Shown: positions 1 through 64,000 of the stretch, in pieces
How positions within the stretch are numbered: the stretch's first letter is position 1
Layout: each line of letters starts with the position of its first letter
Assembly (NCBI GenBank): GCA_003165795.1
Contig: PMWW01000171.1
Span: forward strand, 1-64,000
Reading direction: 5' to 3'
DNA: 64,000 nt
Source of the DNA: Acidobacteriaceae bacterium
GTDB lineage: Bacteria > Acidobacteriota > Terriglobia > Terriglobales > Acidobacteriaceae
Position numbers and translations under genes: made by a program
The notes under the pieces: generated by a model
The model's database searches: none
What the model saw: the letters and a program-made list of their open reading frames with translations, nothing else
Told to the model about the DNA's origin: nothing

Positions 1-2
1 CT

Positions 3-554
<552 letters not shown>

Positions 555-594
555 GGTCAGAGCAGGACTTCGGCGTAGCGTTCAACGTAACAAT

Positions 595-634
595 AACGGC
601 CATCGAGGGAGAGATCTTGGTGGCCGTTTTTCGT
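595..634 (+). terminator. Rho-independent terminator after rpoC
   Basis: An 8-bp perfect stem (AACGGCCA at 595-602 with TGGCCGTT at 621-628) encloses an 18-base loop and runs into TTTCGTTT. It lies 40 bases after the rpoC stop codon. Confidence 0.8.
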
Positions 635-743
635 TTGGGGGCAGGTCACGGCCTGCAAGGTGTTTTAGTAGCTCGGTAAATAGGTGGCGTGCCGAACCCA
701 GCCCATACACAAACTTGGCGTAAAAGGGTGTATGCTGTGATTC

Positions 744-944
744 ATGGCCCGCACCAACATCGACATCGACGAGAGCTTGATTCGCGAAGCGCGCAAGCTT
801 ACCCATCTCAAGACGAAGCGCCAGATCGTTGACAAGGCGCTCGAGTTGCTCGTCCGCTCCGAGAGCCGCAAAGGCATTCTTCGTTACTACGGCAGCGGGA
901 TATGGAAGGGCAACCTGAAAGCTTCCCGGAGAAATCGGGTTTGA
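744..944 (+). CDS. VapB-type antitoxin
   Basis: A 66-residue protein starting MARTNIDIDESLIREARKL, the typical N-terminus of the short VapB antitoxins of the DUF2191 type (MRTNIDIDDELL...TGLKTKREVVEEAL...LV). The family binds DNA at its own promoter and neutralises the VapC RNase through its C-terminal tail. Here the tail GSGIWKGNLKASRRNR matches the toxin-binding W-x-G-x-L region. The next gene is a PIN-domain VapC whose likely start overlaps this stop codon, so the two would be translated together and probably autoregulated. The upstream region has no other gene for 190 bases. Confidence 0.85.
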   Translation: MARTNIDIDESLIREARKLTHLKTKRQIVDKALELLVRSESRKGILRYYGSGIWKGNLKASRRNRV

Positions 945-1330
945 TTCTGGTGGACAGCTCTGTCTGGGTCGACTTCTTCAGTTCCTCTCCCGGACGCGGC
1001 GGTGGCGAACTGCGCCGCATGATCGAGGACTGCGAACCTGTGGCGCTGACTGGAGTGATAGTCACCGAAGTTTTGCAGGGCCTCACGCGAGACGCCCGCG
1101 CTATTGAGCAGTTTCTTCGGCAGTTCGACATGCTGGAACCCGGAGGCTTTGAAACTTATCGGGCAGCGGCTGCCATCTACCGTACCGCCCGCGGAAAAGG
1201 CATCTCGCCCATCACCATTGACACCTTGATCGCAGCCATTGCTCTTGAACATGGCGCCTGCGTTTTCACCCTCGACCGGGACTTCTCCCGAATTGCGCTT
1301 ATCGCGCACTTGGCGCTCTATCGCTTCTGA
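941..1330 (+). CDS. vapC: VapC toxin, PIN-domain ribonuclease
   Basis: PIN-domain endoribonuclease, toxin of the preceding VapB. The acidic metal-binding residues of the family are all visible: Asp in LVDSSVWVDFF, Glu in VTEVLQGL, Asp in ITIDTLIAA, and Asp-x-Asp in FTLDRDF. The start is uncertain. The frame is open from an ATG at 902, which would add 13 residues and overlap vapB by 43 bases. A TTG at 941 gives MILVDSSVW, the usual VapC beginning, with its last two bases forming part of the vapB stop. I prefer 941 (129 residues). No active-site residue is lost, so the toxin looks functional, unlike the second toxin-antitoxin pair at 18.6 kb. Confidence 0.88.
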   Translation: MILVDSSVWVDFFSSSPGRGGGELRRMIEDCEPVALTGVIVTEVLQGLTRDARAIEQFLRQFDMLEPGGFETYRAAAAIYRTARGKGISPITIDTLIAAIALEHGACVFTLDRDFSRIALIAHLALYRF

Positions 1331-1392
1331 TGCCGCCGTCGGGGAAGGTTCCGTTGTCGAGCCCAACAGAATGCCGGCCCGGCGGGTTCTTT

Positions 1393-1411
1393 AACCGACA
1401 ACTGACGACTG
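1393..1411 (+). repeat. Short heptamer tract
   Basis: The stretch reads AACCGAC-AACTGAC-GACTG, a 7-bp periodic tract of the same kind as the longer arrays at 2579-2607 and 11139-11175. No inverted partner was found nearby. Confidence 0.5.
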
Positions 1412-1437
1412 TTTGTGTAAACTTCCACTTACTCCCT

Positions 1438-2316
1438 ATGGCGCGGTTCTTTAGGCATTTTCGGATGGCGCTGTGGCGCGCTTTTCAGCACGACGCGTTT
1501 GCCGTGGCCAAGGCGGCGGCGTTTTCCGCCATCCTGACCCTGTTTCCGGCGATCCTGGTGGTGGCGTCGATCCTCGCCTCATCGCACACCACGGAAGGCT
1601 TCTTTCGCGAAATCAGTCACGCGCTGGGACGTATCCTGCCCGAGGGCACCAGCGCTGCCGTCCTGCAGTTTTTTATGGGCACCAAGCCCGTAACGTTCAA
1701 GTTCCTGCTCACCACGGTCGTCATCACGCTATGGACCGGTTCCGGCGTCATGATCTCCTGGATGGAGGGCTTTCGCAACGCGTATCAGATGCCGAAAATC
1801 TGGGGCCTGGTGAAAGAGCGCATGATCGCGTTTCTGCTGGTGGTGCTGGCCGGCATTCCCCTGGTGTTCGCTTCGTTTCTGCTGGTGTTCGGCAATCAGA
1901 TCGAAGGCTGGATCATGTACCGTGTCGGTCACGAGCTGGGACCGTACATCCTGGGCCTGTGGACCGCATTGCGCTGGATCATCGCCACCCTCACCAGCAT
2001 TGCCGTCATCGGACTCATCTATCATCACGGCGTGCCGCGCACCCAGCCGTGGCACCGCGTGCTTCCAGGATCGACGCTGGCAACAGTACTGTGGTTCGTC
2101 TCCACCGTAGTGTTTGGAGAATACTTGCACCGCTTCGGAAACTACGACGTGATCTATGGATCGGTCGCGACGGCCATCGCGTTGCTGATCTGGCTCTACC
2201 TGGTGTCAATGGTCATCTTGATCGGCGCCGAATTCAACGCGGTACGCTATCCGCGCTTCCTTTTTGGCGCGCACTCCGAGATCGGTCCCGAGCAGAAGCG
2301 GGTTCAGGCCCGCTGA
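1438..2316 (+). CDS. YihY/BrkB family inner-membrane protein
   Basis: A 292-residue polytopic membrane protein of the YihY/virulence factor BrkB family (UPF0761). The family signature near the N-terminus is clear (AFQHDAFAVAKAAAFSAILTLFPAILVVAS), and roughly six membrane segments follow, with the last two in the region containing VATAIALLIWLYLVSMVILIGAEFNAV. The molecular role of this family is not settled. The name 'RNase BN' sometimes attached to it is an old misassignment. The frame is open from 1330, but the first 36 codons look non-coding and include a heptamer repeat tract, so the ATG at 1438 (MARFFRHFRMALWRAF) is chosen. Confidence 0.9.
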   Translation: MARFFRHFRMALWRAFQHDAFAVAKAAAFSAILTLFPAILVVASILASSHTTEGFFREISHALGRILPEGTSAAVLQFFMGTKPVTFKFLLTTVVITLWTGSGVMISWMEGFRNAYQMPKIWGLVKERMIAFLLVVLAGIPLVFASFLLVFGNQIEGWIMYRVGHELGPYILGLWTALRWIIATLTSIAVIGLIYHHGVPRTQPWHRVLPGSTLATVLWFVSTVVFGEYLHRFGNYDVIYGSVATAIALLIWLYLVSMVILIGAEFNAVRYPRFLFGAHSEIGPEQKRVQAR

Positions 2317-2383
2317 TGATGATTCTTTCCGAGCTATGCACGATTCCCATCGTTTACGAGAGCCTGGAGAAAGTGTTCGAGAG

Positions 2384-2607
2384 TTAGCTGTCAGCCTTTA
2401 GCCTTCAGCTATCAGCCCTCGGCTTGTCAGTAGCCAGCCGAAAGCGGCCTTTAGCATTGAGAAGAGCTTGCAGAACAGAGGGGTCCTTCGACTCCGCGCG
2501 AGCAAAAGGCGCGAATGCTCTGCTCAGGATGACAAACAATAATCTGATCGCCGACTGCGGCCGGCAAGCGGCCACCAGCAACTGAGAACTGACAACTGAC
2601 TACTGCC
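2384..2607. repeat. Intergenic element with inverted heptamer arrays (element 1)
   Basis: This fills the gap between the BrkB-like gene and the rhomboid gene. The left arm (2384-2438) is a run of degenerate 7-mers such as CAGCTAT and CAGCCCT. The right arm (2579-2607) reads AACTGAG-AACTGAC-AACTGAC-TACTGCC. Its reverse complement gives CAGTAGT, CAGTTGT and CAGTTCT, the same CAGYYNT pattern, so the arms are inverted. The centre (about 2485-2535) contains TCCTTCGACTCCGC and CTCAGGATGACAAAC, a motif common in intergenic repeats of soil bacteria. No reading frame is present. It resembles a MITE-like or STRR-like element. Confidence 0.65.
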
Positions 2608-3486
2608 TCAATTCACCCACGGCGGGCGGTTGTCCCCGTTTTTCTTGCGCGGCTCGCGGGCGCTGGGATCACGAATGTTGCCCAACTCGTCGAAGTAGTC
2701 TTCGTGCTTGTAATCGCCGCGATCATCGTGCTTGCGCATGTAGACCTCAAACTTGCGCGCGGCGCGTTTGCGCTTCCATCGGTAGTAGGAGTTGCGGATT
2801 CCGAAGGCGCGCTCTGACGCGGCATAGCCAAAGCCGCGGCGCGGAATAAGCTTCAGCCAAATATAGGCGAAGACCAGGCCGCCCAGATGGGCCATGTAAG
2901 CGATGGATTGCCCTCCGCCGCGAGCGGAAGACAACGCTCCGTAGAGCGCTAGAAAAATGATGCCGATGACAAAGTATTTCGCCTTGATCAGAAATGGCAG
3001 CGGAAACAGCATGACTTCCGAATCGCCGTGCAACATGCCGAACGCCAGCAGCAATCCATAGATGCCGCCCGAGGCGCCCACGGTCAACGTGTGCGGCGAC
3101 ACGCCCAAAAGTCCGGTGAACGAAACCACTACCGTTACCAACGCCGCCCCGATCACGCAGAAGAAATAAAACTGCAGGAACAGGTTGTAGCCCCAGTCCA
3201 CCTCCAGCTGCGCGCCGAACATCCACAGCGCCAGCATGTTGAACAGCAAGTGCAGGATTCCATAATGCAGGAAGGAGTAAGTGATCAGCTGCCAGATCTC
3301 GCCGTGTACGACGGCGGAGCCTGCCAGTCCGAGGTGGAAGTAGGCCCAGTCCCCGAAGACCGCAGTCGGATCAAATGCGCGAAGCAACCAAAATACTAAG
3401 AAGACGACACCGTTGGCGATCAGCAGTTGCTTCACTGCCCGGGTGAACGGCGGAAAACTCAACCCCATGCTTGTGGTGCGTCGCAT
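2608..3486 (-). CDS. Rhomboid family intramembrane serine protease
   Basis: A 292-residue membrane protein with the rhomboid core. The catalytic serine is in GASG (Ser139), the catalytic histidine in AYMAHLGG (His200), and the conserved SFLHYGILHLLFNMLALWMFG segment with its HxxxN pattern lies between about residues 71 and 91. Rhomboids cleave transmembrane segments of other proteins inside the bilayer. A hydrophilic C-terminal tail of about 75 residues (basic, then acidic, ending PPWVN) would lie in the cytoplasm. The start MRRTTSMGLSF is taken from the first ATG, and Met7 is an alternative. The substrate cannot be told from the context. Confidence 0.93.
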   Translation of the reverse strand: MRRTTSMGLSFPPFTRAVKQLLIANGVVFLVFWLLRAFDPTAVFGDWAYFHLGLAGSAVVHGEIWQLITYSFLHYGILHLLFNMLALWMFGAQLEVDWGYNLFLQFYFFCVIGAALVTVVVSFTGLLGVSPHTLTVGASGGIYGLLLAFGMLHGDSEVMLFPLPFLIKAKYFVIGIIFLALYGALSSARGGGQSIAYMAHLGGLVFAYIWLKLIPRRGFGYAASERAFGIRNSYYRWKRKRAARKFEVYMRKHDDRGDYKHEDYFDELGNIRDPSAREPRKKNGDNRPPWVN

Positions 3487-3516
3487 GACTTGCTCCGTTC
3501 TATGCAGTGCCGGCCC

Positions 3517-3863
3517 TCAACGTTCCGGCAGCGGTATGATCGCCAGGCAGCGGTGCCCTTGGCATCGAGCGCTTACAGCAAAGACTACATTGTCCTTCGA
3601 CACCAGCAAAGTGGCCCGCGTGCAGTTTCCTCTAGGTTTCATGCGCTGCCATTCAGTGGCCGTGGTGTCGCGCCACAGCACTGCATGGCTGGCCGCCAAG
3701 CCGCCCAGGAGAAGACGCCCACTGTAGAGTGGAATCGTTTTGCAGCGCTTTCGTCAAGAGGCGTACATTTCCGGGAGAGGCTCTGCAGCGCTTGAGCGAA
3801 GAGAGCCACTGGAAAAGAAACCGCCATCATTACAAACGCAGAGACGGTCGCGAGCGATTTCAA
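3517..3863 (-). pseudogene. Possible small secreted protein broken by a frameshift
   Basis: Tentative. From a TTG at 3863 the minus strand reads a signal-peptide-like start (KSLATVSAFVMMAVSFPVALFAQA). After about 45 residues that frame becomes unlike protein, while the +2 frame becomes plausible to a stop at 3517 (AASHAVLWRDTTATEWQRMK, then LLVSKDNVVFAVSARC and CLAIIPLPER). One indel near 3700-3735 would join them into a protein of about 115 residues with several cysteines. No family was recognised. The alternative is that neither frame is coding. The gap 3487-4000 holds nothing else apart from the promoter of the next gene. Confidence 0.25.
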
Positions 3864-3911
3864 AATGGTACGAACTTCGCGCAACCTCTGGAATCCGGTG
3901 GCGTCTATCAC

Positions 3912-3944
3912 TTGACGCTGCCGCCGGGAGAATCTAAATATAAT
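3912..3944 (+). promoter_or_regulatory. Candidate sigma-70 promoter for the zinc-ribbon gene
   Basis: TTGACG at 3912-3917 is followed after 17 bases by TAAATA and then by an overlapping TATAAT at 3939-3944. It lies about 60 bases before the ATG at 4001, which is preceded by a GGAGG ribosome site. Confidence 0.5.
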
Positions 3945-4000
3945 GACGGACGCGTCGTAATTCCGTAGGCGAGCCCGAACCAAGAGCAGCGGAGGCAATC

Positions 4001-4201
4001 ATGGTTATCTGTCCTGAGTGCGAGAGCGATCTGGATATTGAAGAAGACGAGGTTGACGAAGGCGAAATCGTGTCTTGCCCGGAGTGCGGCAGCGATTTCG
4101 AAGTGGTGGCTATCGAACCCCTGGAACTGACGCCGGTGGAAGACGAGGACGAGGAAGAAGACGAAGACGAGGAAGAAAAAGAGGAGGAAGGTGAATACTA
4201 A
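4001..4201 (+). CDS. LysW-like zinc-ribbon protein with long acidic tail
   Basis: A 66-residue protein. Two CxxC pairs (Cys4/Cys7 and Cys26/Cys29) form a zinc ribbon, with acidic linkers and the line GEIVSCPECGSDFEVVAIEP, which closely follows the amino-carrier protein LysW/ArgW (GEIVECPDCGAELEVVSLDP). LysW carries lysine or arginine intermediates on the side chain of its C-terminal glutamate, at the end of an EDWGE motif. This protein instead has a tail of about 20 Asp/Glu residues and ends in GEY, so the known attachment residue is missing. No lysine or arginine biosynthesis gene is nearby. It is followed with an 11-base overlap by a secreted CRD protein. The fold is secure, the function unknown. 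Confidence 0.75.
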   Translation: MVICPECESDLDIEEDEVDEGEIVSCPECGSDFEVVAIEPLELTPVEDEDEEEDEDEEEKEEEGEY

Positions 4202-4619
4202 GCCGCGCCGGGGAGGGCGGGCCACAGCCGGCCGTGGCCCGGTTCTGTTTTGCATCCTCATTTCGATTTTCGCCCTGGCCGCGGTAGCGAGCGACTCCTT
4301 GGCGCAATCGGCAACGGCGATGAAGAAGGACTATGCTCTGATTTACGGCACGGTGTGGGGGGCAGACAACCATCCCGTGGCCGGCATTCCAATCAAGATA
4401 CGGAGGGCGTCGGACAAGAAGGCAAAATGGGAGCTGGTGTCAGACAGCAATGGCGAGTTCGCGCAGCGCGTTCCCGTGGGCACACAAGATTATGTTATCC
4501 AGGCTGAGGTCAAGACACGCCAGGGCCAGCCTAAGCCGGAAGTGACGGCCCACATCGACAACAATGAACGTAAAGACGTCGGCATTCATCTAACTCAAGA
4601 CACGCTCTCACCCAGGTAG
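4191..4619 (+). CDS. Secreted carboxypeptidase-regulatory-like domain protein
   Basis: A 142-residue protein starting at a GTG inside the end of the zinc-ribbon gene. A basic, then hydrophobic N-terminus (about residues 17-40, ending in a SLAQS-type cleavage region) is a signal peptide. The rest is one beta-sandwich of the carboxypeptidase regulatory-like (CRD) type: YGTVWGADNHPVAGIPIKIR, then DSNGEFAQRVPVGTQDYVI. Such domains occur on many exported Acidobacteriota proteins. Their role here, probably binding or structural, is not known. It pairs with the next gene, which has the same plan. Confidence 0.75.
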   Translation: MNTKPRRGGRATAGRGPVLFCILISIFALAAVASDSLAQSATAMKKDYALIYGTVWGADNHPVAGIPIKIRRASDKKAKWELVSDSNGEFAQRVPVGTQDYVIQAEVKTRQGQPKPEVTAHIDNNERKDVGIHLTQDTLSPR

Positions 4620-4636
4620 TCGGCTGAAGGAACTTC

Positions 4637-5029
4637 ATGAAAAGGACATTCGGTACGTTGCTGTTACTGGTGGTTGCGCTGAGTTGCCGCGCGCAATTGA
4701 CGATCCCAATGGGGGGAACGTCGCCTTCCAGCGACGACGGGCACAAGACTACGCACTTCACCTCTCGCATTCTGACCGGGACGGTGCTCGACAAAAGCGA
4801 CAAGCCGATTGCCAACGCCGTGGTCTATATGAAGAACACGAAGACGCTGGCCATGAAGAGCTACATTTCCCAGACTGCCGGCACCTATCGTTTTCCTGAG
4901 CTTTCCCTGAACGTCGACTATGAAGTGTACGCGCAGAAGGATGGCGCGAAGAGCAAGACCAAGACCCTCAGCCAATTCGACGATCGCGAAAAACCGAACC
5001 TCAACCTGCAGATCGACCTGAACAAGTAA
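4637..5029 (+). CDS. Secreted carboxypeptidase-regulatory-like domain protein
   Basis: A 130-residue exported protein, 17 bases behind the previous gene and probably in one transcript. The signal peptide is clear (MKRTFGTLLLLVVALSCRAQ). If the Cys at position 17 were lipidated this could be a lipoprotein, but no clean lipobox is present. The mature part has one CRD-type beta-sandwich (LTGTVLDKSDKPIANAVVYM, TAGTYRFPELSLNVDYEVYA). The function is unknown. The similarity in plan to the previous protein suggests an old duplication. Confidence 0.78.
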   Translation: MKRTFGTLLLLVVALSCRAQLTIPMGGTSPSSDDGHKTTHFTSRILTGTVLDKSDKPIANAVVYMKNTKTLAMKSYISQTAGTYRFPELSLNVDYEVYAQKDGAKSKTKTLSQFDDREKPNLNLQIDLNK

Positions 5030-5097
5030 TGTCGCGTATCATTTTTTCCCAGAATTTTCCGGTAAAGTGCGGCAGCGGCCGGCTGAATTTTCTCGCG

Positions 5098-5127
5098 AAA
5101 AATACGAAAGCCACCATCGTTGGCGGC
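5098..5127 (-). terminator. Terminator after rpsA
   Basis: On the minus strand, GCCGCCA-ACGA-TGGTGGC (plus-strand 5110-5127) pairs fully if one G-U pair is allowed and is followed by TTTCGTATTTTT. It lies 27 bases after the S1 stop codon. Confidence 0.65.
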
Positions 5128-5153
5128 CAGTTTTGGTGTGCGTAAATCTCGAC

Positions 5154-7076
5154 TTAATTGTTTTCGTTGCTGGCGCGCTTCCACGACATGAACTCGCCGA
5201 TGGTAGAGCCGCTGCCGGACGAGGAGGAACTCGCCGCCGGGGCCTTGTAGGCCTCGACATCGGAGCGCGTGGCCTCTTCTCCGACCGCCCGAATGCTGAG
5301 TCCCACTTTCTTCTCCGCCGGATTCATCTTGATGACCTTGAACTCGTGCTCCTGGCCGGCATCCAGCTTGATGGGGGCACCATGCGAGTCGACTGCCTCC
5401 GAATTGTGGCAGAGGCCTTCTACGCCGTCGGCGATCTCGACGAACGCTCCGAAGCTGGCCAGGCGCAGCACTTTGCCGTGGATCACGTCGCCTACGCGGT
5501 GCTGCTCGAAGAAGGTGTCCCACACGTCGGGCTGAAGCTGCTTCACGCCCAACGACAGGCGGCGCTGGTCGGGCTCGATGGCGAGCACGATGGCCTTCAC
5601 CTTGTCGCCCTTCTTCAACACTTCGGAAGGATGCTTCACGCGCTTGGTCCAGCTCAGGTTGCTGACGTGGACCAGCCCGTCGATGCCGTCTTCGATTTCG
5701 ATGAAGGCGCCGAAGTCGGTGAGGTTGCGCACCTTGCCTTCCACGATAGCGCCCACAGGAAATTTCTCGTGCAAGCTCTCCCAGGGATTCGACTCGAGTT
5801 GCTTCAGGCCAAGGCTAATGCGGCGTTCAGTCGGATTGACGTTCAGCACCACCGCTTCCACCTGGTCGCCCACGTTGACAAGCTTGGAGGGATGCTTCAT
5901 CCGCTTCGACCACGTCATTTCGCTGACGTGTACCAAGCCTTCGATTCCCTGCTCCAACTCGATAAACGCACCGTAGTCAGTCACGCTGATGACCCGGCCG
6001 CTAACATGCGCGCCCACCGGATAACGCTCGGAGGCGTCCAGCCAAGGGTCAGGCGTGAGTTGCTTAAAGCCCAACGACACGCGCTGCTTATCGCGATCGA
6101 ACTTCAACACTTTGACCTGGATTTGATCGCCCACCTGCACCAAGTCGCGCGGATGAGTCAAGCGTCCCCACGACATATCGGTAATGTGCAGCAGGCCGTC
6201 GATGCCGCCCAAGTCAACGAACGCGCCATAATCGGTGAGGTTCTTGACCGAGCCGGTCAAAATAGCGTCTTCATGCAACTGCTCCAGGGTCTTGGTCCGC
6301 TTCTCGGACTGGTCCTCTTCCAGCAGTTGCTTGCGCGAGGCCACGATGTTACCGCGCTTCTTGTTCAGCTTGATGATGCGAACATCGATCTCGTGGCCCT
6401 TCAAACCGTCGAGGTTGCGGACGGGACGTAGATCGACCTGCGAACCGGGAAGGAAGGCGCGAGCGCCGAGAATGTCGACGGTCAGACCTCCTTTGATGCG
6501 ATCGATGACGCGAGCTTTTACGGAAGCCTTGTCGTTGAAGGCCTTCTCGATTGCGTCCCAGGCTTTCAGGCGCTGCGCCTTCTCGTGCGAGAGGTGGATG
6601 TAGCCCTCTTCGGTGTGACCCGGCTCGCGCATGACGGCGATCTCGTCGCCGCGCTGCACGGTCACGTTGCCTTCATGGTCTTGGAATTCCGCGACCTGGA
6701 CAACGCCCTCGGACTTGTAACCAATGTCCACGACCACATACTGCGCCGTCACCTTCAGCACCGTGCCGGTAACGATCTGCTCTTCGTTCAGCGCGGCTTC
6801 GGTCTGGGCCTGTTCCTGCTCAAAGGTCTCGAGAGCGCTAGCGAAGTCTTCCATGGTCGGTTCTTTTTCAGACCTGGCAGGAGGCGCGGCTGCGGTGTCG
6901 GCAGCATGGGGGCTGGCATCGGAAACTGGTTCGAGATGCGGCTCAGCCGGCTGGATGCTAGGCTGCTCGGCGGCTTGAGCTTTGGGCTGTTCGGCAGCTT
7001 GAGTTTCGGGCTGCTCGGCTGGGCCGGATTCCTGGGTCTGGGTGGTCGGAGCGTTGTGGGTTTCTTCGAAAGACAT
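5154..7076 (-). CDS. rpsA: 30S ribosomal protein S1
   Basis: About 640 residues with six S1 RNA-binding repeats. The last four are the most regular: GSVKNLTDYGAFVDLGGIDG, GRVISVTDYGAFIELEQGIE, GKVRNLTDFGAFIEIEDGID and GKVLRLASFGAFVEIADGVE. S1 binds mRNA on the 30S subunit and helps translation start on leaders without strong ribosome sites. Before the first repeat comes a Pro/Glu/Ala-rich region with repeated AEQP units (about residues 10-60), which is not part of E. coli S1. The ATG at 7076 (MSFEETHN) is preferred over the upstream in-frame ATG at 7109, which adds MKSRECAYATN. It is a single-gene unit with its own terminator. Confidence 0.95.
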   Translation of the reverse strand: MSFEETHNAPTTQTQESGPAEQPETQAAEQPKAQAAEQPSIQPAEPHLEPVSDASPHAADTAAAPPARSEKEPTMEDFASALETFEQEQAQTEAALNEEQIVTGTVLKVTAQYVVVDIGYKSEGVVQVAEFQDHEGNVTVQRGDEIAVMREPGHTEEGYIHLSHEKAQRLKAWDAIEKAFNDKASVKARVIDRIKGGLTVDILGARAFLPGSQVDLRPVRNLDGLKGHEIDVRIIKLNKKRGNIVASRKQLLEEDQSEKRTKTLEQLHEDAILTGSVKNLTDYGAFVDLGGIDGLLHITDMSWGRLTHPRDLVQVGDQIQVKVLKFDRDKQRVSLGFKQLTPDPWLDASERYPVGAHVSGRVISVTDYGAFIELEQGIEGLVHVSEMTWSKRMKHPSKLVNVGDQVEAVVLNVNPTERRISLGLKQLESNPWESLHEKFPVGAIVEGKVRNLTDFGAFIEIEDGIDGLVHVSNLSWTKRVKHPSEVLKKGDKVKAIVLAIEPDQRRLSLGVKQLQPDVWDTFFEQHRVGDVIHGKVLRLASFGAFVEIADGVEGLCHNSEAVDSHGAPIKLDAGQEHEFKVIKMNPAEKKVGLSIRAVGEEATRSDVEAYKAPAASSSSSGSGSTIGEFMSWKRASNENN

Positions 7077-7415
7077 GTTGGTTGCGTACGCACACTCGCG
7101 CGATTTCAAAACGCGTCGAGAGCCTAAGATAAAACGGACTGCTGGCTTGAGTCTTCAGGTATGATGGTCCCGCTCAAAGCGGTTTGGACAAACCCAGCGG
7201 CCGGATCCGATGGAGCGGGCTGCGCTTCCAGGGAACTCCTCGACTATAGCAACCGGGGGGGGCAGTGTCAAACGCGTAAGTATAAGATCAGCGCCGATTT
7301 TACTGCGTTTTTTCCGACTTTTAATCTGGAAGTCAAGTAGCTGTGTCACCTCATCGTGTGACCAGAACGCGGTCGCTTTCGGCACGGCCAAGCGAGATGG
7401 TACTCTGCCGAATAT
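7077..7415. other. Gap between rpsA and the HIT gene
   Basis: Divergent intergenic region of about 340 bases between rpsA and the HIT-family gene. It presumably contains both promoters. A run of G residues (GGGGGGG near 7255) and AT-rich DNA around 7270-7330 are visible. No convincing gene, RNA or repeat was seen. Confidence 0.4.
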
Positions 7416-7901
7416 ATGGACTACCTCTGGACTCCGTGGCGCTATTCCTACCTCACCACTGCCGACACCTCAGCCGACGCTCCATCTTGTATCTTTTGCG
7501 AATTGCTGCGCGCGGGCGACGACCGGAAGTCCCTGATCCTTCACCGCGGAGAATACAACTTCGTAATCCTCAACGCGTTTCCCTACACCTCGGGACATAG
7601 CATGATTGTCCCCTATGAGCACCTCGACCGCTTGCACAAACTTCCCGCCGCCGCCGCCAACGAGATGATGGCGCTCTCGCGGCAAATGGAAATCACGCTC
7701 ATCGAGCTCTATCGTCCCGACGGCGTGAACCTGGGAATGAACGTAGGTAAAGCTGCTGGTGCTGGGATCGCCGGCCACATTCACATGCACGTGCTTCCCC
7801 GCTGGGTCGCCGACGCCAACTTCATCACCGTGATCGGCGAGACACGCATCCTGCCCGAACTGCTGGAGACCACGTATCAAAGGCTGAAAGCGAAGTTCTG
7901 A
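7416..7901 (+). CDS. HIT family nucleotide hydrolase/phosphorylase
   Basis: A 161-residue histidine-triad protein. The motif HIHMHVLPRW places the triad at His121, His123 and His125, with the middle of the family at about residues 40-125 (NAFPYTSGHSMIVPYEH). An N-terminal CxxC (Cys25/Cys28) and the beginning MDYLWTPWRYSYL are typical of the bacterial Ap4A phosphorylase-like branch of the superfamily. Members act on nucleotide phosphates such as Ap4A or AMP-linked compounds, with the second His as the nucleophile. The true substrate is unknown. It stands alone, facing rpsA across a shared upstream region. Confidence 0.9.
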   Translation: MDYLWTPWRYSYLTTADTSADAPSCIFCELLRAGDDRKSLILHRGEYNFVILNAFPYTSGHSMIVPYEHLDRLHKLPAAAANEMMALSRQMEITLIELYRPDGVNLGMNVGKAAGAGIAGHIHMHVLPRWVADANFITVIGETRILPELLETTYQRLKAKF

Positions 7902-8230
7902 GAGGCGATCAGCCGTCAGCTCTCAGCGCTGAATCGAGCAGGGAAGCTCGCCGCCGGGCGATTCGTTTGTTTTCCCAAAACAGAACCTGCCGGCCAAAAG
8001 TGTGTGAATTTGGTCGTGATTTCCCCCCATCGCTAGCATCATGGACAGCGAAAGTAATATTTAGGATCCATAAAGCGCGGCCCGAGAAGCTGCGCGGCGG
8101 ACTCGACAGTTACTACTGTCATTGCGGTTTTCCCGCCTTTTCTGTTGGCAACTCTTCTACCGGTTGCCCGGGATCTCTTACGAATCGGATAAACCCTACT
8201 AAAGCCGCAGTTCTTCACGCGGAGGTCCTT
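7902..8230. other. Gap before the PEP-CTERM gene
   Basis: It begins with a short heptamer tract at 7907-7932 (GATCAGC-CGTCAGC-TCTCAGC-GCTGA). Around 8143-8165 a small hairpin is possible (GGCAAC with GTTGCC). No c-di-GMP or other riboswitch consensus could be recognised. It should contain the promoter of the PEP-CTERM gene. Confidence 0.35.
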
Positions 8231-8914
8231 ATGAAACTGTATCTTGCTTCGCTCATTCTGCTGTGCTTGGCACTGGCTGCCGTTCCGGCCATGGCGCAAG
8301 GCTCGTATAACAACGGTCCCGTCAACGGGCAGATCGATGCTTGGACCATCAACTTTGGTTTTTCCGTTAGCGACACCTTCCAGGTCAGCGGCAGCGGTGG
8401 CGCTGACCCGCTGAACAGCCTCTCTTTCTACGCGTGGCTGGATCCCGGCGACAGCATTTCGAATGTCGAATTGCAGGTCGGTAACTCGGCTTTTGGCAAT
8501 ACCCTGTTTGACGGAACCCTCAGCCTGACCCAGTCGGGCTGCAGCACGAACGGCTTCGGGTTCGACGTGTGCAAAGAGTCCAGTAACTTCGGCCTCGGCC
8601 CGATACTGGGCGCCGGAAATTACTGGCTGACTTTGCAGAACGCCAGCGTCCCCAGTGGCGATCCGACTTACTGGGATGAGAACTCCGGCGTAGGCTGCAC
8701 GTCGCCAGGTTGCCCGTCCGTCGCACAGGAAAACACACTCGGAACAATTCCTTCGGAAGCGTTCACCGTCGGTTGGGACTCCAGCACCACCAACTCGACC
8801 AGCGGCTGCGCGGTCGCTGGCCTGAACAATTGTCCTGAACCCAGCAGCCTTCTGCTGTTCGGTTCCGGCATCGCCGGCCTGGCGCGAATGTTACGGCTGA
8901 AGATTCGCTGGTAG
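8231..8914 (+). CDS. PEP-CTERM sorting domain protein
   Basis: A 227-residue exported protein. The signal peptide (MKLYLASLILLCLALAAVPA-MAQ) is followed by a beta-rich, Gly/Ser/Asn-rich body. The C-terminus has the PEP-CTERM sorting signal: CPEPSS, a hydrophobic segment (LLLFGSGIAGLA) and a basic tail (RMLRLKIRW). Such proteins are processed by an exosortase and delivered to the cell surface, often with exopolysaccharide. The exosortase gene is not in this window. The start is fixed by a GGAGG site 6 bases before the ATG. The function of the body is unknown. Confidence 0.85.
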   Translation: MKLYLASLILLCLALAAVPAMAQGSYNNGPVNGQIDAWTINFGFSVSDTFQVSGSGGADPLNSLSFYAWLDPGDSISNVELQVGNSAFGNTLFDGTLSLTQSGCSTNGFGFDVCKESSNFGLGPILGAGNYWLTLQNASVPSGDPTYWDENSGVGCTSPGCPSVAQENTLGTIPSEAFTVGWDSSTTNSTSGCAVAGLNNCPEPSSLLLFGSGIAGLARMLRLKIRW

Positions 8915-8922
8915 CGCTGGAG

Positions 8923-8944
8923 GTTTTTGCTGGTTGCGAAAAAC
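8923..8944. terminator. Weak two-way terminator candidate
   Basis: GTTTTT (8923-8928) and AAAAAC (8939-8944) form a 6-bp stem between the convergent PEP-CTERM and ligA genes. The stem is AT-rich and short, so the call is weak. Confidence 0.3.
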
Positions 8945-8964
8945 TCAGAGAGGGATTTCTTGCT

Positions 8965-11175
<2,211 letters not shown>

Positions 11176-11176
11176 T

Positions 11177-11806
11177 TTGAAACATCTTCTCAACAAATGG
11201 AGCCTGCTGATCCTGGCGTTACTGAAGCCGCTGGGAATCTGGGGCGTGATGGGATTTGCCGCGGTGGACGCGGCCTTTCTCGGTATGCCGCTGGACGCTA
11301 TCGTAGCGGGCTATGCGTATGCCGACCCCAGGCGCTTCCTGCTATACGCGGCCATGGGAGCGGCCGGCTCGGCCCTGGGCAGCATCGTGATTTACCTGAT
11401 CGGCTACAAAGGTGGCGAGCTGCTGCTGGTAAAGCGAATCGGGAAGCAGCGGTTCAACAAGATCAAAGCTTCCTTCGAGCGGCACGAATTCCTGGCGGTA
11501 ATGCTGCCCTCCATGCTTCCGCCGCCGACGCCGTTCAAGCTGTTCGTGCTATCGGCCGGAGTAGCGGAGATGAACTTCGGCCACTTTCTGGCTGCGATTT
11601 TCTTTGGCCGACTGCTGCGCTTCTCGCTGGTGTCGCTGATCGTGATCCGTTACGGGCCTGCGATCCTGGGCTTCGTGGGAGGGATGGTGCACCGCCATCT
11701 GCGCTTGGCGATCGCTGTGATTGCGGCCGCGTTGCTGATCGGCTGGTGGGTTTGGCGGCTGCGTAAGCGTCGCTCACGGCGGAGAACCGAGCGGCCCACC
11801 CAGTAA
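11177..11806 (+). CDS. DedA/VTT-domain family membrane protein
   Basis: A 209-residue membrane protein with the SNARE-associated/VTT plan: GVMGFAAVDAAFLGMPLDAIVAGYAY, a glycine-rich membrane segment (AAMGAAGSALGSIVIYLIGYKGG), then FERHEFLAVMLPSMLPPPTPFKLFVLSAGVAEM and FGRLLRFSLVSL. Members are linked to lipid scrambling or undecaprenyl phosphate recycling in other bacteria, but that is not proven here. The tail is highly basic (RLRKRRSRRRTERP). The start is a TTG directly behind a heptamer repeat arm. No ATG precedes the first conserved block, so a start at the TTG is likely but not certain. Confidence 0.8.
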   Translation: MKHLLNKWSLLILALLKPLGIWGVMGFAAVDAAFLGMPLDAIVAGYAYADPRRFLLYAAMGAAGSALGSIVIYLIGYKGGELLLVKRIGKQRFNKIKASFERHEFLAVMLPSMLPPPTPFKLFVLSAGVAEMNFGHFLAAIFFGRLLRFSLVSLIVIRYGPAILGFVGGMVHRHLRLAIAVIAAALLIGWWVWRLRKRRSRRRTERPTQ

Positions 11807-11863
11807 GGCGCGCGAGAAGATACTTGGCCACGACAAGAATTTCGCGGCGGAGGAATCGCGCGG

Positions 11864-12940
11864 TTACGGACTCGGCGAATGCTGCAGGCTTTCTCCAGAC
11901 GGCGAGCGGCTGGAGTTCATTCCTTCCTGGACTACACGCAGGTCGGGACCCAGCAAAACAAAGCCGCCCAATGGCGCGCGGCGCGAGACCGAGGGATAGG
12001 CGTAGCGCAGGTCCTGAAACTCCACCAGGTAGCCGGCACCACCTTCGAGCTTTCTTTCCGCGACATAGGGAAAGACCGCCCAGTCGAGATATACGCGTCC
12101 CAAATATGACGACTTCGCTGCCCGGCTGACCGCGGTTTCCGGCGGCTTGTAGTACAGCTGTCCGTTTTGCGACTCCACGTCGGGGGCCAGAGAATTCACC
12201 GGAACGGTTGCGAAGAAGTCAGTGGTCTCAACCACGCCGTGCCAGCGAAACGGATTGATCATGTAGGGATACGCCGCCAGCCGCGTGGGTTCGGCCTGAT
12301 GGTAGAGGAAGGAATTCATGGCCGTGACGGCGCGGCGATGTTGGTAGTCACGGTAGCCCCATATCAGGACGAGGCAGACGAGAGCAGCGATGGCGCCGCC
12401 GCGACCCTGTGGACCTTTGCTGCGCCCCCCGATCTCCTGGTTGATGAGGCTGAACAGCGCCGGTATGGCAAGCCCGGCGATCAGCACGATCCAAATCAAC
12501 GGATCGACGATGTAAACGATGTCCCAGGAGTACCAGCGATAGTTGAACGGCTCGAATAGGCGAATGCCGTAGGCGGTGGTGTAGTCGAGCAGCAAGTGAC
12601 TGAGCGCAGCCAGTACCGCGCAGAAATAGAGATAGCCCCAGCGCACGGGCAGCTTTGGTGAAGGCTGACTCGCAGCGGCCGCACGCTTGCGAGATCGATA
12701 GTGATGCAGAAGGAATACGAGGCCCAGCACCGCCGCCGCCATAAATGGCACACCCACGAAGCTGTGAGTGATCCCGCGATGATGCTGCAAACCGGCGATC
12801 GAACCGCGAACTTCCCAGAGCACGTCGAGGTCGGCGGCCTCGGCGGCGAGCACCATGGTCACGGTGGCCAGCGCGGTCTTGCGATTGAAGCCGGAGCGCC
12901 CCATGCAGGCACCGGTCAGCATGTGAGTCAGCGGATCCAA
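11864..12940 (-). CDS. YdjM/DUF457-type membrane-bound metal-dependent hydrolase
   Basis: A 358-residue protein starting MDPLTHMLTGACMGRSGF, with HHRGITHSFVGVPF and LSHLLLDYTTAYGIRLFEPF. The spaced His and Asp residues and the N-terminal D-x-x-TH are the pattern of the LexA-regulated YdjM/DUF457 family of membrane-bound, probably metal-binding proteins. About five membrane segments cover residues 25-200. The last 150 residues form a soluble domain (FRWHGVVETTDFF, YVAERKLEGG), which larger members of the family also carry. The substrate is unknown. Confidence 0.85.
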   Translation of the reverse strand: MDPLTHMLTGACMGRSGFNRKTALATVTMVLAAEAADLDVLWEVRGSIAGLQHHRGITHSFVGVPFMAAAVLGLVFLLHHYRSRKRAAAASQPSPKLPVRWGYLYFCAVLAALSHLLLDYTTAYGIRLFEPFNYRWYSWDIVYIVDPLIWIVLIAGLAIPALFSLINQEIGGRSKGPQGRGGAIAALVCLVLIWGYRDYQHRRAVTAMNSFLYHQAEPTRLAAYPYMINPFRWHGVVETTDFFATVPVNSLAPDVESQNGQLYYKPPETAVSRAAKSSYLGRVYLDWAVFPYVAERKLEGGAGYLVEFQDLRYAYPSVSRRAPLGGFVLLGPDLRVVQEGMNSSRSPSGESLQHSPSP

Positions 12941-13016
12941 GTTTCCTCTCAGATAAGGCTAGCGCAGCGAGACGATTATTGTACGCAGGGCGCGATGGCC
13001 GTGCCGGGTTGTCGCC

Positions 13017-13508
13017 TCAACCGCGATCTCCGTGATCGTGCTCGGTCTTGCCGGCGAGCAGATCAACCGCGTGCGACAGGACTTCGATGACGGCCAGCAG
13101 CGATTGCGCGGCGCCACTTGGGCTGCCGGGAAGGTTCAGAACCAGCGCTTGCCCACGGATGCCGCAGAGTCCGCGGCTAAGCATCGCGAAAGGCGTTTGC
13201 GCCAGTCCGTCGCAGCGCATCTTTTCAGGAATGCCTTCGATAAGTTTCGAGCATACCGCGCGCGTCGCTTCCGGCGTGACATCGCGCGCGGCAATGCCGG
13301 TTCCACCGGTGGTGACCACCAAGTGCACTTGCTTGCTTAATCGCACCAGCGCTGCTTCAATCGTAGGCTGGTCGTCGGCAACGATTTCCTGATGCGTGAC
13401 ATCGAAGCCGTGCTGGCGAAGCAGCTCGGCGGTCGCCGGCCCGGAAAGATCGGCGCGTTCGCCGCGCGAACAGGAGTCGCTGACGGTAAGGACGGCGGCG
13501 GTTCTCAT
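13017..13508 (-). CDS. mog: MogA/MoaB-type molybdopterin biosynthesis protein
   Basis: A 163-residue protein of the MoaB/Mog family: [17 protein letters not shown], the loop [18 protein letters not shown] and the end [16 protein letters not shown]. The family adenylylates molybdopterin before the metal is inserted by MoeA. MoaB and Mog cannot be told apart safely by eye. It starts inside the moaC stop codon (ATGA overlap) and ends the three-gene moeA-moaC-mog run, so the three proteins are probably made together. Confidence 0.9.
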
Positions 13509-14023
13509 GGTCGTGTTGATTTGCCTGTCGCCTTCGTCTTGACACGCTGGTAGTCACCGCTTTTCCCGCCGGACTTGCGCAGCAGAACAACTTCGCGAAT
13601 CATGATCCCCTTGTCCAGCGCTTTGCACATGTCATACACCGTGAGAGCTGCGACCGATGCAGCAACCATGGCTTCCATCTCGACGCCGGTCACGGCAGTT
13701 GTCCGCGCTAACGTGCGAATGGCGACGCCGTCTTTCTTCACGTTGATCTCGACTTCGACTTTGCTCAAGGGGATGGGATGACACATGGGGATGAGATCGG
13801 AGGTGCGCTTGGCGGCCTGGATTCCCGCGATGCGGGCGACTTCGAGCGGATCGCCCTTGGGATTCCGCGGCAGCGCGCGCAGGACGTCGCGACTCATCGC
13901 CACGAAAGCTGTTGCCTCGGCTTCGCGCACGCTGGGCTGCTTGCCGGAAACGTCGACCATCGAAGCCTGGCCAGCCTCGTCATAGTGCGACAACTTCTTC
14001 GGCTTGTTCTTCGCTTTGGCCAT
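13505..14023 (-). CDS. moaC: Cyclic pyranopterin monophosphate synthase MoaC
   Basis: A 172-residue protein with the MoaC signature: [20 protein letters not shown], then [17 protein letters not shown] and [20 protein letters not shown]. It converts the MoaA product to cyclic pyranopterin monophosphate, the second step of molybdenum cofactor synthesis. The start is 6 bases after the moeA stop, and the stop overlaps the mog start. A basic tail ([11 protein letters not shown]) extends slightly past the usual end. moaA, moaD and moaE are not in the window. Confidence 0.95.
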
Positions 14024-14029
14024 TGGCGA

Positions 14030-15274
14030 TCAGAATAGCAGTATGGTGATCGCCTCGCCCGCGGCAAATCGCTCGCGGTCAGGTGGTACCACGATGTAGC
14101 AGTTCGATCCCGACACTGCCATCAGGTCGCCGGAACCCTGCCAGCGCACCAGTTCGACCTCGGGCCGCACATGCGTACCGCTAAGCTTTGCGGGCAGAAA
14201 GCGCGTGAGGCCGGGCTTGATGGTGAGGTCCGATTTCAACCCGGCCTGCGCGAAGGGCAGCGGCTGCGGCTTCGAGCCGCCGAGGGCGTCGAGTAACGGA
14301 CGAGCGAAGAGTTGGAACGTGACCATGGTCGAAACTGGGTTTCCTGGTAGCCCTAAGAACGGGGTAAGTTTTTCGCCCGACTTCGCCTCGCCGAAGACAA
14401 CCGGTTTCCCCGGCTGAATGCGCACCCCAGTAAAGAAAATGCGCGCCTCGAAGGATGCCAGCACCGGTTCGACGAGGTCGTACTTGCCCATGGAAACGCC
14501 GCCGGTGACGAGCAGCAGATCCGCCTCCAGGCCTTTGCGCAGCAGCACGGACAGCTCGCCAGCATTGTCGCGTGCCACTGGCATGATCATTGGATCGCCG
14601 CCGGCGGCGGAAACCTGGGCCGCCAGCGAGTAGCTGTTGGAGTTGCGAATCTCGTTTGCTCCCGGCCGCAGATTGATGTCGACCAGTTCGTCGCCGGTGG
14701 CGAGGATGGCGACTCGCGGCCGCCGGTACGCCGCAACTTCAGGCCGTCCGATCGCGGCCGCAATGGCCACCGTCGCATGGGTGACTCGCGTGCCGCGCGC
14801 AACCATCACCGAGCCTTTGCTAGCTTCCGATCCCAATGGAACGACGTTTTCGCCCGACCCCACGGAACGCTGCACGGTGACGACATCGCCGCTGCGCTCG
14901 GTATGCTCCACCATCACGACTGCATCCGCGCCCGCGGGAACAGGAGCGCCGGTCATGATCTCGGCGGCTTCGCCACGGCCTATACTGATGGCGCTTTGCT
15001 CGATCGTCGCGCCCGCCTTAATCTCTCCAACGCAACGCAACCGCGCCGGCAAGGTGCTCAGGTCAGCGGACCGCACCGCAAAGCCGTCGCGAGTGGAGCG
15101 CGGGAAGGGCGGGAAGTCGCGATCGGCAAGCAAGTCCTCGGCCAGCACCAGACCGGACGATTCCAGCAGCGGCAGCATTTCGGGTTCGGTGGAAGAGAGC
15201 TTGGCGGCGTACTCTTCGGCGAGGCATCTTGCCTCGTTGAACGACAGTAGCTCGGGTTCGGCGACACTGGCCAT
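14030..15274 (-). CDS. moeA: Molybdopterin molybdotransferase MoeA
   Basis: A 414-residue protein, normal length for MoeA. It has FPPFPRSTRDGFAVRSADL (the conserved DGFA/DGYA block), EIMTGAPVPAGADAVVMVE, and the nucleotide-binding loop LLVTGGVSMGKYDLVEPVL. The C-terminal domain is shown by LPGNPVSTMVTFQLFARPLL. It inserts molybdate into adenylylated molybdopterin. It is the first gene of the moeA-moaC-mog run; molybdoenzymes themselves are not in the window. Confidence 0.96.
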   Translation of the reverse strand: MASVAEPELLSFNEARCLAEEYAAKLSSTEPEMLPLLESSGLVLAEDLLADRDFPPFPRSTRDGFAVRSADLSTLPARLRCVGEIKAGATIEQSAISIGRGEAAEIMTGAPVPAGADAVVMVEHTERSGDVVTVQRSVGSGENVVPLGSEASKGSVMVARGTRVTHATVAIAAAIGRPEVAAYRRPRVAILATGDELVDINLRPGANEIRNSNSYSLAAQVSAAGGDPMIMPVARDNAGELSVLLRKGLEADLLLVTGGVSMGKYDLVEPVLASFEARIFFTGVRIQPGKPVVFGEAKSGEKLTPFLGLPGNPVSTMVTFQLFARPLLDALGGSKPQPLPFAQAGLKSDLTIKPGLTRFLPAKLSGTHVRPEVELVRWQGSGDLMAVSGSNCYIVVPPDRERFAAGEAITILLF

Positions 15275-15377
15275 GGTGATGGCGGCAAGAGACTGCTGCG
15301 AGACAACCGCTTAGACGCCGGCCTGGAGGTGGCTCTACCGAACCCCTCAAGCTGCGGACTTAATCAGAGTTCGCCTA

Positions 15378-15400
15378 GAACCAACTTTTTCAGCTGCCTG
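15378..15400 (+). repeat. Degenerate 'ACTTTTTCAGC-GCCTG' repeat
   Basis: GAACCAACTTTTTCAGCTGC at 15378-15397, followed by CTG, resembles stretches at 29903-29930, 38641-38668 and 38737-38762, all intergenic. The remainder of the gap 15275-15465 shows nothing recognisable. Confidence 0.35.
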
Positions 15401-15465
15401 CGCCACTGTGGATTCTACTTGAGCTTCGAGGGTGAGCGAAACTGATGGGAGCCAACTCCGGCGAG

Positions 15466-15497
15466 GAAAGCAAAGAGGACGGCACGAGGCCGCCCTC
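15466..15497 (-). terminator. Terminator after the TPR gene
   Basis: On the minus strand, GAGGGCGGC-CTCGT-GCCGTCCTC makes a 9-bp stem with one G-U pair (plus-strand 15475-15497) followed by TTTGCTTTCC. It is 8 bases past the stop codon. Confidence 0.65.
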
Positions 15498-15505
15498 CGA
15501 CGCTG

Positions 15506-16534
15506 TTAGTTAGGTTTCTTTTTTGACTTGCCGTAGCTGGTGTCGACGCTCGCGCCGATGGCGGCCAGCATCTGCTTGGAGGCGTCCGCGTACTTGCCGC
15601 TTGGCTGCAACTCCAGATACTTATTGAAGGCTTCCGCGGTGCCGGGCGGGGCGACCATCTTGTTGTCCTTCATGGTGGCCTTGCCAATTAAATCGACACC
15701 TTTCCAGTAATAGGCGTCGGCGCGCTTGGGATCAATTTGGATTGCCTTGTCGAAGGCAGCGACCGCCTCGTCGACCTTGCCGATATTGGTGAAGATTGCG
15801 CCTTCGTTGAAGTAGTACGTGCCGGCACTCAGCGGGTCGGCCTGGGCGGCTGCGGCGTATGTCTGTACCGCCTTGTCAGTCTGCCCGGACTTGGCGTAGG
15901 CATCCGCCAGGCCGCTGAGATAGGCGCCGGTATTCGGCTTAATCGCCAGCGCCTTCTGGTACGAATCGATGGCGTCGGTATACTTCTTGCCTCCTCGCTG
16001 TGCATCGCCCAGGTAGGCCCACAGCAGGTCCTCGGTAGGTTCAGCCTCTGTCGTCTGCTGCAGTAGGGTGATGGCTTGGTCGTAATTTCCGGCGGCTTCG
16101 AGTTCCTTGGCCTGTGCCAGCTTGCCATTCAGGTCCTTGACCTTCACATTCTGTTTCTGCACCGCTTCGACTTTCTTCTGTTGCTCGGCCGAGACGGGAT
16201 TGTCCTTGGCAATGTCGAAATCTACAGTCATGTCTCCGCCGGCAGTCACCGGCACATTGGGGTGCGAATCGAGGGTAGTGCCGTTTTGCACCAAAGTCGC
16301 GGTGTAGCTTCCGATGGGGAGTTCCGCCGCGACATATTGTCCCTTGGAATTGGTCTTCGCTTGGTACTTTCTTCCCGTCGAGGCGTCGTAGAGCTCAACC
16401 GTAGCCCCGCTAATTGGCTTGCCATCACGATCTGTGGCAACCCCGCGGACATCTCCATTCACCTGCGCCCACAAAGGCGCCGCACACACAATCATCGCCA
16501 ACAGCAAGCCCGCAAAATAAATAGTTTTCTTCAT
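15506..16534 (-). CDS. Secreted CRD plus tetratricopeptide-repeat protein
   Basis: A 342-residue exported protein. The signal peptide is MKKTIYFAGLLLAMIVCAAP-LWAQ. One CRD beta-sandwich follows (about residues 25-110: VRGVATDRDGKPISGATVEL, ELPIGSYTATLV), then a Lys/Gln-rich linker with coiled-coil character, then about four TPR units (for example AGNYDQAITLLQQTTEAEP and GKVDEAVAAFDKAIQIDPKR). TPRs mediate protein contacts, so a scaffold role in the periplasm or on the surface is plausible but unproven. The frame is open far upstream, but the signal peptide and an upstream GGAGG fix the ATG at 16534. Confidence 0.85.
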   Translation of the reverse strand: MKKTIYFAGLLLAMIVCAAPLWAQVNGDVRGVATDRDGKPISGATVELYDASTGRKYQAKTNSKGQYVAAELPIGSYTATLVQNGTTLDSHPNVPVTAGGDMTVDFDIAKDNPVSAEQQKKVEAVQKQNVKVKDLNGKLAQAKELEAAGNYDQAITLLQQTTEAEPTEDLLWAYLGDAQRGGKKYTDAIDSYQKALAIKPNTGAYLSGLADAYAKSGQTDKAVQTYAAAAQADPLSAGTYYFNEGAIFTNIGKVDEAVAAFDKAIQIDPKRADAYYWKGVDLIGKATMKDNKMVAPPGTAEAFNKYLELQPSGKYADASKQMLAAIGASVDTSYGKSKKKPN

Positions 16535-16611
16535 GGTTCCTCCAGCGCGTAGAGCCGAATAACGACCGCCTCTTTTGCAACCGTCTCTAGCGTTGATCTT
16601 GAGATTTATAG

Positions 16612-17325
16612 TCATGAAAAGTCCGGTACGGCAGCCTGCGACAAGTAGGGAATAGGATCCATCGCGCCCGCCGCGGCAAAGGCCCGCAGCCGCAAGACGC
16701 AACTGTCGCAACTGCCACAAGCCTGGTCGTCCCGGCTGTAGCATGACCACGTTAAATCGAAGGGCGCGCCTAATTCAAGGCCGAGGGTCACAATTTCGGA
16801 CTTTCGCAGCGCAATCAGCGGCGTCTCGATGCGGATGCGGCCTTGCTTTGTCCCCGTACGAATCACCTCGTTGAATGCCTGGTAGAACTCGGGACGGCAG
16901 TCGGGATAGCCCGAGCTGTCCTGCTGCACCGCACCAATATAGATGTGCTCTGCGCCCAGCACCTCGGCCCAGCTCGCCGCCGCTGACAGGAAATGCGCGT
17001 TGCGGAAGGGAACGTAAGTCACCGGTATTTGCGCTCCGATCTCCGGGCCAGCTTCGGGAACGGCAATCTGCTTGTCGGTTAGCGCCGAGCCGCCTATGGC
17101 GCGAAAGAACGGCGTGCGCACGATGAGGCGTTGGTTGATGCCGATCCGCTCGCAAATGCCCTGAAACGCAATCTGCTCGCGGGCTTCGGTCCGTTGTCCA
17201 TAGCTGATGTGGAGCGCAGCTACCGCATCGGAGCCGAAGTCGCGGACGGCGAGCGCGGCGCAGACGCAGGAATCCATGCCTCCGCTGAGGGAGACGACTG
17301 CGCGGTTTTCTCGGCTTGGTACCAT
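16612..17325 (-). CDS. queC: 7-cyano-7-deazaguanine synthase QueC
   Basis: A 237-residue ATP-dependent enzyme that converts 7-carboxy-7-deazaguanine to preQ0 in queuosine synthesis. The PP-loop is SLSGGMDSCVCAAL, and the zinc site at the end is C-x8-C-x2-C-x2-C in CYSRDDQACGSCDSC. EIVTLGLELGAPFDLTWSCY is typical. The start MVPSRENRAVVSLSGG at 17325 lies 5 bases after the queE stop; the open frame continues upstream but only as a shadow of queE. It is the last gene of the queD-queE-queC run. Confidence 0.95.
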   Translation of the reverse strand: MVPSRENRAVVSLSGGMDSCVCAALAVRDFGSDAVAALHISYGQRTEAREQIAFQGICERIGINQRLIVRTPFFRAIGGSALTDKQIAVPEAGPEIGAQIPVTYVPFRNAHFLSAAASWAEVLGAEHIYIGAVQQDSSGYPDCRPEFYQAFNEVIRTGTKQGRIRIETPLIALRKSEIVTLGLELGAPFDLTWSCYSRDDQACGSCDSCVLRLRAFAAAGAMDPIPYLSQAAVPDFS

Positions 17326-17330
17326 CCCAG

Positions 17331-18014
17331 CTATACGCCTTTCAGCGATGGCTCCCAGATGAACTTGTGGATCTGCAATCCGAGGCGCGCATTCAGTCCG
17401 TCGGCCAGCATCCACTCCGCCAGCGCCTGCGGATCGACCAGGCAATGCGAAACATCGCGACTTCCGGTTGCGTCTTTACGAAACGCCGGCGAAAGAATCG
17501 CCGAAGCTACTCGCGAGCCGAGCCCGTGTTCGCCAATGAACGCGCGTGCGAACTCGTAATCCCGCCGGCTGGCGACCACGAACTTCACCTCGTCGTGGGG
17601 CGTGAGCCAGGGCAAATTGTCGATGCGAAACGTATCGCCCTCGCCGGAATCGGGACACTTCACATCCACAATCTTCACCACCGCCGGCGGAACGTTGTCC
17701 AACGGCCGCTCGCCGCTGGTTTCCAGCAAAACGTTATATCCACGGCCCAGCAGACGGTCCATCAACAGGATGGCTTCGCGCTCCTGCAAGAGCGGTTCGC
17801 CGCCGGTGATCTCTACCAGTCCACCATCCGGAGACAAGCGATGCACCTCGCGCTCGATGTCTTCGAGGGTCATGCGTTGGCCGCCTTTGAAGGTGTATTC
17901 GCTGTCGCACCAGGTGCAACGCAGATTGCATCCCGCCAGCCGCACAAACGCGCAGGGAAGCCCCGCGTAGGACGACTCACCTTGCAACGATTTGTAAATT
18001 TCGATGATCTGCAT
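17331..18014 (-). CDS. queE: 7-carboxy-7-deazaguanine synthase QueE
   Basis: A 227-residue radical SAM enzyme. The iron-sulfur cluster cysteines are in the motif C-x3-C-x2-C (Cys29, Cys33 and Cys36 in GCNLRCTWCDSEYTF), and the substrate and SAM regions show EITGGEPLLQ and LLETSGE. It makes 7-carboxy-7-deazaguanine from the QueD product. The beginning MQIIEIYKSLQGESSYAGLP is the conserved QueE start, so the ATG at 18014 is chosen. An unusual inverted heptamer element lies just upstream, between it and queD. Confidence 0.95.
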   Translation of the reverse strand: MQIIEIYKSLQGESSYAGLPCAFVRLAGCNLRCTWCDSEYTFKGGQRMTLEDIEREVHRLSPDGGLVEITGGEPLLQEREAILLMDRLLGRGYNVLLETSGERPLDNVPPAVVKIVDVKCPDSGEGDTFRIDNLPWLTPHDEVKFVVASRRDYEFARAFIGEHGLGSRVASAILSPAFRKDATGSRDVSHCLVDPQALAEWMLADGLNARLGLQIHKFIWEPSLKGV

Positions 18015-18023
18015 GAAGTGCCG

Positions 18024-18092
18024 CGATTCGCTCTTCGCTTTTTGCCAGAGAACATTTCCGATTGTTCTGGCGAAAAGCGAACGGCGAAGAGC
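18024..18092. repeat. Inverted heptamer arrays between queD and queE (element 3)
   Basis: The right arm reads GAAAAGC-GAACGGC-GAAGAGC (18072-18092). The left arm, read on the other strand, gives GAAGAGC-GAATCGC, the same GAAnnGC word. The arms (18030-18054 and 18063-18092) are separated by only 8 bases, so the transcript could form one long imperfect hairpin. It sits inside the queDEC operon, where it might act as a processing or attenuation structure. Confidence 0.6.
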
Positions 18093-18097
18093 ACGTT

Positions 18098-18475
18098 TTA
18101 CTCGCTGTAACGTGCGGTGGTGGTGTCGGTCTCCCAGATGGTGACGTCCTTCACCCGCACCCGTCCGTTGGTGTTTTGCTTTAGCCGCGAGTTGGTCTCG
18201 TCGTAGAAATACTTGGCCAGGTTCTCCGCCGAAGGGTTCAGCGACGTGAACGGTTCCAACTCGTTGATCATCTCGTGATCGAGATAATTCATCACCGGGC
18301 GCAGCACGTCCTTCAGTTCCTTGAAGTCCAGCAGCAGGCCGGCCTTGTCTAGTTCGGCGCCGCTCAGGGTAACGCGAACCCGGTAGTTGTGCCCGTGCGG
18401 CTTCTCGCACTTGCCGCGATAGTTGCGCAGGTAGTGGCCGGCGGAAAAGGTATCTTCTACGGTAACTTCAAACAT
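18098..18475 (-). CDS. queD: 6-carboxytetrahydropterin synthase QueD
   Basis: A 125-residue enzyme that makes 6-carboxy-tetrahydropterin from 7,8-dihydroneopterin triphosphate, first committed step to queuosine. The zinc histidines are His14, His27 and His29 (TFSAGHYLRNY, KCEKPHGHNY) and the catalytic cysteine is Cys23. LNPSAENLAKYFYDE and the final WETDTTTARY are family features. The ATG at 18475 (MFEVTVEDTFSAGH) follows a GGAG site and is preferred over the ATG 36 bases upstream. No preQ1 riboswitch was recognised in front of it. Confidence 0.95.
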   Translation of the reverse strand: MFEVTVEDTFSAGHYLRNYRGKCEKPHGHNYRVRVTLSGAELDKAGLLLDFKELKDVLRPVMNYLDHEMINELEPFTSLNPSAENLAKYFYDETNSRLKQNTNGRVRVKDVTIWETDTTTARYSE

Positions 18476-18597
18476 GGGCTCCGGCCGTAACGGCGCAAAT
18501 AGGCGGGTCACGGCGAAGTAACTATTTTAGCTTGTTTGGACGTATGATGACGTAAGTCGGACGGCTTGGCGGGGCTGTTTCGACGAAGGGAGGACCT

Positions 18598-18812
18598 ATG
18601 TTGCCAGTCAATGCGATCATAGTGAAGGATCCGGACATCCTCGGCGGTACTCCGGTCTTCCGTGGAACGCGTGTTCCATTCCAGGCATTGCTCGACTACC
18701 TGGAAGGAGGTCAGACATTGGCGGAGTTTCTGGACGACTTCCCTACCGTGACCCGTGCGGCCGCAGTCTCGTCCAGGCTGCCCAGTCGCTTCTCGTCGGC
18801 CAACTTGGATGA
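18598..18812 (+). pseudogene. DUF433 antitoxin, frameshifted
   Basis: The start is a good DUF433 domain (IIVKDPDILGGTPVFRGTRVPFQALLDYLEGGQTLAEFLDDFPTV in parts: DPDILGGTPVFRGTRVP, then EFLDDFPTVTRAAA). After about residue 50 the same frame turns into unlikely sequence. The frame shifted by two bases instead continues as SLVQAAQSLLVGQLG and stops at TGA 18810-18812, which forms an ATGA overlap with the toxin start, as in intact DUF433-DUF5615 pairs. One lost base near 18760-18770 explains this. The unshifted frame would run on to 18852. Either a decayed gene or a sequence error. Confidence 0.75.
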
Positions 18813-19137
18813 AGATCCTGCTCGACGAGTGCATTCCGCGAAAATTCCATAAGGACAGCTTCGCTGGCCACGATTGCTCGACTGTGCCAGACGCTGGGCT
18901 GGCCGGCAGGAAGAACGGGGAACTCTTATCTCTTGCCGAACGGAACGGTTTTCGGGTCTTTCTAAGCCTCGATAAAGGTTGTTCAGTTACCAACAAAATC
19001 TTGCGCAACGGAGTATCGCAGTCATTATCGTCCGGGCACGGTCAAACCGCATCGCCGATCTCTTGGCTCATGCCAAAGCTTGTATCGATCAAATAAGATC
19101 CATCCGATCCGGACAAGTGGCTTTAATTGGTGATTGA
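18809..19137 (+). pseudogene. DUF5615 PIN-like toxin, frameshifted
   Basis: Starts MKILLDECIPRKFHKDSFAGHD, then VPDAGLAGRKNGELLSLAE and FRVFLSLDKG, the standard DUF5615 PIN-like sequence with its conserved D-E and D-K acidic positions. Right after the DKG the frame breaks. Two bases on (codon starting 18979), it resumes convincingly as LFSYQQNLAQRSIAVIIVRA and SNRIADLLAHAKACI to a stop at 19135-19137. The unshifted frame ends at 19096. One base missing from the glycine codon would explain it. It is the partner of the preceding DUF433 gene and both are broken in the same manner. Confidence 0.78.
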
Positions 19138-19156
19138 GCTATGTAACTGTCCTTAT

Positions 19157-21145
19157 TCAATCGTTCCGCCCAAAGAACCCCTCCACCACCTTCAAATCCG
19201 TCGTCCGGCTGTACTTCGGCAGGCTGTCGAGAAATACACGGCCGTACTGCTTCTTCAGAATGCGGTTGTCGAGCAGGCACAGCAATCCCCGATCATGTAG
19301 CGAGCGAATCAACCTGCCAAAGCCCTGCTTCAGCGCGATCACCGCGCCGGGGACCTGATATTCGAAGAAGGCGTTCCCGCCATCCTCATTAATCGCCTTC
19401 ACCCGCGCGGCCACCACGGGATCGTTAGGCACGGCGAACGGCAGCTTGTCGATGATGACGCAGCTCAGTTGCTCGCCCTGCACATCCACTCCCTGCCAGA
19501 ACGATGCTGTCGCGAACAGCACGGCGTTGGGTGTTAAACGAAACTCTTCCAGCAGCGCGTTCTTGGGCGCGCTGCCCTGCAGGAGCATAGGAAATTCCAG
19601 CTCACCCAGCAGCCGCTCGTAAAGCTGGTTCATCAGCGCGTAGCTGGTGAAGAGGCAGAATGCCCGTCCGCGCGTGATCTCCAGCAACTGGCGCATCCGC
19701 TGCGATGCCCGCTCCACGAATTGCGGATCGCGTGGATCGGGCAGGTCCGGTGGAATGTACAGCAGCGCCTGGCTCTCGTAGTCGAAATGCGATTGCACCA
19801 CCAGCTCGCGAGCATGTTGGATGCCCAGCCGGGTGCGGATGTATTCGAAGCCCCCTGCGACGGCGAGCGTCGCCGAGGTCAGCACGGCCGACTCCAGATG
19901 CTCGAACAACGTGTCACGCAGAATGTCAGCTACGGTAATGGGGGTGGCCTGCAGAAAAACGTTGTGCTGGCCGCCGTGCCCGCGCCGCTCTCGCCGGCGG
20001 TCAATCCAAAACACCGTGTTGCGCTCCTGCGCTTCCAGAATGAACCCCAACTGCACGCGCAACTCCTCCACTCGACGTGACATGGCATGAACTTCGTCAG
20101 GCTTCCTGGGGATGGCCTGCAACTCGGTGTAGAGATGCACCAGAGAGTTCTGCAAGCCGAGATACTCATCGCCATTTTCTTCCAGGAACTCCGCCCGATT
20201 CTCGAAGGCGAAGCGGCCCTCGCCCGGGGGAATGAGCGAGAAGAAGAATTGCGAATGCTCGCGCACGCTGGCCGAAGCTTGCAGCACGTCGGCGATCGGA
20301 ATGTCGGCCTTGCGCAGGGTGTTCTCCACGTCGCGCAGCAATTCATCGACGCGCAAATTCGAGACGGTCACGCCGAAGTAGTCGGCGGCCACGTCTTCCA
20401 GCTCGTGCGCCTCGTCGAAGATCACCACGCCGGCATCCGGCAGCACTCCGGCGTCGGGTGCGCGATCGGCCGCCGCCTTGATCGCCAGGTCGGCGCAGAA
20501 CAAATGATGGTTCACGATGATGATGTCGCTCTCGGCGGCACGCCGGCGCATCTCGGTGATGAAGCAGCGATCGAACTGCTGGCACTGCGAGCCAATGCAG
20601 CGGTCGGTGCGCGCGTCCAGCTTGGGCCACAGGTGGCTGCTCTCCGGCAAGCCCGCCAGTTCGGCGCGGTCGCCCGTGTCGGTGGTCTTCTCCCAGTCGC
20701 TGATGATGCGGAACTGGTTGATCTCTTCTAGCCCGTTCAAAATCGGCTGGCTGGTCAGGTCATAGAGCTTCTGGCGGCAAAGATAGTTGCCGCGTCCTTT
20801 CATGTAACAGACTCGCAACTCGCCCAGGTGCTGCTGCAGGAAAGGCACATCCTTGAAGAAGAGTTGCTCCTGCAAAGTTTTCGTACCGGTGGAGATGATG
20901 ACCCGCTTGCCGGAGCGGATGACCGGCAACAGATACGCCAGCGTCTTGCCCGTACCGGTGCCCGCCTCGACGATGAGGTGTCGCCGCTCCTGTAGCGCGA
21001 GTTCTACCGCCTCGGCCATCTGCAATTGTCCGCGTCGAAATTCGTAAGCCGGATGCGTGCGTGCCAGTACGCCATTCGGTCCGAAGAACTGATAAAGCGA
21101 TGGCAAACGCGCGGCCAGCGTGGCGGATTGTGGTGGGGAAGACAC
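19157..21145 (-). CDS. DinG/YoaA-type ATP-dependent DNA helicase
   Basis: A 662-residue superfamily 2 helicase of the XPD/DinG class. Motif I is IVEAGTGTGKTLAYLLP, the DEAH box is VVIFDEAHELEDVA, and the late motifs are seen in ATASFWQGVDVQGEQLSCVII and QGFGRLIRS. Four cysteines between motifs Ia and II (YMKGRGNYLCRQK, then CIGSQCQQFDRC) match the 4Fe-4S site of this class. Members unwind DNA 5' to 3' and remove R-loops or help repair. Which of DinG and YoaA it equals is not clear by eye. It faces der over a 60-base shared promoter region. Confidence 0.93.
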   Translation of the reverse strand: MSSPPQSATLAARLPSLYQFFGPNGVLARTHPAYEFRRGQLQMAEAVELALQERRHLIVEAGTGTGKTLAYLLPVIRSGKRVIISTGTKTLQEQLFFKDVPFLQQHLGELRVCYMKGRGNYLCRQKLYDLTSQPILNGLEEINQFRIISDWEKTTDTGDRAELAGLPESSHLWPKLDARTDRCIGSQCQQFDRCFITEMRRRAAESDIIIVNHHLFCADLAIKAAADRAPDAGVLPDAGVVIFDEAHELEDVAADYFGVTVSNLRVDELLRDVENTLRKADIPIADVLQASASVREHSQFFFSLIPPGEGRFAFENRAEFLEENGDEYLGLQNSLVHLYTELQAIPRKPDEVHAMSRRVEELRVQLGFILEAQERNTVFWIDRRRERRGHGGQHNVFLQATPITVADILRDTLFEHLESAVLTSATLAVAGGFEYIRTRLGIQHARELVVQSHFDYESQALLYIPPDLPDPRDPQFVERASQRMRQLLEITRGRAFCLFTSYALMNQLYERLLGELEFPMLLQGSAPKNALLEEFRLTPNAVLFATASFWQGVDVQGEQLSCVIIDKLPFAVPNDPVVAARVKAINEDGGNAFFEYQVPGAVIALKQGFGRLIRSLHDRGLLCLLDNRILKKQYGRVFLDSLPKYSRTTDLKVVEGFFGRND

Positions 21146-21164
21146 GGCGTGGGGATCGTGTACC

Positions 21165-21170
21165 TATAAT
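21165..21170 (+). promoter_or_regulatory. -10 element candidate before der
   Basis: A perfect TATAAT lies 36 bases before the der start. No good -35 box is visible at the usual spacing. Confidence 0.4.
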
Positions 21171-21205
21171 AGCTGTTTAGGCCACCGCCCCCCGAAAGAG
21201 TCCGC

Positions 21206-22714
21206 TTGAGCCGTCGACCGCAATTCGAATCCAGCAGGACTGCCGAACAGGGTGAACCCGTAACCGTTGGCACCCTGGCCATTGTTGGCCGTCCCAACGT
21301 AGGCAAGTCCACGCTGTTCAACCGCCTGGTGGGATCGCGACGCGCCATTGTCGGCGACGAGCCCGGCATCACGCGCGACCGGCTTTATGGCGATGTGGAA
21401 TGGATTGGCAAGAAGTTCCGCGTGGTCGACACTGGCGGCATCGTTCCCGATGATCAGGCGCTGATTCCGGCGGAGATCTTTCGCCAGGCGCGGGTCGCGC
21501 TCGACCAAGCAGACGTAATCGTGCTAGTCGTGGACGGGCGCACCGAGTTGGCGGCGCCCGACATCGACCTGGCCCGCTTGCTGTTGCGTACTGGCAAGCC
21601 GCTGATGCTTGCCGTGAACAAGGCTGACACGCCGCAGCTTGAGCCTTACGCCGAGGAGTTTCGCCGTCTCGGAATCAAAGAATTGTTTCCCATCTCCGCC
21701 GAAAACGGCAACGGCATTGCCGAGTTGCTGGATCACGCCGTGAACGTGATGCCGCGGCACGAGACCGAGGCTGAACCCGCAGGCGCGGTGCCGCCAGCGG
21801 TGAGTAAACGCCGGGCCCGTCGACTCCAGGCGGAAGCTGCCGCCGCCACTTCACTCGATGCCACTGAGGAAGAAGAAATCGGGACTGCTGGTGAGACCAA
21901 GGTAGCGATCATCGGGCGTCCGAACGTCGGCAAGTCAACGTTGCTGAACGCGCTGACGGGAACCTCGCGCGCCATTGTTTCGCCGGTTGCCGGAACCACG
22001 CGCGATGCCGTGGACGAGCTGTTCGAACGCGACGGGCAGACCTACCGCTTCATCGACACGGCCGGCATTCGGCGCAAGGGTAAGACCGAGTTGATGGCGG
22101 AGAAGCTCTCGGTGGTGATGGCGCGCAAGCATCTGGAAGCCGCCGATGTAGCGCTGATGGTGATCGACGCCGTCGAAGGTGTCACCGCCAGCGATGCGAC
22201 CATCGCGGGCTATGCGCACGAGAGTGGCCGCTCGGTGATTGTCGTCATCAACAAGTGGGACCTGGTGACAGACAAACGCACAGATGGCAAGCCTCCCGCC
22301 GATCGCAGCCTATACGAAGAACAAGTCCGGCGTCACCTGAAATTTCTCGCCTATGCTCCGGTAGTGTTTGTCTCGGCAACGATGGGCAAGAATCTGGACA
22401 AGCTTTTTTCCACGTTGGAGTTGGTATCGCGGGAGCGGCGCAAACGTATCGGCACCGGCGAGATGAACCGCTTCCTCGCCCACGTCGATTTCGAGCGCGC
22501 GTCGGTGCCGGTGGCGAAGCGGGTAAAGATTTTCTACATGACGCAGGCGGGCGTCTCGCCGCCAACGTTCATTCTGTTCACCGATCGTCCGGTGAAACTC
22601 CACTTTTCCTATCAGCGATTCTTGGAGAACCAGATACGCGCGGCCTTCGGCTTCATCGGCACGCCGATCTGGATCAAGAACCGGGCGCGGAACGAGCCCA
22701 AGGGAAAGAAATAA
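21206..22714 (+). CDS. der: Ribosome-assembly GTPase Der
   Basis: A 502-residue GTPase with two G domains in tandem, each with the loop GRPNVGKST (about residues 29 and 236), and the C-terminal KH-like domain (YQRFLENQIRAAFGFIGTPI). Der acts in late 50S subunit assembly. An extra acidic, Ala-rich linker sits between the two domains (about residues 190-230, with KRRARRLQAEAAAATS). The start is a TTG at 21206, since no ATG precedes the first G domain; about 20 residues precede the usual start of homology. Its last 41 bases overlap the 3' end of trmFO on the other strand. Confidence 0.95.
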   Translation: MSRRPQFESSRTAEQGEPVTVGTLAIVGRPNVGKSTLFNRLVGSRRAIVGDEPGITRDRLYGDVEWIGKKFRVVDTGGIVPDDQALIPAEIFRQARVALDQADVIVLVVDGRTELAAPDIDLARLLLRTGKPLMLAVNKADTPQLEPYAEEFRRLGIKELFPISAENGNGIAELLDHAVNVMPRHETEAEPAGAVPPAVSKRRARRLQAEAAAATSLDATEEEEIGTAGETKVAIIGRPNVGKSTLLNALTGTSRAIVSPVAGTTRDAVDELFERDGQTYRFIDTAGIRRKGKTELMAEKLSVVMARKHLEAADVALMVIDAVEGVTASDATIAGYAHESGRSVIVVINKWDLVTDKRTDGKPPADRSLYEEQVRRHLKFLAYAPVVFVSATMGKNLDKLFSTLELVSRERRKRIGTGEMNRFLAHVDFERASVPVAKRVKIFYMTQAGVSPPTFILFTDRPVKLHFSYQRFLENQIRAAFGFIGTPIWIKNRARNEPKGKK

Positions 22715-24065
22715 TCGGGTCGTCCTCGCTGCGTCGTGGTGCACGCTCTGAGTCCAGCCAAATGTTCAACTCCGCCAGCGCCCGCTGGCAGACCATGGCG
22801 TGGCGCTGCTTCTTGTCGCGAATGCGGCGCCCAGTCTCGTCGTCGAGCGGTTGCAGCAAGTCAAAGGTAATGTTGGCCGGCTGGAAGTTCTTGGCATCGG
22901 CGTGGCAGATGTAATTCACCAGCGCGCCGAACGCGGTCGCTCGCGGAGGGGGAATGGGTTCCGCATCGCGAGCCAGCGCCGACGCCTGCATTCCCGCCAG
23001 CAGGCCGGTGGCGATCGATTCCACATAGCCTTCCACTCCCGAGATCTGTCCCGCGAACAGCACGTTGGGATGCTGCTTCATCTGCAAAGTCTCGCGCAGC
23101 AAAGTCGGGCCGTTGATATATGTATTGCGGTGGATTTGTCCGTAACGCAGAAATATTGCGTTCTCCAGGCCGGGGATGAGGCGCAGGATTCGTGCTTGCT
23201 CGCCGAACTTGAGATGGTTTTGAAAGCCTACCACATTGTAGGAATCGGCACGCAGGTTCTCCTGCCGGAGTTGTACCACAGCGTAGGGCATCTGTCCGGA
23301 GCGAGGATCGCGCAGGCCGACCGGCTTCATCGGACCGAAGCGCAACGTATCGCGGCCGCGGCGGGCAATCTCTTCAATAGGCAGGCAGCTCTCGAAGTAG
23401 TTCAGGTCCTCCCAATCTTTCGCCTCGACCGAATGCGTCTCGATCAGCGCGTCGAGAAAGCGGTCGTAATCCTCTTTGGTCATCGGGCAATTGATGTAGT
23501 CGGCGCTGCCCTTGTCATAGCGAGCGGCCATATACACTCGCGAGATGTCGATGGAATCGGCTGCGACGATGGGGCTGATGGAATCGTAGAAGTAAAGTTG
23601 CTCGCTGCCGCTGAGGCGAAGAATCTCGCGCGCGAGCGCGTCGGAGGTAAGCGGACCGGTGGCGACAATCGTGATCGCGCCGTGCTCGTCGATTGCCGTG
23701 ACTTCTTCCCGCACGATCTGTATCAACGGTTCCCGTTCGATGGCGGCGGTCACACCCTCGGCGAACTTCTCACGATCGACCGCCAGCGCGTGACCGGCGG
23801 GAACGGTGGTTTGACGCGCGATCTCCATCAGCAGCGAGCCGGCACGGCGCATCTCTTCTTTCAGCAGCCAGGGCGCGGTGTTCTCGCTGTCGGACTTAAG
23901 CGAGTTGGAGCAGACGAGCTCGGCGAAATTCGCCGTCTGGTGGGCGGGAGTGGAGCGCACCGGCCGCATCTCGAACAGTTGCACCGCGACACCGCGACGG
24001 GCGCATTGCCACGCGGCTTCCGAGCCGGCCAGTCCGGCGCCGATGATGCGAATAGGCTTGTCCAT
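22674..24065 (-). CDS. trmFO: Folate-dependent tRNA (uracil-54-C5)-methyltransferase TrmFO
   Basis: A 463-residue flavoprotein that methylates uridine 54 of tRNA using methylene-tetrahydrofolate. The N-terminal FAD loop is IIGAGLAGSEAAWQCARRG, followed by the family block TPAHQTANFAELVCSNSLKS and by YVESIATGLLAGMQASALAR near the end. It is somewhat longer than typical (about 435-450), with a short tail (SERAPRRSEDDPIISFPWAR) encoded entirely in the stretch that overlaps the end of der. The start MDKPIRIIGAG at 24065 is clear. Confidence 0.96.
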   Translation of the reverse strand: MDKPIRIIGAGLAGSEAAWQCARRGVAVQLFEMRPVRSTPAHQTANFAELVCSNSLKSDSENTAPWLLKEEMRRAGSLLMEIARQTTVPAGHALAVDREKFAEGVTAAIEREPLIQIVREEVTAIDEHGAITIVATGPLTSDALAREILRLSGSEQLYFYDSISPIVAADSIDISRVYMAARYDKGSADYINCPMTKEDYDRFLDALIETHSVEAKDWEDLNYFESCLPIEEIARRGRDTLRFGPMKPVGLRDPRSGQMPYAVVQLRQENLRADSYNVVGFQNHLKFGEQARILRLIPGLENAIFLRYGQIHRNTYINGPTLLRETLQMKQHPNVLFAGQISGVEGYVESIATGLLAGMQASALARDAEPIPPPRATAFGALVNYICHADAKNFQPANITFDLLQPLDDETGRRIRDKKQRHAMVCQRALAELNIWLDSERAPRRSEDDPIISFPWARSAPGS

Positions 24066-24125
24066 CAGAGAGACGCGGCGAGGGCCTTGCGATTATTATA
24101 CGTGCGAGTGTGAAGGAGATTTCCG

Positions 24126-24653
24126 ATGGCAAGGCTATCGTATGTCGAAATGGAGCAGGCTTCGCCCGAGGTGCGTGAGGTCTATGAGAAGGCAGTGAAA
24201 GGCAAGCCGGGCAGTTTTCAGAAGCTGGTGGCTCACCGGCCGGATGTGCTGAAGACCATTCTGCCTTTTTACGCCAGCGTAGGGCGCGCGCTCGACCGGC
24301 GTCTGTACGAGATGGTGTACATCCGCGTCTCGATGATCAACGGTTGTTACTACTGCATGCAACATCATCTGGCGGCCTCGGAACGCGTAGGGCTGACGCC
24401 ACAGGATTGGCAAGCGTTGAACAAGGGCGACTACAGCAGCTTTAGTCCCAAGGAGCAGGCAGCGCTGAAGTTTGCCGAGCGGCTCACGCGCGATCCCCAC
24501 GCCATCGGCGACGCGGACATCGCCAACCTGAAGCCGCATTTCTCTGAACCGGAGATCGTAGACCTCGATCTGTTGATCGGCCTGGCAAACCTGACGAACC
24601 GCTTCACCGATCCGCTGGGGGCGGACTTGGAGTTTGCCGAGGAGAAAATCTAG
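24126..24653 (+). CDS. AhpD-like/carboxymuconolactone decarboxylase family protein
   Basis: A 175-residue all-helical protein of the AhpD superfamily. The redox motif is CYYC in VSMINGCYYCMQHHLAAS, with the following His conserved. The second half (SPKEQAALKFAERLTRDPHA) is the usual repeat of the fold. Members with CxxC reduce peroxides or act as disulfide partners; the reductant and substrate are unknown here. The start follows a good ribosome site (GAAGGAGA). It faces trmFO over a 60-base gap and is alone in its unit. Confidence 0.88.
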   Translation: MARLSYVEMEQASPEVREVYEKAVKGKPGSFQKLVAHRPDVLKTILPFYASVGRALDRRLYEMVYIRVSMINGCYYCMQHHLAASERVGLTPQDWQALNKGDYSSFSPKEQAALKFAERLTRDPHAIGDADIANLKPHFSEPEIVDLDLLIGLANLTNRFTDPLGADLEFAEEKI

Positions 24654-24662
24654 GGACTTGCT

Positions 24663-24804
24663 CACCACAGAGACACGGAGACACAGAGGACGACGAAATT
24701 AAGGGATTCCGACGTTCGGATCTCTTGCGATCACGAAGGTCTCCGCGAGAGCTTGAGTCGAAGAGATTTTTCTTAAGAGTTCTTCTCTGTGCCTCTGTGG
24801 TGAA
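24663..24804. repeat. Element with inverted octamer arrays (element 5)
   Basis: The left arm (24663-24690) reads TCACCACA-GAGACACG-GAGACACA-GAGG, an 8-bp periodic tract. The right arm (24784-24804) reads CTCTGTGC-CTCTGTGG-TGA, the inverted form. The outermost 11 bases TCACCACAGAG are identical in inverted order. It fills the gap between the AhpD-like gene and the selB stop. Similar 'CACAGAGACACAGAG' repeats are known from intergenic regions of many environmental bacteria. Confidence 0.65.
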
Positions 24805-24810
24805 TGATTT

Positions 24811-26715
24811 TCACAGGATCACTCTCTCATCGCCCACGCGCCTCGTCACCCGCTCGCGGTCCAAATATTCCAGCAGCGGGATCGCATATTTGCGGGTCAC
24901 GCCGAACAGGTCTTTGAAGTTGCCGACGTTGAGCTTGGCGGTCTTCGTCTTCTGCGCGACAATCTGGCGGCGCAAGGCGTCGAGCGCGTCGCGATGAAAC
25001 ACCAGATCATCCGACAGCTTGACCAGCACGCGATCGCGCAGCAGCAGGGTGACAATTTTATGGGCGCGAACCTGGTCCACTGGCAATGACGCCAGCACGT
25101 CCTTGAGCAGTGGGACCTTCAATCCGGCCTTGGCAAACGCCTGCTCGATCTGGAACTTCGAGTCCGCCTCTTCATCACGCAGTACCACGCCGCGACCGGG
25201 AAGTCGCAACAGTTCGCCGTCGGCTTCCAGCTTCTTCTCGCCCAGCAACACCGCGATTACTCCATCGAACAGCTCGCCATGCCCCCACTTGAATGTGCGG
25301 ATCTCTTCCTTATTGATCCCCGGCTGCAACGGATTCGCGTCGTGAAAGCGGGCGGTAATCGCCAAGGTGTCCTGGCGAATTCTGTCCAGCCAGCGCGATG
25401 CAATCAGAACGTTGCCGAAGATTGCGATCTCGCCCGCCTGCTTCAATTCCGCAGCGACCTGTTGCACCCGAGCGGGAAGCCATCCCGTTTCCGCTACCGC
25501 TTCGGCAACTGCAAGCCCGAAGATCCAGCGCCGGTTTATACGCGCCAGCAGCGCTTCGCGCGGACCGCCATTGGCGACGGTCTGAAGGAATGGCAGCCGT
25601 TGATCGCGCGCAATGCGTATCGGCGGATCGCCGGCGTCGAGCACGCGTCCTCCGCCAATGGTGATCACCGGGGAATATTGCCGCAGGATGAACCGGTCGC
25701 CGGGGAACAGCACCATCGGATGATCGAGCTTGAGACCCGCGAATCCCGATTCGCCGGGCAGAAGCTGTTTGGTGTCGATCAAGGTCACGCGCGCGATGGT
25801 CTCGGCGGTGAAGGCGTGCAGATGCACGCGCGCGTACTGCCGCAACGGCTTGGCCGAAGCCAGCAGGTCGAGCTGTACCGCCAACCGGTCTACCGGCCGA
25901 AACATCTGCGGCGGCGTCAGCATCATGCCGCGCGCGAGTTCACTAGTCTCGACCCCGGCAAGATTGAGCGCCGTGCGCTGGCCCGCGATGGCTTGCTCCG
26001 CCGCCGTTCCGTGGACTTGCACGCCACGCACCCGCAACCGCTTGCCGCCCGGATGGAGTTGCAGCTCCTGATCTTTGTGCACCGTTCCCGAGATCAGCGT
26101 CCCAGTCACCACCGTTCCGAAGCCCTTCATGGTGAACACGCGATCGATGGGCAGCCGAAAGACTGCAGTGGAGTCCTTGGCGGGAATCTCAGCGGCGATG
26201 CGCGCGAGTTCGCTCTTAAGCCGGTCGAGGCCGGCGCCGGTCTTGGAGCTCACGGCGACGATGGGCGAAGTCGCGGGATCGAGAAACGATCCGCGCAGGA
26301 ATTCAGCCACTTCCATGGTCACGACTTCAAGGGTCTCCGCATCCACCAGGTCCGACTTGGTCAGCACGGTTATCCCACGCCGTACGGAGAGCAGGCGGCA
26401 GATGTCGAAGTGTTCGCGAGTCTGCGGCTTGACGGATTCATCGGCGGCAATCACCAGCAGCACCAGGTCGATACCGCCGATGCCGGCCAGCATGTTACGC
26501 ACGAAGCGCTCGTGGCCGGGAACGTCGACGAAGCCGATGCGAATCGGCTCACCGGACGGTCCCGCCAGCTCAAGGTTGGCAAAGCCGATGTCGATGGTGA
26601 TGCCGCGGCGCTTTTCTTCCTCCAGCCGATCGGGATCGATGCCGGTGAGGGCGCGCACCAGGGCGCTCTTGCCGTGATCGATGTGACCGGCGGTGCCAAC
26701 GATGACCGCTTTCAT
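24811..26715 (-). CDS. selB: Selenocysteine-specific elongation factor SelB
   Basis: About 634 residues. The GTPase domain begins [20 protein letters not shown] and has [20 protein letters not shown] and [13 protein letters not shown]. Two beta-barrel domains follow ([20 protein letters not shown]), then a row of winged-helix domains at the C-terminus (about residues 400-634, with [20 protein letters not shown]) that in this family bind the SECIS hairpin of the mRNA. It delivers selenocysteyl-tRNA to in-frame UGA codons. ATG starts at 26715, 26721 and 26787 are possible; the first matches the family beginning. selA, selC, selD and a clear selenoprotein are not in the window. Confidence 0.94.
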
Positions 26716-26925
26716 AGCCATCAGTTTACCGAAGAGTTTCCGGAACTCTGGAACGGCAAATGGCGAATCGCCTATTAAGGTACTCATGTGCGAAAATGGT
26801 AGGTAGAAACTAGCACTAAGCTGCCGGGTTTACTACGGTTGCGCCATCCTCCGGGAAGTTTTTGCTTTCACAGGTTCGAGGGGCGTCTAATGTGGTTGAG
26901 CTCCAGGCGTACTTGATCCAAACGG

Positions 26926-28038
26926 ATGGCATCAATCCTAACACCGCCGAAAACGCCGACGCCGCTCCCGCCGCGGGAAGACGACCAACTTGCCCTGTGG
27001 GAAGGCAGTGAACTTGCGGGCGTCGACCTTGCCCCGCATCTACTGATTCAGCTGGAAGACGATCTTGAGCGCTCGCGCATGCGCGAGGCGTTCTGGATTT
27101 CGGTGGTCGTCCACCTGATGGTGGTGATCCTGCTCGTGTTCTCGCCAAAATTATTTCCCGGCATGAGGGGCGTGGAGCTAAATAGTCCTGCCGATCTGAT
27201 GCGCAACCAGCAGATGACCTATCTTGACTTGCCGCCCGACATGCAGAAGACGCCCAAAGTCGCGCCCAAGACGAATGTGTTGTCGGACAAGAACCGCATC
27301 GCCGAGAGCCGCCATCCCACGCTCGACAAGAAGACGCTGGAAGAGTTGCGCCGCGCCGGGCCGCCTAAGATGCCGTCGGCCCCAGCCCAGCAGGCGCAAG
27401 TGTCGCCGCCCATGCAGCAACAGCAGCCGCCTCAGCAGCAACAGCCAAGCCAGGCGCAGGGTCAGGAGCAGGCGCAGCTCCAGCCGGGCATCCCGCAGGA
27501 CAATCCCAGGCTGCCTGTCCCCCAACAGGGGACACCGAAGTTCCCCAGCAATCTGGCGGGGATGATGTCACCTGGCTCCTCGATTGAGCAGGCGGCGCGC
27601 GCGGTGGCCGCGCACCATGGAGGCGGAAGCTACGGCGGCGGCGGTGGTGACTACGGAGCCGGGCGCGGAGGCTCGAACGCTCGCGTGCAGGGGAACCTGG
27701 AGGTCCTGAGTGATACCGAAGGGGTCGATTTCGGCCCGTATCTGTCGCGCGTTCTGGATGCTGTACGCAGGAACTGGTACAACATCATTCCTGAAGAAGC
27801 GCGCGCGCCGCTGATGAAGAAGGGCAAGGTTTCGATCGAGTTCGTCATCAAGAAGGACGGCACAATCGCGGGAATGAACCTTCGCTCGCCTTCCGGCGAT
27901 GTCGCCCTCGATCGCGCTGCCTGGGGCGGCATTACGGCGTCGGTGCCGTTCGCGCCGTTGCCCGGCGAATACCATGGGCCTTATCTGGCATTGCGCTTCC
28001 ACTTCTATTACAACCCCGCCAAAGGCGATATTGAATAA
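26926..28038 (+). CDS. TonB-family energy transducer
   Basis: A 370-residue protein with TonB layout. A cytoplasmic N-terminus of about 57 residues is followed by one membrane segment (AFWISVVVHLMVVILLVFSP), a long periplasmic Pro/Gln-rich linker (residues about 150-215) with a Gly-rich patch (HHGGGSYGGGGGDYGAGRGG), and a C-terminal TonB-like domain (RVLDAVRRNWYNIIPEEARA, KGKVSIEFVIKKDGTIAGMN). It would couple inner-membrane proton motive force to outer-membrane transport. exbB and exbD are not adjacent. The final domain is closer to the TolA/TonB-2 style than to E. coli TonB. Confidence 0.85.
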   Translation: MASILTPPKTPTPLPPREDDQLALWEGSELAGVDLAPHLLIQLEDDLERSRMREAFWISVVVHLMVVILLVFSPKLFPGMRGVELNSPADLMRNQQMTYLDLPPDMQKTPKVAPKTNVLSDKNRIAESRHPTLDKKTLEELRRAGPPKMPSAPAQQAQVSPPMQQQQPPQQQQPSQAQGQEQAQLQPGIPQDNPRLPVPQQGTPKFPSNLAGMMSPGSSIEQAARAVAAHHGGGSYGGGGGDYGAGRGGSNARVQGNLEVLSDTEGVDFGPYLSRVLDAVRRNWYNIIPEEARAPLMKKGKVSIEFVIKKDGTIAGMNLRSPSGDVALDRAAWGGITASVPFAPLPGEYHGPYLALRFHFYYNPAKGDIE

Positions 28039-28545
28039 AGGCAGTAACTTGCAACTAGCGATTGGTTTCTGGAGGAACACCGATTAACTCCGGCTTCTGG
28101 AAGGGGACGGCCTTCAGGCTGTCCGTAAGCGCACACAATCAATTCGGCTTTAGCCGCTGGGGGACCTCGCCGTAACTTGATCAGAGTTTCCCTAGGACTT
28201 CAACTCATCGCATTTGCTGCATTACCTTATGATCGCTTTGTCCAGACCTGACAGCGGGAGAACCATGTTGCCCGGTTGGGTTCCGGAAATCGGTATGGTT
28301 CGCAATTAAGTTTGAGCCGCCAAGAACCAAGTCCCGCGTTGCGCGACGGCGACAAGATAGCCCAGCGCTTCAGCACCGGGTAGGCTGCAATTTTGAGTCT
28401 GGCCCCTTCAGGGGGCTACACCCCAGGATCTCAACAGAGCCAGATCATTTCAGAATTCATTCCACGATCGAGTGAGTACTGCGGGTCAAGCTGTCGCAAT
28501 CGACCACGCCGGAACCATTAGGATCGCCACGCGTAGAATGAGGCT
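28039..28545. other. Repeat-bearing gap between tonB-like gene and miaA operon
   Basis: About 500 bases with no convincing gene. At 28101-28126 is a palindrome-type repeat (GGACGGCCTTCAGGCTGTCC) and at 28140-28160 a GGCTTTAGCCGCTGGGG motif; both recur at 38.5 kb. Around 28396-28430 the stretch CCCCTTCAGGGGGCTACACC may be another worn copy. The rest is not recognised. Confidence 0.45.
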
Positions 28546-28731
28546 GTGAACGACAGCCAGCAGCCCGGTGGCAATCCTCTCCACGATAGCCAACAACTTG
28601 ATGCAGCGATGCGAGAGCGTCAACGCCTGCGCGAACGCCGGAAATTAATCGGCCTGCTCGCCATCGCACTTTTCATTCTGGCGCTGGCATTCATCCGATT
28701 TGGCAAAACCATCCCCTGGGGCGCACGATGA
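28546..28731 (+). CDS. Small single-pass membrane protein upstream of miaA
   Basis: A 61-residue protein starting at GTG. A polar, Gln-rich, then strongly basic N-terminus (RERQRLRERRK) precedes one membrane segment (LIGLLAIALFILALAFIRFG). Its stop overlaps the miaA start as ATGA, so it is likely translated with miaA. It belongs to no family I know. The coupling and positive-inside layout support a real gene. Confidence 0.6.
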   Translation: MNDSQQPGGNPLHDSQQLDAAMRERQRLRERRKLIGLLAIALFILALAFIRFGKTIPWGAR

Positions 28732-29780
28732 CTTCTTCAGTCCCCGCGGAAGACCCAAGTGCCGCGCATCGCCATCCTGGCGAAGAATTGAATAATTCTG
28801 TAGGGACCGATGCGCTGCTGGTCGTCATTCTTGGACCGACAGCTTCGGGCAAGTCGGCTCTCGCCATCAGCCTGGCGCAGCAGTTCGCAGGCGAAATCGT
28901 CAGCTGCGATTCGGTCGCGGTCTATCGTGACTTCGAGATCGGGACCGCCAAGCCCACCCATGCGCAGCAGGCGCTGGTTCCGCATCATCTAATGGACGTG
29001 ACCGAAGCCGACCAGCCATTCACGGCGGGCGACTATGCTCGTCAGGCGCGAGCGGCGATTCAGGACATCACTCGCCGTGAGAGATTGCCCATCGTTGTTG
29101 GCGGTACGGGTCTATATCTGCGAGCGCTGCTGGAAGGATTGTTTCCCGGACCGCAACGTTCGGAGGAATTGCGTGAACGATTGCGCGAGCGTGCCACGGC
29201 CCGCGGGGCGAACTGTCTGCACCGCGTGTTAAGCCGGCTCGATCCTGCTTCGGCCGCGAAGATCCACGCCAACGACACTCCCAAACTGATTCGCGCCATC
29301 GAAGTCTGCCTGGCTTCGCGAACCCGTATGAGCGAGCTGTGGCAAAAGCATGGACGCGATCCGCTGCGCGGCTTTCGCATTCTGCGGATTGGGCTGAACC
29401 CTCCGCGCGAAGAACTCTACCAGCGCATCAACCGCCGTGCTCAGCAGATGTTTGCCGACGGCCTGGTGGATGAAACGCAACGATTATTGCAGCGCTATGG
29501 CACCGACAAGAACGTGATGGCACTGGATTCGCTGGGCTACCGCCAGGCGGCGCAGTTGCTGCGCAGCGAGCTCACCCGCGAGCAGGCGATTGCGGCGGCG
29601 CAGCAGGGTCATCGCAACTACGCCAAGCGGCAAATGACGTGGTTTCGCCGCGAGCCCGAGGTGACGTGGCTTGGAGGGTTTGGCGACGATAGCGAGATCG
29701 TGCAGCGGGCCGGCGAAGTGATGTTGGTCAATTGTAACGCGGTTGCGCAAAGTCGTAACAGCAGATCCCTCACCGACTGA
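28728..29780 (+). CDS. miaA: tRNA dimethylallyltransferase MiaA
   Basis: About 350 residues. The P-loop is LGPTASGKSALAISLAQQF, followed by EIVSCDSVAVYRDFEIGTAKPT and VVGGTGLYLRALLEGLFPGP, all strong MiaA blocks. It adds a dimethylallyl group to A37 of tRNAs that read codons starting with U. The N-terminus has about 25 residues before the homology begins (MTSSVPAEDPSAAHRHPGEE), which is longer than usual. The ATG at 28728 is coupled to the small membrane protein before it. A short hairpin (ACCGACTGAAGTCGGT) covers the stop codon. Confidence 0.95.
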   Translation: MTSSVPAEDPSAAHRHPGEELNNSVGTDALLVVILGPTASGKSALAISLAQQFAGEIVSCDSVAVYRDFEIGTAKPTHAQQALVPHHLMDVTEADQPFTAGDYARQARAAIQDITRRERLPIVVGGTGLYLRALLEGLFPGPQRSEELRERLRERATARGANCLHRVLSRLDPASAAKIHANDTPKLIRAIEVCLASRTRMSELWQKHGRDPLRGFRILRIGLNPPREELYQRINRRAQQMFADGLVDETQRLLQRYGTDKNVMALDSLGYRQAAQLLRSELTREQAIAAAQQGHRNYAKRQMTWFRREPEVTWLGGFGDDSEIVQRAGEVMLVNCNAVAQSRNSRSLTD

Positions 29781-29817
29781 AGTCGGTTCGGGATAACAAG
29801 AAAGAATAGAGGGCTTG

Positions 29818-29990
29818 TACGGCGCACCTAAAGGTGCGCCCCTTCAAGACACCTTAGGCAAATTCTTAGCAAACCGTGAAGGTGCGCCCCTGGAACGACT
29901 TCAGAACTCCACTTTTCGCGCGACCTGTGAGGCAGCGTCCGTTCGAAACGGCAAGTCGTCCCTACGTGCAGCGCGCGCAGATCGAATTAG
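29818..29990. repeat. Palindrome-type intergenic repeat
   Basis: Starts TACGGCGCACCT-AAAGGTGCGCC followed by CCTTCAAG (29818-29849). A partial second unit, GAAGGTGCGCCCC, is at 29879-29891. At 29903-29930 comes GAACTCC-ACTTTTCGCGCGACCTGTGA. The same succession, with other bases in the palindrome, is seen at 38601-38762. The stretch lies between miaA and the GH3 gene and has no gene of its own. Confidence 0.6.
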
Positions 29991-30036
29991 GCCCGACGTT
30001 CAAGCTGGAGCAGCGCTTCTGGTATCGTCCTTCGTG

Positions 30037-31920
30037 ATGCCACGTCTCGCTCTACTCGCTTTGTTCAGCCTCTCGCTGGGAATGCCCGGCCTTGCCTATG
30101 CCAAGGAGAAATTTCAGCAACCCGGCCCAGTGCATCTTGACCAGAAGGGCGAGAAGTGGGCCCGCGAGTCGCTGAAGAAAATGTCGCTGGAGCAGAAGAT
30201 TGGACAAATGTTCATGATCTGGGCGCGGGCACAGTTCCTGAACCTGGATGCTCCTGAGTATATTGCTCTGCGCGATACTATGCGCAAGTACCACATTGGC
30301 GGATTCGGTCTCACGGTGAATTTTGAAGACGGCTTCCTCTACAAGAATGAGCCGCTGGAAGCGGCGACGCTGGTCAATCAACTGCAACGCGATTCGGAGT
30401 TCCCTCTGATCTTTGCCGCCGACTTCGAGCGCGGGCTAGGCTTTCGCCTCAACGAGGTCACTAGCTTTCCGCACGCCATGGCGTTTGGCGCGACCGGCAA
30501 TGTGGACTATGCCCGCGAGTCGGCCCGCATCACCGCGCAGGAATCACGCGCTATCGGAGTGCAGTGGAACTGGTTTCCCGACGCTGACGTCAACTCCAAT
30601 CCTCTCAATCCCATCATCAACACCCGCTCGTTCGGAGAAGATCCCAAGCAGGTCAGCAACATGGTCGTCGCCTACATTGAAGGCGCCCACCAGTACGGCA
30701 TGTTGACCACGGCCAAGCATTTTCCCGGTCATGGCGATACCGACATCGATTCGCATCTGGCGGTCCCGTCCATCAAGGGAGACAAGGCGCATCTCGAGCG
30801 CGTCGAGTTGCCACCCTTCCGCGCCGCCATCAAGGCGGGGGTGGATGCGGTGATGGTGGCGCACCTCGCGGTCCCGGCACTCGATCCCGACCCCAACCAT
30901 GTAGCCTCAATCTCTCCCGCCATTGTGACTGGACTGCTGAAGCAGCAGATGGGTTTCAACGGACTAGTCATAACAGATGCGTTGACCATGGCTGGCCTGA
31001 CCAAATTGTTTCCTGAAGGCGGCTCTGCTGGCGCGGGCCGCGCGGCGGTGGAAGCCGTGAAGGCCGGCAACGATGTGCTGCTCATCCCTTCCGATCTTGA
31101 CGGCTCCTACCATGGTTTGCTGCAGGCGGTGCGCAATGGAGAAATTCCGGAGTCGCGCATTGACGAGTCGGTGCTGAAGATCCTGCGAGCCAAGGCTTCT
31201 GTCGGGCTGAATAAGGCGACACAGGTGGACATCAATGCGATCAACCGGATCGTAGCCAAACCGGCCAGCCTGGATACGGCCGAGGAGATCGCCGACGAGG
31301 CAATCACGCTGGTTCGCGATAATCATCAGGTGCTCCCGTTGAAAGCAACCCCCAAGGGAACCAATATCGGGCAAAATGCGTATCAACCTGCAGCCGAGGA
31401 CCGTAATCGGACCCTCGTGTTAATTTTTTCCGACGACAGCCGTTCCGATGCCGGACGGGTGCTGGAACACCAGGTGAAGATGCGAATTCCAGAGGCGAAG
31501 GCAATGTACATCGACGCCCGCAACCCGGCCGGATTGACGCAACCCGTCATGGACGCGGTGGAGCAGGCACAGGCAGTGATTGCCGCCGTGTATCTGACTC
31601 CGCAGGGCGGCGCGCAGACCAACCGAATCGCTTTGCCAAACGCGCCGGCGGCCATTTTGCAAAGCGTTTTGCGGGGCGCGCCTGACAAGACGGTAGTGGT
31701 TGCGATGGGCAATCCCTACCTTGCCGCGCAATTGCCCGAGGTCAAAACCTATCTGTGTACATTCTCTGACGCCCAGGTTTCTGAGCTGAGTGCGGTAAAA
31801 GCGATGTTTGGCGAAATCCCGATGTCTGGCCGTTTGCCGGTTAGTATTCCCAATGTTGCTAATCGCGGTGCCGGCCTGGGCGGCCCATCTCCAATGTCTA
31901 GCAGAGGACCTAATGAATAA
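30037..31920 (+). CDS. Secreted GH3 beta-N-acetylhexosaminidase-type hydrolase
   Basis: A 627-residue protein with signal peptide (MPRLALLALFSLSLGMPGLAYA). The GH3 barrel carries the NagZ motif KHFPGHGDTDIDSHLAVP (Lys227 to His240), where the loop His acts as acid/base in the family. The nucleophile is probably Asp314 in VITDALTMAGL. A second alpha/beta domain fills the C-terminal 200 residues (IADEAITLVRDNHQVLPL; RTLVLIFSDDSRSDAGRVLE), so the layout is that of two-domain exported hexosaminidases rather than the short cytoplasmic NagZ. It likely removes GlcNAc from peptidoglycan or chitin fragments. The frame is open upstream but only through repeat DNA. Confidence 0.9.
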   Translation: MPRLALLALFSLSLGMPGLAYAKEKFQQPGPVHLDQKGEKWARESLKKMSLEQKIGQMFMIWARAQFLNLDAPEYIALRDTMRKYHIGGFGLTVNFEDGFLYKNEPLEAATLVNQLQRDSEFPLIFAADFERGLGFRLNEVTSFPHAMAFGATGNVDYARESARITAQESRAIGVQWNWFPDADVNSNPLNPIINTRSFGEDPKQVSNMVVAYIEGAHQYGMLTTAKHFPGHGDTDIDSHLAVPSIKGDKAHLERVELPPFRAAIKAGVDAVMVAHLAVPALDPDPNHVASISPAIVTGLLKQQMGFNGLVITDALTMAGLTKLFPEGGSAGAGRAAVEAVKAGNDVLLIPSDLDGSYHGLLQAVRNGEIPESRIDESVLKILRAKASVGLNKATQVDINAINRIVAKPASLDTAEEIADEAITLVRDNHQVLPLKATPKGTNIGQNAYQPAAEDRNRTLVLIFSDDSRSDAGRVLEHQVKMRIPEAKAMYIDARNPAGLTQPVMDAVEQAQAVIAAVYLTPQGGAQTNRIALPNAPAAILQSVLRGAPDKTVVVAMGNPYLAAQLPEVKTYLCTFSDAQVSELSAVKAMFGEIPMSGRLPVSIPNVANRGAGLGGPSPMSSRGPNE

Positions 31921-32494
31921 CGTGGTCGGAAAAAGTTTATTCGCTCTCATGATTGCCAGTCTGCTGCTGTTGCTGGGCGCATGCAGCATCAATGTCGATG
32001 ACAAAGACAAGAAGGACGGGAAGGTCGACATTCAGACCCCATTCGCCAACCTGAAAGTGGACAGCAGCGAGAAAGCGGCCGACAACGGAATCCCGATTTA
32101 TCCCGGGGCCCACTTGCGTCCCAAGGACAAGGATGACACTCATTCGGTGAACCTCGACCTCGGCGCCATTGGTTTCGGCTTGAAGGTGATCGCGGCGGAG
32201 TACGAGACCGACGATTCGCCGGAGAAGGTCAAAGCGTTTTATCTGGACAAGATGAAAGCGTTTGGGAGTACGCTGACTTGCAATGGACACAGCGGCGGTT
32301 CCGACGTCCACATCTCGCCGCACAAAGACGATAACGACAAGAAGCTGACTTGCTCCGACACCCATGGTGACGGCTGGGAGATCAAGGCCGGCAGCGACGA
32401 TAACGAACATCTGGTGTCGATCGAGCCGCATGGATCCGGCACGCGCTTTGGAACCGTGCTGGTGCAGACCCATGGGAAACAGGACACGCTATAG
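31913..32494 (+). CDS. Lipoprotein of unknown function
   Basis: A 193-residue protein that starts inside the end of the GH3 gene (8-base overlap), after a GAGGA site. The N-terminus has a lipobox (SLLLLLGAC, Cys at about residue 24), so it is probably lipidated and held at a membrane. The mature part is rich in Asp and Lys (VDDKDKKDGKVD) and contains the line VIAAEYETDDSPEKVKAFYL with a possible small alpha/beta domain. No family recognised. Coupling to the GH3 gene suggests a joint role at the envelope. Confidence 0.75.
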   Translation: MNNVVGKSLFALMIASLLLLLGACSINVDDKDKKDGKVDIQTPFANLKVDSSEKAADNGIPIYPGAHLRPKDKDDTHSVNLDLGAIGFGLKVIAAEYETDDSPEKVKAFYLDKMKAFGSTLTCNGHSGGSDVHISPHKDDNDKKLTCSDTHGDGWEIKAGSDDNEHLVSIEPHGSGTRFGTVLVQTHGKQDTL

Positions 32495-32496
32495 AC

Positions 32497-32735
32497 AGCT
32501 AGCATTTGGCAGTTAGCAATTAGCAATGCAATTAGCGTAGGACATAGATGCTCCTTGCATAATTTGTCATCCCAGCCGAAGCGAAGCACAGCGGAGGGAT
32601 CTGCGGCTTCCGTGAGTTCTGCTCGGTGGAGTCGATTGATCCGAAGCTCGGTTCCAAAAGGAACTTGGCGGTTTCCGCCGTGGGTCTGAGTTGGCTAACT
32701 GCCAAATGCTAACTGCTGCTCCCCGCAGTTGCTAA
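32497..32735. repeat. Intergenic element with inverted heptamer arrays (element 4)
   Basis: Positions 32497-32517 and 32694-32714 form a 21-bp inverted repeat with a single mismatch. Each arm is built of 7-base steps (TAGCATT-TGGCAGT-TAGCAAT-TAGCAAT; GCTAACT-GCCAAAT-GCTAACT). The centre at 32563-32605 contains TTTGTCATCCCAGCCGAAGC and CGGAGGGATCTGCGG, the reverse form of the GGATGACAAA motif in element 1. No reading frame is present. Confidence 0.7.
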
Positions 32736-32765
32736 TTCCTTCGCGCTTCCTGTAACGTTCGGCAA

Positions 32766-33488
32766 GTGGAATATCCCTGCTACCGCTGCCAAGCCGTGAT
32801 CCAGGAGGGTGCGGCTTTTTGCCCGCACTGCGGCGCTCCGCAAATCCGAGTCGTTGCTCCGGAAGGCGAAACCCACACCATCCAGCCCACGCCTGACAGC
32901 TCGGGCGAGATGCTTCCGCCGCCGCAACCTATAGCGCCTCCGCAGTCCTGGACGATGGGTGGCCTGCCCCAATCGCTACAGCCCGGTGCGATTCGCTGGG
33001 ACCTGGCATGGAAGGGTGCTCTGCTGTGCGGCGTAGGCGCGGCGGTTCTTTCCGCAATCCCGATTGTCTCGGTCGGTTGCTGCTTATGGATGCTGGTAGC
33101 CGGGGCGCTTTCGGTTACGCTTTACCAAAAGCAGGTGCCGGGCACGCTGATCACGCCAGGCATGGGAATGCGAGTGGGCGCTCTGGCCGGGGTCTTCGGC
33201 TTCATGGTGAATGCCGTAGTGACCACCGTATCGTTCGTGGCGTTTCGTTCCAACGGCGATTTTCGCCGCGCCCTGCAGGAGCAGATGGACAAACAGCTGT
33301 CCAGCAATCCCGATCCCAAGGTCAAGGAAATGATGCAGCGCGTGCTCGAGTGGGTAGCAACGCCGCAAGGCGCGGCCACGATGATGGTGCTGGTTTTGGT
33401 GACGCTGGCGGTGGTGTTCTTGTTATTCACGGCGGCGGGTGGAGCGCTGGGGGCTTCCCTGTTCGGCCGGCGCCGCGAATTCCGCTGA
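32766..33488 (+). CDS. Zinc-ribbon membrane protein
   Basis: A 240-residue protein starting at GTG. The N-terminal zinc ribbon has YPCYRCQ and AFCPHCGAPQ (two CxxC pairs, about residues 5-23). A proline-rich linker follows (LPPPQPIAPPQSWTMGG), then four hydrophobic segments between about residues 83 and 230 (GALLCGVGAAVLSAIPIVSV, VGALAGVFGFMVNAVVTTVS, ATMMVLVLVTLAVVFLLFTA). This is the common 'zinc ribbon plus DUF4199-like membrane' plan of unknown role. It is preceded by element 4 and followed by a GC palindrome at 33490-33505. Confidence 0.75.
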   Translation: MEYPCYRCQAVIQEGAAFCPHCGAPQIRVVAPEGETHTIQPTPDSSGEMLPPPQPIAPPQSWTMGGLPQSLQPGAIRWDLAWKGALLCGVGAAVLSAIPIVSVGCCLWMLVAGALSVTLYQKQVPGTLITPGMGMRVGALAGVFGFMVNAVVTTVSFVAFRSNGDFRRALQEQMDKQLSSNPDPKVKEMMQRVLEWVATPQGAATMMVLVLVTLAVVFLLFTAAGGALGASLFGRRREFR

Positions 33489-33489
33489 T

Positions 33490-33505
33490 CGCCCGCCGGC
33501 GGGCG
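33490..33505. terminator. GC palindrome after the zinc-ribbon gene
   Basis: CGCCCGCCGGCGGGCG is a perfect 16-base palindrome 2 bases past the stop codon. No T-run follows, so terminator activity is uncertain. Confidence 0.3.
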
Positions 33506-33554
33506 CTGGATCACGTCAAACTTGGGTAGTGGTGCAGTATGATTTCCAAAGCTA

Positions 33555-33618
33555 AGCAGTTGCGAGCGCCCAAGATTCAAACTGAGCCACTCCCCAAACT
33601 TGCTCGCAGTTGCTCAGT
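33555..33618 (+). promoter_or_regulatory. Two-way folding leader of the pyr operon
   Basis: The segment 33555-33567 can pair over 13 bases with 33602-33614 (two G-U pairs included). Alternatively ACTGAGC (33581-33587) can pair with GCTCAGT (33612-33618). The two stems share 33612-33614, so they exclude each other. The second is followed by GGCGTGCGCTTTTCG. TATGAT -10-like boxes occur at 33538-33543 and 33634-33639. PyrR regulates by attenuation in other bacteria, but its known RNA consensus is not evident here. Confidence 0.4.
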
Positions 33619-33648
33619 GGCGTGCGCTTTTCGTATGATGCGAGCGGC

Positions 33649-34230
33649 ATGATCAAAGCCTCCGTCGCTTCCCCCAATCTTCGCGAGAAATCGCAAATCC
33701 TCTCCGGATCTGAAATCGAGCGCACCCTGGTTCGCCTGGCGCACGAGATCGTGGAGAAGAGTAACGGAGCCACCAACCTTGGACTGGTGGGAATCATGCG
33801 CCGCGGCGTGCCGCTGGCGCAGCGCCTGGCGAAGATTCTGGGCCGCATCGAAAAGACCGAGGTGCCGGTGGGAACCCTCGACATCACGCTCTATCGCGAC
33901 GATCTGTCTACCGTGGGCAATCGTCCGGAGGTGAAGAAGAGCACGATGGAGTTCGACATTCAGCACAAGGACATCGTGCTGGTAGATGACGTGCTCTACA
34001 CCGGCCGCACGGCGCGGGCTGCGCTGGATGCGCTGTTCGATCATGGCCGGCCGCGCCGCATCCAGCTGTGCGTGCTCATCGACCGCGGACATCGCGAGCT
34101 GCCGATCGAGGCAGCGTTTGTCGGCCGCAAGATCCAGACCACGGCGAACGAGGTCATAGAAGTGAAGCTGCAGGAGATCGACGGCGCCGACAAGGTGCTG
34201 CTGATGGAGCGAGTGGCGGAAGGACCATGA
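33649..34230 (+). CDS. pyrR: Bifunctional pyr regulator/uracil phosphoribosyltransferase PyrR
   Basis: A 193-residue phosphoribosyltransferase-fold protein. The PRPP loop is DIVLVDDVLYTGRTARAALD, the N-terminal hood shows GIMRRGVPLAQRL, and VGTLDITLYRDDLS and IDRGHRELPIEAAFVGRKI are typical PyrR blocks. In other bacteria PyrR binds the pyr leader RNA when UMP is high and ends transcription; many members also make UMP from uracil. The ATG at 33649 (MIKASVASPNLREKSQIL) is preferred over upstream codons. It overlaps pyrB by 4 bases (ATGA). Confidence 0.94.
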   Translation: MIKASVASPNLREKSQILSGSEIERTLVRLAHEIVEKSNGATNLGLVGIMRRGVPLAQRLAKILGRIEKTEVPVGTLDITLYRDDLSTVGNRPEVKKSTMEFDIQHKDIVLVDDVLYTGRTARAALDALFDHGRPRRIQLCVLIDRGHRELPIEAAFVGRKIQTTANEVIEVKLQEIDGADKVLLMERVAEGP

Positions 34231-35138
34231 AGCCGCAACTGGGTTCGCTGCTGAGCATCAACCAGCTTACAACCGAGCAGATTGAGGCCATTCTAGCGCT
34301 GGCCCGGCGCATGGATCCGGACCGTCCTTCGCAACTGCTGCACGGCAAGCGCGTGGTGCTGCTGTTCTATGAAGCTTCTACTCGCACGCGCACCTCCTTC
34401 GAATTCGCCGCCAAGGCGCTGGGCGCGGTCACGACGCTGGTCACCGCGACTTCGTCGAGCATCGAGAAAGGCGAATCTCTGATCGATACCGGCTGGACGG
34501 TGGAAAGCATCGGCGCCGATGTGATCGTGATGCGGCATCCCAATAGCGGCTCGGCGCACCTTCTGGCACGCTATATGACCGTGCCCATCATCAATGCCGG
34601 CGATGGCATGCATCAGCATCCGTCCCAGGGGCTGCTGGATGCGCTCACCATTCTGAACCACAAGAAAGAGCTTCGCGGGCTTCGCGTGGTGATCGTGGGC
34701 GACGTGTACCACAGCCGGGTGGCGCGCTCCAACGCGGAGCTGCTGTCGCGCTTCGGGGCCGAGGTCGTCTTCTGTGGCCCGCGCGACTTCGTGCCCGAGA
34801 TTGCGGCCACTCTCGCGCCCGGAGTTGTGGTTAATCACGATCTGAACGCAGCCCTGCAGGGTGCGGACGTGGTGATGGCGCTGCGAGTACAAAAAGAGCG
34901 GCTCGCCGGCCGGCACCATAGCGTCGAAGACTACATTGCCCACTACCAGGTCACGCCGCAGCGCATGAAGCTGGCGAAGCCGGATGCCATCCTCATGCAT
35001 CCGGGGCCGGTGATCCGCGGCATGGAGCTGACCAGCGAAGTGGCTGATGGTCCGCAATCATGCATTCACGAACAAGTGCGCAATGGAGTGAAGACCCGCA
35101 TGGCAATCCTGGCCATGGTGCTGGGGGCGGCACACTAG
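34227..35138 (+). CDS. pyrB: Aspartate carbamoyltransferase catalytic subunit PyrB
   Basis: About 303 residues, normal length. The carbamoyl phosphate motif is YEASTRTRTSFEFAAKALG, the second binding block HPSQGLLDALTILNH, and the aspartate loop MHPGPVIRGMELTSEVAD. It joins carbamoyl phosphate and aspartate, the second step of pyrimidine synthesis. Start and stop are tightly fixed: ATGA overlap with pyrR, and the pyrC ATG follows directly after the stop codon. No PyrI regulatory subunit is adjacent. Confidence 0.97.
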   Translation: MKPQLGSLLSINQLTTEQIEAILALARRMDPDRPSQLLHGKRVVLLFYEASTRTRTSFEFAAKALGAVTTLVTATSSSIEKGESLIDTGWTVESIGADVIVMRHPNSGSAHLLARYMTVPIINAGDGMHQHPSQGLLDALTILNHKKELRGLRVVIVGDVYHSRVARSNAELLSRFGAEVVFCGPRDFVPEIAATLAPGVVVNHDLNAALQGADVVMALRVQKERLAGRHHSVEDYIAHYQVTPQRMKLAKPDAILMHPGPVIRGMELTSEVADGPQSCIHEQVRNGVKTRMAILAMVLGAAH

Positions 35139-36422
35139 ATGGAATCGTTGCTCATTCAACGCGGGCGAGTGATTGATCCAGCCAGCGGCGTGGATGCACA
35201 GATGGACGTGCTGCTGCGCGGCGGCCGGGTGGTGGACGTGGCCCCCGCGGGCAAGCTGCGCGGCCAGGCGAAGCAGACCGTGAACGTACGGGGGGCCATC
35301 GTCGCGCCGGGACTGATCGACCTGCACGTGCACCTGCGCGAGCCGGGCCAGCTGCACAAAGAGACCATCGCCAGCGGTACCGGGGCCGCGGCGCCCGGCG
35401 GATTCACTTCGGTGTGCGTGATGCCCAACACGTTGCCGGTGAACGACTCAGCCGAAATCACTCGCTGGATGCAAGCGCCCCAGCGCAGCGCCATCGTCAA
35501 TGTGTTTCCCATCGCCGCGGCTACCGTGGGCAGTGCCGGCGAGAAACTGACAAACTTTGCCGCGCTGAAAAAGGCGGGCGCCGTCGCGGTAAGCGACGAT
35601 GGGAAGCCTATCCTCGATGACCGCTTGATGCGCACTGCGCTACAGGCGGCCGCGCGCCTGAAGATGACCGTGGTGCAGCACGCCGAAGACACTCGCGTGA
35701 CCGCCGGCTGCTCGATGAATTATGGGGCGACGTCGTTCCGCCTGGGGGTGCATGGCATGCCGAATTCGGCGGAGTCGAGCGTAGTCGAACGCGACATCGC
35801 CCTGGCTCGTGCCACCAAGGGCCATGTGCATGTGGCGCACCTCTCGACACGCGAGGCGCTGGAGGCGGTGCGCGCCGCTAAGAAGGCCAAGCTGCGGGTG
35901 ACCGCCGAGGTCACGCCGCATCACTTTACTCTGATCGACGAAAATGTCGGCGAATTCAACGCTCATTACAAGATGAATCCGCCGCTGCGCTCGGTTGCCG
36001 ATCGCGACGCGCTTATTGAGGGCATCATCGACGGCACCATCGACGCAATTGCCACTGATCACGCGCCCCATGCCTTCCACGAGAAGCAGGTCGAGTTCGA
36101 GCGCGCGGCGTTTGGTATAACCGGCTTGGAGACTGCGCTGCCGATCGTGCTCACCGTGCTGCATCATCACTTCAAGCTACCGCTGTGGCGCATCATCGAG
36201 TTGTTGTCGGTGAATCCGGCGAAGATTTTTGGGCTGACGGGGCGCGGCACACTGGCAAAAGGTTCCCACGCCGATATCACCATCTTCGATCCCAAGAAGA
36301 AGTGGACCTTCGATGCCTCGCAGTCGATGTCGAAGTCGAAGAATACCCCGTTCGATGGATGGAATTTTACGGGACGAGCGGTGGTGACGATTGTGGGCGG
36401 GAACGTGGTTTGGGAGGCTTAA
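35139..36422 (+). CDS. pyrC: Dihydroorotase PyrC
   Basis: A 427-residue class I dihydroorotase. The metal site begins in GLIDLHVHLREPGQLHKETI (HxH), with further ligands expected in the VVQHAED, HVAHLSTREAL and IATDHAPHAFHEK blocks. It closes carbamoyl aspartate to dihydroorotate. Its ATG directly follows the pyrB stop, so pyrR-pyrB-pyrC is one operon. Acting with PyrB it covers two successive steps; carAB, pyrD, pyrE and pyrF are elsewhere. Confidence 0.97.
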   Translation: MESLLIQRGRVIDPASGVDAQMDVLLRGGRVVDVAPAGKLRGQAKQTVNVRGAIVAPGLIDLHVHLREPGQLHKETIASGTGAAAPGGFTSVCVMPNTLPVNDSAEITRWMQAPQRSAIVNVFPIAAATVGSAGEKLTNFAALKKAGAVAVSDDGKPILDDRLMRTALQAAARLKMTVVQHAEDTRVTAGCSMNYGATSFRLGVHGMPNSAESSVVERDIALARATKGHVHVAHLSTREALEAVRAAKKAKLRVTAEVTPHHFTLIDENVGEFNAHYKMNPPLRSVADRDALIEGIIDGTIDAIATDHAPHAFHEKQVEFERAAFGITGLETALPIVLTVLHHHFKLPLWRIIELLSVNPAKIFGLTGRGTLAKGSHADITIFDPKKKWTFDASQSMSKSKNTPFDGWNFTGRAVVTIVGGNVVWEA

Positions 36423-36507
36423 GGATTCGCTGAATCATTCCTAGCGATGCGAGATACCTTGGTGAAAACAAGCCGACTTCCCGGTACCAATTCGCATGGT
36501 ACGAGCT

Positions 36508-36694
36508 GAATCGCCTCCGTAGCCGACCATCTCTTCCCAATCTTCCCTCTGAACCTCTCGGGCCGGGACCGAATTCACTGGTTCGGTAGCCGAGCACCCC
36601 GAAGCAAATCGAACAGAGAATGATTCGCGACCTGTTGGAGGCGATCAGGACAGTGCGCGCAAATTTTTCCGGAGGCGATTCGCATCGCCTCCGT
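36508..36694. repeat. Four copies of a GGAGGCGAT repeat
   Basis: GGAGGCGAT, or its complement ATCGCCTCC, occurs around 36512-36520, 36637-36645, 36671-36679 and 36684-36692. The last two form a perfect 9-bp hairpin with a 4-base loop, inside the 3' end of the marR-like gene. The gap 36423-36644 holds nothing else recognisable. Confidence 0.45.
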
Positions 36695-37085
36695 GAAGCA
36701 GTGCCTCAACTTCCGAGTGCGTACTCTGCCAGACTGGAATGGCGCGGACAAGCAACCTTCGCCCGTTTGCCGTTAGGGTCACCAGACGACCGCGGCGATC
36801 ACTCAGGTCTGCCGTGACCTTGATCAGACGTCGGCGCTGCAATGGCTTGAGAGCGGCTGTTAGGGTGGTTCGATCCATCGCGAGTAGCGCCGCCACCGCC
36901 GCCATACCTGGTGGTTCCGGGCGGTTCAGGGACATCATCAGCGAGAATTGGCCGTTTGTCAGGCCGAGCGGGCGCAGCGCCTCATCGAAGCGCCGTGCCA
37001 GCGCCCTTGCCGCCCGCTGGACATGAAGACAGAGGCAAGAGTCGCGGACCAAGAGCGTAGTTGTGAAGGGAGGATTCGCAGCCAT
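36645..37085 (-). CDS. MarR-family transcriptional regulator
   Basis: A 146-residue winged-helix regulator: LTNGQFSLMMSLNRPEPPGM, recognition region AALLAMDRTTLTAALKPLQR, wing DLSDRRGRLVTLTANGRRLL. MarR proteins are dimers that usually repress a neighbouring gene until they bind a small ligand. The facing gene at 37147 codes for a secreted protein and the space between carries a palindrome (37104-37113), so autoregulation and control of that gene are likely. A TATAAT on the minus strand (37098-37103) would place the transcript start close to the ATG. Confidence 0.9.
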   Translation of the reverse strand: MAANPPFTTTLLVRDSCLCLHVQRAARALARRFDEALRPLGLTNGQFSLMMSLNRPEPPGMAAVAALLAMDRTTLTAALKPLQRRRLIKVTADLSDRRGRLVTLTANGRRLLVRAIPVWQSTHSEVEALLHGGDANRLRKNLRALS

Positions 37086-37113
37086 TGACACAGATAGATT
37101 ATATTGATATCAA
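37085..37113. promoter_or_regulatory. Shared promoter and MarR operator candidate
   Basis: A perfect palindrome TTGATATCAA lies at 37104-37113. It overlaps the -10 region (TATCAA, 37108-37113) of a plus-strand promoter whose -35 is TTGACA at 37085-37090 (17-base spacer), and it abuts a minus-strand TATAAT at 37098-37103. Confidence 0.6.
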
Positions 37114-37146
37114 CGTATGTTGCGGAGGATATCTTAGGAGAAATCA

Positions 37147-37863
37147 ATGAAGCGAAAGATTCTCACGACGATCACAGCCAGAAGCTTCGCGTTCGTCGTC
37201 ATGCTGGGCGCAGCGTGGCCAGCGCAAGCGCAGGACGCCAAAACACCGTATCCGTGCATGGCCCCGTTTGAGCAATACCTGATTGCGGATCGGAATGCCG
37301 AGATAGCCCTGGCGCGGAGCGCCGCCCCGGAATCCATCTCACACGATGCCGAGGTTCTGGTGCTGGGACGGCACGGCTACGAAACCGCAGTCAAAGGTAA
37401 GAACAGTTTCGTATGTATAGTGGAACGATCCTGGACCGCTGGAATCGACGATCCGGACTTTTGGAATCCCAAGCTGCGTGGTCCCATCTGCTTTAATCCG
37501 CCGGCCGTACGATCCTACCTTCCACTTACCATCAAGAAGACCGAGTTGGTATTAGCCGGACAATCAAAAGCTCAAATGTTCGACAGTATCAAAGCCGCCT
37601 TCGACAAGAAGGAATTGCCCACGCAGGAACCTGGCGCGATGTCCTATATGCTCTCAAGGCAAGGGTACTTGGGCGATCGCAACGGACACTGGCATCCCCA
37701 CCTGATGTTTTTCGTTCCGCAAATCGACGCTCAAACTTGGGGCGCAGGCCTGCCCGGCTCGCCGATTCTGGCATCTGACGACCCTCAGGACCGATTGACA
37801 GTATTTTTGATTCCGGTCGCCAAGTGGTCGGACGGCACGGCTGATTCCCCGGAAGCGCACTGA
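37147..37863 (+). CDS. Secreted protein of unknown function under MarR control
   Basis: A 238-residue exported protein: signal peptide (KILTTITARSFAFVVMLGAA, cleaved near QAQ), then a globular domain with EVLVLGRHGYETAVKGKNSF, VCIVERSWTAGIDDPDFWNP and HPHLMFFVPQIDAQTWGAGL. It may bind a ligand or carry out catalysis, but I do not recognise the family. The ribosome site AGGAG is well placed. It faces a MarR regulator across a 60-base gap with an operator-like palindrome. Confidence 0.82.
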   Translation: MKRKILTTITARSFAFVVMLGAAWPAQAQDAKTPYPCMAPFEQYLIADRNAEIALARSAAPESISHDAEVLVLGRHGYETAVKGKNSFVCIVERSWTAGIDDPDFWNPKLRGPICFNPPAVRSYLPLTIKKTELVLAGQSKAQMFDSIKAAFDKKELPTQEPGAMSYMLSRQGYLGDRNGHWHPHLMFFVPQIDAQTWGAGLPGSPILASDDPQDRLTVFLIPVAKWSDGTADSPEAH

Positions 37864-37951
37864 CATGCATTTCCTGCGAGTCATGCTTATGCGAAGCAGC
37901 TTGTTGGAATCTCGAATGAAGGAGCATCGGCAGCGGGAGCAACCAGGAAAA

Positions 37952-38482
37952 TTAGGAGATTACGAGGGTCGACGCGTTCGTCGGCTGCGAGTCAACGACT
38001 GCGGCCGTGATCGCCGACGAGATCACCAGTCCGCCTGCCGCACCCAACGCGACGCCCAAGGCAAATCGCACAGCCATCCAGTTGCCGTGCAGGCCGCCGA
38101 ACTCGGTAGCGACATCGAGCAGATTGAGCGCGGCGGCGGCGATCAACAGACGCATCGCGAGGCGGCGAGAGGCTCGGAAGAACAATCCTATCGCCGCTCC
38201 CAGATAGATTCCCAAACAGCGCGCGCAGACCGCGACCGGGGCGCCGAAGATCCAGAACGAGCGCTCGGGCCGCTGATGGCAGACGACGGAAAAGCCGCGC
38301 TGCAGAGCGAACGCGACGGGCAAGTAACCGTGGGTCAGAAAATAGGGAACGGCAATGACGGCCACAACCAGGGCGAGCGGGGCAAGCGTGCAGCCGTTCC
38401 AACGAACAATGAGAATCCCTGGGCCAATGAGACTTCCTGACCCGGTGCTTTGAAAGGGCACAGCTTCAGCTGTGCCGTACAT
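37952..38482 (-). CDS. DUF2085 membrane protein
   Basis: The DUF2085 core is clear: SVVCHQRPERSFWIFGAPVA followed by VCARCLGIYLGAAIGLFF, with its conserved CHQ and CARC cysteines. About four membrane segments are present. The function of the family is unknown. The start is a problem. The only in-frame ATGs (38482 and one farther upstream at 38548) lie inside a palindrome-type intergenic repeat, so about the first 20 residues (MYGTAEAVPFQSTGSGS) would be encoded by repeat DNA. A GTG after the first membrane residues is an alternative. Confidence 0.75.
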   Translation of the reverse strand: MYGTAEAVPFQSTGSGSLIGPGILIVRWNGCTLAPLALVVAVIAVPYFLTHGYLPVAFALQRGFSVVCHQRPERSFWIFGAPVAVCARCLGIYLGAAIGLFFRASRRLAMRLLIAAAALNLLDVATEFGGLHGNWMAVRFALGVALGAAGGLVISSAITAAVVDSQPTNASTLVIS

Positions 38483-38632
38483 GCCCCCTGAAGAAACGGG
38501 CTTCAGCCCCTGAGGTAACTCGGTTTCGACAATAATGGGTACGGCCATGGTGTGACAGCGAAATCCCTCAGCGGCTAAAGCCGAACCATACTTAAACTCT
38601 TACGGCACGCCTGAAGGCGTGCCCCTTCAAAG
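38449..38632. repeat. Inverted pair of palindrome-type repeats
   Basis: One unit (38449-38481) reads TTTGAAAGGGCACAGC-TTCAGCTGTGCCGTA. The second (38601-38632) reads TACGGCACGCC-TGAAGGCGTGCCCCTTCAAA, the same plan inverted. Between them lie a further small hairpin (CTGAAG-AAACGGG-CTTCAG) and CAGCGGCTAAAGCCG at 38569-38583, matching 28140-28160 in inverted order. Confidence 0.7.
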
Positions 38633-38640
38633 TACTGGAG

Positions 38641-38762
38641 AACCCGACTTTTCGAAGCACCCTGTGAAGGCGTGTGCCCCTTCAAAACGCGAGTCGGGTC
38701 CAATCGCGTTCCTACTTGCGCGCGCTAGCGGACCGCAGAACTCGACTTCTTCGGCAGCCTAG
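38641..38762 (+). repeat. Degenerate repeats downstream of the kbl gene
   Basis: GAACCCGACTTTTCGAAGC-ACCCTGTGAAGG (38639-38670), a further GTGCCCCTTCAAAACG and then GAACTCGACTTCTTCGGCAG-CCTAG (38738-38762). The succession parallels 29818-29990. No gene is present between the DUF2085 gene and kbl. Confidence 0.5.
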
Positions 38763-38826
38763 CCCGACCCTTAAAGCGGCCGGTGATTCGCTCCGTATTC
38801 CAGAAATCCCGTCAGATGACCTCTGC

Positions 38827-40041
38827 CTACGCCAGAATTCCCATCCTCTTCCCCACACGCTTCAGCGTTTCCAGCGCCTGGTCGAGTTCGTCCCGCGTAT
38901 GGGTCGCAGTCACGATGGTGCGGATGCGCGCCTTGCCTTCCGGCACAGTTGGGAACGCGATACCCGTACCCATCACGCCTTCTTTGAACAGCTCGCGCGA
39001 GAAGTCCATGGTTAGGCGGCCGTCGCCCACGATGATGGGCGTGATCGGCGTCTCGCTAGCGGGAGTGTTCACGCCGCCAATGTTGAATCCCAGCTCGCCC
39101 AGCTCCTGCTTCCAATAGCGCGTGTTCTCCCACAGCTTCTCGATGCGCTCCGGCTCCTGCTCCAGCACATCGAAGGCGGCGATGCAGGTGGCGGCGACGG
39201 ACGGCGGATGCGAGGTGGAGAACAGGAACGGCCGTCCGCGATGGTAGAGGAACTCGATGAGATCGCGGGTGCCGCAGATGTAGCCGCCCAGCGCGCCGAT
39301 GGCCTTCGACAGTGTCCCGACCTGAATGTCTACGCGCCCGTGCAGATTGAAGTGGTCAACCGTGCCGCGCCCGTTGCGGCCCAGCACGCCGGAAGCGTGC
39401 GCGTCATCGACCATCATGATGGCGCCATATTTTTCGGCGAGCGCGGTCAGTTGCGGCAGGATGCCGATGTCGCCGTCCATGGAAAAAACGCCGTCGGTGA
39501 TCAGCAGCTTGTGGCCGGGCTCGTTCTTGATCTCGTTGAGCAGCTGTTCGGCGTGGGCGGCGTCTTTGTGGCGGAAGACCTTGATCTTGGCGCGGGAGAG
39601 GCGCGCGCCGTCGATGATGCTGGCATGGTTCAACTCGTCGGAGACGATGAAGTCTTCCTTGCCCAGGAGCGCCGAGACCGTACCGGCGTTGGCGGTGAAG
39701 CCGGACTGGAAGACCACGCAGGCTTCGACATTCTTGAAGCGCGCGATTTTTTCCTCCAGCTCCATGTGGATCTTCATGGTGCCGGCGATGGTGCGCACCG
39801 CACCCGATCCGACACCAAATTCCTTGGTCGCTTGCAACGCCGCCTCGCGCAGCTTGGGATGGGTGGTCAGCCCAAGATAATTATTGGACGCGAGGTTGAT
39901 GACCTTCTTGCCGTCGAAGGTGCAGACCGCAGCCTGCTCGTCATCGAGCACGCGCAGCTTGAAGTAGGTGCCCTTCTGCTTGAGTTCGTTCAGTTGATCG
40001 GTAAGGAAAGAGAGCGGGTTGGTGCGGGTTGCGGTAGGCAT
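38827..40041 (-). CDS. kbl: Glycine C-acetyltransferase (2-amino-3-ketobutyrate CoA ligase)
   Basis: A 404-residue PLP enzyme of the alpha-oxoamine synthase family, normal length. The PLP lysine is in VGTLSKAIGALGGYICG, and the blocks NNYLGLTTHPKLREAA, GVGSGAVRTIAGTMKIHMEL, DDAHASGVLGRNGRGT identify Kbl. It splits 2-amino-3-ketobutyrate with CoA to glycine and acetyl-CoA, the step after threonine dehydrogenase. The tdh gene that normally adjoins it is reduced to a fragment at 41.3-41.7 kb, on the same strand upstream, with unrelated genes in between. Confidence 0.94.
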   Translation of the reverse strand: MPTATRTNPLSFLTDQLNELKQKGTYFKLRVLDDEQAAVCTFDGKKVINLASNNYLGLTTHPKLREAALQATKEFGVGSGAVRTIAGTMKIHMELEEKIARFKNVEACVVFQSGFTANAGTVSALLGKEDFIVSDELNHASIIDGARLSRAKIKVFRHKDAAHAEQLLNEIKNEPGHKLLITDGVFSMDGDIGILPQLTALAEKYGAIMMVDDAHASGVLGRNGRGTVDHFNLHGRVDIQVGTLSKAIGALGGYICGTRDLIEFLYHRGRPFLFSTSHPPSVAATCIAAFDVLEQEPERIEKLWENTRYWKQELGELGFNIGGVNTPASETPITPIIVGDGRLTMDFSRELFKEGVMGTGIAFPTVPEGKARIRTIVTATHTRDELDQALETLKRVGKRMGILA

Positions 40042-40215
40042 GAAGGTCTCCGAATGCGAAGGGATATTTTAGCGCCGATTCGAGACTAGGGGATACAGAG
40101 CGTTGGCAGCAGACAATTGGTTGAGACACCGAAAGCCTGTCTCTAACATTAAGGCATTTATACTCAGACAGCAGCGATCCATGTGGATCGCCATCTCCGT
40201 GGGATTGGAGGACGA

Positions 40216-40671
40216 GTGAATATCGGAGGTCCATATCTCAACGCGGCCTTGGTGTGCGAACGAGTGCTGCAGGAACGGGATGGGGTGACGAGCCTTATCC
40301 GTGTTATTGATCGCGTGACAGTGACGGCTCTGTCTCAGGGAACCGTTGCCGGGGAACTGCCTCCGTCTTCCTTGACGTTTACTGTATATGTGGCTCTCAA
40401 GTCGGGGGTTTACAAAGGGAGCTTGCCCGTCAAGTTCGAAATAAAATCTCCCGACGATGAAAAACTCGGAGAGTTCTCTACTGACGTGCTGTTTGAAGGG
40501 GACGATCGGGGTGTGAACATTGTTTCCCCAATGCAGCTTCAAATACAGAAGGACGGCCTGTGGTGGATCGACGTGTTCCTGATGAACGATCTGATCACAC
40601 GCATTCCGCTGCGCGTAATCGTCCAGAGGGTGAGCCAAGGATCGTTACCATGGCCCCCCACGTCGCAGTAG
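40216..40671 (+). CDS. DUF6941-like protein (tentative)
   Basis: A 151-residue protein starting at GTG after an excellent ribosome site (GGAGGACGA). It begins NIGGPYLNAALVCERVLQER and continues with GVTSLIRVIDRVTVTAL, FTVYVALKSGVYKGSLPVKF and DGLWWIDVFLMNDLITRIPL, a beta-rich pattern like the small DUF6941 family, whose role is unknown. Base composition looks less GC-rich than the surroundings. It lies inside the insert that separates kbl from the tdh fragment. Its end overlaps the 3' end of the minus-strand gene by 77 bases. Confidence 0.75.
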   Translation: MNIGGPYLNAALVCERVLQERDGVTSLIRVIDRVTVTALSQGTVAGELPPSSLTFTVYVALKSGVYKGSLPVKFEIKSPDDEKLGEFSTDVLFEGDDRGVNIVSPMQLQIQKDGLWWIDVFLMNDLITRIPLRVIVQRVSQGSLPWPPTSQ

Positions 40672-40963
40672 CGTGGATGGTACTTTCCGACTCCGTGACG
40701 ATTCTGACCTGGGACGGCATTGGAACAAAAAGCGTGGCATTGGCTATGGCATCGGAAAGTCCGACTTTCAGATCTGATTCCGATCGATCACCACCTAGAT
40801 ATTCGGCTACCGCTAGCTCAACCAACCCGATGAGGGGACTCGTCCAAGGCCGCTGGTCCCATGTTGCAGCGTCGAACCACCGGCGAAATTCTTGGAGCTG
40901 TACACCGCCGGACAGATAAGCAACAAGGCGTTGGTAAAGTTCGAGTTCCAGCTGGGGATTCAT
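40595..40963 (-). CDS. Small protein of unknown function in the kbl-tdh insert
   Basis: A 122-residue protein with the pattern LYQRLVAYLSGGVQLQEFRR-WFDAATWD, then GLVELAVAEYLGGDRSESDL, which is like a group of short helical proteins (residues with E-F-x-x-W-F and a second E-L-A helix) found beside other small genes in many bacteria. Function not known. An AGGTGG site precedes the ATG. The start codon is only 3 bases away from the GTG of the next gene, which runs the other way. Confidence 0.6.
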   Translation of the reverse strand: MNPQLELELYQRLVAYLSGGVQLQEFRRWFDAATWDQRPWTSPLIGLVELAVAEYLGGDRSESDLKVGLSDAIANATLFVPMPSQVRIVTESESTIHATATWGAMVTILGSPSGRLRAAECV

Positions 40964-40966
40964 ATC

Positions 40967-41281
40967 GTGCCACCTATCAAGTACGTTGACGGACCAGAGC
41001 TGAGAAAACTGTTCAACGAAGGTCGTTACGCAGACCTGGTCAGTTATGGTGCGCTCTTCGAACGACTAATTCGCGAAGGCACTCCAAGTCCTTCGGTAAA
41101 CGAACCTCCCGGCACTCGCAGCCAAATTCTTGCATATCTCGACAACAAAGGGCAACAAATCTGCATCGTACATCGATACCTGAGGTCCGACGGCACTCTG
41201 GGAGCGAGCGGACGACCGGATCCTAAGAAACTCCTTCACGAAGGCACTCTCTACATATTAGACGCGCCAGCCAAGTCTTAG
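40967..41281 (+). CDS. Small protein of unknown function in the kbl-tdh insert
   Basis: A 104-residue protein if the GTG at 40967 is used (MPPIKYVDGPELRKLFNEGR), with a GGGGA site before it. A TTG at 40892 would overlap the opposite gene. It contains QILAYLDNKGQQICIVHRYL, LGASGRPDPKKLLHEGTLYI and ends DAPAKS. I recognise no family; the last part resembles short 'HRYLRPDGT-IGASGKPDPK' proteins of unknown role that go with toxin-like loci. The stop is 54 bases before the tdh fragment. Confidence 0.6.
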   Translation: MPPIKYVDGPELRKLFNEGRYADLVSYGALFERLIREGTPSPSVNEPPGTRSQILAYLDNKGQQICIVHRYLRSDGTLGASGRPDPKKLLHEGTLYILDAPAKS

Positions 41282-41335
41282 TCTGATCATCGCATCTTTT
41301 CCTGCCAACCTGAGTAGATTCGAACCGTTTAGTGC

Positions 41336-41674
41336 CTACTTTGCTCCGTTCGGATACACCAGAATCTTGCTGGCCTCGCCGGTCTTCAGCAGCTCCATGC
41401 CTGACGCGAAATCTTTCATCGCGATGCGGTTGGTAATGACCGGATGCAGGTCGAGCTTGTTGGCCTTCAGCAGCGCGGTCATCTGATACCACGTTTGGTA
41501 CATGCGGCGGCCGTTGATACCCTGAACGGTTGCGCCCTTGAAGATGACTTCTTCGGCGAGATTCAGTTCGACTGGCTTGGAAGGGATTCCGAGGAGGAAC
41601 ATGCGGCCACCGAGACGCAGGATCTTGAACCCTGTTCGGATGGCATCGGTTCGTCCTGCCATCTCCAAGCATGA
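41336..41674 (-). pseudogene. tdh: L-threonine 3-dehydrogenase, C-terminal fragment
   Basis: About 112 residues that match the end of zinc-dependent threonine dehydrogenase: CLEMAGRTDAIRTGFKILRL, GGRMFLLGIPSKPVELNLAE, GATVQGINGRRMYQTWYQMT, LHPVITNRIAMKDFASGMEL. E. coli Tdh has [37 protein letters not shown] at the same place, near residue 242 of 341. The zinc and nucleotide-binding parts, about 240 residues, are missing; a stop codon lies just upstream of the homology. It cannot be active alone. It marks the former tdh-kbl pair. Confidence 0.85.
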
Positions 41675-41846
41675 TCAGCGGCGAAAGAACGGGGCCGAAC
41701 GGGCAAAACAAAACTAGCCCGGGACATAAGCCCTGGGTGAGCGCCGCCGCGTCGACTAGCCTATCGCAACTTCCACCCGGCGGCGGTCACATGCGATGCC
41801 GACTGGGAGTACAATCTTGAAGCGAACGAAAAAGGGGAGAAGGCAT

Positions 41847-42341
41847 ATGAAAAGAGTCCTGCCGGTCGTAATGTTATCGGCGGCGCTGTCGCTCATCGGC
41901 TACGCCCAGACATCCATGACACCGGGGATGCAGAATGCTCCGGCTCGCAAGTCCCCATTGGCCGAATACGCGGGCGCGTGGATCGGGACTTTTGAGGGCC
42001 ACACCTGGATGGCCATTCGCTTGTCTCTCCAGGGAAATCAGGTTTCTGGCACGATACAACGTCCCCAAGAGCTGCAGTTCGCCGACAGCGGCGATCTGAA
42101 GAGTGTGGGCGATCAGAAGTTGACCTGGACCGTGGAAAACAGCCAACTCACGGGCGATGGTCTTTTGTTAACCGTAAAGAACGCAGACAGCCCGCAGCCG
42201 GACCACTACGTGATACGGTTGACCACCGCGAACACAGCTGAGGTAAAAATGGTGGCCATGAACATGCCGCCGGGAATGCCAAAGCCGAAGCCGTGGACGC
42301 TCAGCCGGGTTGGACCCACTGCGGTCGGTCCGGTGCGCTGA
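41847..42341 (+). CDS. Secreted protein of unknown function
   Basis: A 164-residue exported protein. The signal peptide is MKRVLPVVMLSAALSLIGYA-Q, and the start follows a GGGGAGAAGG ribosome site. The body is a beta-rich single domain: EYAGAWIGTFEGHTWMAIRL, SLQGNQVSGTIQRPQELQFA, VENSQLTGDGLLLTVKNADS. This layout, with alternating strands and a W-x-G-x-F start, is common in small lipocalin-like exported proteins, but no family can be named. It is alone in its unit, next to the tdh break. Confidence 0.78.
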   Translation: MKRVLPVVMLSAALSLIGYAQTSMTPGMQNAPARKSPLAEYAGAWIGTFEGHTWMAIRLSLQGNQVSGTIQRPQELQFADSGDLKSVGDQKLTWTVENSQLTGDGLLLTVKNADSPQPDHYVIRLTTANTAEVKMVAMNMPPGMPKPKPWTLSRVGPTAVGPVR

Positions 42342-42347
42342 CCGGCT

Positions 42348-42602
42348 TCATCGCGAAATCTCTAGGCCGATTCCGGCCAGCAAAACCAGCACGCCGCTGA
42401 GTATCAGGCTGCGCGCCAGCCGAGGCAGCGGACTCTGGGGATACAAGCGGCGATACTGCAGAAGCAGGGCCTGTCCGTACAGAACGCGCCCTGCGGAGGA
42501 AGTTGCGTCGCTTGATCGCATCATGACGACGGTGCGCAGCACGAGCCCGAGCACCAGCAAGATGAATCCGGCAAGGGTGAACCAAGTCGCTGTCGTGGCC
42601 AT
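42348..42602 (-). CDS. Small two-pass membrane protein
   Basis: An 84-residue protein from the ATG at 42602 (MATTATWFTLAGFILLVLGL). Hydrophobic segments are at about residues 6-25 and 63-80 (SLILSGVLVLLAGIGLEISR), with a polar loop between (RLYPQSPLPRLAR). Family unknown. The stop codons of this gene and the preceding plus-strand gene are 6 bases apart. Confidence 0.6.
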   Translation of the reverse strand: MATTATWFTLAGFILLVLGLVLRTVVMMRSSDATSSAGRVLYGQALLLQYRRLYPQSPLPRLARSLILSGVLVLLAGIGLEISR

Positions 42603-42723
42603 GTCGGGCACTCCCACGATCCGGTCTCTTGTGGAAATCATAACCCCCTAGTCAAGCGGTGACGAACGATGGCGCTGTCCCTTCGCACCGGGATGAGCGG
42701 CTGGTACACTGCTAGCGATCACG

Positions 42724-43026
42724 ATGACGTCGCCAATTCTGCGTCTACTCGGCGCTCTCGCCGGGCTGGGTAGCGCCATACTTTGCTGGTTCCTGGGAAG
42801 CACGCTGGCGCCGCCGCTGCGCCAGGGCAGGTTGTTGTCGTTGGACGGTTCCCGCTACGCCCTGCTGGCATTTCTGGTTGTGCCGGCGCTGATTCTGGCG
42901 GTGGTGGCGCTGTTTTGGGTGCCGCCGCGGGTGTCAGGAGGTGGGCCTTTGCCGGAAGGAAGACGCTGGCGCCTGGCTTTGGTCCTGCTGTTTCTGGCCG
43001 CTTTCGTGGTGGGACTGGTTCGCTAG
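42724..43026 (+). CDS. Small three-pass membrane protein
   Basis: A 100-residue protein, start MTSPILRLLGALAGLGSAIL. Hydrophobic segments: about residues 8-28, 46-66 (ALLAFLVVPALILAVVALFW) and 83-100 (LALVLLFLAAFVVGLVR). Family unknown. The gap from 43027 to 43271 shows nothing recognisable. Confidence 0.6.
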   Translation: MTSPILRLLGALAGLGSAILCWFLGSTLAPPLRQGRLLSLDGSRYALLAFLVVPALILAVVALFWVPPRVSGGGPLPEGRRWRLALVLLFLAAFVVGLVR

Positions 43027-43271
43027 ATAAAACGAGTGATGTAGCCCGGCCTGTCATCGTTCGGCTTCGGCCGGAGCTCAAGCGGGGAAACGATAAAAAC
43101 CCGCGCCACCACTCATGCCAACGTCCGGAGTATAACTGCTATTGCCGTTCGCGAACTAAGGAGAATGGGATCGCTTTCCAGACCTACAGTTACGATACCT
43201 GCCGCGGCAAGCAGGATGCCCCAGACCCACGAGCAACTTGGGCAGATTTTTCGATTTGCATCCCCTTGGTT

Positions 43272-44957
43272 TTACTCCACTTGCACTTTGATTTGCAGCT
43301 TGCCTTCGGCCGGCACCTGCACCGCTTCTCCTGGTTTCAGGTAAGGTTGCAGCACCACCGGATTCGCCCATTCCAAGTCCCAGCCATTGGCCAGGGCGAT
43401 CGCGGTGTATGCTCCCGGCACCACGTTGGAAAGGGTGAAGGTGCCATCGCTGTCACTTTGGTCACGGCGAAATAACGGCAAATTGTTGCCCGGGTCTCGC
43501 GGAACCAGCACGATCATCGCCCCGGCGAATGGTTGACCATCGTGCATCGCGATGCCTTCCACGCGGGCCGCTCCGCGCGACGCCACTCCAGCGATATGCA
43601 CAGCACTTCGGCCGCTAATCTCGATCACTCGACCCTTCAGGTTTGCCCCGGTGGCAGTTAGTTGTTTCAGGAAAAATCCGTCCGCGTTGTCGAGCGCCAC
43701 AATATAGCGACCTGGGCGCACGTCGTCGGACTTGAAATCAAATGCTCCTTTATCGGAGATGTCGCTCCTGAAATTCTCGCCGGTTTCAGGATTGGAAAGT
43801 TGGATGGAAGCCTCGCTCGGCACATGCGGCACGTTGTCGAAGACGATGGATCCTCCAACCGTGGCGAAGCGCGGTCCGTCAGAAGCGTTCACCTCGGCAT
43901 CGCCCGCCAAATCAATTTCCCGGTACCAACCCTGACCGCTGGCTTTCTCGGCGAAACCGCTGGGAAGCGGCATTTCGACAACGTAGTGCCCGGGCGCCAG
44001 TCCGGAGACTTCGATCACCCCGGGTCCGACCCACGAAACCGGCGCATTGGTCAGGGAATCCAGATAGCCCTCGAAAATGCGCTGCGAAATGCGTGGAAAC
44101 ACCATTCTGCCAAGCACGGGGTTGTCGGCCGGCCCACCGGTGTGGATGCGCAGATGCAGCGACGGAGTAGCATGCATCGCGATGTCGGCAGTTGCGTTCT
44201 CGCCCGGATTGAGCAGCAGCGGACTAGCTCCGGCTGAATCCGGGGAGTCGGGATAAAAGGTCAGAGGATAGGTGACGTCCAGAACTGCGGCGTCTTGGGC
44301 GGCCTGAGCGTCGGCGTCGGCATTCGCCGACCTCCCCGGCGGGCGAACATTCTGGGCATACCACGGCCGGGCCGAAACTGCCAGATAGTACTTACCGGGC
44401 GCCAGATGGCCGATTCGATAATGGCCCTGGTCGTCGGTCTGGTCCTGGTTCACCGGAAGCGTTTGCTGTTGCCCACTTTCCGTGCCGGTTTGGAAAAGGC
44501 GCACCATGGCGTTCTGGATGGGATCGTTGTTCTCGTCGCTCACTTCGCCTTCGACGGAGGCGTCCGGCTCCAGGCGAAAGACCAGGTGCTCGGCATCGAG
44601 GTCAGGTCCAACTGCGATGGCGGTGGCGTAAGGATCATGATGCTCGAAGTATTGCACGGCGAAGCCGCGGGCCGTGGCCATCAGCGAGTACTTGCCACGA
44701 GTAAGGCCGGAAAACGAAAAATGCCCGTCGGAGCCGGTCATGAAAGACTTGGATATCTCTCGATCCGTGCCTTGGATAGTAGGAGCAATTGCGACTGAGG
44801 CCGATGACACGGGCTGTCCGGTCAGCGAATTCACCACTATGCCGGCTATGCTATATCTCTGCGGTGCCGTGGCGGCTGGGAGCGCCTGTCGTTGTTGGGC
44901 AGACAGACTCAGCGTAAGTAGCACAAGCCACGCCAGCTTGCCGGACACCGCGGTCAC
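43272..44957 (-). CDS. Large secreted carboxypeptidase-regulatory-like protein
   Basis: A 561-residue exported protein. The signal sequence (GKLAWLVLLTLSLSAQQ) precedes about five CRD/beta-sandwich units, for example SIAGIVVNSLTGQPVSSASV, GEVSDENNDPIQNAMVRLFQ and RVEGIAMHDGQPFAGAMIVL, each with the recurring pattern G-x-Y/F-x-F-S/x-L-x-x-G-x-Y. Such strings of domains are thought to act in binding on the surface. The ATG overlaps the stop of the preceding gene (ATGA), so the two are co-translated. It ends QVPAEGKLQIKVQVE. Confidence 0.83.
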   Translation of the reverse strand: MTAVSGKLAWLVLLTLSLSAQQRQALPAATAPQRYSIAGIVVNSLTGQPVSSASVAIAPTIQGTDREISKSFMTGSDGHFSFSGLTRGKYSLMATARGFAVQYFEHHDPYATAIAVGPDLDAEHLVFRLEPDASVEGEVSDENNDPIQNAMVRLFQTGTESGQQQTLPVNQDQTDDQGHYRIGHLAPGKYYLAVSARPWYAQNVRPPGRSANADADAQAAQDAAVLDVTYPLTFYPDSPDSAGASPLLLNPGENATADIAMHATPSLHLRIHTGGPADNPVLGRMVFPRISQRIFEGYLDSLTNAPVSWVGPGVIEVSGLAPGHYVVEMPLPSGFAEKASGQGWYREIDLAGDAEVNASDGPRFATVGGSIVFDNVPHVPSEASIQLSNPETGENFRSDISDKGAFDFKSDDVRPGRYIVALDNADGFFLKQLTATGANLKGRVIEISGRSAVHIAGVASRGAARVEGIAMHDGQPFAGAMIVLVPRDPGNNLPLFRRDQSDSDGTFTLSNVVPGAYTAIALANGWDLEWANPVVLQPYLKPGEAVQVPAEGKLQIKVQVE

Positions 44958-46672
44958 TCTCCTTTTCCAGCGCGTATCAGATCGACAACCACTTGCGCGC
45001 TCTGGTTCGGCGACAACGTGATGTGCGTGGCTTGCGAGGCGTAACCCTCCAAGACGTCCGGATTGCTGTATTCCAATCCGTTCGTGTCGAAAGCGAACAG
45101 CAGGTACTCACCCGGAGCCAGTCCTGCTAGATTGAAGCTGCCCGAAGGCGCTTGCGCTACCTTCGGAGTAATCTTTGAAGCGGGCTGCGGAGCCACAATA
45201 ATTGTCGCTTGCGAGACGCTGCCGTCGGAGGTCCTTACCGAGCCCGCGATGCTCGCACTGTCGTCGCGCAAGACGATCTCCATGGGGTAGCTCGGTCCGC
45301 TGGTGGCGACGGACAAGTCATCGTAAAGAAGGTTGGTTTGTCCGTAGGTTGCGGACTGCACATACCAGGGAGCCTGCGCGGTCACATCCACGGCGTAGGT
45401 TCCCGATTCTACATTCTGTAGCACCGTGGAATTCCGCCCCGAACCCTGTTGCACGAGTGTCGAATCCAATCCAGGAGAAGTCGTTTCGTTCGAAATCAGC
45501 CGGACCGAGACTGGCGGCCTGTCCTGGTTCGAGTTCTTTCCCGCAGCGGTCAAGTTCGAAGAGTTTCGCGACTCCAGGCGCACCACTACAGGAATGGAAA
45601 TTGCCGGTCCCAGGACCAGCCGCAGGTTCTCGAGATTGGAAGCAACATTCACTCGCGCTTCAGCGCGCAGGGTCTGGGCCAGCGTCCGCGAAAAGGCCCG
45701 CACGATATACGAGCCGGCGGGAACGTTGTCCACGTGAATCACTCCGCTCTCCATGTTGAGCCTGGCGGTAAACGAAGCCTCGTCACCCGATGGATTGAAG
45801 ACCTGGACGCCGACGCCCTGCTCGGGAAGATATCCGGTGACCGTGCCGGAGAGTTGGTAGACAGGTACAGCGCTTAGAGAAAAATCGGCCTCGGCTTGCT
45901 GGCCTGCGCTGAGCTGAATCGGCGACGCCGCGGAAACGTCAGGAACACCTGGGTAATACACAAAAGGAAAGCCCGTCTTAGGTCTTTCACTTGTAGCCAG
46001 AAGCTGGGTGCCCTCGTTGCTCGGCCCAGCCCTCAGATAGTATGGGCCCGGCATCAAATTGGGGAAGCGGAACCGGCCATCTTCATCTGTCTCCGTCGTT
46101 CCTCGCTGCTCCCAATGCTTGCGGCCTTCGCGCAGGGTTCGGTCGGTCAATCGCACCGGGACATGCTCGATTGGCTGCCCGGCGGCATCGGCCACGCGTC
46201 CGTAGACGGCACCTAGCGGATAGAGGTTCAGCACCAGCGCCCCGGTGTTCGAGCCTAGGTCGACCCAAGTTGACGAATGGACGGACGCGTCCTGCTGGTT
46301 GACGTAGCCGGGCTTCTGCACCGTGATGTTGACGTGCCCGGCAGCCAAGCCATCAATCTCGAAGTGCCCTTCGCTATCGCTGAATGAGGTCCGCTGCGGA
46401 AAGCCATTGACGCGGACTAGAGCGCGACCAATTCCTTCTCCGGTCACCGAGTTCACCACCGTGCCGCTCACCATGAAGGTCTCGCCGTTCTTGGCCGCCG
46501 ACGCAGGAAACGTCTGGGCGGTTGCGGTTGCCACTCCGAAGAGGGGAATAGCCAACAGCCATGGCAACAGATGAGAACACAAGTTCCGGCGGCGCAGCCA
46601 GACTCTGGTTCGCGCCGGGAATTGCACCGCACTCTTGAGGTTCCCATCCACGATAAGTTGCCGAAGGCCCAT
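44954..46672 (-). CDS. Large secreted carboxypeptidase-regulatory-like protein
   Basis: A 572-residue exported protein, first of the pair. The N-terminus is basic and then hydrophobic (LLPWLLAIPLFGVATATAQ, about residues 35-53), somewhat long for a signal peptide, so a later start cannot be excluded. The mature part again holds several CRD units: MVSGTVVNSVTGEGIGRALV, YGRVADAAGQPIEHVPVRLT, YQLSGTVTGYLPEQGVGVQV, SIAGSVRTSDGSVSQATIIV. It ends LSPNQSAQVVVDLIRAGKGE. Same plan and similar length as the gene after it, consistent with tandem duplication. Confidence 0.83.
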   Translation of the reverse strand: MGLRQLIVDGNLKSAVQFPARTRVWLRRRNLCSHLLPWLLAIPLFGVATATAQTFPASAAKNGETFMVSGTVVNSVTGEGIGRALVRVNGFPQRTSFSDSEGHFEIDGLAAGHVNITVQKPGYVNQQDASVHSSTWVDLGSNTGALVLNLYPLGAVYGRVADAAGQPIEHVPVRLTDRTLREGRKHWEQRGTTETDEDGRFRFPNLMPGPYYLRAGPSNEGTQLLATSERPKTGFPFVYYPGVPDVSAASPIQLSAGQQAEADFSLSAVPVYQLSGTVTGYLPEQGVGVQVFNPSGDEASFTARLNMESGVIHVDNVPAGSYIVRAFSRTLAQTLRAEARVNVASNLENLRLVLGPAISIPVVVRLESRNSSNLTAAGKNSNQDRPPVSVRLISNETTSPGLDSTLVQQGSGRNSTVLQNVESGTYAVDVTAQAPWYVQSATYGQTNLLYDDLSVATSGPSYPMEIVLRDDSASIAGSVRTSDGSVSQATIIVAPQPASKITPKVAQAPSGSFNLAGLAPGEYLLFAFDTNGLEYSNPDVLEGYASQATHITLSPNQSAQVVVDLIRAGKGE

Positions 46673-46888
46673 GCGAATCCGAAACGCAGGTCGTTGCTCT
46701 AGTCAAACCCGCATCAACTCATGTTAACTCGCATCCGGCAAAGGTATAGACGCGCGATCCGGGGCAAGGTTTTTCGGCGCTTCGGATCAGGCCGCAATTT
46801 CGGAGGTTGCCGCGGGTAGGACGGTCAGACAACAACGAGGTAGGTGGGTTCTTGTTGAGGGCCGTGTCTGGGCGAAAGGCGTGGAGGC

Positions 46889-49108
46889 TCAGGGTTTGCG
46901 GGCCGCCAGAGGCCCGGGCGCTTGGCGCTTGGCGGCGCGCGCCAGAAAGGTCTCTTGACTGTTTAAGGCATTCTTCTTGTCGAAGTCCGGATCGCGCACA
47001 TACTTACCGTCGGAGGTCATATGCCGGGCCTGGGCTTGTTCCTTCAAGTACGTGCCCAGAATCTCGTCCCGGACCAGACGAATCAGGCCCTTGTCTTGCA
47101 CGGGGAAATCAACTTCCACTCTGCGATTCAGATTGCGTGGCATCAGGTCCGCGCTGCCCAGGTACACCTCGTCGTTACCGCCATTGTTAAAGTAAAAGAT
47201 GCGGCTGTGTTCGAGGAAGCGCCCGACGATGCTGGTGACCGTGATGTTCTCACTCACCCCCGCAACGCCCGGTAGCAGGCAGCAAATGCCGCGCACCAGC
47301 AGTTCCACCTTCACTCCCGCCTGCGACGCCTGGTACAACAACTGGATCATCTTCTTGTCGACCAGCGCGTTCATCTTCAGGATGAGGTGGCCGCCGCGGC
47401 CGTTCTTCTGGTGCTCGATCTCGCGCTCGATCAACCGCGCGAAACGATCGCGCAAGGTGACCGGGGCAACCAGCAACTTGCGATACGAACTCTTGGCCGA
47501 GTAGCCAGTGAGGAAGTTGAACAGGTCGGTGCAGTCGGCCCCTATTTCCGGATCGCAAGTCATCATCCCGATGTCGGTGTAGAGTTGGGCCGTGATGCTG
47601 TTGTAGTTGCCGGTGGAAAGATGCGCGTAGCGGCGAATCACGTCGCCTTCCTTGCGCACGATCAGCAGCGCTTTGCAATGCACCTTTAGCCCCATCAGCC
47701 CATACACCACGTGAACGCCGTATTCTTCCAGCTTGCGCGCCCACTCGATGTTGCTCTCTTCGTCGAAGCGCGCTTTCAGCTCCAGCAGCACCGCGACTTG
47801 CTTGCCATTCTCCACCGCGTCCAACAAGGCGTCCACCACCGGCGCGTTGTGGCCTACCCGATAGAGCGTGATTTTGATGGCCAAGACGTTAGGGTCGCGC
47901 GCTGCCTTTTGCAGCAGACCGACGACCGGCTGGAAGGAGTCGAAGGGGTGGTGCAGCAGCACGTCGCCGCGGCGAATGGCAGCGAAGATGTCCTCCTCCT
48001 CGTCCTTCATGAGCGCCGCCGGCAGGGCGGGAACAAACGTGGGAAACTTCAAGTCGGGACGGTCGATTTTGGTGAGGTTGCGCACCCGAACCAGCGACAG
48101 CGGCCCGCCGATGATCTTGTAGATGTCTTCGCGGTCCAGCTCCAGGTTTTCCGTGAGTATATCCAGCACCGGAGCCGGCATCGCTTCATCGATCTCGACG
48201 CGCACTACGTCGGCGAAACGGCGTTGCCACACGCCTTCCTCCACCGACTCCAGCAAGTCGCCGGCCTCCAAGTCCTGAATCTCGCTGTCCGCATCGCGCG
48301 CTACGTGGAAGGGATGGGCCTCCAGTATCTTCATCCCCGGGAAAAGGGCTTCAAGGTTGGCCGTGACCAACTGTTCCAGCCACACGAAGGATTGATCTTT
48401 GCTCACGGTCTTGGTACGGCTCTTGGTCTTGGGCGCGGCGTTCAGAGGAACCAGCTGCGGCAGCGTGTCGGGAATCTTCACCCGCGCGAAATGCTGCTCG
48501 CCTTCGCCGGCTTGTAACATCACCGCCAGATTCAAACTCAGGTTCGAGATATGCGGAAAAGGACGTCCGGGATCAAATGCCAGCGGAGTTAGCGTGGGGA
48601 AAACGGCTTCCTGGAAATACGAGTTGGCGATGGACCGCTGCTCCTCCGTCAGCTCGGCATAGTTCAAGATGTGAATGCCCTCGCCCTCCAGCGCCGGCAC
48701 CAGCTCCTTGGTCCAGCAATCGTAAGCATTGCGAAACAGGCGTATCACTGAGGCGCGGATGGCCCGCATCTGTTCCGCGGGGGTCATTCCATCGGGGCCG
48801 GTTTCGGTCACGCCCTTCTCGACCTGCCGCTTCAGGCCGGCGACGCGCACCATGAAGAACTCGTCCAGGTTCGATCCCACGAACGACAGGAACATCAAGC
48901 GATCCAGCAGCGGATTGCGACTGTCCTGCGCCTCTTCCAACACCCGTCGCTGAAAATCGAGCAGGCTCAGCTCACGATTGACAAACAGTGCCGGATCATC
49001 GAGTCGAGGCGGCTGAGCGCCGGTGTGGTCGCGCGGTTCGGAAGCTGCAGGGGCACGGGCGGAGACGCGTCTCGCCTTGGCGGGTGCAGGTTTGGCCGAA
49101 GTGCTCAT
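46889..49108 (-). CDS. ppk1: Polyphosphate kinase Ppk1
   Basis: About 739 residues in the normal four-domain order. N domain: LFVNRELSLLDFQRRVLEEA; head domain with FFMVRVAGLKRQ; catalytic C1 and C2 domains with the phosphorylated histidine in RRYAHLSTGNYNSITAQLYT and the later VELLVRGICCLLPGVAGVSE and GSADLMPRNLNRRVEVDFPV. It builds polyphosphate from ATP at the inner membrane. A 35-residue basic, Ala/Pro-rich extension precedes the N domain. ATG at 49108 is chosen over a GTG at 49123. No ppx gene is adjacent. Confidence 0.96.
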   Translation of the reverse strand: MSTSAKPAPAKARRVSARAPAASEPRDHTGAQPPRLDDPALFVNRELSLLDFQRRVLEEAQDSRNPLLDRLMFLSFVGSNLDEFFMVRVAGLKRQVEKGVTETGPDGMTPAEQMRAIRASVIRLFRNAYDCWTKELVPALEGEGIHILNYAELTEEQRSIANSYFQEAVFPTLTPLAFDPGRPFPHISNLSLNLAVMLQAGEGEQHFARVKIPDTLPQLVPLNAAPKTKSRTKTVSKDQSFVWLEQLVTANLEALFPGMKILEAHPFHVARDADSEIQDLEAGDLLESVEEGVWQRRFADVVRVEIDEAMPAPVLDILTENLELDREDIYKIIGGPLSLVRVRNLTKIDRPDLKFPTFVPALPAALMKDEEEDIFAAIRRGDVLLHHPFDSFQPVVGLLQKAARDPNVLAIKITLYRVGHNAPVVDALLDAVENGKQVAVLLELKARFDEESNIEWARKLEEYGVHVVYGLMGLKVHCKALLIVRKEGDVIRRYAHLSTGNYNSITAQLYTDIGMMTCDPEIGADCTDLFNFLTGYSAKSSYRKLLVAPVTLRDRFARLIEREIEHQKNGRGGHLILKMNALVDKKMIQLLYQASQAGVKVELLVRGICCLLPGVAGVSENITVTSIVGRFLEHSRIFYFNNGGNDEVYLGSADLMPRNLNRRVEVDFPVQDKGLIRLVRDEILGTYLKEQAQARHMTSDGKYVRDPDFDKKNALNSQETFLARAAKRQAPGPLAARKP

Positions 49109-49287
49109 AGGATGTTTAGCCACGGGAAGCAGCGTTCATTGTAATGCGGCAGCATTCGCTTGAATACTGCAACAGGTCACCGAGAAACAATATTTCGCCC
49201 CCTCGTTCACCGAATATTCATATCTTGCCCGCCGTGACCACAATCTCTGCCTCCAATTTGGGGCCTGATTAGCAGCCTGCCCCGCCG

Positions 49288-50703
49288 CTAATGCGCCCCG
49301 CCGCTAAAGTCCGCCACGCCAATCCGCACAATCGTATGCGGACGGAACTCTGTCGGGGGCGGCGCTAACTTGTCCTTCGGCGTCTCCGGCGGCGCAATCT
49401 CCGCCCACACGCCATACACTTTGTTATTCAGCGCTGCCACGCCGATGTAGTCGCCCAGGAATTCTTCCCGGCGGGGAACAAACCCATCGCGGGTCCACGC
49501 ATAGTTGGTGAACGTAGCTCCGCCGTCGGTGGAGCGCGCCAGGGTAACGGTAGTCTTGCGATTGTCGGGATCGATCCGCCGATCATAGAAAATAACGCTC
49601 GCCGCACCGGTTGTGGGATCAACTGCCAGCCACTGAAAGAACTGGTCTGTCCCATCATGAGGCGGGTTTGAGTTGACCCGCACCGCCTTGCTCCACGACT
49701 TGCCCCCATCGTCAGAGGTCGCACAATACACGCCGATGTCTCCGGCGCGGTAATCGCTCCAGGTAACGAACAGGCGTCCCTTGCTGCCATGCCGCGGATC
49801 GATGGCGATCTGCGGAAATCCGTTGGCCCGGTCCAAACCTGCAACCGCAAAATAGAGAGGAGCGGTCCGAATGACGCTGCGACTCCTGGCGAAGGTCTGG
49901 CCTCCATTGTGCGACCAAGTGAATGCGATCGAGTCGCCATCGGCCCAGACGGCGTAGACGGTGCCGTCGGCCGCGACCGCTCCGGAAAATCCCTCCACCG
50001 CGCCGTTGTCGTCGCGGGGCAAGCCGTGATGGGCGCTGATGTCGATCGGGGCCGACCATGTCTGGCCCCCATCCGTCGATCGCGACAAAAGAACCACGCT
50101 GTCGTCGAGATGAAATTCCGTCCAGCCGACGTAGAGATTGCCGGCGTACCGGCTATTGCTATTATCTGCCACAATGTAGGACTTATCTTCAAACGGAATC
50201 CCCGGCTTGGTCGGCTGCGCAATCACGGCGTGGTCCTGTGCCTCCCAGGTGGCGCCGCCATCCGCCGAGCGGCGAACAAAAATCCCGTTGCGCGTCGCTC
50301 CCCGTGCCCAGTAATTTTCCGTTCCCAGCTTATCGAAGGCGATGTAGCACAGGATGGCGGCGCCATGCTTGTCGTAGGTTATCGACACATCGCCGGAAAC
50401 CTTGTAGTCGGTAGAAGCTGTGCCCGTCGCCGTCGTCCAAGAATTGCCGCCGTCCTGCGAAAACACCACGCTGGCGTGTGACTGGTAGGCAGCCGCCACG
50501 TGCATAGGATTGTCCGGGTCCACCGCGATCGACGGTTCATTGTGGAACCCAGCCCCGGGGGTCACGGTAAAGACCTTGCCCGGCGCCGCGGGAAGCTGCT
50601 CGGCAACTGGGGTCGCGGCTGCAACCGGTGACTCCTGCGCCTGAGCCGAAACAGCGGCGGCGATTGCCACTAAACATAAAAAGCCAATCCCGTGATTTCT
50701 CAT
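49288..50703 (-). CDS. Secreted BNR-repeat (sialidase-like) protein
   Basis: A 471-residue exported protein: signal peptide MRNHGIGFLCLVAIAAAVSA-QAQ, then a six-bladed propeller. Asp-box motifs recur: SQDGGNSW, SADGGATW, STDGGQTW, SHNGGQTF, SDDGGKSW, STDGGATF. These are found in sialidases and many other propellers, so the substrate is open. An Arg triad typical of sialidases is not obvious. The frame is open upstream to 50844, but the signal peptide fixes the ATG at 50703. It faces the histidine kinase at 50838 across about 130 bases. Confidence 0.85.
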   Translation of the reverse strand: MRNHGIGFLCLVAIAAAVSAQAQESPVAAATPVAEQLPAAPGKVFTVTPGAGFHNEPSIAVDPDNPMHVAAAYQSHASVVFSQDGGNSWTTATGTASTDYKVSGDVSITYDKHGAAILCYIAFDKLGTENYWARGATRNGIFVRRSADGGATWEAQDHAVIAQPTKPGIPFEDKSYIVADNSNSRYAGNLYVGWTEFHLDDSVVLLSRSTDGGQTWSAPIDISAHHGLPRDDNGAVEGFSGAVAADGTVYAVWADGDSIAFTWSHNGGQTFARSRSVIRTAPLYFAVAGLDRANGFPQIAIDPRHGSKGRLFVTWSDYRAGDIGVYCATSDDGGKSWSKAVRVNSNPPHDGTDQFFQWLAVDPTTGAASVIFYDRRIDPDNRKTTVTLARSTDGGATFTNYAWTRDGFVPRREEFLGDYIGVAALNNKVYGVWAEIAPPETPKDKLAPPPTEFRPHTIVRIGVADFSGGAH

Positions 50704-50837
50704 TTCTGTCCTTGGCTCCGCTGCATTGGAGTTTACGACACTGTCTTTTGGGAGACTGCCGGCGCCCGCCTGCTTGCCAATCCCTAATCCGCGATTAAAA
50801 CAACATTCCTCCGCGCCGGCCAGTGGTGAGGTATACA

Positions 50838-52775
50838 ATGCCACCTAACCTGGGTAGAGCGATGGAAATCTCAATCGAAGCCAACTTTGGCGCGGTGTTG
50901 GATGCCGCTCCCGATGCGATGTTGGTCGTCGATCAGCAGGGCCGAATAGTTCTGGCCAACGTCCAGAGTGAACAACTCTTTGGCTATTCCCATCAGGAGT
51001 TGGTTGGTAAAAAGATCGAGGTCCTGGTTCCATCCCGCTTTCGCGCCAAACATCCTGGCCACCGCTCCGGCTACTTTTCCGGCGACCCACACGTGCGGCC
51101 CATGGGGGCCGGACTCACGCTTCACGGGTTGCGCAAGGATGGAACTGAGTTCCCGGTGGAGATTAGCTTAAGCCCAGTGCAGACACCGGCTGGTCCCATG
51201 GTCATCAGCGCGGTCCGCGATGTGACCGCACGCAAAGGGTCCGAGGACAAGTTTCGCGCCTTGCTGGAATCGGCGCCCGACGCCATGGTGATTGTCGACC
51301 AGCGAGGAAGAATCGTGCTGGTGAATTCCCGCACCGAAGAGCTGTTCGGCTACACTAGACAGGAAATACTGGGGTATTCCGTCGAAATCCTTATTCCCGA
51401 GCGTTTTCACGCCGGGCATCACCATCATCGGTCGTCCTACTTTGCCGACCCTCGGCAGCGGCCCATGGGCGAAGACCTGGAACTCTTCGGACTGCGGAAA
51501 GATGGGACGGAGTTCCCGCTCGAAATCAGCCTCAGCCCGATCAAGACCGCCGAGGGCGTGCTGGTAGCGAGTGCAATTCGGGATATTACTGTGCGAAAAA
51601 AAGCCGAAGACAAATTCCGGGCGCTGTTGGAATCGGCCCCGGACGCCATGGTCATCGTCGACGAAGCCGGGAAGATAACCCTGGTCAACGCGCAGACCGA
51701 GAAACTGTTCGGCTACACGCGTTCGGAGCTGATCGGAGGCTCGGTTGAGTCGCTTATTCCGGAACGTTATCGCGGCCTGCATCCAGGCCATCGGGCGAAC
51801 TTCTTTGCCGACCCGCGGGCCCGGCCCATGGGCGCCGCGCTTGAGCTGTTAGGCCTGCGGAAAGACGGAAGCGAATTCCCAGTGGAGATCAGCCTCAGCC
51901 CCTTGACCACGGAAGAAGGTACATTCGCCACCGGCGCCATTCGCGATGTGTCGGAACGCAAGCTGGCCGAAGCGCAGATACGGAGGTTGAACGATGAGCT
52001 GGAAGAGGCGGTGCGCCGCTCGGAGAAACTGGCCGCCACCGGCCGGCTGGTGGCTACCATCGCCCACGAGATCAACAACCCGCTCGATGCGCTCACCAAC
52101 CTGATGCACCTTCTGAAGATGAACTCGACTCTCGACTCGGACGGGACCGAGTTAGTTGAGCTGGCGGAGCGCGAGGTTCACCGCCTGGCCAACATAAGTC
52201 GCCAGACCCTGGCGCCGCATCGCGAGACCAAGCTACCTGTCGTCACCAAGCTTTCGGAACTGCTCGATGACGTCTGCGCCGTGTATCGTCCCCGGCTGCA
52301 ATCGGCGAAGATCAAAGTCGAACGCAACTATCAGATCGAAGGCGAAGTCACCATTTACCCCAGCGAACTGCGGCAGGTTTTCACCAACCTCATTACCAAC
52401 GCAATTGACGCCATCGGACAGCAGGGGCGGCTATGTCTGGCCATCGAAAAAGCCCCTGAAAATCAGGTCGTCGTACGAGTTCGCGACACCGGCTGCGGCA
52501 TCCCCGACGAGAACCTGAAGACCATCTTCCAGCCATTCTTCACCACCAAGGGCGACAAGGGCACAGGGATCGGGCTGTGGGTGATTAAAGGTATTGTGGA
52601 CAAGCTGGGGGGCAGAATCGACGTAGAAACTTCTACGACCGGCACCACCGGGACCTGCTTCAGCATTTTTCTTCCGGCCACGCGAGGAAATGGAGCGGGT
52701 AAATCTCACGGCAGCGACGATCCACTTGAGGCCGTGTCCTCGCGGCCAGCCATCCAAACCCGCTCTGTCGGCTAA
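50838..52775 (+). CDS. Triple-PAS sensor histidine kinase
   Basis: About 645 residues. Three PAS domains in tandem (about residues 10-125, 135-250, 260-375), each with the line DAMVIVD-G-I-LVN, LFGYTR/SHQE, a HxGHR/H block and GLRKDG-EFP-EISLSP. The three are so alike that they look like recent duplications. A kinase core follows: H-box [21 protein letters not shown]-box [15 protein letters not shown]-boxes [10 protein letters not shown] and [11 protein letters not shown]. No membrane segment is seen, so it is probably cytoplasmic. No response regulator is adjacent. GTG 50823 and ATG 50862 are alternative starts. Confidence 0.92.
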
Positions 52776-52933
52776 GGCAGTTCCGATTAAGTCCGTACAT
52801 TGCAAGGGAGGGCCATCCGCAAGACTTTGCTATGAGATCCGACGAACCTTTTTCCCCAATAATGTTGTAAGGCCTGTCTGGCCCCGGTGACCATTAAGAA
52901 TGGCCGTGCCGGGTTCCGGGCAATCACTCTGAG

Positions 52934-55144
52934 TTAGAACAGCCGCCCGACACGGAAGAAGAACTTGTGATGGCCGGTATCGCCGTAGGCATAGGCTGCC
53001 TCCACTGGGCCGAAGATTGTGTTAACGACCAGGCCAGCCGCGGCGTCAGTGGGGAAGCCTGATGCTTTATTCACCATAGTGTGGGGCGCACCATAAACCT
53101 GGGCAGCCTCATAGACGCCCAGGAAATAGATGCCGCTACCCAGCAGCGGTGGCAGCTTCGCCAGTTGCCGTATATACCCCAATTGGAACAGGAAGTACTT
53201 GTCCATCAAAAGCTCGTTCGTTCCGTACGCCACCAACTCGCGAGAGCCGCCCAGGGAGAACTGCGGGATACCGGTTTCATAGTTGAACGTGGTTCCGGCA
53301 GATCCTTCCAGAAAAACCGAGGACGGTTCGTTCAGCCGGTAGTGAATCTGCCCGTTGCCTTCCACCACCGGATACGGTTTGGGCGCTTCCGGGCTGGCGT
53401 TGTACCAATAAAAATCGCCCTGGAAGCTTTGTCCTGAAAAAGGAATGACAGGATCGTCGAGGCGATCCAGCCGGTATTGGACTCTGCTGTCACCGTAGCC
53501 ACCGGAGAAATTCGGCAGCTCGTTCGCGTTTCCGATTTGCCGTGCGAAGTTTTGCCACCCACCTTCGTAGCCGACGCGTAGTTCACCGGTGTTTCCGAAC
53601 TGATATCCCGCGTCGAGTCCGCCACCCAAGGTGGTGCGCCGGTAGGTGGTGGTCAGTTGGTTGTTGTCGTATATGTAGAGGGGATTGTTATCCGCCAGTA
53701 CCCGGGGCGCAATGAACCAGTGACTGAACGGAGTGACGGGATGGTAATACTCCGAATTCAGGCCATAGTCGGAGAACAGAATGAAGTCCGTGCGCCATTC
53801 CGAGCGGAATCCCCCAAAATCGAGAAACGTTATTCGTGCTCCCATGTCGAGAGTAACGTTTTTCAAACTGGATCCGTCGATCAGGAGAAGCGGCCGAACG
53901 ATGGGCGGCCCATAGGAGTTTTCCTCGGTCTTTATCAGGAGGCCTTGCTGGCCGTTTCGCTCCTCGTATGAATAGCTGAGTACTGAAAATCGCCCAAACC
54001 CCTTCAAGCGCATGATGGCCTGGTCCAGTTGGTCGGAGTCGAGAGGCTTGCCGATCAGCCCGGCCATTTGCTCCTGCACCCGCCGCGAAAGGTCCGCATT
54101 CACGCCGTCCACGGCGACGAACATCGGAACGGGATCCTGGAGGCGCCGGGATGCGCGATCGGCCAGGTATTGGTTCCAGGTGGCGTCATCCACCCTGAGA
54201 GTCAACAGGACCTTGGATTTCGCCTCAGCCGCGTCGTATCCGGCCTTGATGATCGCGGCAGCGTCGTCGAAACTCAGCGCGCCCCATTTCTGCACCGGTA
54301 CCGAGACGAGGATGTCCGCGTTTTCCATGTTCTGCAATTCATTGGCAGAAATCATGACCGACAGCGACTGGCCGAGGACCGAGAAGGTGGAGAGATTCGC
54401 GTTGGGAAGCATCGGCGCCTCCGCCAGGTGAATCGCCACCGTCAGGTCCGCCCCCATCTCTTTCGCTACGTTGACCGGAATGTTATTGAGCAATCCGCCG
54501 TCGGCGTAGATGGCATCTTTGGTCCGCACCGGGGTGAAGATTCCGGGCAGCGACATGGTGGATCGCAGAGCCAGGGACAACGATCCGCTGCGGAAGACCT
54601 TGGGCTTTTCGGTGACCAGGTCGGTGGCTACGCAGGCGAACGGAGTGGGGAGATCATTGAAGCTCTTGACCTCCGAGTAGGGAGCCGCGATCTTATCGAG
54701 AACTAGCGAAACCTGTTGGCCAGAGTTGAAGCCCTCGGGAAATTGCACTCCCTTGCGCAATCCAAATTCAAGGCTGTTGGGATAATCGCGGGCGTCCTCT
54801 TTACGACGGAATGCCAGATCGTCAAAGGGCGTCAGCCCCGCCATCACCTGGTCCCAGGGGATCCCGTCCACGATCTGGCGCATCTCAACGGCATTGTGTC
54901 CGGTGGCATAAACCCCGCCCACTAAGCCACCCATACTGGTTCCGGCAATGTAGTTAATCGGGATGTGATGTTCCTCCATCCAGGTGATGACGCCGACGTG
55001 GGCCAGCCCGAGAGCGCCGCCGCCCTGCAGCACCAAACCTATGCTGGGATACTTAGTCTTGGCCGGCGGTTCTTGCGAAGTGCCATAAATGGAAAAAAGC
55101 ATGAGGACAACACTAAAAAGGCAGATCTTCACGCGTGCGTGCAT
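52934..55144 (-). CDS. Patatin-like phospholipase with outer-membrane barrel (type Vd-like)
   Basis: A 736-residue exported protein. After the signal peptide (KICLFSVVLMLFSIYGTSQ) comes a patatin domain: oxyanion loop GGGALGLAHVGV, nucleophile Ser70 in AGTSMGG, Asp215 in IYADGGLLNN. A POTRA-like region (about 330-410: VDGVNADLSRRVQEQMAGLI) precedes a C-terminal barrel of the BamA/surface antigen type, ending in FFFRVGRLF with a final Phe. This order is that of PlpD-like type Vd autotransporters, in which a lipase is carried across the outer membrane by its own barrel. Lipid hydrolysis is expected but unproven. Confidence 0.9.
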   Translation of the reverse strand: MHARVKICLFSVVLMLFSIYGTSQEPPAKTKYPSIGLVLQGGGALGLAHVGVITWMEEHHIPINYIAGTSMGGLVGGVYATGHNAVEMRQIVDGIPWDQVMAGLTPFDDLAFRRKEDARDYPNSLEFGLRKGVQFPEGFNSGQQVSLVLDKIAAPYSEVKSFNDLPTPFACVATDLVTEKPKVFRSGSLSLALRSTMSLPGIFTPVRTKDAIYADGGLLNNIPVNVAKEMGADLTVAIHLAEAPMLPNANLSTFSVLGQSLSVMISANELQNMENADILVSVPVQKWGALSFDDAAAIIKAGYDAAEAKSKVLLTLRVDDATWNQYLADRASRRLQDPVPMFVAVDGVNADLSRRVQEQMAGLIGKPLDSDQLDQAIMRLKGFGRFSVLSYSYEERNGQQGLLIKTEENSYGPPIVRPLLLIDGSSLKNVTLDMGARITFLDFGGFRSEWRTDFILFSDYGLNSEYYHPVTPFSHWFIAPRVLADNNPLYIYDNNQLTTTYRRTTLGGGLDAGYQFGNTGELRVGYEGGWQNFARQIGNANELPNFSGGYGDSRVQYRLDRLDDPVIPFSGQSFQGDFYWYNASPEAPKPYPVVEGNGQIHYRLNEPSSVFLEGSAGTTFNYETGIPQFSLGGSRELVAYGTNELLMDKYFLFQLGYIRQLAKLPPLLGSGIYFLGVYEAAQVYGAPHTMVNKASGFPTDAAAGLVVNTIFGPVEAAYAYGDTGHHKFFFRVGRLF

Positions 55145-55415
55145 ACCGTTTCTCCCCAGCTTGGATTCAGTCCTCTGACGGCCAAGGATCGGGTGTCAAC
55201 CATGAACTGAAGCCACGCATTTTGGCTGGTCGTTGGAACCTAATGAGATTAGGCGCTTCAACCCAAGAAGTCGAGCAGAACGGCGCGATGGAGTCGCCGG
55301 CGAGTGCGGATACGACCGCGTATCCACGGAGCTGCGGCACAAATTCCAGGGTCCCGCGAAATCATCGCATCGCGCGGGCGTTGTCGCCATCCCTGTTCAA
55401 GTGCGGCCCCGGCTG

Positions 55416-55814
55416 TCAGTCGGTAAAGAACTCGCCGGTACCGATCCAGAATTTCGCGAGCGACCTGAGGTTTTTCTTGTAAGTGCGGGTGACCGTGTAG
55501 TGCTTTCCGCCTTTCACTTGCAGACCATATTCCCCCGTCGAGTGCGGCTTGATCTCTTCCACGAACGAGATGTTCACCAGCACGGAACGATGGATTCGAA
55601 TGAATCCGTAGGGCTCCAGCTTCTGTGCCACCACCGAGATTGACTCGCGCAGCAGATAGGAACTCGAATCTCGCTGCAGCAACACGTAGTTGCCGTCTGC
55701 GTGAACTGCGACCACGTCGCCGGGATTGATAAAGAGGATTCGGCCTTTTACCTTGATGGCCACTCGGGGAGACGCTCGATCTACCGGCGATTGTGACATT
55801 GGGAACGGTTCCAT
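55416..55814 (-). CDS. Stand-alone LytTR DNA-binding regulator
   Basis: A 132-residue protein that consists almost only of a LytTR DNA-binding domain: RILFINPGDVVAVHADGNYV, YLLRESISVVAQKLEPYGFI, RIHRSVLVNISFVEEIKPH, and YGLQVKGGKHYTVTRTYKKN. A receiver domain is absent, so it may respond to another protein or be constitutive. It faces the MocR gene over 60 bases and lies 270 bases upstream of the patatin gene on the same strand. ATG 55799 (MSQSPVDRAS) is an alternative start. Its last residues overlap no gene. Confidence 0.88.
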   Translation of the reverse strand: MEPFPMSQSPVDRASPRVAIKVKGRILFINPGDVVAVHADGNYVLLQRDSSSYLLRESISVVAQKLEPYGFIRIHRSVLVNISFVEEIKPHSTGEYGLQVKGGKHYTVTRTYKKNLRSLAKFWIGTGEFFTD

Positions 55815-55873
55815 GATGTCTAGATTGGCCTGGAAAATGGTCGGAGACCATACCCACTTGACCAGGCTTAGAC

Positions 55874-57376
55874 ATGACCATTATCATTTCGGAAATGAAG
55901 CGCGTGGCCTCCGGGATTCTGCCCATGATCGCCATCGACCGGAGGGCGCCAACGGCCCTGCACAGGCAGATCTATGACGCGTATCGCGCCGCCATTCTCG
56001 ATGGCCGCCTAGGCCCAGGACAGCGAGTTCCATCCACCCGGGTGCTTGCCTCCGAACTGGGGGTTTCGCGGTTCCCTGTTCTGAATGCTTACGCCCAGCT
56101 TTTGGCGGAAGGCTACATCGAGGGCCGCGTGGGCGCCGGGACCGTGGTTTCCGGCTCCCTTCCAGAACAGTTTACGGCCAGCAAACCAACCGGCACGCGA
56201 ATCGCGGCCAACCGCTCCGCACCTCGGCCGGTCGCGCGCCGCGCTGCCGGCCTTCCCCGTCTTGAGAGGCCCCCGTGGCTGCGAGGCTGGGGAGCATTTG
56301 GCGTGGGGCAAGTGGCGTTCGATCAGTTTCCGCTCCACATCTGGTCGAACCTGATCGCGCGCCGTTGTCGAAATGCGGACGCCAAATCATTCCATTATGG
56401 CGAACAGATGGGATCCAAGGCCCTCCGGGAAACCATCGCCAGCTATCTGAGGACAGCGCGGTCACTGCACTGCGCAGCCGAGCAAGTCATGATCGTCAGC
56501 GGTTCTCAGCAGGCGCTGGAGATTTCGGCCCGCGTTCTCTTCGACTCTGGAAGTCCGGTGTGGGTGGAAGATCCGGGTTATGCGTTGGCACGAGACGCCT
56601 TCGCGCTCAGCGGCTGTCATCTGATACCCGTTCCTGTTGACCAGGAAGGTCTGAATGTTGCTGCCGGCATCAAACGATGTCGCCAGGCACGGGCAGCGTT
56701 TGTTACACCTTCTCATCAATTTCCGCTCGGCGTGACCATGAGCGCTTCGCGGCGCCTGCAACTACTGGACTGGGCCCAAAACATGGGATCTTGGATCATC
56801 GAGGATGACTATGACAGCGAGTATCGCTATGAGAGTTTGCCGATCGCCTCCTTGCAGGGGCTCGACGCCAACGCTCGCGTAATCTACATTGGGACCTTCA
56901 GCAAGGTATTATTTCCTTCTTTGCGGCTCGGCTATCTTGTCATTCCATCGGACCTGGTTGACCGCTTTCTAACCATCCGCCGAGCTATGGACCTTGGCCC
57001 GTCAACCTTCTACCAGGAAGTGCTCGCAGACTTTATTGATGAAGGACATTTTGCCCGCCACATTCGAAGGATGCGCGTTCTTTACCGCGAGCGCAGAAGT
57101 GCGCTGGTGGACAGCCTCAGCAAGGAACTAGGCTCCATGGTCGAGGTGCTTGGGGACCAGGCTGGTATGCATCTGGCGGTGACCCTGCCCAACGGAAGCC
57201 GCGATAGGGAGATTGCCCAGCTGGCCGCCGGCCAGGGCCTTTGGATCTGGCCTCTCTCACCCTCCTATCTAGGCAAGGTGGCGCGCCCTGGTTTCATCTT
57301 GGGGTTCGGCAGCACGGCGGTAGAGGAGGTTCCCCGCGCCGTTCGCCAACTCCGTAGCCTGCTCACCGGGAAGTGA
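55874..57376 (+). CDS. MocR/PdxR-type GntR-aminotransferase regulator
   Basis: A 500-residue fusion. The N-terminal GntR winged helix reads RQIYDAYRAAILDGRLGPGQ and RVPSTRVLASELGVSRFPVL. A class I aminotransferase-like domain follows, with VTPSHQFPLGVTMSASRRLQ, EDDYDSEYRYESLPIASLQG and the PLP lysine in IYIGTFSKVLFPSLRLGY. MocR proteins use PLP or amino acids as the effector; PdxR controls vitamin B6 synthesis, but no pdx gene is nearby. The facing gene, LytTR, is a likely target. An ATG at 55895 would shorten the protein by 7 residues. Confidence 0.9.
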   Translation: MTIIISEMKRVASGILPMIAIDRRAPTALHRQIYDAYRAAILDGRLGPGQRVPSTRVLASELGVSRFPVLNAYAQLLAEGYIEGRVGAGTVVSGSLPEQFTASKPTGTRIAANRSAPRPVARRAAGLPRLERPPWLRGWGAFGVGQVAFDQFPLHIWSNLIARRCRNADAKSFHYGEQMGSKALRETIASYLRTARSLHCAAEQVMIVSGSQQALEISARVLFDSGSPVWVEDPGYALARDAFALSGCHLIPVPVDQEGLNVAAGIKRCRQARAAFVTPSHQFPLGVTMSASRRLQLLDWAQNMGSWIIEDDYDSEYRYESLPIASLQGLDANARVIYIGTFSKVLFPSLRLGYLVIPSDLVDRFLTIRRAMDLGPSTFYQEVLADFIDEGHFARHIRRMRVLYRERRSALVDSLSKELGSMVEVLGDQAGMHLAVTLPNGSRDREIAQLAAGQGLWIWPLSPSYLGKVARPGFILGFGSTAVEEVPRAVRQLRSLLTGK

Positions 57377-57449
57377 AAACTCCGGTGAACAGACCAGATT
57401 ATTCCTCAACTCGGATAAGGATGCCGTGCAATAACCACCGCGCGATGGT

Positions 57450-58289
57450 TCAGATTGCGGCCTTTTGTAATGCCGCTCCCAGCACTCTGCCAGGCCCAGG
57501 CTCTTGCACAAAAGCAACGATCCGGACGTTCCTTGGGTCCGTACCGGGCTTGAGTTTCAACTGAACGGTTTCGGCAAAGCTTTTTCCCGGCTGAAGCTTT
57601 CCTATCTTTGTGAGCTGTTGCACAACTGCAACGTGCCGCAATCGCCGGCCCCCGTTTTCGCCGTGTAAGACCTGCGACTCCACGTGATTGAGTGCGACTG
57701 CCACATACACATCGGCGTTGTGTTTGTCGGAGCTGCCATCAACTTCAATGCGCGTTCGAAGAACGGTTGGGTTCCCGGCATCAACGCTCACCGCGCCGAT
57801 ACGTACCGGAACGTTAGGCGCGGCGCTAGCTTCCTGAAAGACCTTGTCCAGCTGTTGCGGATCGTTGGCCTGCAGTTCACTGGTTCCATCCACGATGATT
57901 TGGGGAGTATACGGTTGCTTCAGCTTAAGCGCGTGGACATAGGCAACCTGACGTTCGGTCAGCGCCGGTGAGGAGTTGGGATCTTTCCAGCCGTCATGGT
58001 CCCAATAGTCCACGTGTTCACTGAGGACGATCAGTTGCGCACCGGCAACGGGCTGGGAAGTATCCATTTTTTCCAGGAGGGCGTCCGCCGGAGGACAACT
58101 GGAACAGCCTTCCGAGGTGAACAGTTCAACCAGAATGGGATGAGCATTAGAGCTGGACGTCTCAGCGACCGTAGTTTTACTTTCGGCTTGCAGGCCCCGT
58201 CCCTCGGCGGTAGGCGCCGCTTGCAGGAACAAAAGACTGCAGAACAAAATCGCACCTACTGAGGACTGCGCCGGGATATCTCGAAACAT
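57450..58289 (-). CDS. DUF1223 secreted thioredoxin-fold protein
   Basis: A 279-residue exported protein. The DUF1223 block [20 protein letters not shown] with its CxxC is a thioredoxin-like motif, and [20 protein letters not shown] is the standard second block of the family. The signal sequence [24 protein letters not shown] (in parts) fixes the start at 58289; the open frame continues upstream but looks non-coding. DUF1223 has no agreed function; disulfide exchange is suggested by the motif. It converges with the MocR gene over a 70-base gap. Confidence 0.88.
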
Positions 58290-58490
58290 AACAATAATAT
58301 TGAACGACAAAAATCCCCGAGGCAATAGCCACTTGGCCGGATTCGTTGCTGACCATGATGGCCCGTCGCCCATGTTTAGGCTTGGCTGGGGTGGACATCG
58401 CCAACCCTCACACCACAGCTTGTCCTCACACAACATGTTTTCCCGGGGAGCATATCCGCAGCCTACCTGGCCTTTTGGCAAGGTAAGTTA

Positions 58491-59249
58491 CTAATCCTTC
58501 ATATTCTGTTGCGCCCGTCTAAAGGCGTAGTCACTGACGTGAACGGCGCCCTGAAACGGCCGATGAATATCGGCAATCGCGACTAACCCCATCGTGATAA
58601 GCAAGGAAAAGGCGAATACTTGCAAGCCGTGGAGTCCGGCATTTCCCGAGCCGAATAGGCAGGACGAGGCGATGGTCACAGCTCCTCCAACGATGAGTAC
58701 GAACCAAAGCACAGCGGGAAGCTGGGAGGTGCTTTGCAGTAGCCGGGTGCGGCGATGTTCGGTAAGAGCGCTGAGTTCGTAGAGAGCATGGTCCTCGGCG
58801 GTGATCTCGACGGGAGATGCTACCTTGACCGTCATCAACATCTTCCACATGTCGCGATTGATCTCCTGGCTTTGATCAGGTACCTGGTTGCGGGCCATCT
58901 CCGGCCAGTCCTGATCGATGACGGCCTCGGCATAGGAACGGGCCAGCATCTGCAGTTGCACCCGTTGCTGCTCGGGAAGGCCGGCGGCCAATTGATAAAC
59001 GTTCACCAGCGCATTGGCCTCCAGGTCCACATTCAAGTCCGCGGCGCCAAAATTCGACCATACCGCATAGAGCATGAAGCCCAGAATGACGGCGTAGGTC
59101 GTGCCCAGAATGCTGAGCTGCCATCCAATCAGATCATTATGCGCACCGCGCTGCTCCCATGCCCAAATGCGGTTCAGTCCCGCCATAAAAAGCAGCGAGC
59201 CGATCACCGCGAAGATAGGAATCAAAACGCTTTCCGTAGTGTTCAGCAT
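58491..59249 (-). CDS. DUF4239 membrane protein
   Basis: A 252-residue membrane protein with two N-terminal segments (about residues 7-25, 45-65: LGTTYAVILGFMLYAVWSNF) and two near the end (LPAVLWFVLIVGGAVTIASS, LQVFAFSLLITMGLVAIADI). The block between is polar and helical (LEANALVNVYQLAAGLPEQQ). This is the plan of the DUF4239/bestrophin-like family, which may be related to ion channels. The start MLNTTESVLIPIF at 59249 is chosen over the open frame upstream. Alone in its unit. Confidence 0.82.
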   Translation of the reverse strand: MLNTTESVLIPIFAVIGSLLFMAGLNRIWAWEQRGAHNDLIGWQLSILGTTYAVILGFMLYAVWSNFGAADLNVDLEANALVNVYQLAAGLPEQQRVQLQMLARSYAEAVIDQDWPEMARNQVPDQSQEINRDMWKMLMTVKVASPVEITAEDHALYELSALTEHRRTRLLQSTSQLPAVLWFVLIVGGAVTIASSCLFGSGNAGLHGLQVFAFSLLITMGLVAIADIHRPFQGAVHVSDYAFRRAQQNMKD

Positions 59250-59623
59250 TGGCGGCCAAATATCTCCGGCGGTCTCTAAGTTTTCAAATCGTAAGGCGGC
59301 AAAACGAAACCCATACTGGATTCTACCAAGTGCTCGGCCCTTCAACTTGTCGAGGCAGATGCAATCCTGGTAGCGGGCAAGTTTGGTTTTCCACTGTGCG
59401 GGTCGTTCATCGTCGGAGTGGGCCGGGGGATGTCATAAGGCTGGCAAACGCGCTGCGCCCCCGGCTCCCAGCAAAGAAAAAAGTGCGGCGGAATCCTTCG
59501 ATGGGTATATATTGTGGGGCGGTCGGGAGCTAGAACGGAAATTCCGGCTTAATGCAACCGCAATAATCGCTCGCCATATGTTGGCGCGATCACCGGCAGC
59601 GTAGGCGACCTAGGGGGCGCAGG
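59250..59623. other. Gap before the G8 protein gene
   Basis: About 370 bases between the divergent DUF4239 and G8 genes. A GGGTATATATTG box near 59502-59513 may be part of the promoter. GC-rich potential hairpins are present near 59560-59610, but no riboswitch consensus is seen. No gene. Confidence 0.35.
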
Positions 59624-62600
59624 ATGTCTTTTCTTCGGAAATCATTCAGCACATTTCAGCGCAGGGTGAAGTCCGCCGGCGCGGCCTCAGCCATGGGGGT
59701 TGCAGTGCTGGTGGCCGTCATCGCACCTTGTCCCGCTGCCGCCGCGAACACCGATTTCTGCGCCGGCAAAACGCTCGATGCGGGGGCTCCGCTGGGCAGC
59801 CCGGGTCCCGACCTGGTCATCACCGGAACTGCGTGTACGGTGGATGGTTCCTACAAAACCTACAACTTCCACAATGTTTACATTTTCGGCGGCGGCAGCC
59901 TGGTCTTCGATAACGCGACCATGGACTTTTACGCCGCGAACATCCTGGTGCAAAACGACGGCATCCTGCAGGCCACCGGAATCGGCAAAGACGGCGAAGT
60001 GCTGACCATTCATCTTTACGGCAACCAGGGCGATCCCGGAGTCAGCTGCAAGAAGATGGACAACGGACAAGTGGTGAACGACGACACCTGCGGCGTTCCC
60101 ACCAGCAATCCCGATGTCTGGGATTCGAACCAGATGGACATGCAGTGGCCGGAGACTTGCATCAAGACGTCGCAACTGAATCCCCCAACCACTCTTCCCG
60201 GTGACGTGGACGATTGCTTTTACCAATACGTTGTCTTCGACAGTGGCGACGGTAGCGGAGCCTACTTCGGGCACAAGGTGCTGGCGCTGTCCTACGGGGG
60301 CACCATTCAGATGTCCGGCTACAAAGGAGCCCAAGGGGGCGACGATAGCAATCCGGCAGTCCTGAGCAGTAGTTGGCAGCGACTGAACAGCACCCTGAAG
60401 GGCGGAGGGACCGAGGGTTCCTTACAGATCGGCAGCCCGGTCACCGATTGGGCGCAGGGCGACAACATCGTGGTGACGGCCACCGATTATCTGCCGGGAC
60501 ACGCGGAGCGGTTGCAGGTAGCGAGCGTTTCCGGCACCACCGTCAGCCTTATGGGCACAGTACAAAACCCTCACTGGGGCCAAACCTATTCGCTGGCCGG
60601 CGTTCCCTGCAATCCGGTGCAAGGTTCGACGCAATGTCAAATCGGTCCCGACCTGTTACCCGGCCAGGAACCTAAAGACCGTAACGTGGACGTGCGGGCC
60701 GCGGTTGGACTGTTGACGCGCAGCATACGGATTGTTTCAGACGGCGGCGCTGCGGGCGACACATTCGAGGGATACTACGGCGGCCACACCCTGGTCCGCC
60801 AGGGATTTCTGTCGTATCAGATCCAGGGTGTTGAGTTCCATCAATTGGGACAGGGCGGGTTGAAGGGCCACTATCCGGTGCACTTCCACATGGCGCGGAA
60901 GACGCCGCAAGGGACCTACGTAAAGGATTCTTCCATGTGGGACTCGATGACGCGCTGGATCACGGTGCACGCTACCCAGGGAGTGACGCTGGCGCGCAAC
61001 GTGGGCTACCTGTCGATCGGTCATGGATTTTATCTGGAGGACGGGAGCGAAGCCGACAATGTTCTGAATACCAACCTCGGCGTCTTTGCGCGCGCCGCCG
61101 TGGCCAACAGCCAGAACACCCGCGGGGTGCCCGGAATTCTGGCTCGTCCGGGCGATCCCGGCGCCGAGATACCGCCCTATCACTCCGATTGGGACCATCC
61201 TACCGTGTTCTGGATTATGAATGGCTGGAACCAGTTCCAGTACAACTTCGCGTCCTCGGCGGGGACCTGCGGCGCCTGCTACTGGCTGGTGCCGGGAGGC
61301 ATCAGCGGTCCCTCGCAATACGAGTACTTTGAGGGCTATGCCGGCCAACAAACCGTGACCCCGCAAGGGGCCAGAGCCGGCTACAGTCCGCTGCAGAAAT
61401 TTGTCGGCAACTCGTGCTCCACAGCCATGTCGTCGTTTATCAATGTCGGTGGCACCAGTCCCTGTTTAGGCGTGAGCAACGACGGCAGTTCGCAGGAGCT
61501 CCAAGCCATCAACAACCCCAACGCTCCGGCCCAAGGAGCCCCGGGGGCCGACGCCTACTACCCGTATGTCACCGGGCTGCGCAACCCGACGCTGTGTGCA
61601 GGGACCGATTGCAGCAACGCCCAAGCCGATCCTCCCTGTAACGGCTCTTCCGGGGCCGAAGGAAATTGCACGGTCACCACGCTGGAGCGCTATGCCACTT
61701 CGTTCAATTGGGCGCAGAAGAATTTTGCCGCGATTTGGCTTCGCCCGTGGTGGTTCCTGATGGAGAACAGCGCCATTACCGATGTGCAGAATGGCGGGCT
61801 GACCTTTGTCACCAGCGGCGGCTACACCCGCTCTGATATTGCCCAGGGCTACTGGTCGCTGCTGCGCAAAAGCGCGTTGGTGGGCAACGCGCAGCCCAAT
61901 AATTCGTCAGGCCTACCCGACAATCCGTATGCCTCCAATGGCGGACCTTTTAATCCCAAGGGGCTGACATGCGATGTGTTGACCGCGTCCTATTGCTTGT
62001 CCAGAAACCAGGGCGTCAGCATTGACCTCGAACTTTTCAGCGTGAACCAGAGATTGTTTAGCATCTACGATGGCCCGTCGTACCAGGAGCGGAATGCGTA
62101 TCTGGACGTAAGCGACACGGTAATCGGTCAAGGCGCAAACTGTGTTACCAGCGGTGACGGAGTGCAGCGAAACTGTCCCTCTTTCAATTGGCTGTATGGC
62201 AATGAGATCGGCGTTCCCGCCGACCCAAACAGTCCGCCCGCCAATCCTTCGTGTTATTTGCCCAATGCGGCGATTGCCTGGAAGCAGTCCAACGGCTTCT
62301 TCTATCCGCCTGCGTTCCACTCCCACAACATGTTCTTCAGCAATGTGGACATTCGGCATTTCGTGATCGAGCCGCAGTTTAACTTCGGGACGTTTATAAC
62401 CAACCCCACGGTGAAGACGACTTACTGCACCTGGCGGACCGACATGTTCAACAACTTCACCGACATTGACCGGCAGACCGTGTTGAACGACGATGACGGT
62501 TCGCTGACCGGCTTGCTGGGCGACTTGGGGCAGGGGCAAACCCGGGAAACGATTTCGGTGAATCGGGACACCTTTTTCAACGCACCTAGATGTACCGTCG

Positions 62601-63631
62601 AGTGCGCTTCCGACATTCACGCTGCGGGCGTTCCGGCTACCCAACTTCCGGGAACGGCCGACACCAGTCCCTATGACTACGTCACCAGCGCAACCATTGC
62701 GCAGTGCGGCATCGGCCTGACTGGTTGTCCCATGGGAGGGGTGAATATGTGGGGAGCAGATTGCGGCAGTGGAGCACCCCCTACGGCCTGTTACGGCGTG
62801 CCCTTGTATCGCCAGTATCTTACCGAAGCGGAGTACACGGCGTACTCCAGCGATCCCAGCACCTACCAGCGGCCGTCCGTCCGCATGATGGGTCAAGGTA
62901 CCGGACAGCGCAGTACCTTGACCGTCAACCACGGCAAGTACTACGTCGATGACCAGGTGACCCAGCAGACCCAACAGGCCAGCGGAGCAACCTATCTAAA
63001 TGTCTACCTGCCCGGTCAGACTTACTACACTTACTTCATTTATGCCAAACCCATCTTGGACCAGAGCTACCAGATGTTTGTAGGCTATGGACTCGACAAG
63101 AATACGGTCATAGAATCGGTCCACCAGTTTCGCATGATCGCCAATGACCAGAACTATCAGTTCAACCCAGCGGACGGAGACCCATCTTTTCTCACGGTGA
63201 CCTATGATGATCGGCCGCTTCCGACCGGCAGCGGGCTGGTAACCGTGGAAGTGAATCTGTTGGCCTACACTAACGAATTCACCACTGACACGCCGGATTT
63301 CTGCCAGCCGCGCAGCTACTGCGCGCCCAGCCAATCCGATCAGACAAAATGCGTTTGTGCTCCCGGCACCCAATGTACGGACGACTCGGTTTGCGCCTGG
63401 GCCGTCAAAGACATCGATTGCCCGCTCAAAGGATGTTTCTCTTTCGGCATAACTCTTCCGCCTACCTTTAAGACCGGAGTAGCCAAGCCGCCGGTCCCGG
63501 GCAAGTTTACCGACGATCCGAACTATCCCGCCGACTGGGCGTTGCCTTGGTATGAGGTGGACCAAACGATTTCCGGAAAGCAATGCACCTACACCGCGCC
63601 TCCCGGCGGCTCGTCAATGGCGTGTCAATAG
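59624..63631 (+). CDS. Large secreted G8-domain protein resembling CEMIP/TMEM2
   Basis: A 1335-residue exported protein with signal peptide (AMGVAVLVAVIAPCPAAA-ANT). A G8-type domain (about residues 60-220) shows GGGSLVFDNATMDFYAANIL and VLALSYGGTIQMSGYKG. Next comes DWAQGDNIVVTATDYLPGHA and VDVRAAVGLLTRSIRIVSDG, then KGHYPVHFHMARKT (His416, His420, His422) and GHGFYLEDGSEADNVLNTNL. The same blocks in the same order occur in animal CEMIP and TMEM2, linked to hyaluronan breakdown (WKPGDTLVIASTDY, MRAEVGLLSRN, GQYPIHFHLAGD). A Cys-rich patch is at about residues 1225-1290. The substrate in bacteria is unknown. Confidence 0.85.
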   Translation: MSFLRKSFSTFQRRVKSAGAASAMGVAVLVAVIAPCPAAAANTDFCAGKTLDAGAPLGSPGPDLVITGTACTVDGSYKTYNFHNVYIFGGGSLVFDNATMDFYAANILVQNDGILQATGIGKDGEVLTIHLYGNQGDPGVSCKKMDNGQVVNDDTCGVPTSNPDVWDSNQMDMQWPETCIKTSQLNPPTTLPGDVDDCFYQYVVFDSGDGSGAYFGHKVLALSYGGTIQMSGYKGAQGGDDSNPAVLSSSWQRLNSTLKGGGTEGSLQIGSPVTDWAQGDNIVVTATDYLPGHAERLQVASVSGTTVSLMGTVQNPHWGQTYSLAGVPCNPVQGSTQCQIGPDLLPGQEPKDRNVDVRAAVGLLTRSIRIVSDGGAAGDTFEGYYGGHTLVRQGFLSYQIQGVEFHQLGQGGLKGHYPVHFHMARKTPQGTYVKDSSMWDSMTRWITVHATQGVTLARNVGYLSIGHGFYLEDGSEADNVLNTNLGVFARAAVANSQNTRGVPGILARPGDPGAEIPPYHSDWDHPTVFWIMNGWNQFQYNFASSAGTCGACYWLVPGGISGPSQYEYFEGYAGQQTVTPQGARAGYSPLQKFVGNSCSTAMSSFINVGGTSPCLGVSNDGSSQELQAINNPNAPAQGAPGADAYYPYVTGLRNPTLCAGTDCSNAQADPPCNGSSGAEGNCTVTTLERYATSFNWAQKNFAAIWLRPWWFLMENSAITDVQNGGLTFVTSGGYTRSDIAQGYWSLLRKSALVGNAQPNNSSGLPDNPYASNGGPFNPKGLTCDVLTASYCLSRNQGVSIDLELFSVNQRLFSIYDGPSYQERNAYLDVSDTVIGQGANCVTSGDGVQRNCPSFNWLYGNEIGVPADPNSPPANPSCYLPNAAIAWKQSNGFFYPPAFHSHNMFFSNVDIRHFVIEPQFNFGTFITNPTVKTTYCTWRTDMFNNFTDIDRQTVLNDDDGSLTGLLGDLGQGQTRETISVNRDTFFNAPRCTVECASDIHAAGVPATQLPGTADTSPYDYVTSATIAQCGIGLTGCPMGGVNMWGADCGSGAPPTACYGVPLYRQYLTEAEYTAYSSDPSTYQRPSVRMMGQGTGQRSTLTVNHGKYYVDDQVTQQTQQASGATYLNVYLPGQTYYTYFIYAKPILDQSYQMFVGYGLDKNTVIESVHQFRMIANDQNYQFNPADGDPSFLTVTYDDRPLPTGSGLVTVEVNLLAYTNEFTTDTPDFCQPRSYCAPSQSDQTKCVCAPGTQCTDDSVCAWAVKDIDCPLKGCFSFGITLPPTFKTGVAKPPVPGKFTDDPNYPADWALPWYEVDQTISGKQCTYTAPPGGSSMACQ

Positions 63632-63719
63632 CAATTTAGGGAAACGCTGACCATGTTGGAATTCGGGTAGAGCCGGCCTGCAAGCCGGCGTCTAGCGCGT
63701 CCAAATAAGGGTGGGACTT

Positions 63720-64000
63720 TCAGCCCCCAAACCGCGCAACAACCTGTTGGATAATGAAATTGCGCATCTTCCGCCGGGCTGCACGATCAATATCATAGTA
63801 CGGACATCTGGGGCTGACGCCGAACACGTTGTCGCCCACGACGGTCCCGGCTTTACTGTTAACCTGTGCAGCCGGTCTTGGAGCGCTTTGTAAAGGGACA
63901 GCACTCTATGGGACACAGGCTGAGACGGGCATCTGTTGGAGCCGCAGGAATGGAAGAGTCCAGCCGATTCAACCCCGCGCAGGGCAGGTCGAGATCGGCG
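63720..64000 (+). pseudogene. Remnant of a histidine kinase ATPase domain
   Basis: One frame reads NNLLDNEIAHLPPGCTINII, then VRTSGADAEHVVAHDGPGF (N-box and G1 box of HATPase_c; the family has RNLLDNAIxHxPPG and DDGPGF). At about 63872 the reading shifts and another frame continues as VLERFVKGQHSMGHRLRRA, resembling the F-box ERFVKGxHSxGHGLGLA of the same domain, with the G2 glycines lost. No kinase core or start precedes it; the segment 63632-63719 has only a palindrome-like repeat (GCCGGCCTGCAAGCCGGC). It runs off the window. Confidence 0.6.

Follow-up and report, generated by a model that had tools for sequence, protein, structure and literature searches.

The window, a stretch of 64,000 nucleotides from an Acidobacteriaceae genome, contains a 271-nucleotide gap that runs from the stop codon of a lipoprotein gene at position 32494 to the start codon of a gene for a zinc-ribbon membrane protein at position 32766. 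This gap, named element 4, is made up of two tandem arrays facing each other and a stem-loop between them. Together with the flanking genes, the features are, in order:

31913–32494, plus strand: upstream lipoprotein gene, without a Pfam match
32496–32536, plus strand: left heptamer array of element 4 (CTAGCAT-TTGGCAG-TTAGCAA-TTAGCAA...), left type, beginning 2 nt past the TAG stop codon
32563–32606, plus strand: REP-like core of element 4, an imperfect stem-loop (GTCATCCC...GGGATCTGCGG) dispersed in the genome
32694–32720, minus strand: right heptamer array of element 4 (GCTAACT-GCCAAAT-GCTAACT-GCTGCT), an inverted match to the left array
32766–33488, plus strand: downstream gene for a zinc-ribbon membrane protein, with a weak Zn_Ribbon_1 match below the cut-off

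The 21-bp inverted repeat that the preliminary description had placed at 32497–32517 and 32694–32714 is confirmed, with 20 of its 21 bases matching and none of 1000 shuffles equalling it. The match can be extended to 21 of 22 bases (32496–32517 with 32694–32715), a value that 1000 dinucleotide shuffles of the gap sequence failed to reach, the best of them scoring 18. Both arms are 7-nt tandem arrays of TTAGCAN units, a make-up that the earlier reading had overlooked; at 32500–32536 the unit TAGCAAT is repeated 5.6 times. Off-centre between the arms, TTTGTCATCCCAGCCGAAGC occupies residues 32563–32582. The core is the sole part of the element 4 interior that is repeated anywhere in the whole genome.

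Two other gaps of the window are bracketed by heptamer arrays, one of them with a core and one without:

2386–2424, plus strand: element 1 left heptamer array (TTAGCTG-TCAGCCT-TTAGCCT-TCAGCTA-TCAGCCC)
2482–2533, minus strand: element 1 REP-like core, GTCATCCTGAGC subfamily
2577–2610, minus strand: element 1 right heptamer array (CAACTGA-GAACTGA-CAACTGA)
11014–11045, plus strand: element 2 left heptamer array, TTGTCGG units; element 2 has no GTCATCC core
11137–11177, minus strand: element 2 right heptamer array, GGCAACG/ACAACTG units

The centre of element 4 had been described as the reverse of the element 1 core. A GTCATCC repeat does lie on the other strand in element 1 (2482–2533), but the two cores belong to different GTCATCC subfamilies and the 20-mer TTTGTCATCCCAGCCGAAGC occurs once in the window, even when three mismatches are allowed. 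Likewise, the proposal that the elements share a three-part architecture with different arms holds in so far as several gaps of the window consist of inverted arms around a centre; a single three-part element is not supported, the arms and the core behaving as two independent repeat classes. At 24660–24802, inverted octamer-type arrays (CACCACAGAGACACGGAGA / TCTCTGTGCCTCTGTGGTG) bracket a gap in the same manner, and this octamer recurs outside a heptamer array, in a nested arrangement, at one gap of genomes G003 and G005 (G003:C116:34459–34772). A further dispersed repeat, located at 28080–28195, contains GGGGACGGCCTTCAGGC...CGGCTTTAGCCG palindromes with a ACTTGATCAGAGTTTCCCTA end and is also present near loci L009, L014, L069 and L090.

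Heptamer arrays form a class that extends throughout the sampled genome. In 1.09 Mb of the window's own genome, a sample partly chosen for loci with arrays or cores, so that densities are biased and are not genome averages, 91 lag-7 arrays are present, and 87 of these are located between genes as called with a simple home-made hexamer scorer. The same 1.09 Mb contains 5 arrays of lag 5, 22 of lag 6 (3 intergenic), 6 of lag 8 (4 intergenic) and 13 of lag 9 (none intergenic); 7-nt tandem units are over-represented relative to these other unit lengths. The degenerate pattern TTRGCANTTRGCANTTRGC matches 95 times in the window's own genome, while the reversed control pattern gives no match. Unit types are numerous within the one genome: TTAGCAN, TCAGCCG, CAGTTGT, TAGTGGA, TTCGCTN and CTAGCGA. 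An inverted partner of matching flavour is found within 600 nt of 47% of the arrays; the figure falls to 9% with flanks exchanged among loci and is 7% for partners in direct orientation. The spacing between paired arms ranges from 11 to 456 nt. Some of the enclosed sequences are small genes: HicA/HicB-like toxin–antitoxin genes lie within a bracketed gap at locus L095 (10033–10421), and an intact four-helix-bundle (23S IVP-like) gene lies between heptamer arms at L099 (5109–5495), both putatively identified from their translations. A similar, apparently frameshifted copy of the latter is present between different arms at L071 (12306–12749). In genome G180, of the same phylum, the heptamer pattern has 397 matches, and the listed ones are long pure TTGGCAG arrays; G196, G205, G266 and G282 match the reversed control pattern instead, which suggests another heptamer flavour.

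The arrays obey a positional rule. When scored by leave-one-out, the left-type arm is on the left in all 27 distinct pairs (binomial p 1e-8), and the three pairs of the window (2386–2610, 11014–11177 and 32496–32720) all conform. For unpaired arrays, the left type is closer to the left gene in 21 of 22 cases and the right type closer to the right gene in 21 of 22 (binomial p 1e-10 for 42/44). For 50 arrays a stop codon is the closest gene end, at a median distance of 2 nt, and for 39 it is a start codon, at a median of 15 nt; 63% of arrays are no more than 10 nt away from the end of a gene, versus 15% if placed at random. Arrays are scarcer in gaps between divergent genes (5 of 146, against 65 of the 525 other gaps; p = 0.001).

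The REP-like GTCATCC core is a repeat class separate from the heptamer arms. Stem-loops of the GTCATCC...GG(A/G)(T/C)C type, with at least two subfamilies, lie at 41 intergenic sites of the 1.09 Mb, counting the wider family. Cores and arms are each also found where the other is missing; a dependence of the core on the arms was rejected, the association per gap being weak (p = 0.07). Like REPs and REPINs (PMC3116915, PMC3733652), the core is a short imperfect palindrome with many intergenic copies, and REPIN-like pairs are found in the loops of other gaps. Unlike those moved by RAYTs, it carries the tag GTCA and not GTAG (or CGTC). Of the 13 Y1 (TnpA/RAYT-type) transposase genes of the genome, 11 were checked, and none of these has GTCATCC repeats on both sides. 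The heptamer arms differ from REPs in that they are not palindromes. The Y1 genes at L030, L033 and L034 are flanked by palindromic families of their own (CCCAGGACGAAGTCCTGGG, GTGTCAGGGCACGACT.. and GGTAGAGCGAACCTTCAGG, respectively) and, judging by these flanks, several RAYT–REP systems coexist in the genome.

In the orthologous gap of G007, a relative from the same genus that is 83% identical in the ribosomal genes and 70–74% identical at the lipoprotein/zinc-ribbon locus, both arms are present and the core is absent; in that of G001, the left array is absent. At L155–L157 the lipoprotein gene is present, with downstream sequence unlike the element 4 gap, and these three loci provide no comparison. 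At another gap, a REP pair located between the arms in G003 is missing in G005.

The ribosomal-protein operon region was compared at species level across nine genomes of the genus, the closest pair of relatives being 96% identical in the ribosomal genes. Many gaps of the operon are bracketed by arrays, and at a given gap the flavour varies between species on both sides. Between rpsC and rplP, five genomes share a CAGTTGT-like flavour, G004 has AGTGGNT and G006 has AGGGGTT; the secY/adk gap has five flavours and, in G008, no array. The arms at orthologous gaps have a mean match of 9.42, against 8.30 (sd 0.20) when right arms are shuffled among the genomes inside each gap, and none of 20000 permutations reached the observed value. 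Between genomes that are about 94–96% identical, some gaps are wholly different and adjacent ones near-identical. In particular, G004 and G005 (96% identical) differ fully in arms and interior at rpsC/rplP, rpsH/rplF and secY/adk, with matching flanking genes. Single arrays are homogenised unit by unit, all units sharing one base change (CTAATTG x3 versus CTAGTTG x2 at the same gap). In the secY/adk gap (L144–L154), a leader-like stem that is conserved (AGCTACCGGGAGGCT...CTCTCAGGGT) is located upstream of adk; it is kept in some species and lost where the flavour is AGGGGTTAG.

We interpret the element 4 gap as combining two intergenic repeats of known kinds, a mirror pair of heptamer arrays and a REP-like GTCATCC stem-loop that landed independently, and estimate the probability of this reading at roughly 0.6; slippage and matching of the arms at the DNA level are inferred parts of it. 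With the left array beginning at the lipoprotein stop codon and the right array ending upstream of the zinc-ribbon gene, the stem-loop would have landed in the loop between them. Replication slippage would allow the heptamer arrays to grow, shrink and homogenise, and the complementarity of the arms would be kept at the DNA level, either because one arm serves as the template for the other within a hairpin or through a template switch. Exchange of whole-gap alleles between relatives could produce the sudden changes of flavour. That arrays last at the ends of genes may reflect tolerance of them at these sites; a transcribed pair would form an intercistronic stem-loop, although selection on the RNA is not evident. 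Slippage, hairpin copying and gap exchange together would account for homogenised units and matched arms. They do not explain the polarity rule, and the replacement of arms and interior at once in genomes that are 94–96% identical fits allele exchange or re-insertion better than copying in place. More speculatively, a general DNA-level process common to Acidobacteriota, Cyanobacteria and Xanthomonas might write matched arrays of fixed polarity at the ends of gaps and rewrite both arms together, the flavour switching as a unit while the genes stay where they are.

Homologous recombination between relatives could by itself replace whole gaps, the arms matching only on account of the single origin of each allele as a matched pair; we regard this as possible, if doubtful. 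The complete differences between G004 and G005 at several gaps with like flanking genes point in this direction, as does the occurrence of the same flavour in less close genomes. Allele swapping leaves the origin of the matched arms unaccounted for, however, and it does not account for homogenisation unit by unit within an array.

It is unlikely that the pairs are maintained for the sake of the RNA, with an intercistronic stem-loop protecting the mRNA or coupling translation by bringing the stop codon near the next start. Roles of this kind have been suggested for the STRRs of cyanobacteria (PMC2670836), and the preference of the arrays for co-directional and convergent gaps, where they abut stop codons and end short of the start, is consistent with them. 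The gap (32490–32740) also has a strong predicted RNA fold (z −3.8), but its DNA fold is strong too and no less exceptional (z −5.0). Moreover, many arrays are single and some pairs are located in divergent gaps. Read on the mRNA strand, arm-to-arm mismatches are not biased towards G-U over A-C (80 versus 100 in the operon, 41 versus 33 for pairs of the window's own genome); RNA pairing thus gives no sign of being maintained, which favours a process at the DNA level.

A miniature transposon of the MITE or REPIN kind, consisting of three parts, with the heptamer arms as terminal inverted repeats and moved as a unit by a transposase acting in trans, appears improbable. Mirror arms that match at 21 of 22 positions and flank a centre, the recurrence of one arm flavour at many loci and the presence of 13 Y1 transposase genes would all suit such an element, as would the secY/adk gap, occupied in every genome compared except G008, where it is empty. 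Against this, there is no conserved multi-copy interior: apart from REPs and one paralogue of the four-helix-bundle gene, the interiors of heptamer pairs have no second copy in the 1.09 Mb, and that of element 4 is unrepeated outside its core. The inter-arm lengths vary widely, as given above, and none of the eight Y1 genes inspected is bracketed by heptamers, those at L030, L033 and L034 having their own REP families. A three-part mobile element was rejected on the unrepeated interiors and the occurrence of arms without a core in G007.

A conserved element regulating the zinc-ribbon gene, a reading that the preliminary description would have drawn from an identical length and sequence in distant relatives, can practically be dismissed: residues 32727–32765, adjoining the start, are similar in G000, G001 and G007, but the gaps of G001, without the left array, and G007, without the core, differ from element 4 in length and sequence, gap length and content vary among relatives, and an Rfam search for known structured RNAs gave no match at E up to 1. 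Integron attC-like sites, brought to mind by the GTTRRRY-like units, were set aside because the polarity of the arms would be opposite.

In a few bacteria, heptamer repeats had already been observed at the ends of genes and left unexplained, with quadruplex formation as one suggestion. In Xanthomonas and Nostoc, heptameric G-rich repeats (GGGAATC / GGGGA(C/T)T) are almost exclusively intergenic, rarer between divergent ORFs and different in length and sequence among relatives, and Xanthomonas has 70–75 cases per genome of inverted pairs in convergent orientation (PMC4692102). The acidobacterial arrays are similar to these repeats in their 7-nt units, depletion in divergent gaps, inverted pairs and positional rule, being intergenic (87/91) and lying next to a stop codon on the sense strand or ahead of a start codon on the antisense strand (42/44 singles of the expected polarity; median 2 nt from a stop). 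They differ in being mostly non-G-rich, in having many flavours per genome, in the joint change of their arms and in their acidobacterial host. Of the 27 left arms, 26 contain no G run longer than 2. Quadruplex formation was rejected on these short runs; the arrays are thus not a G4 repeat and belong only to the wider heptamer class. Since many flavours are non-G-rich, a quadruplex is not needed: the positional rule holds, in another phylum, for units unable to form one, and this removes one explanation. The heptamer class is already known; new, with respect to the open-licence literature, are the phylum, the many non-G-rich flavours and the concerted turnover of the arms, which change in step even within a ribosomal-protein operon. 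Dozens of gaps, orthologous across nine related genomes, are available for weighing slippage and hairpin copying against recombination and selection on RNA, each against the others.

Cyanobacterial STRRs are 7-bp hairpin-forming repeats located in gaps (PMC2670836), and the unit types ttgtcagttgtcagttgtca, ccactgactactgac and taggggtgtaggggt of Nostoc gaps (PMC2408588) are shared by the acidobacterial heptamers. In the P6b hairpin of the Nostoc trnL intron, degenerate heptamers base-pair with each other and inserts depart from the repeat (PMC3488679). Both belong to another phylum, and systematic bracketing of gaps and joint turnover of arms were not found described for either in the open-licence literature. 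A 200 kb stretch of a plasmid of Nostoc NIES-3756 contains ten lag-7 arrays, several of which abut annotated stop or start codons, and one inverted pair brackets a gap.
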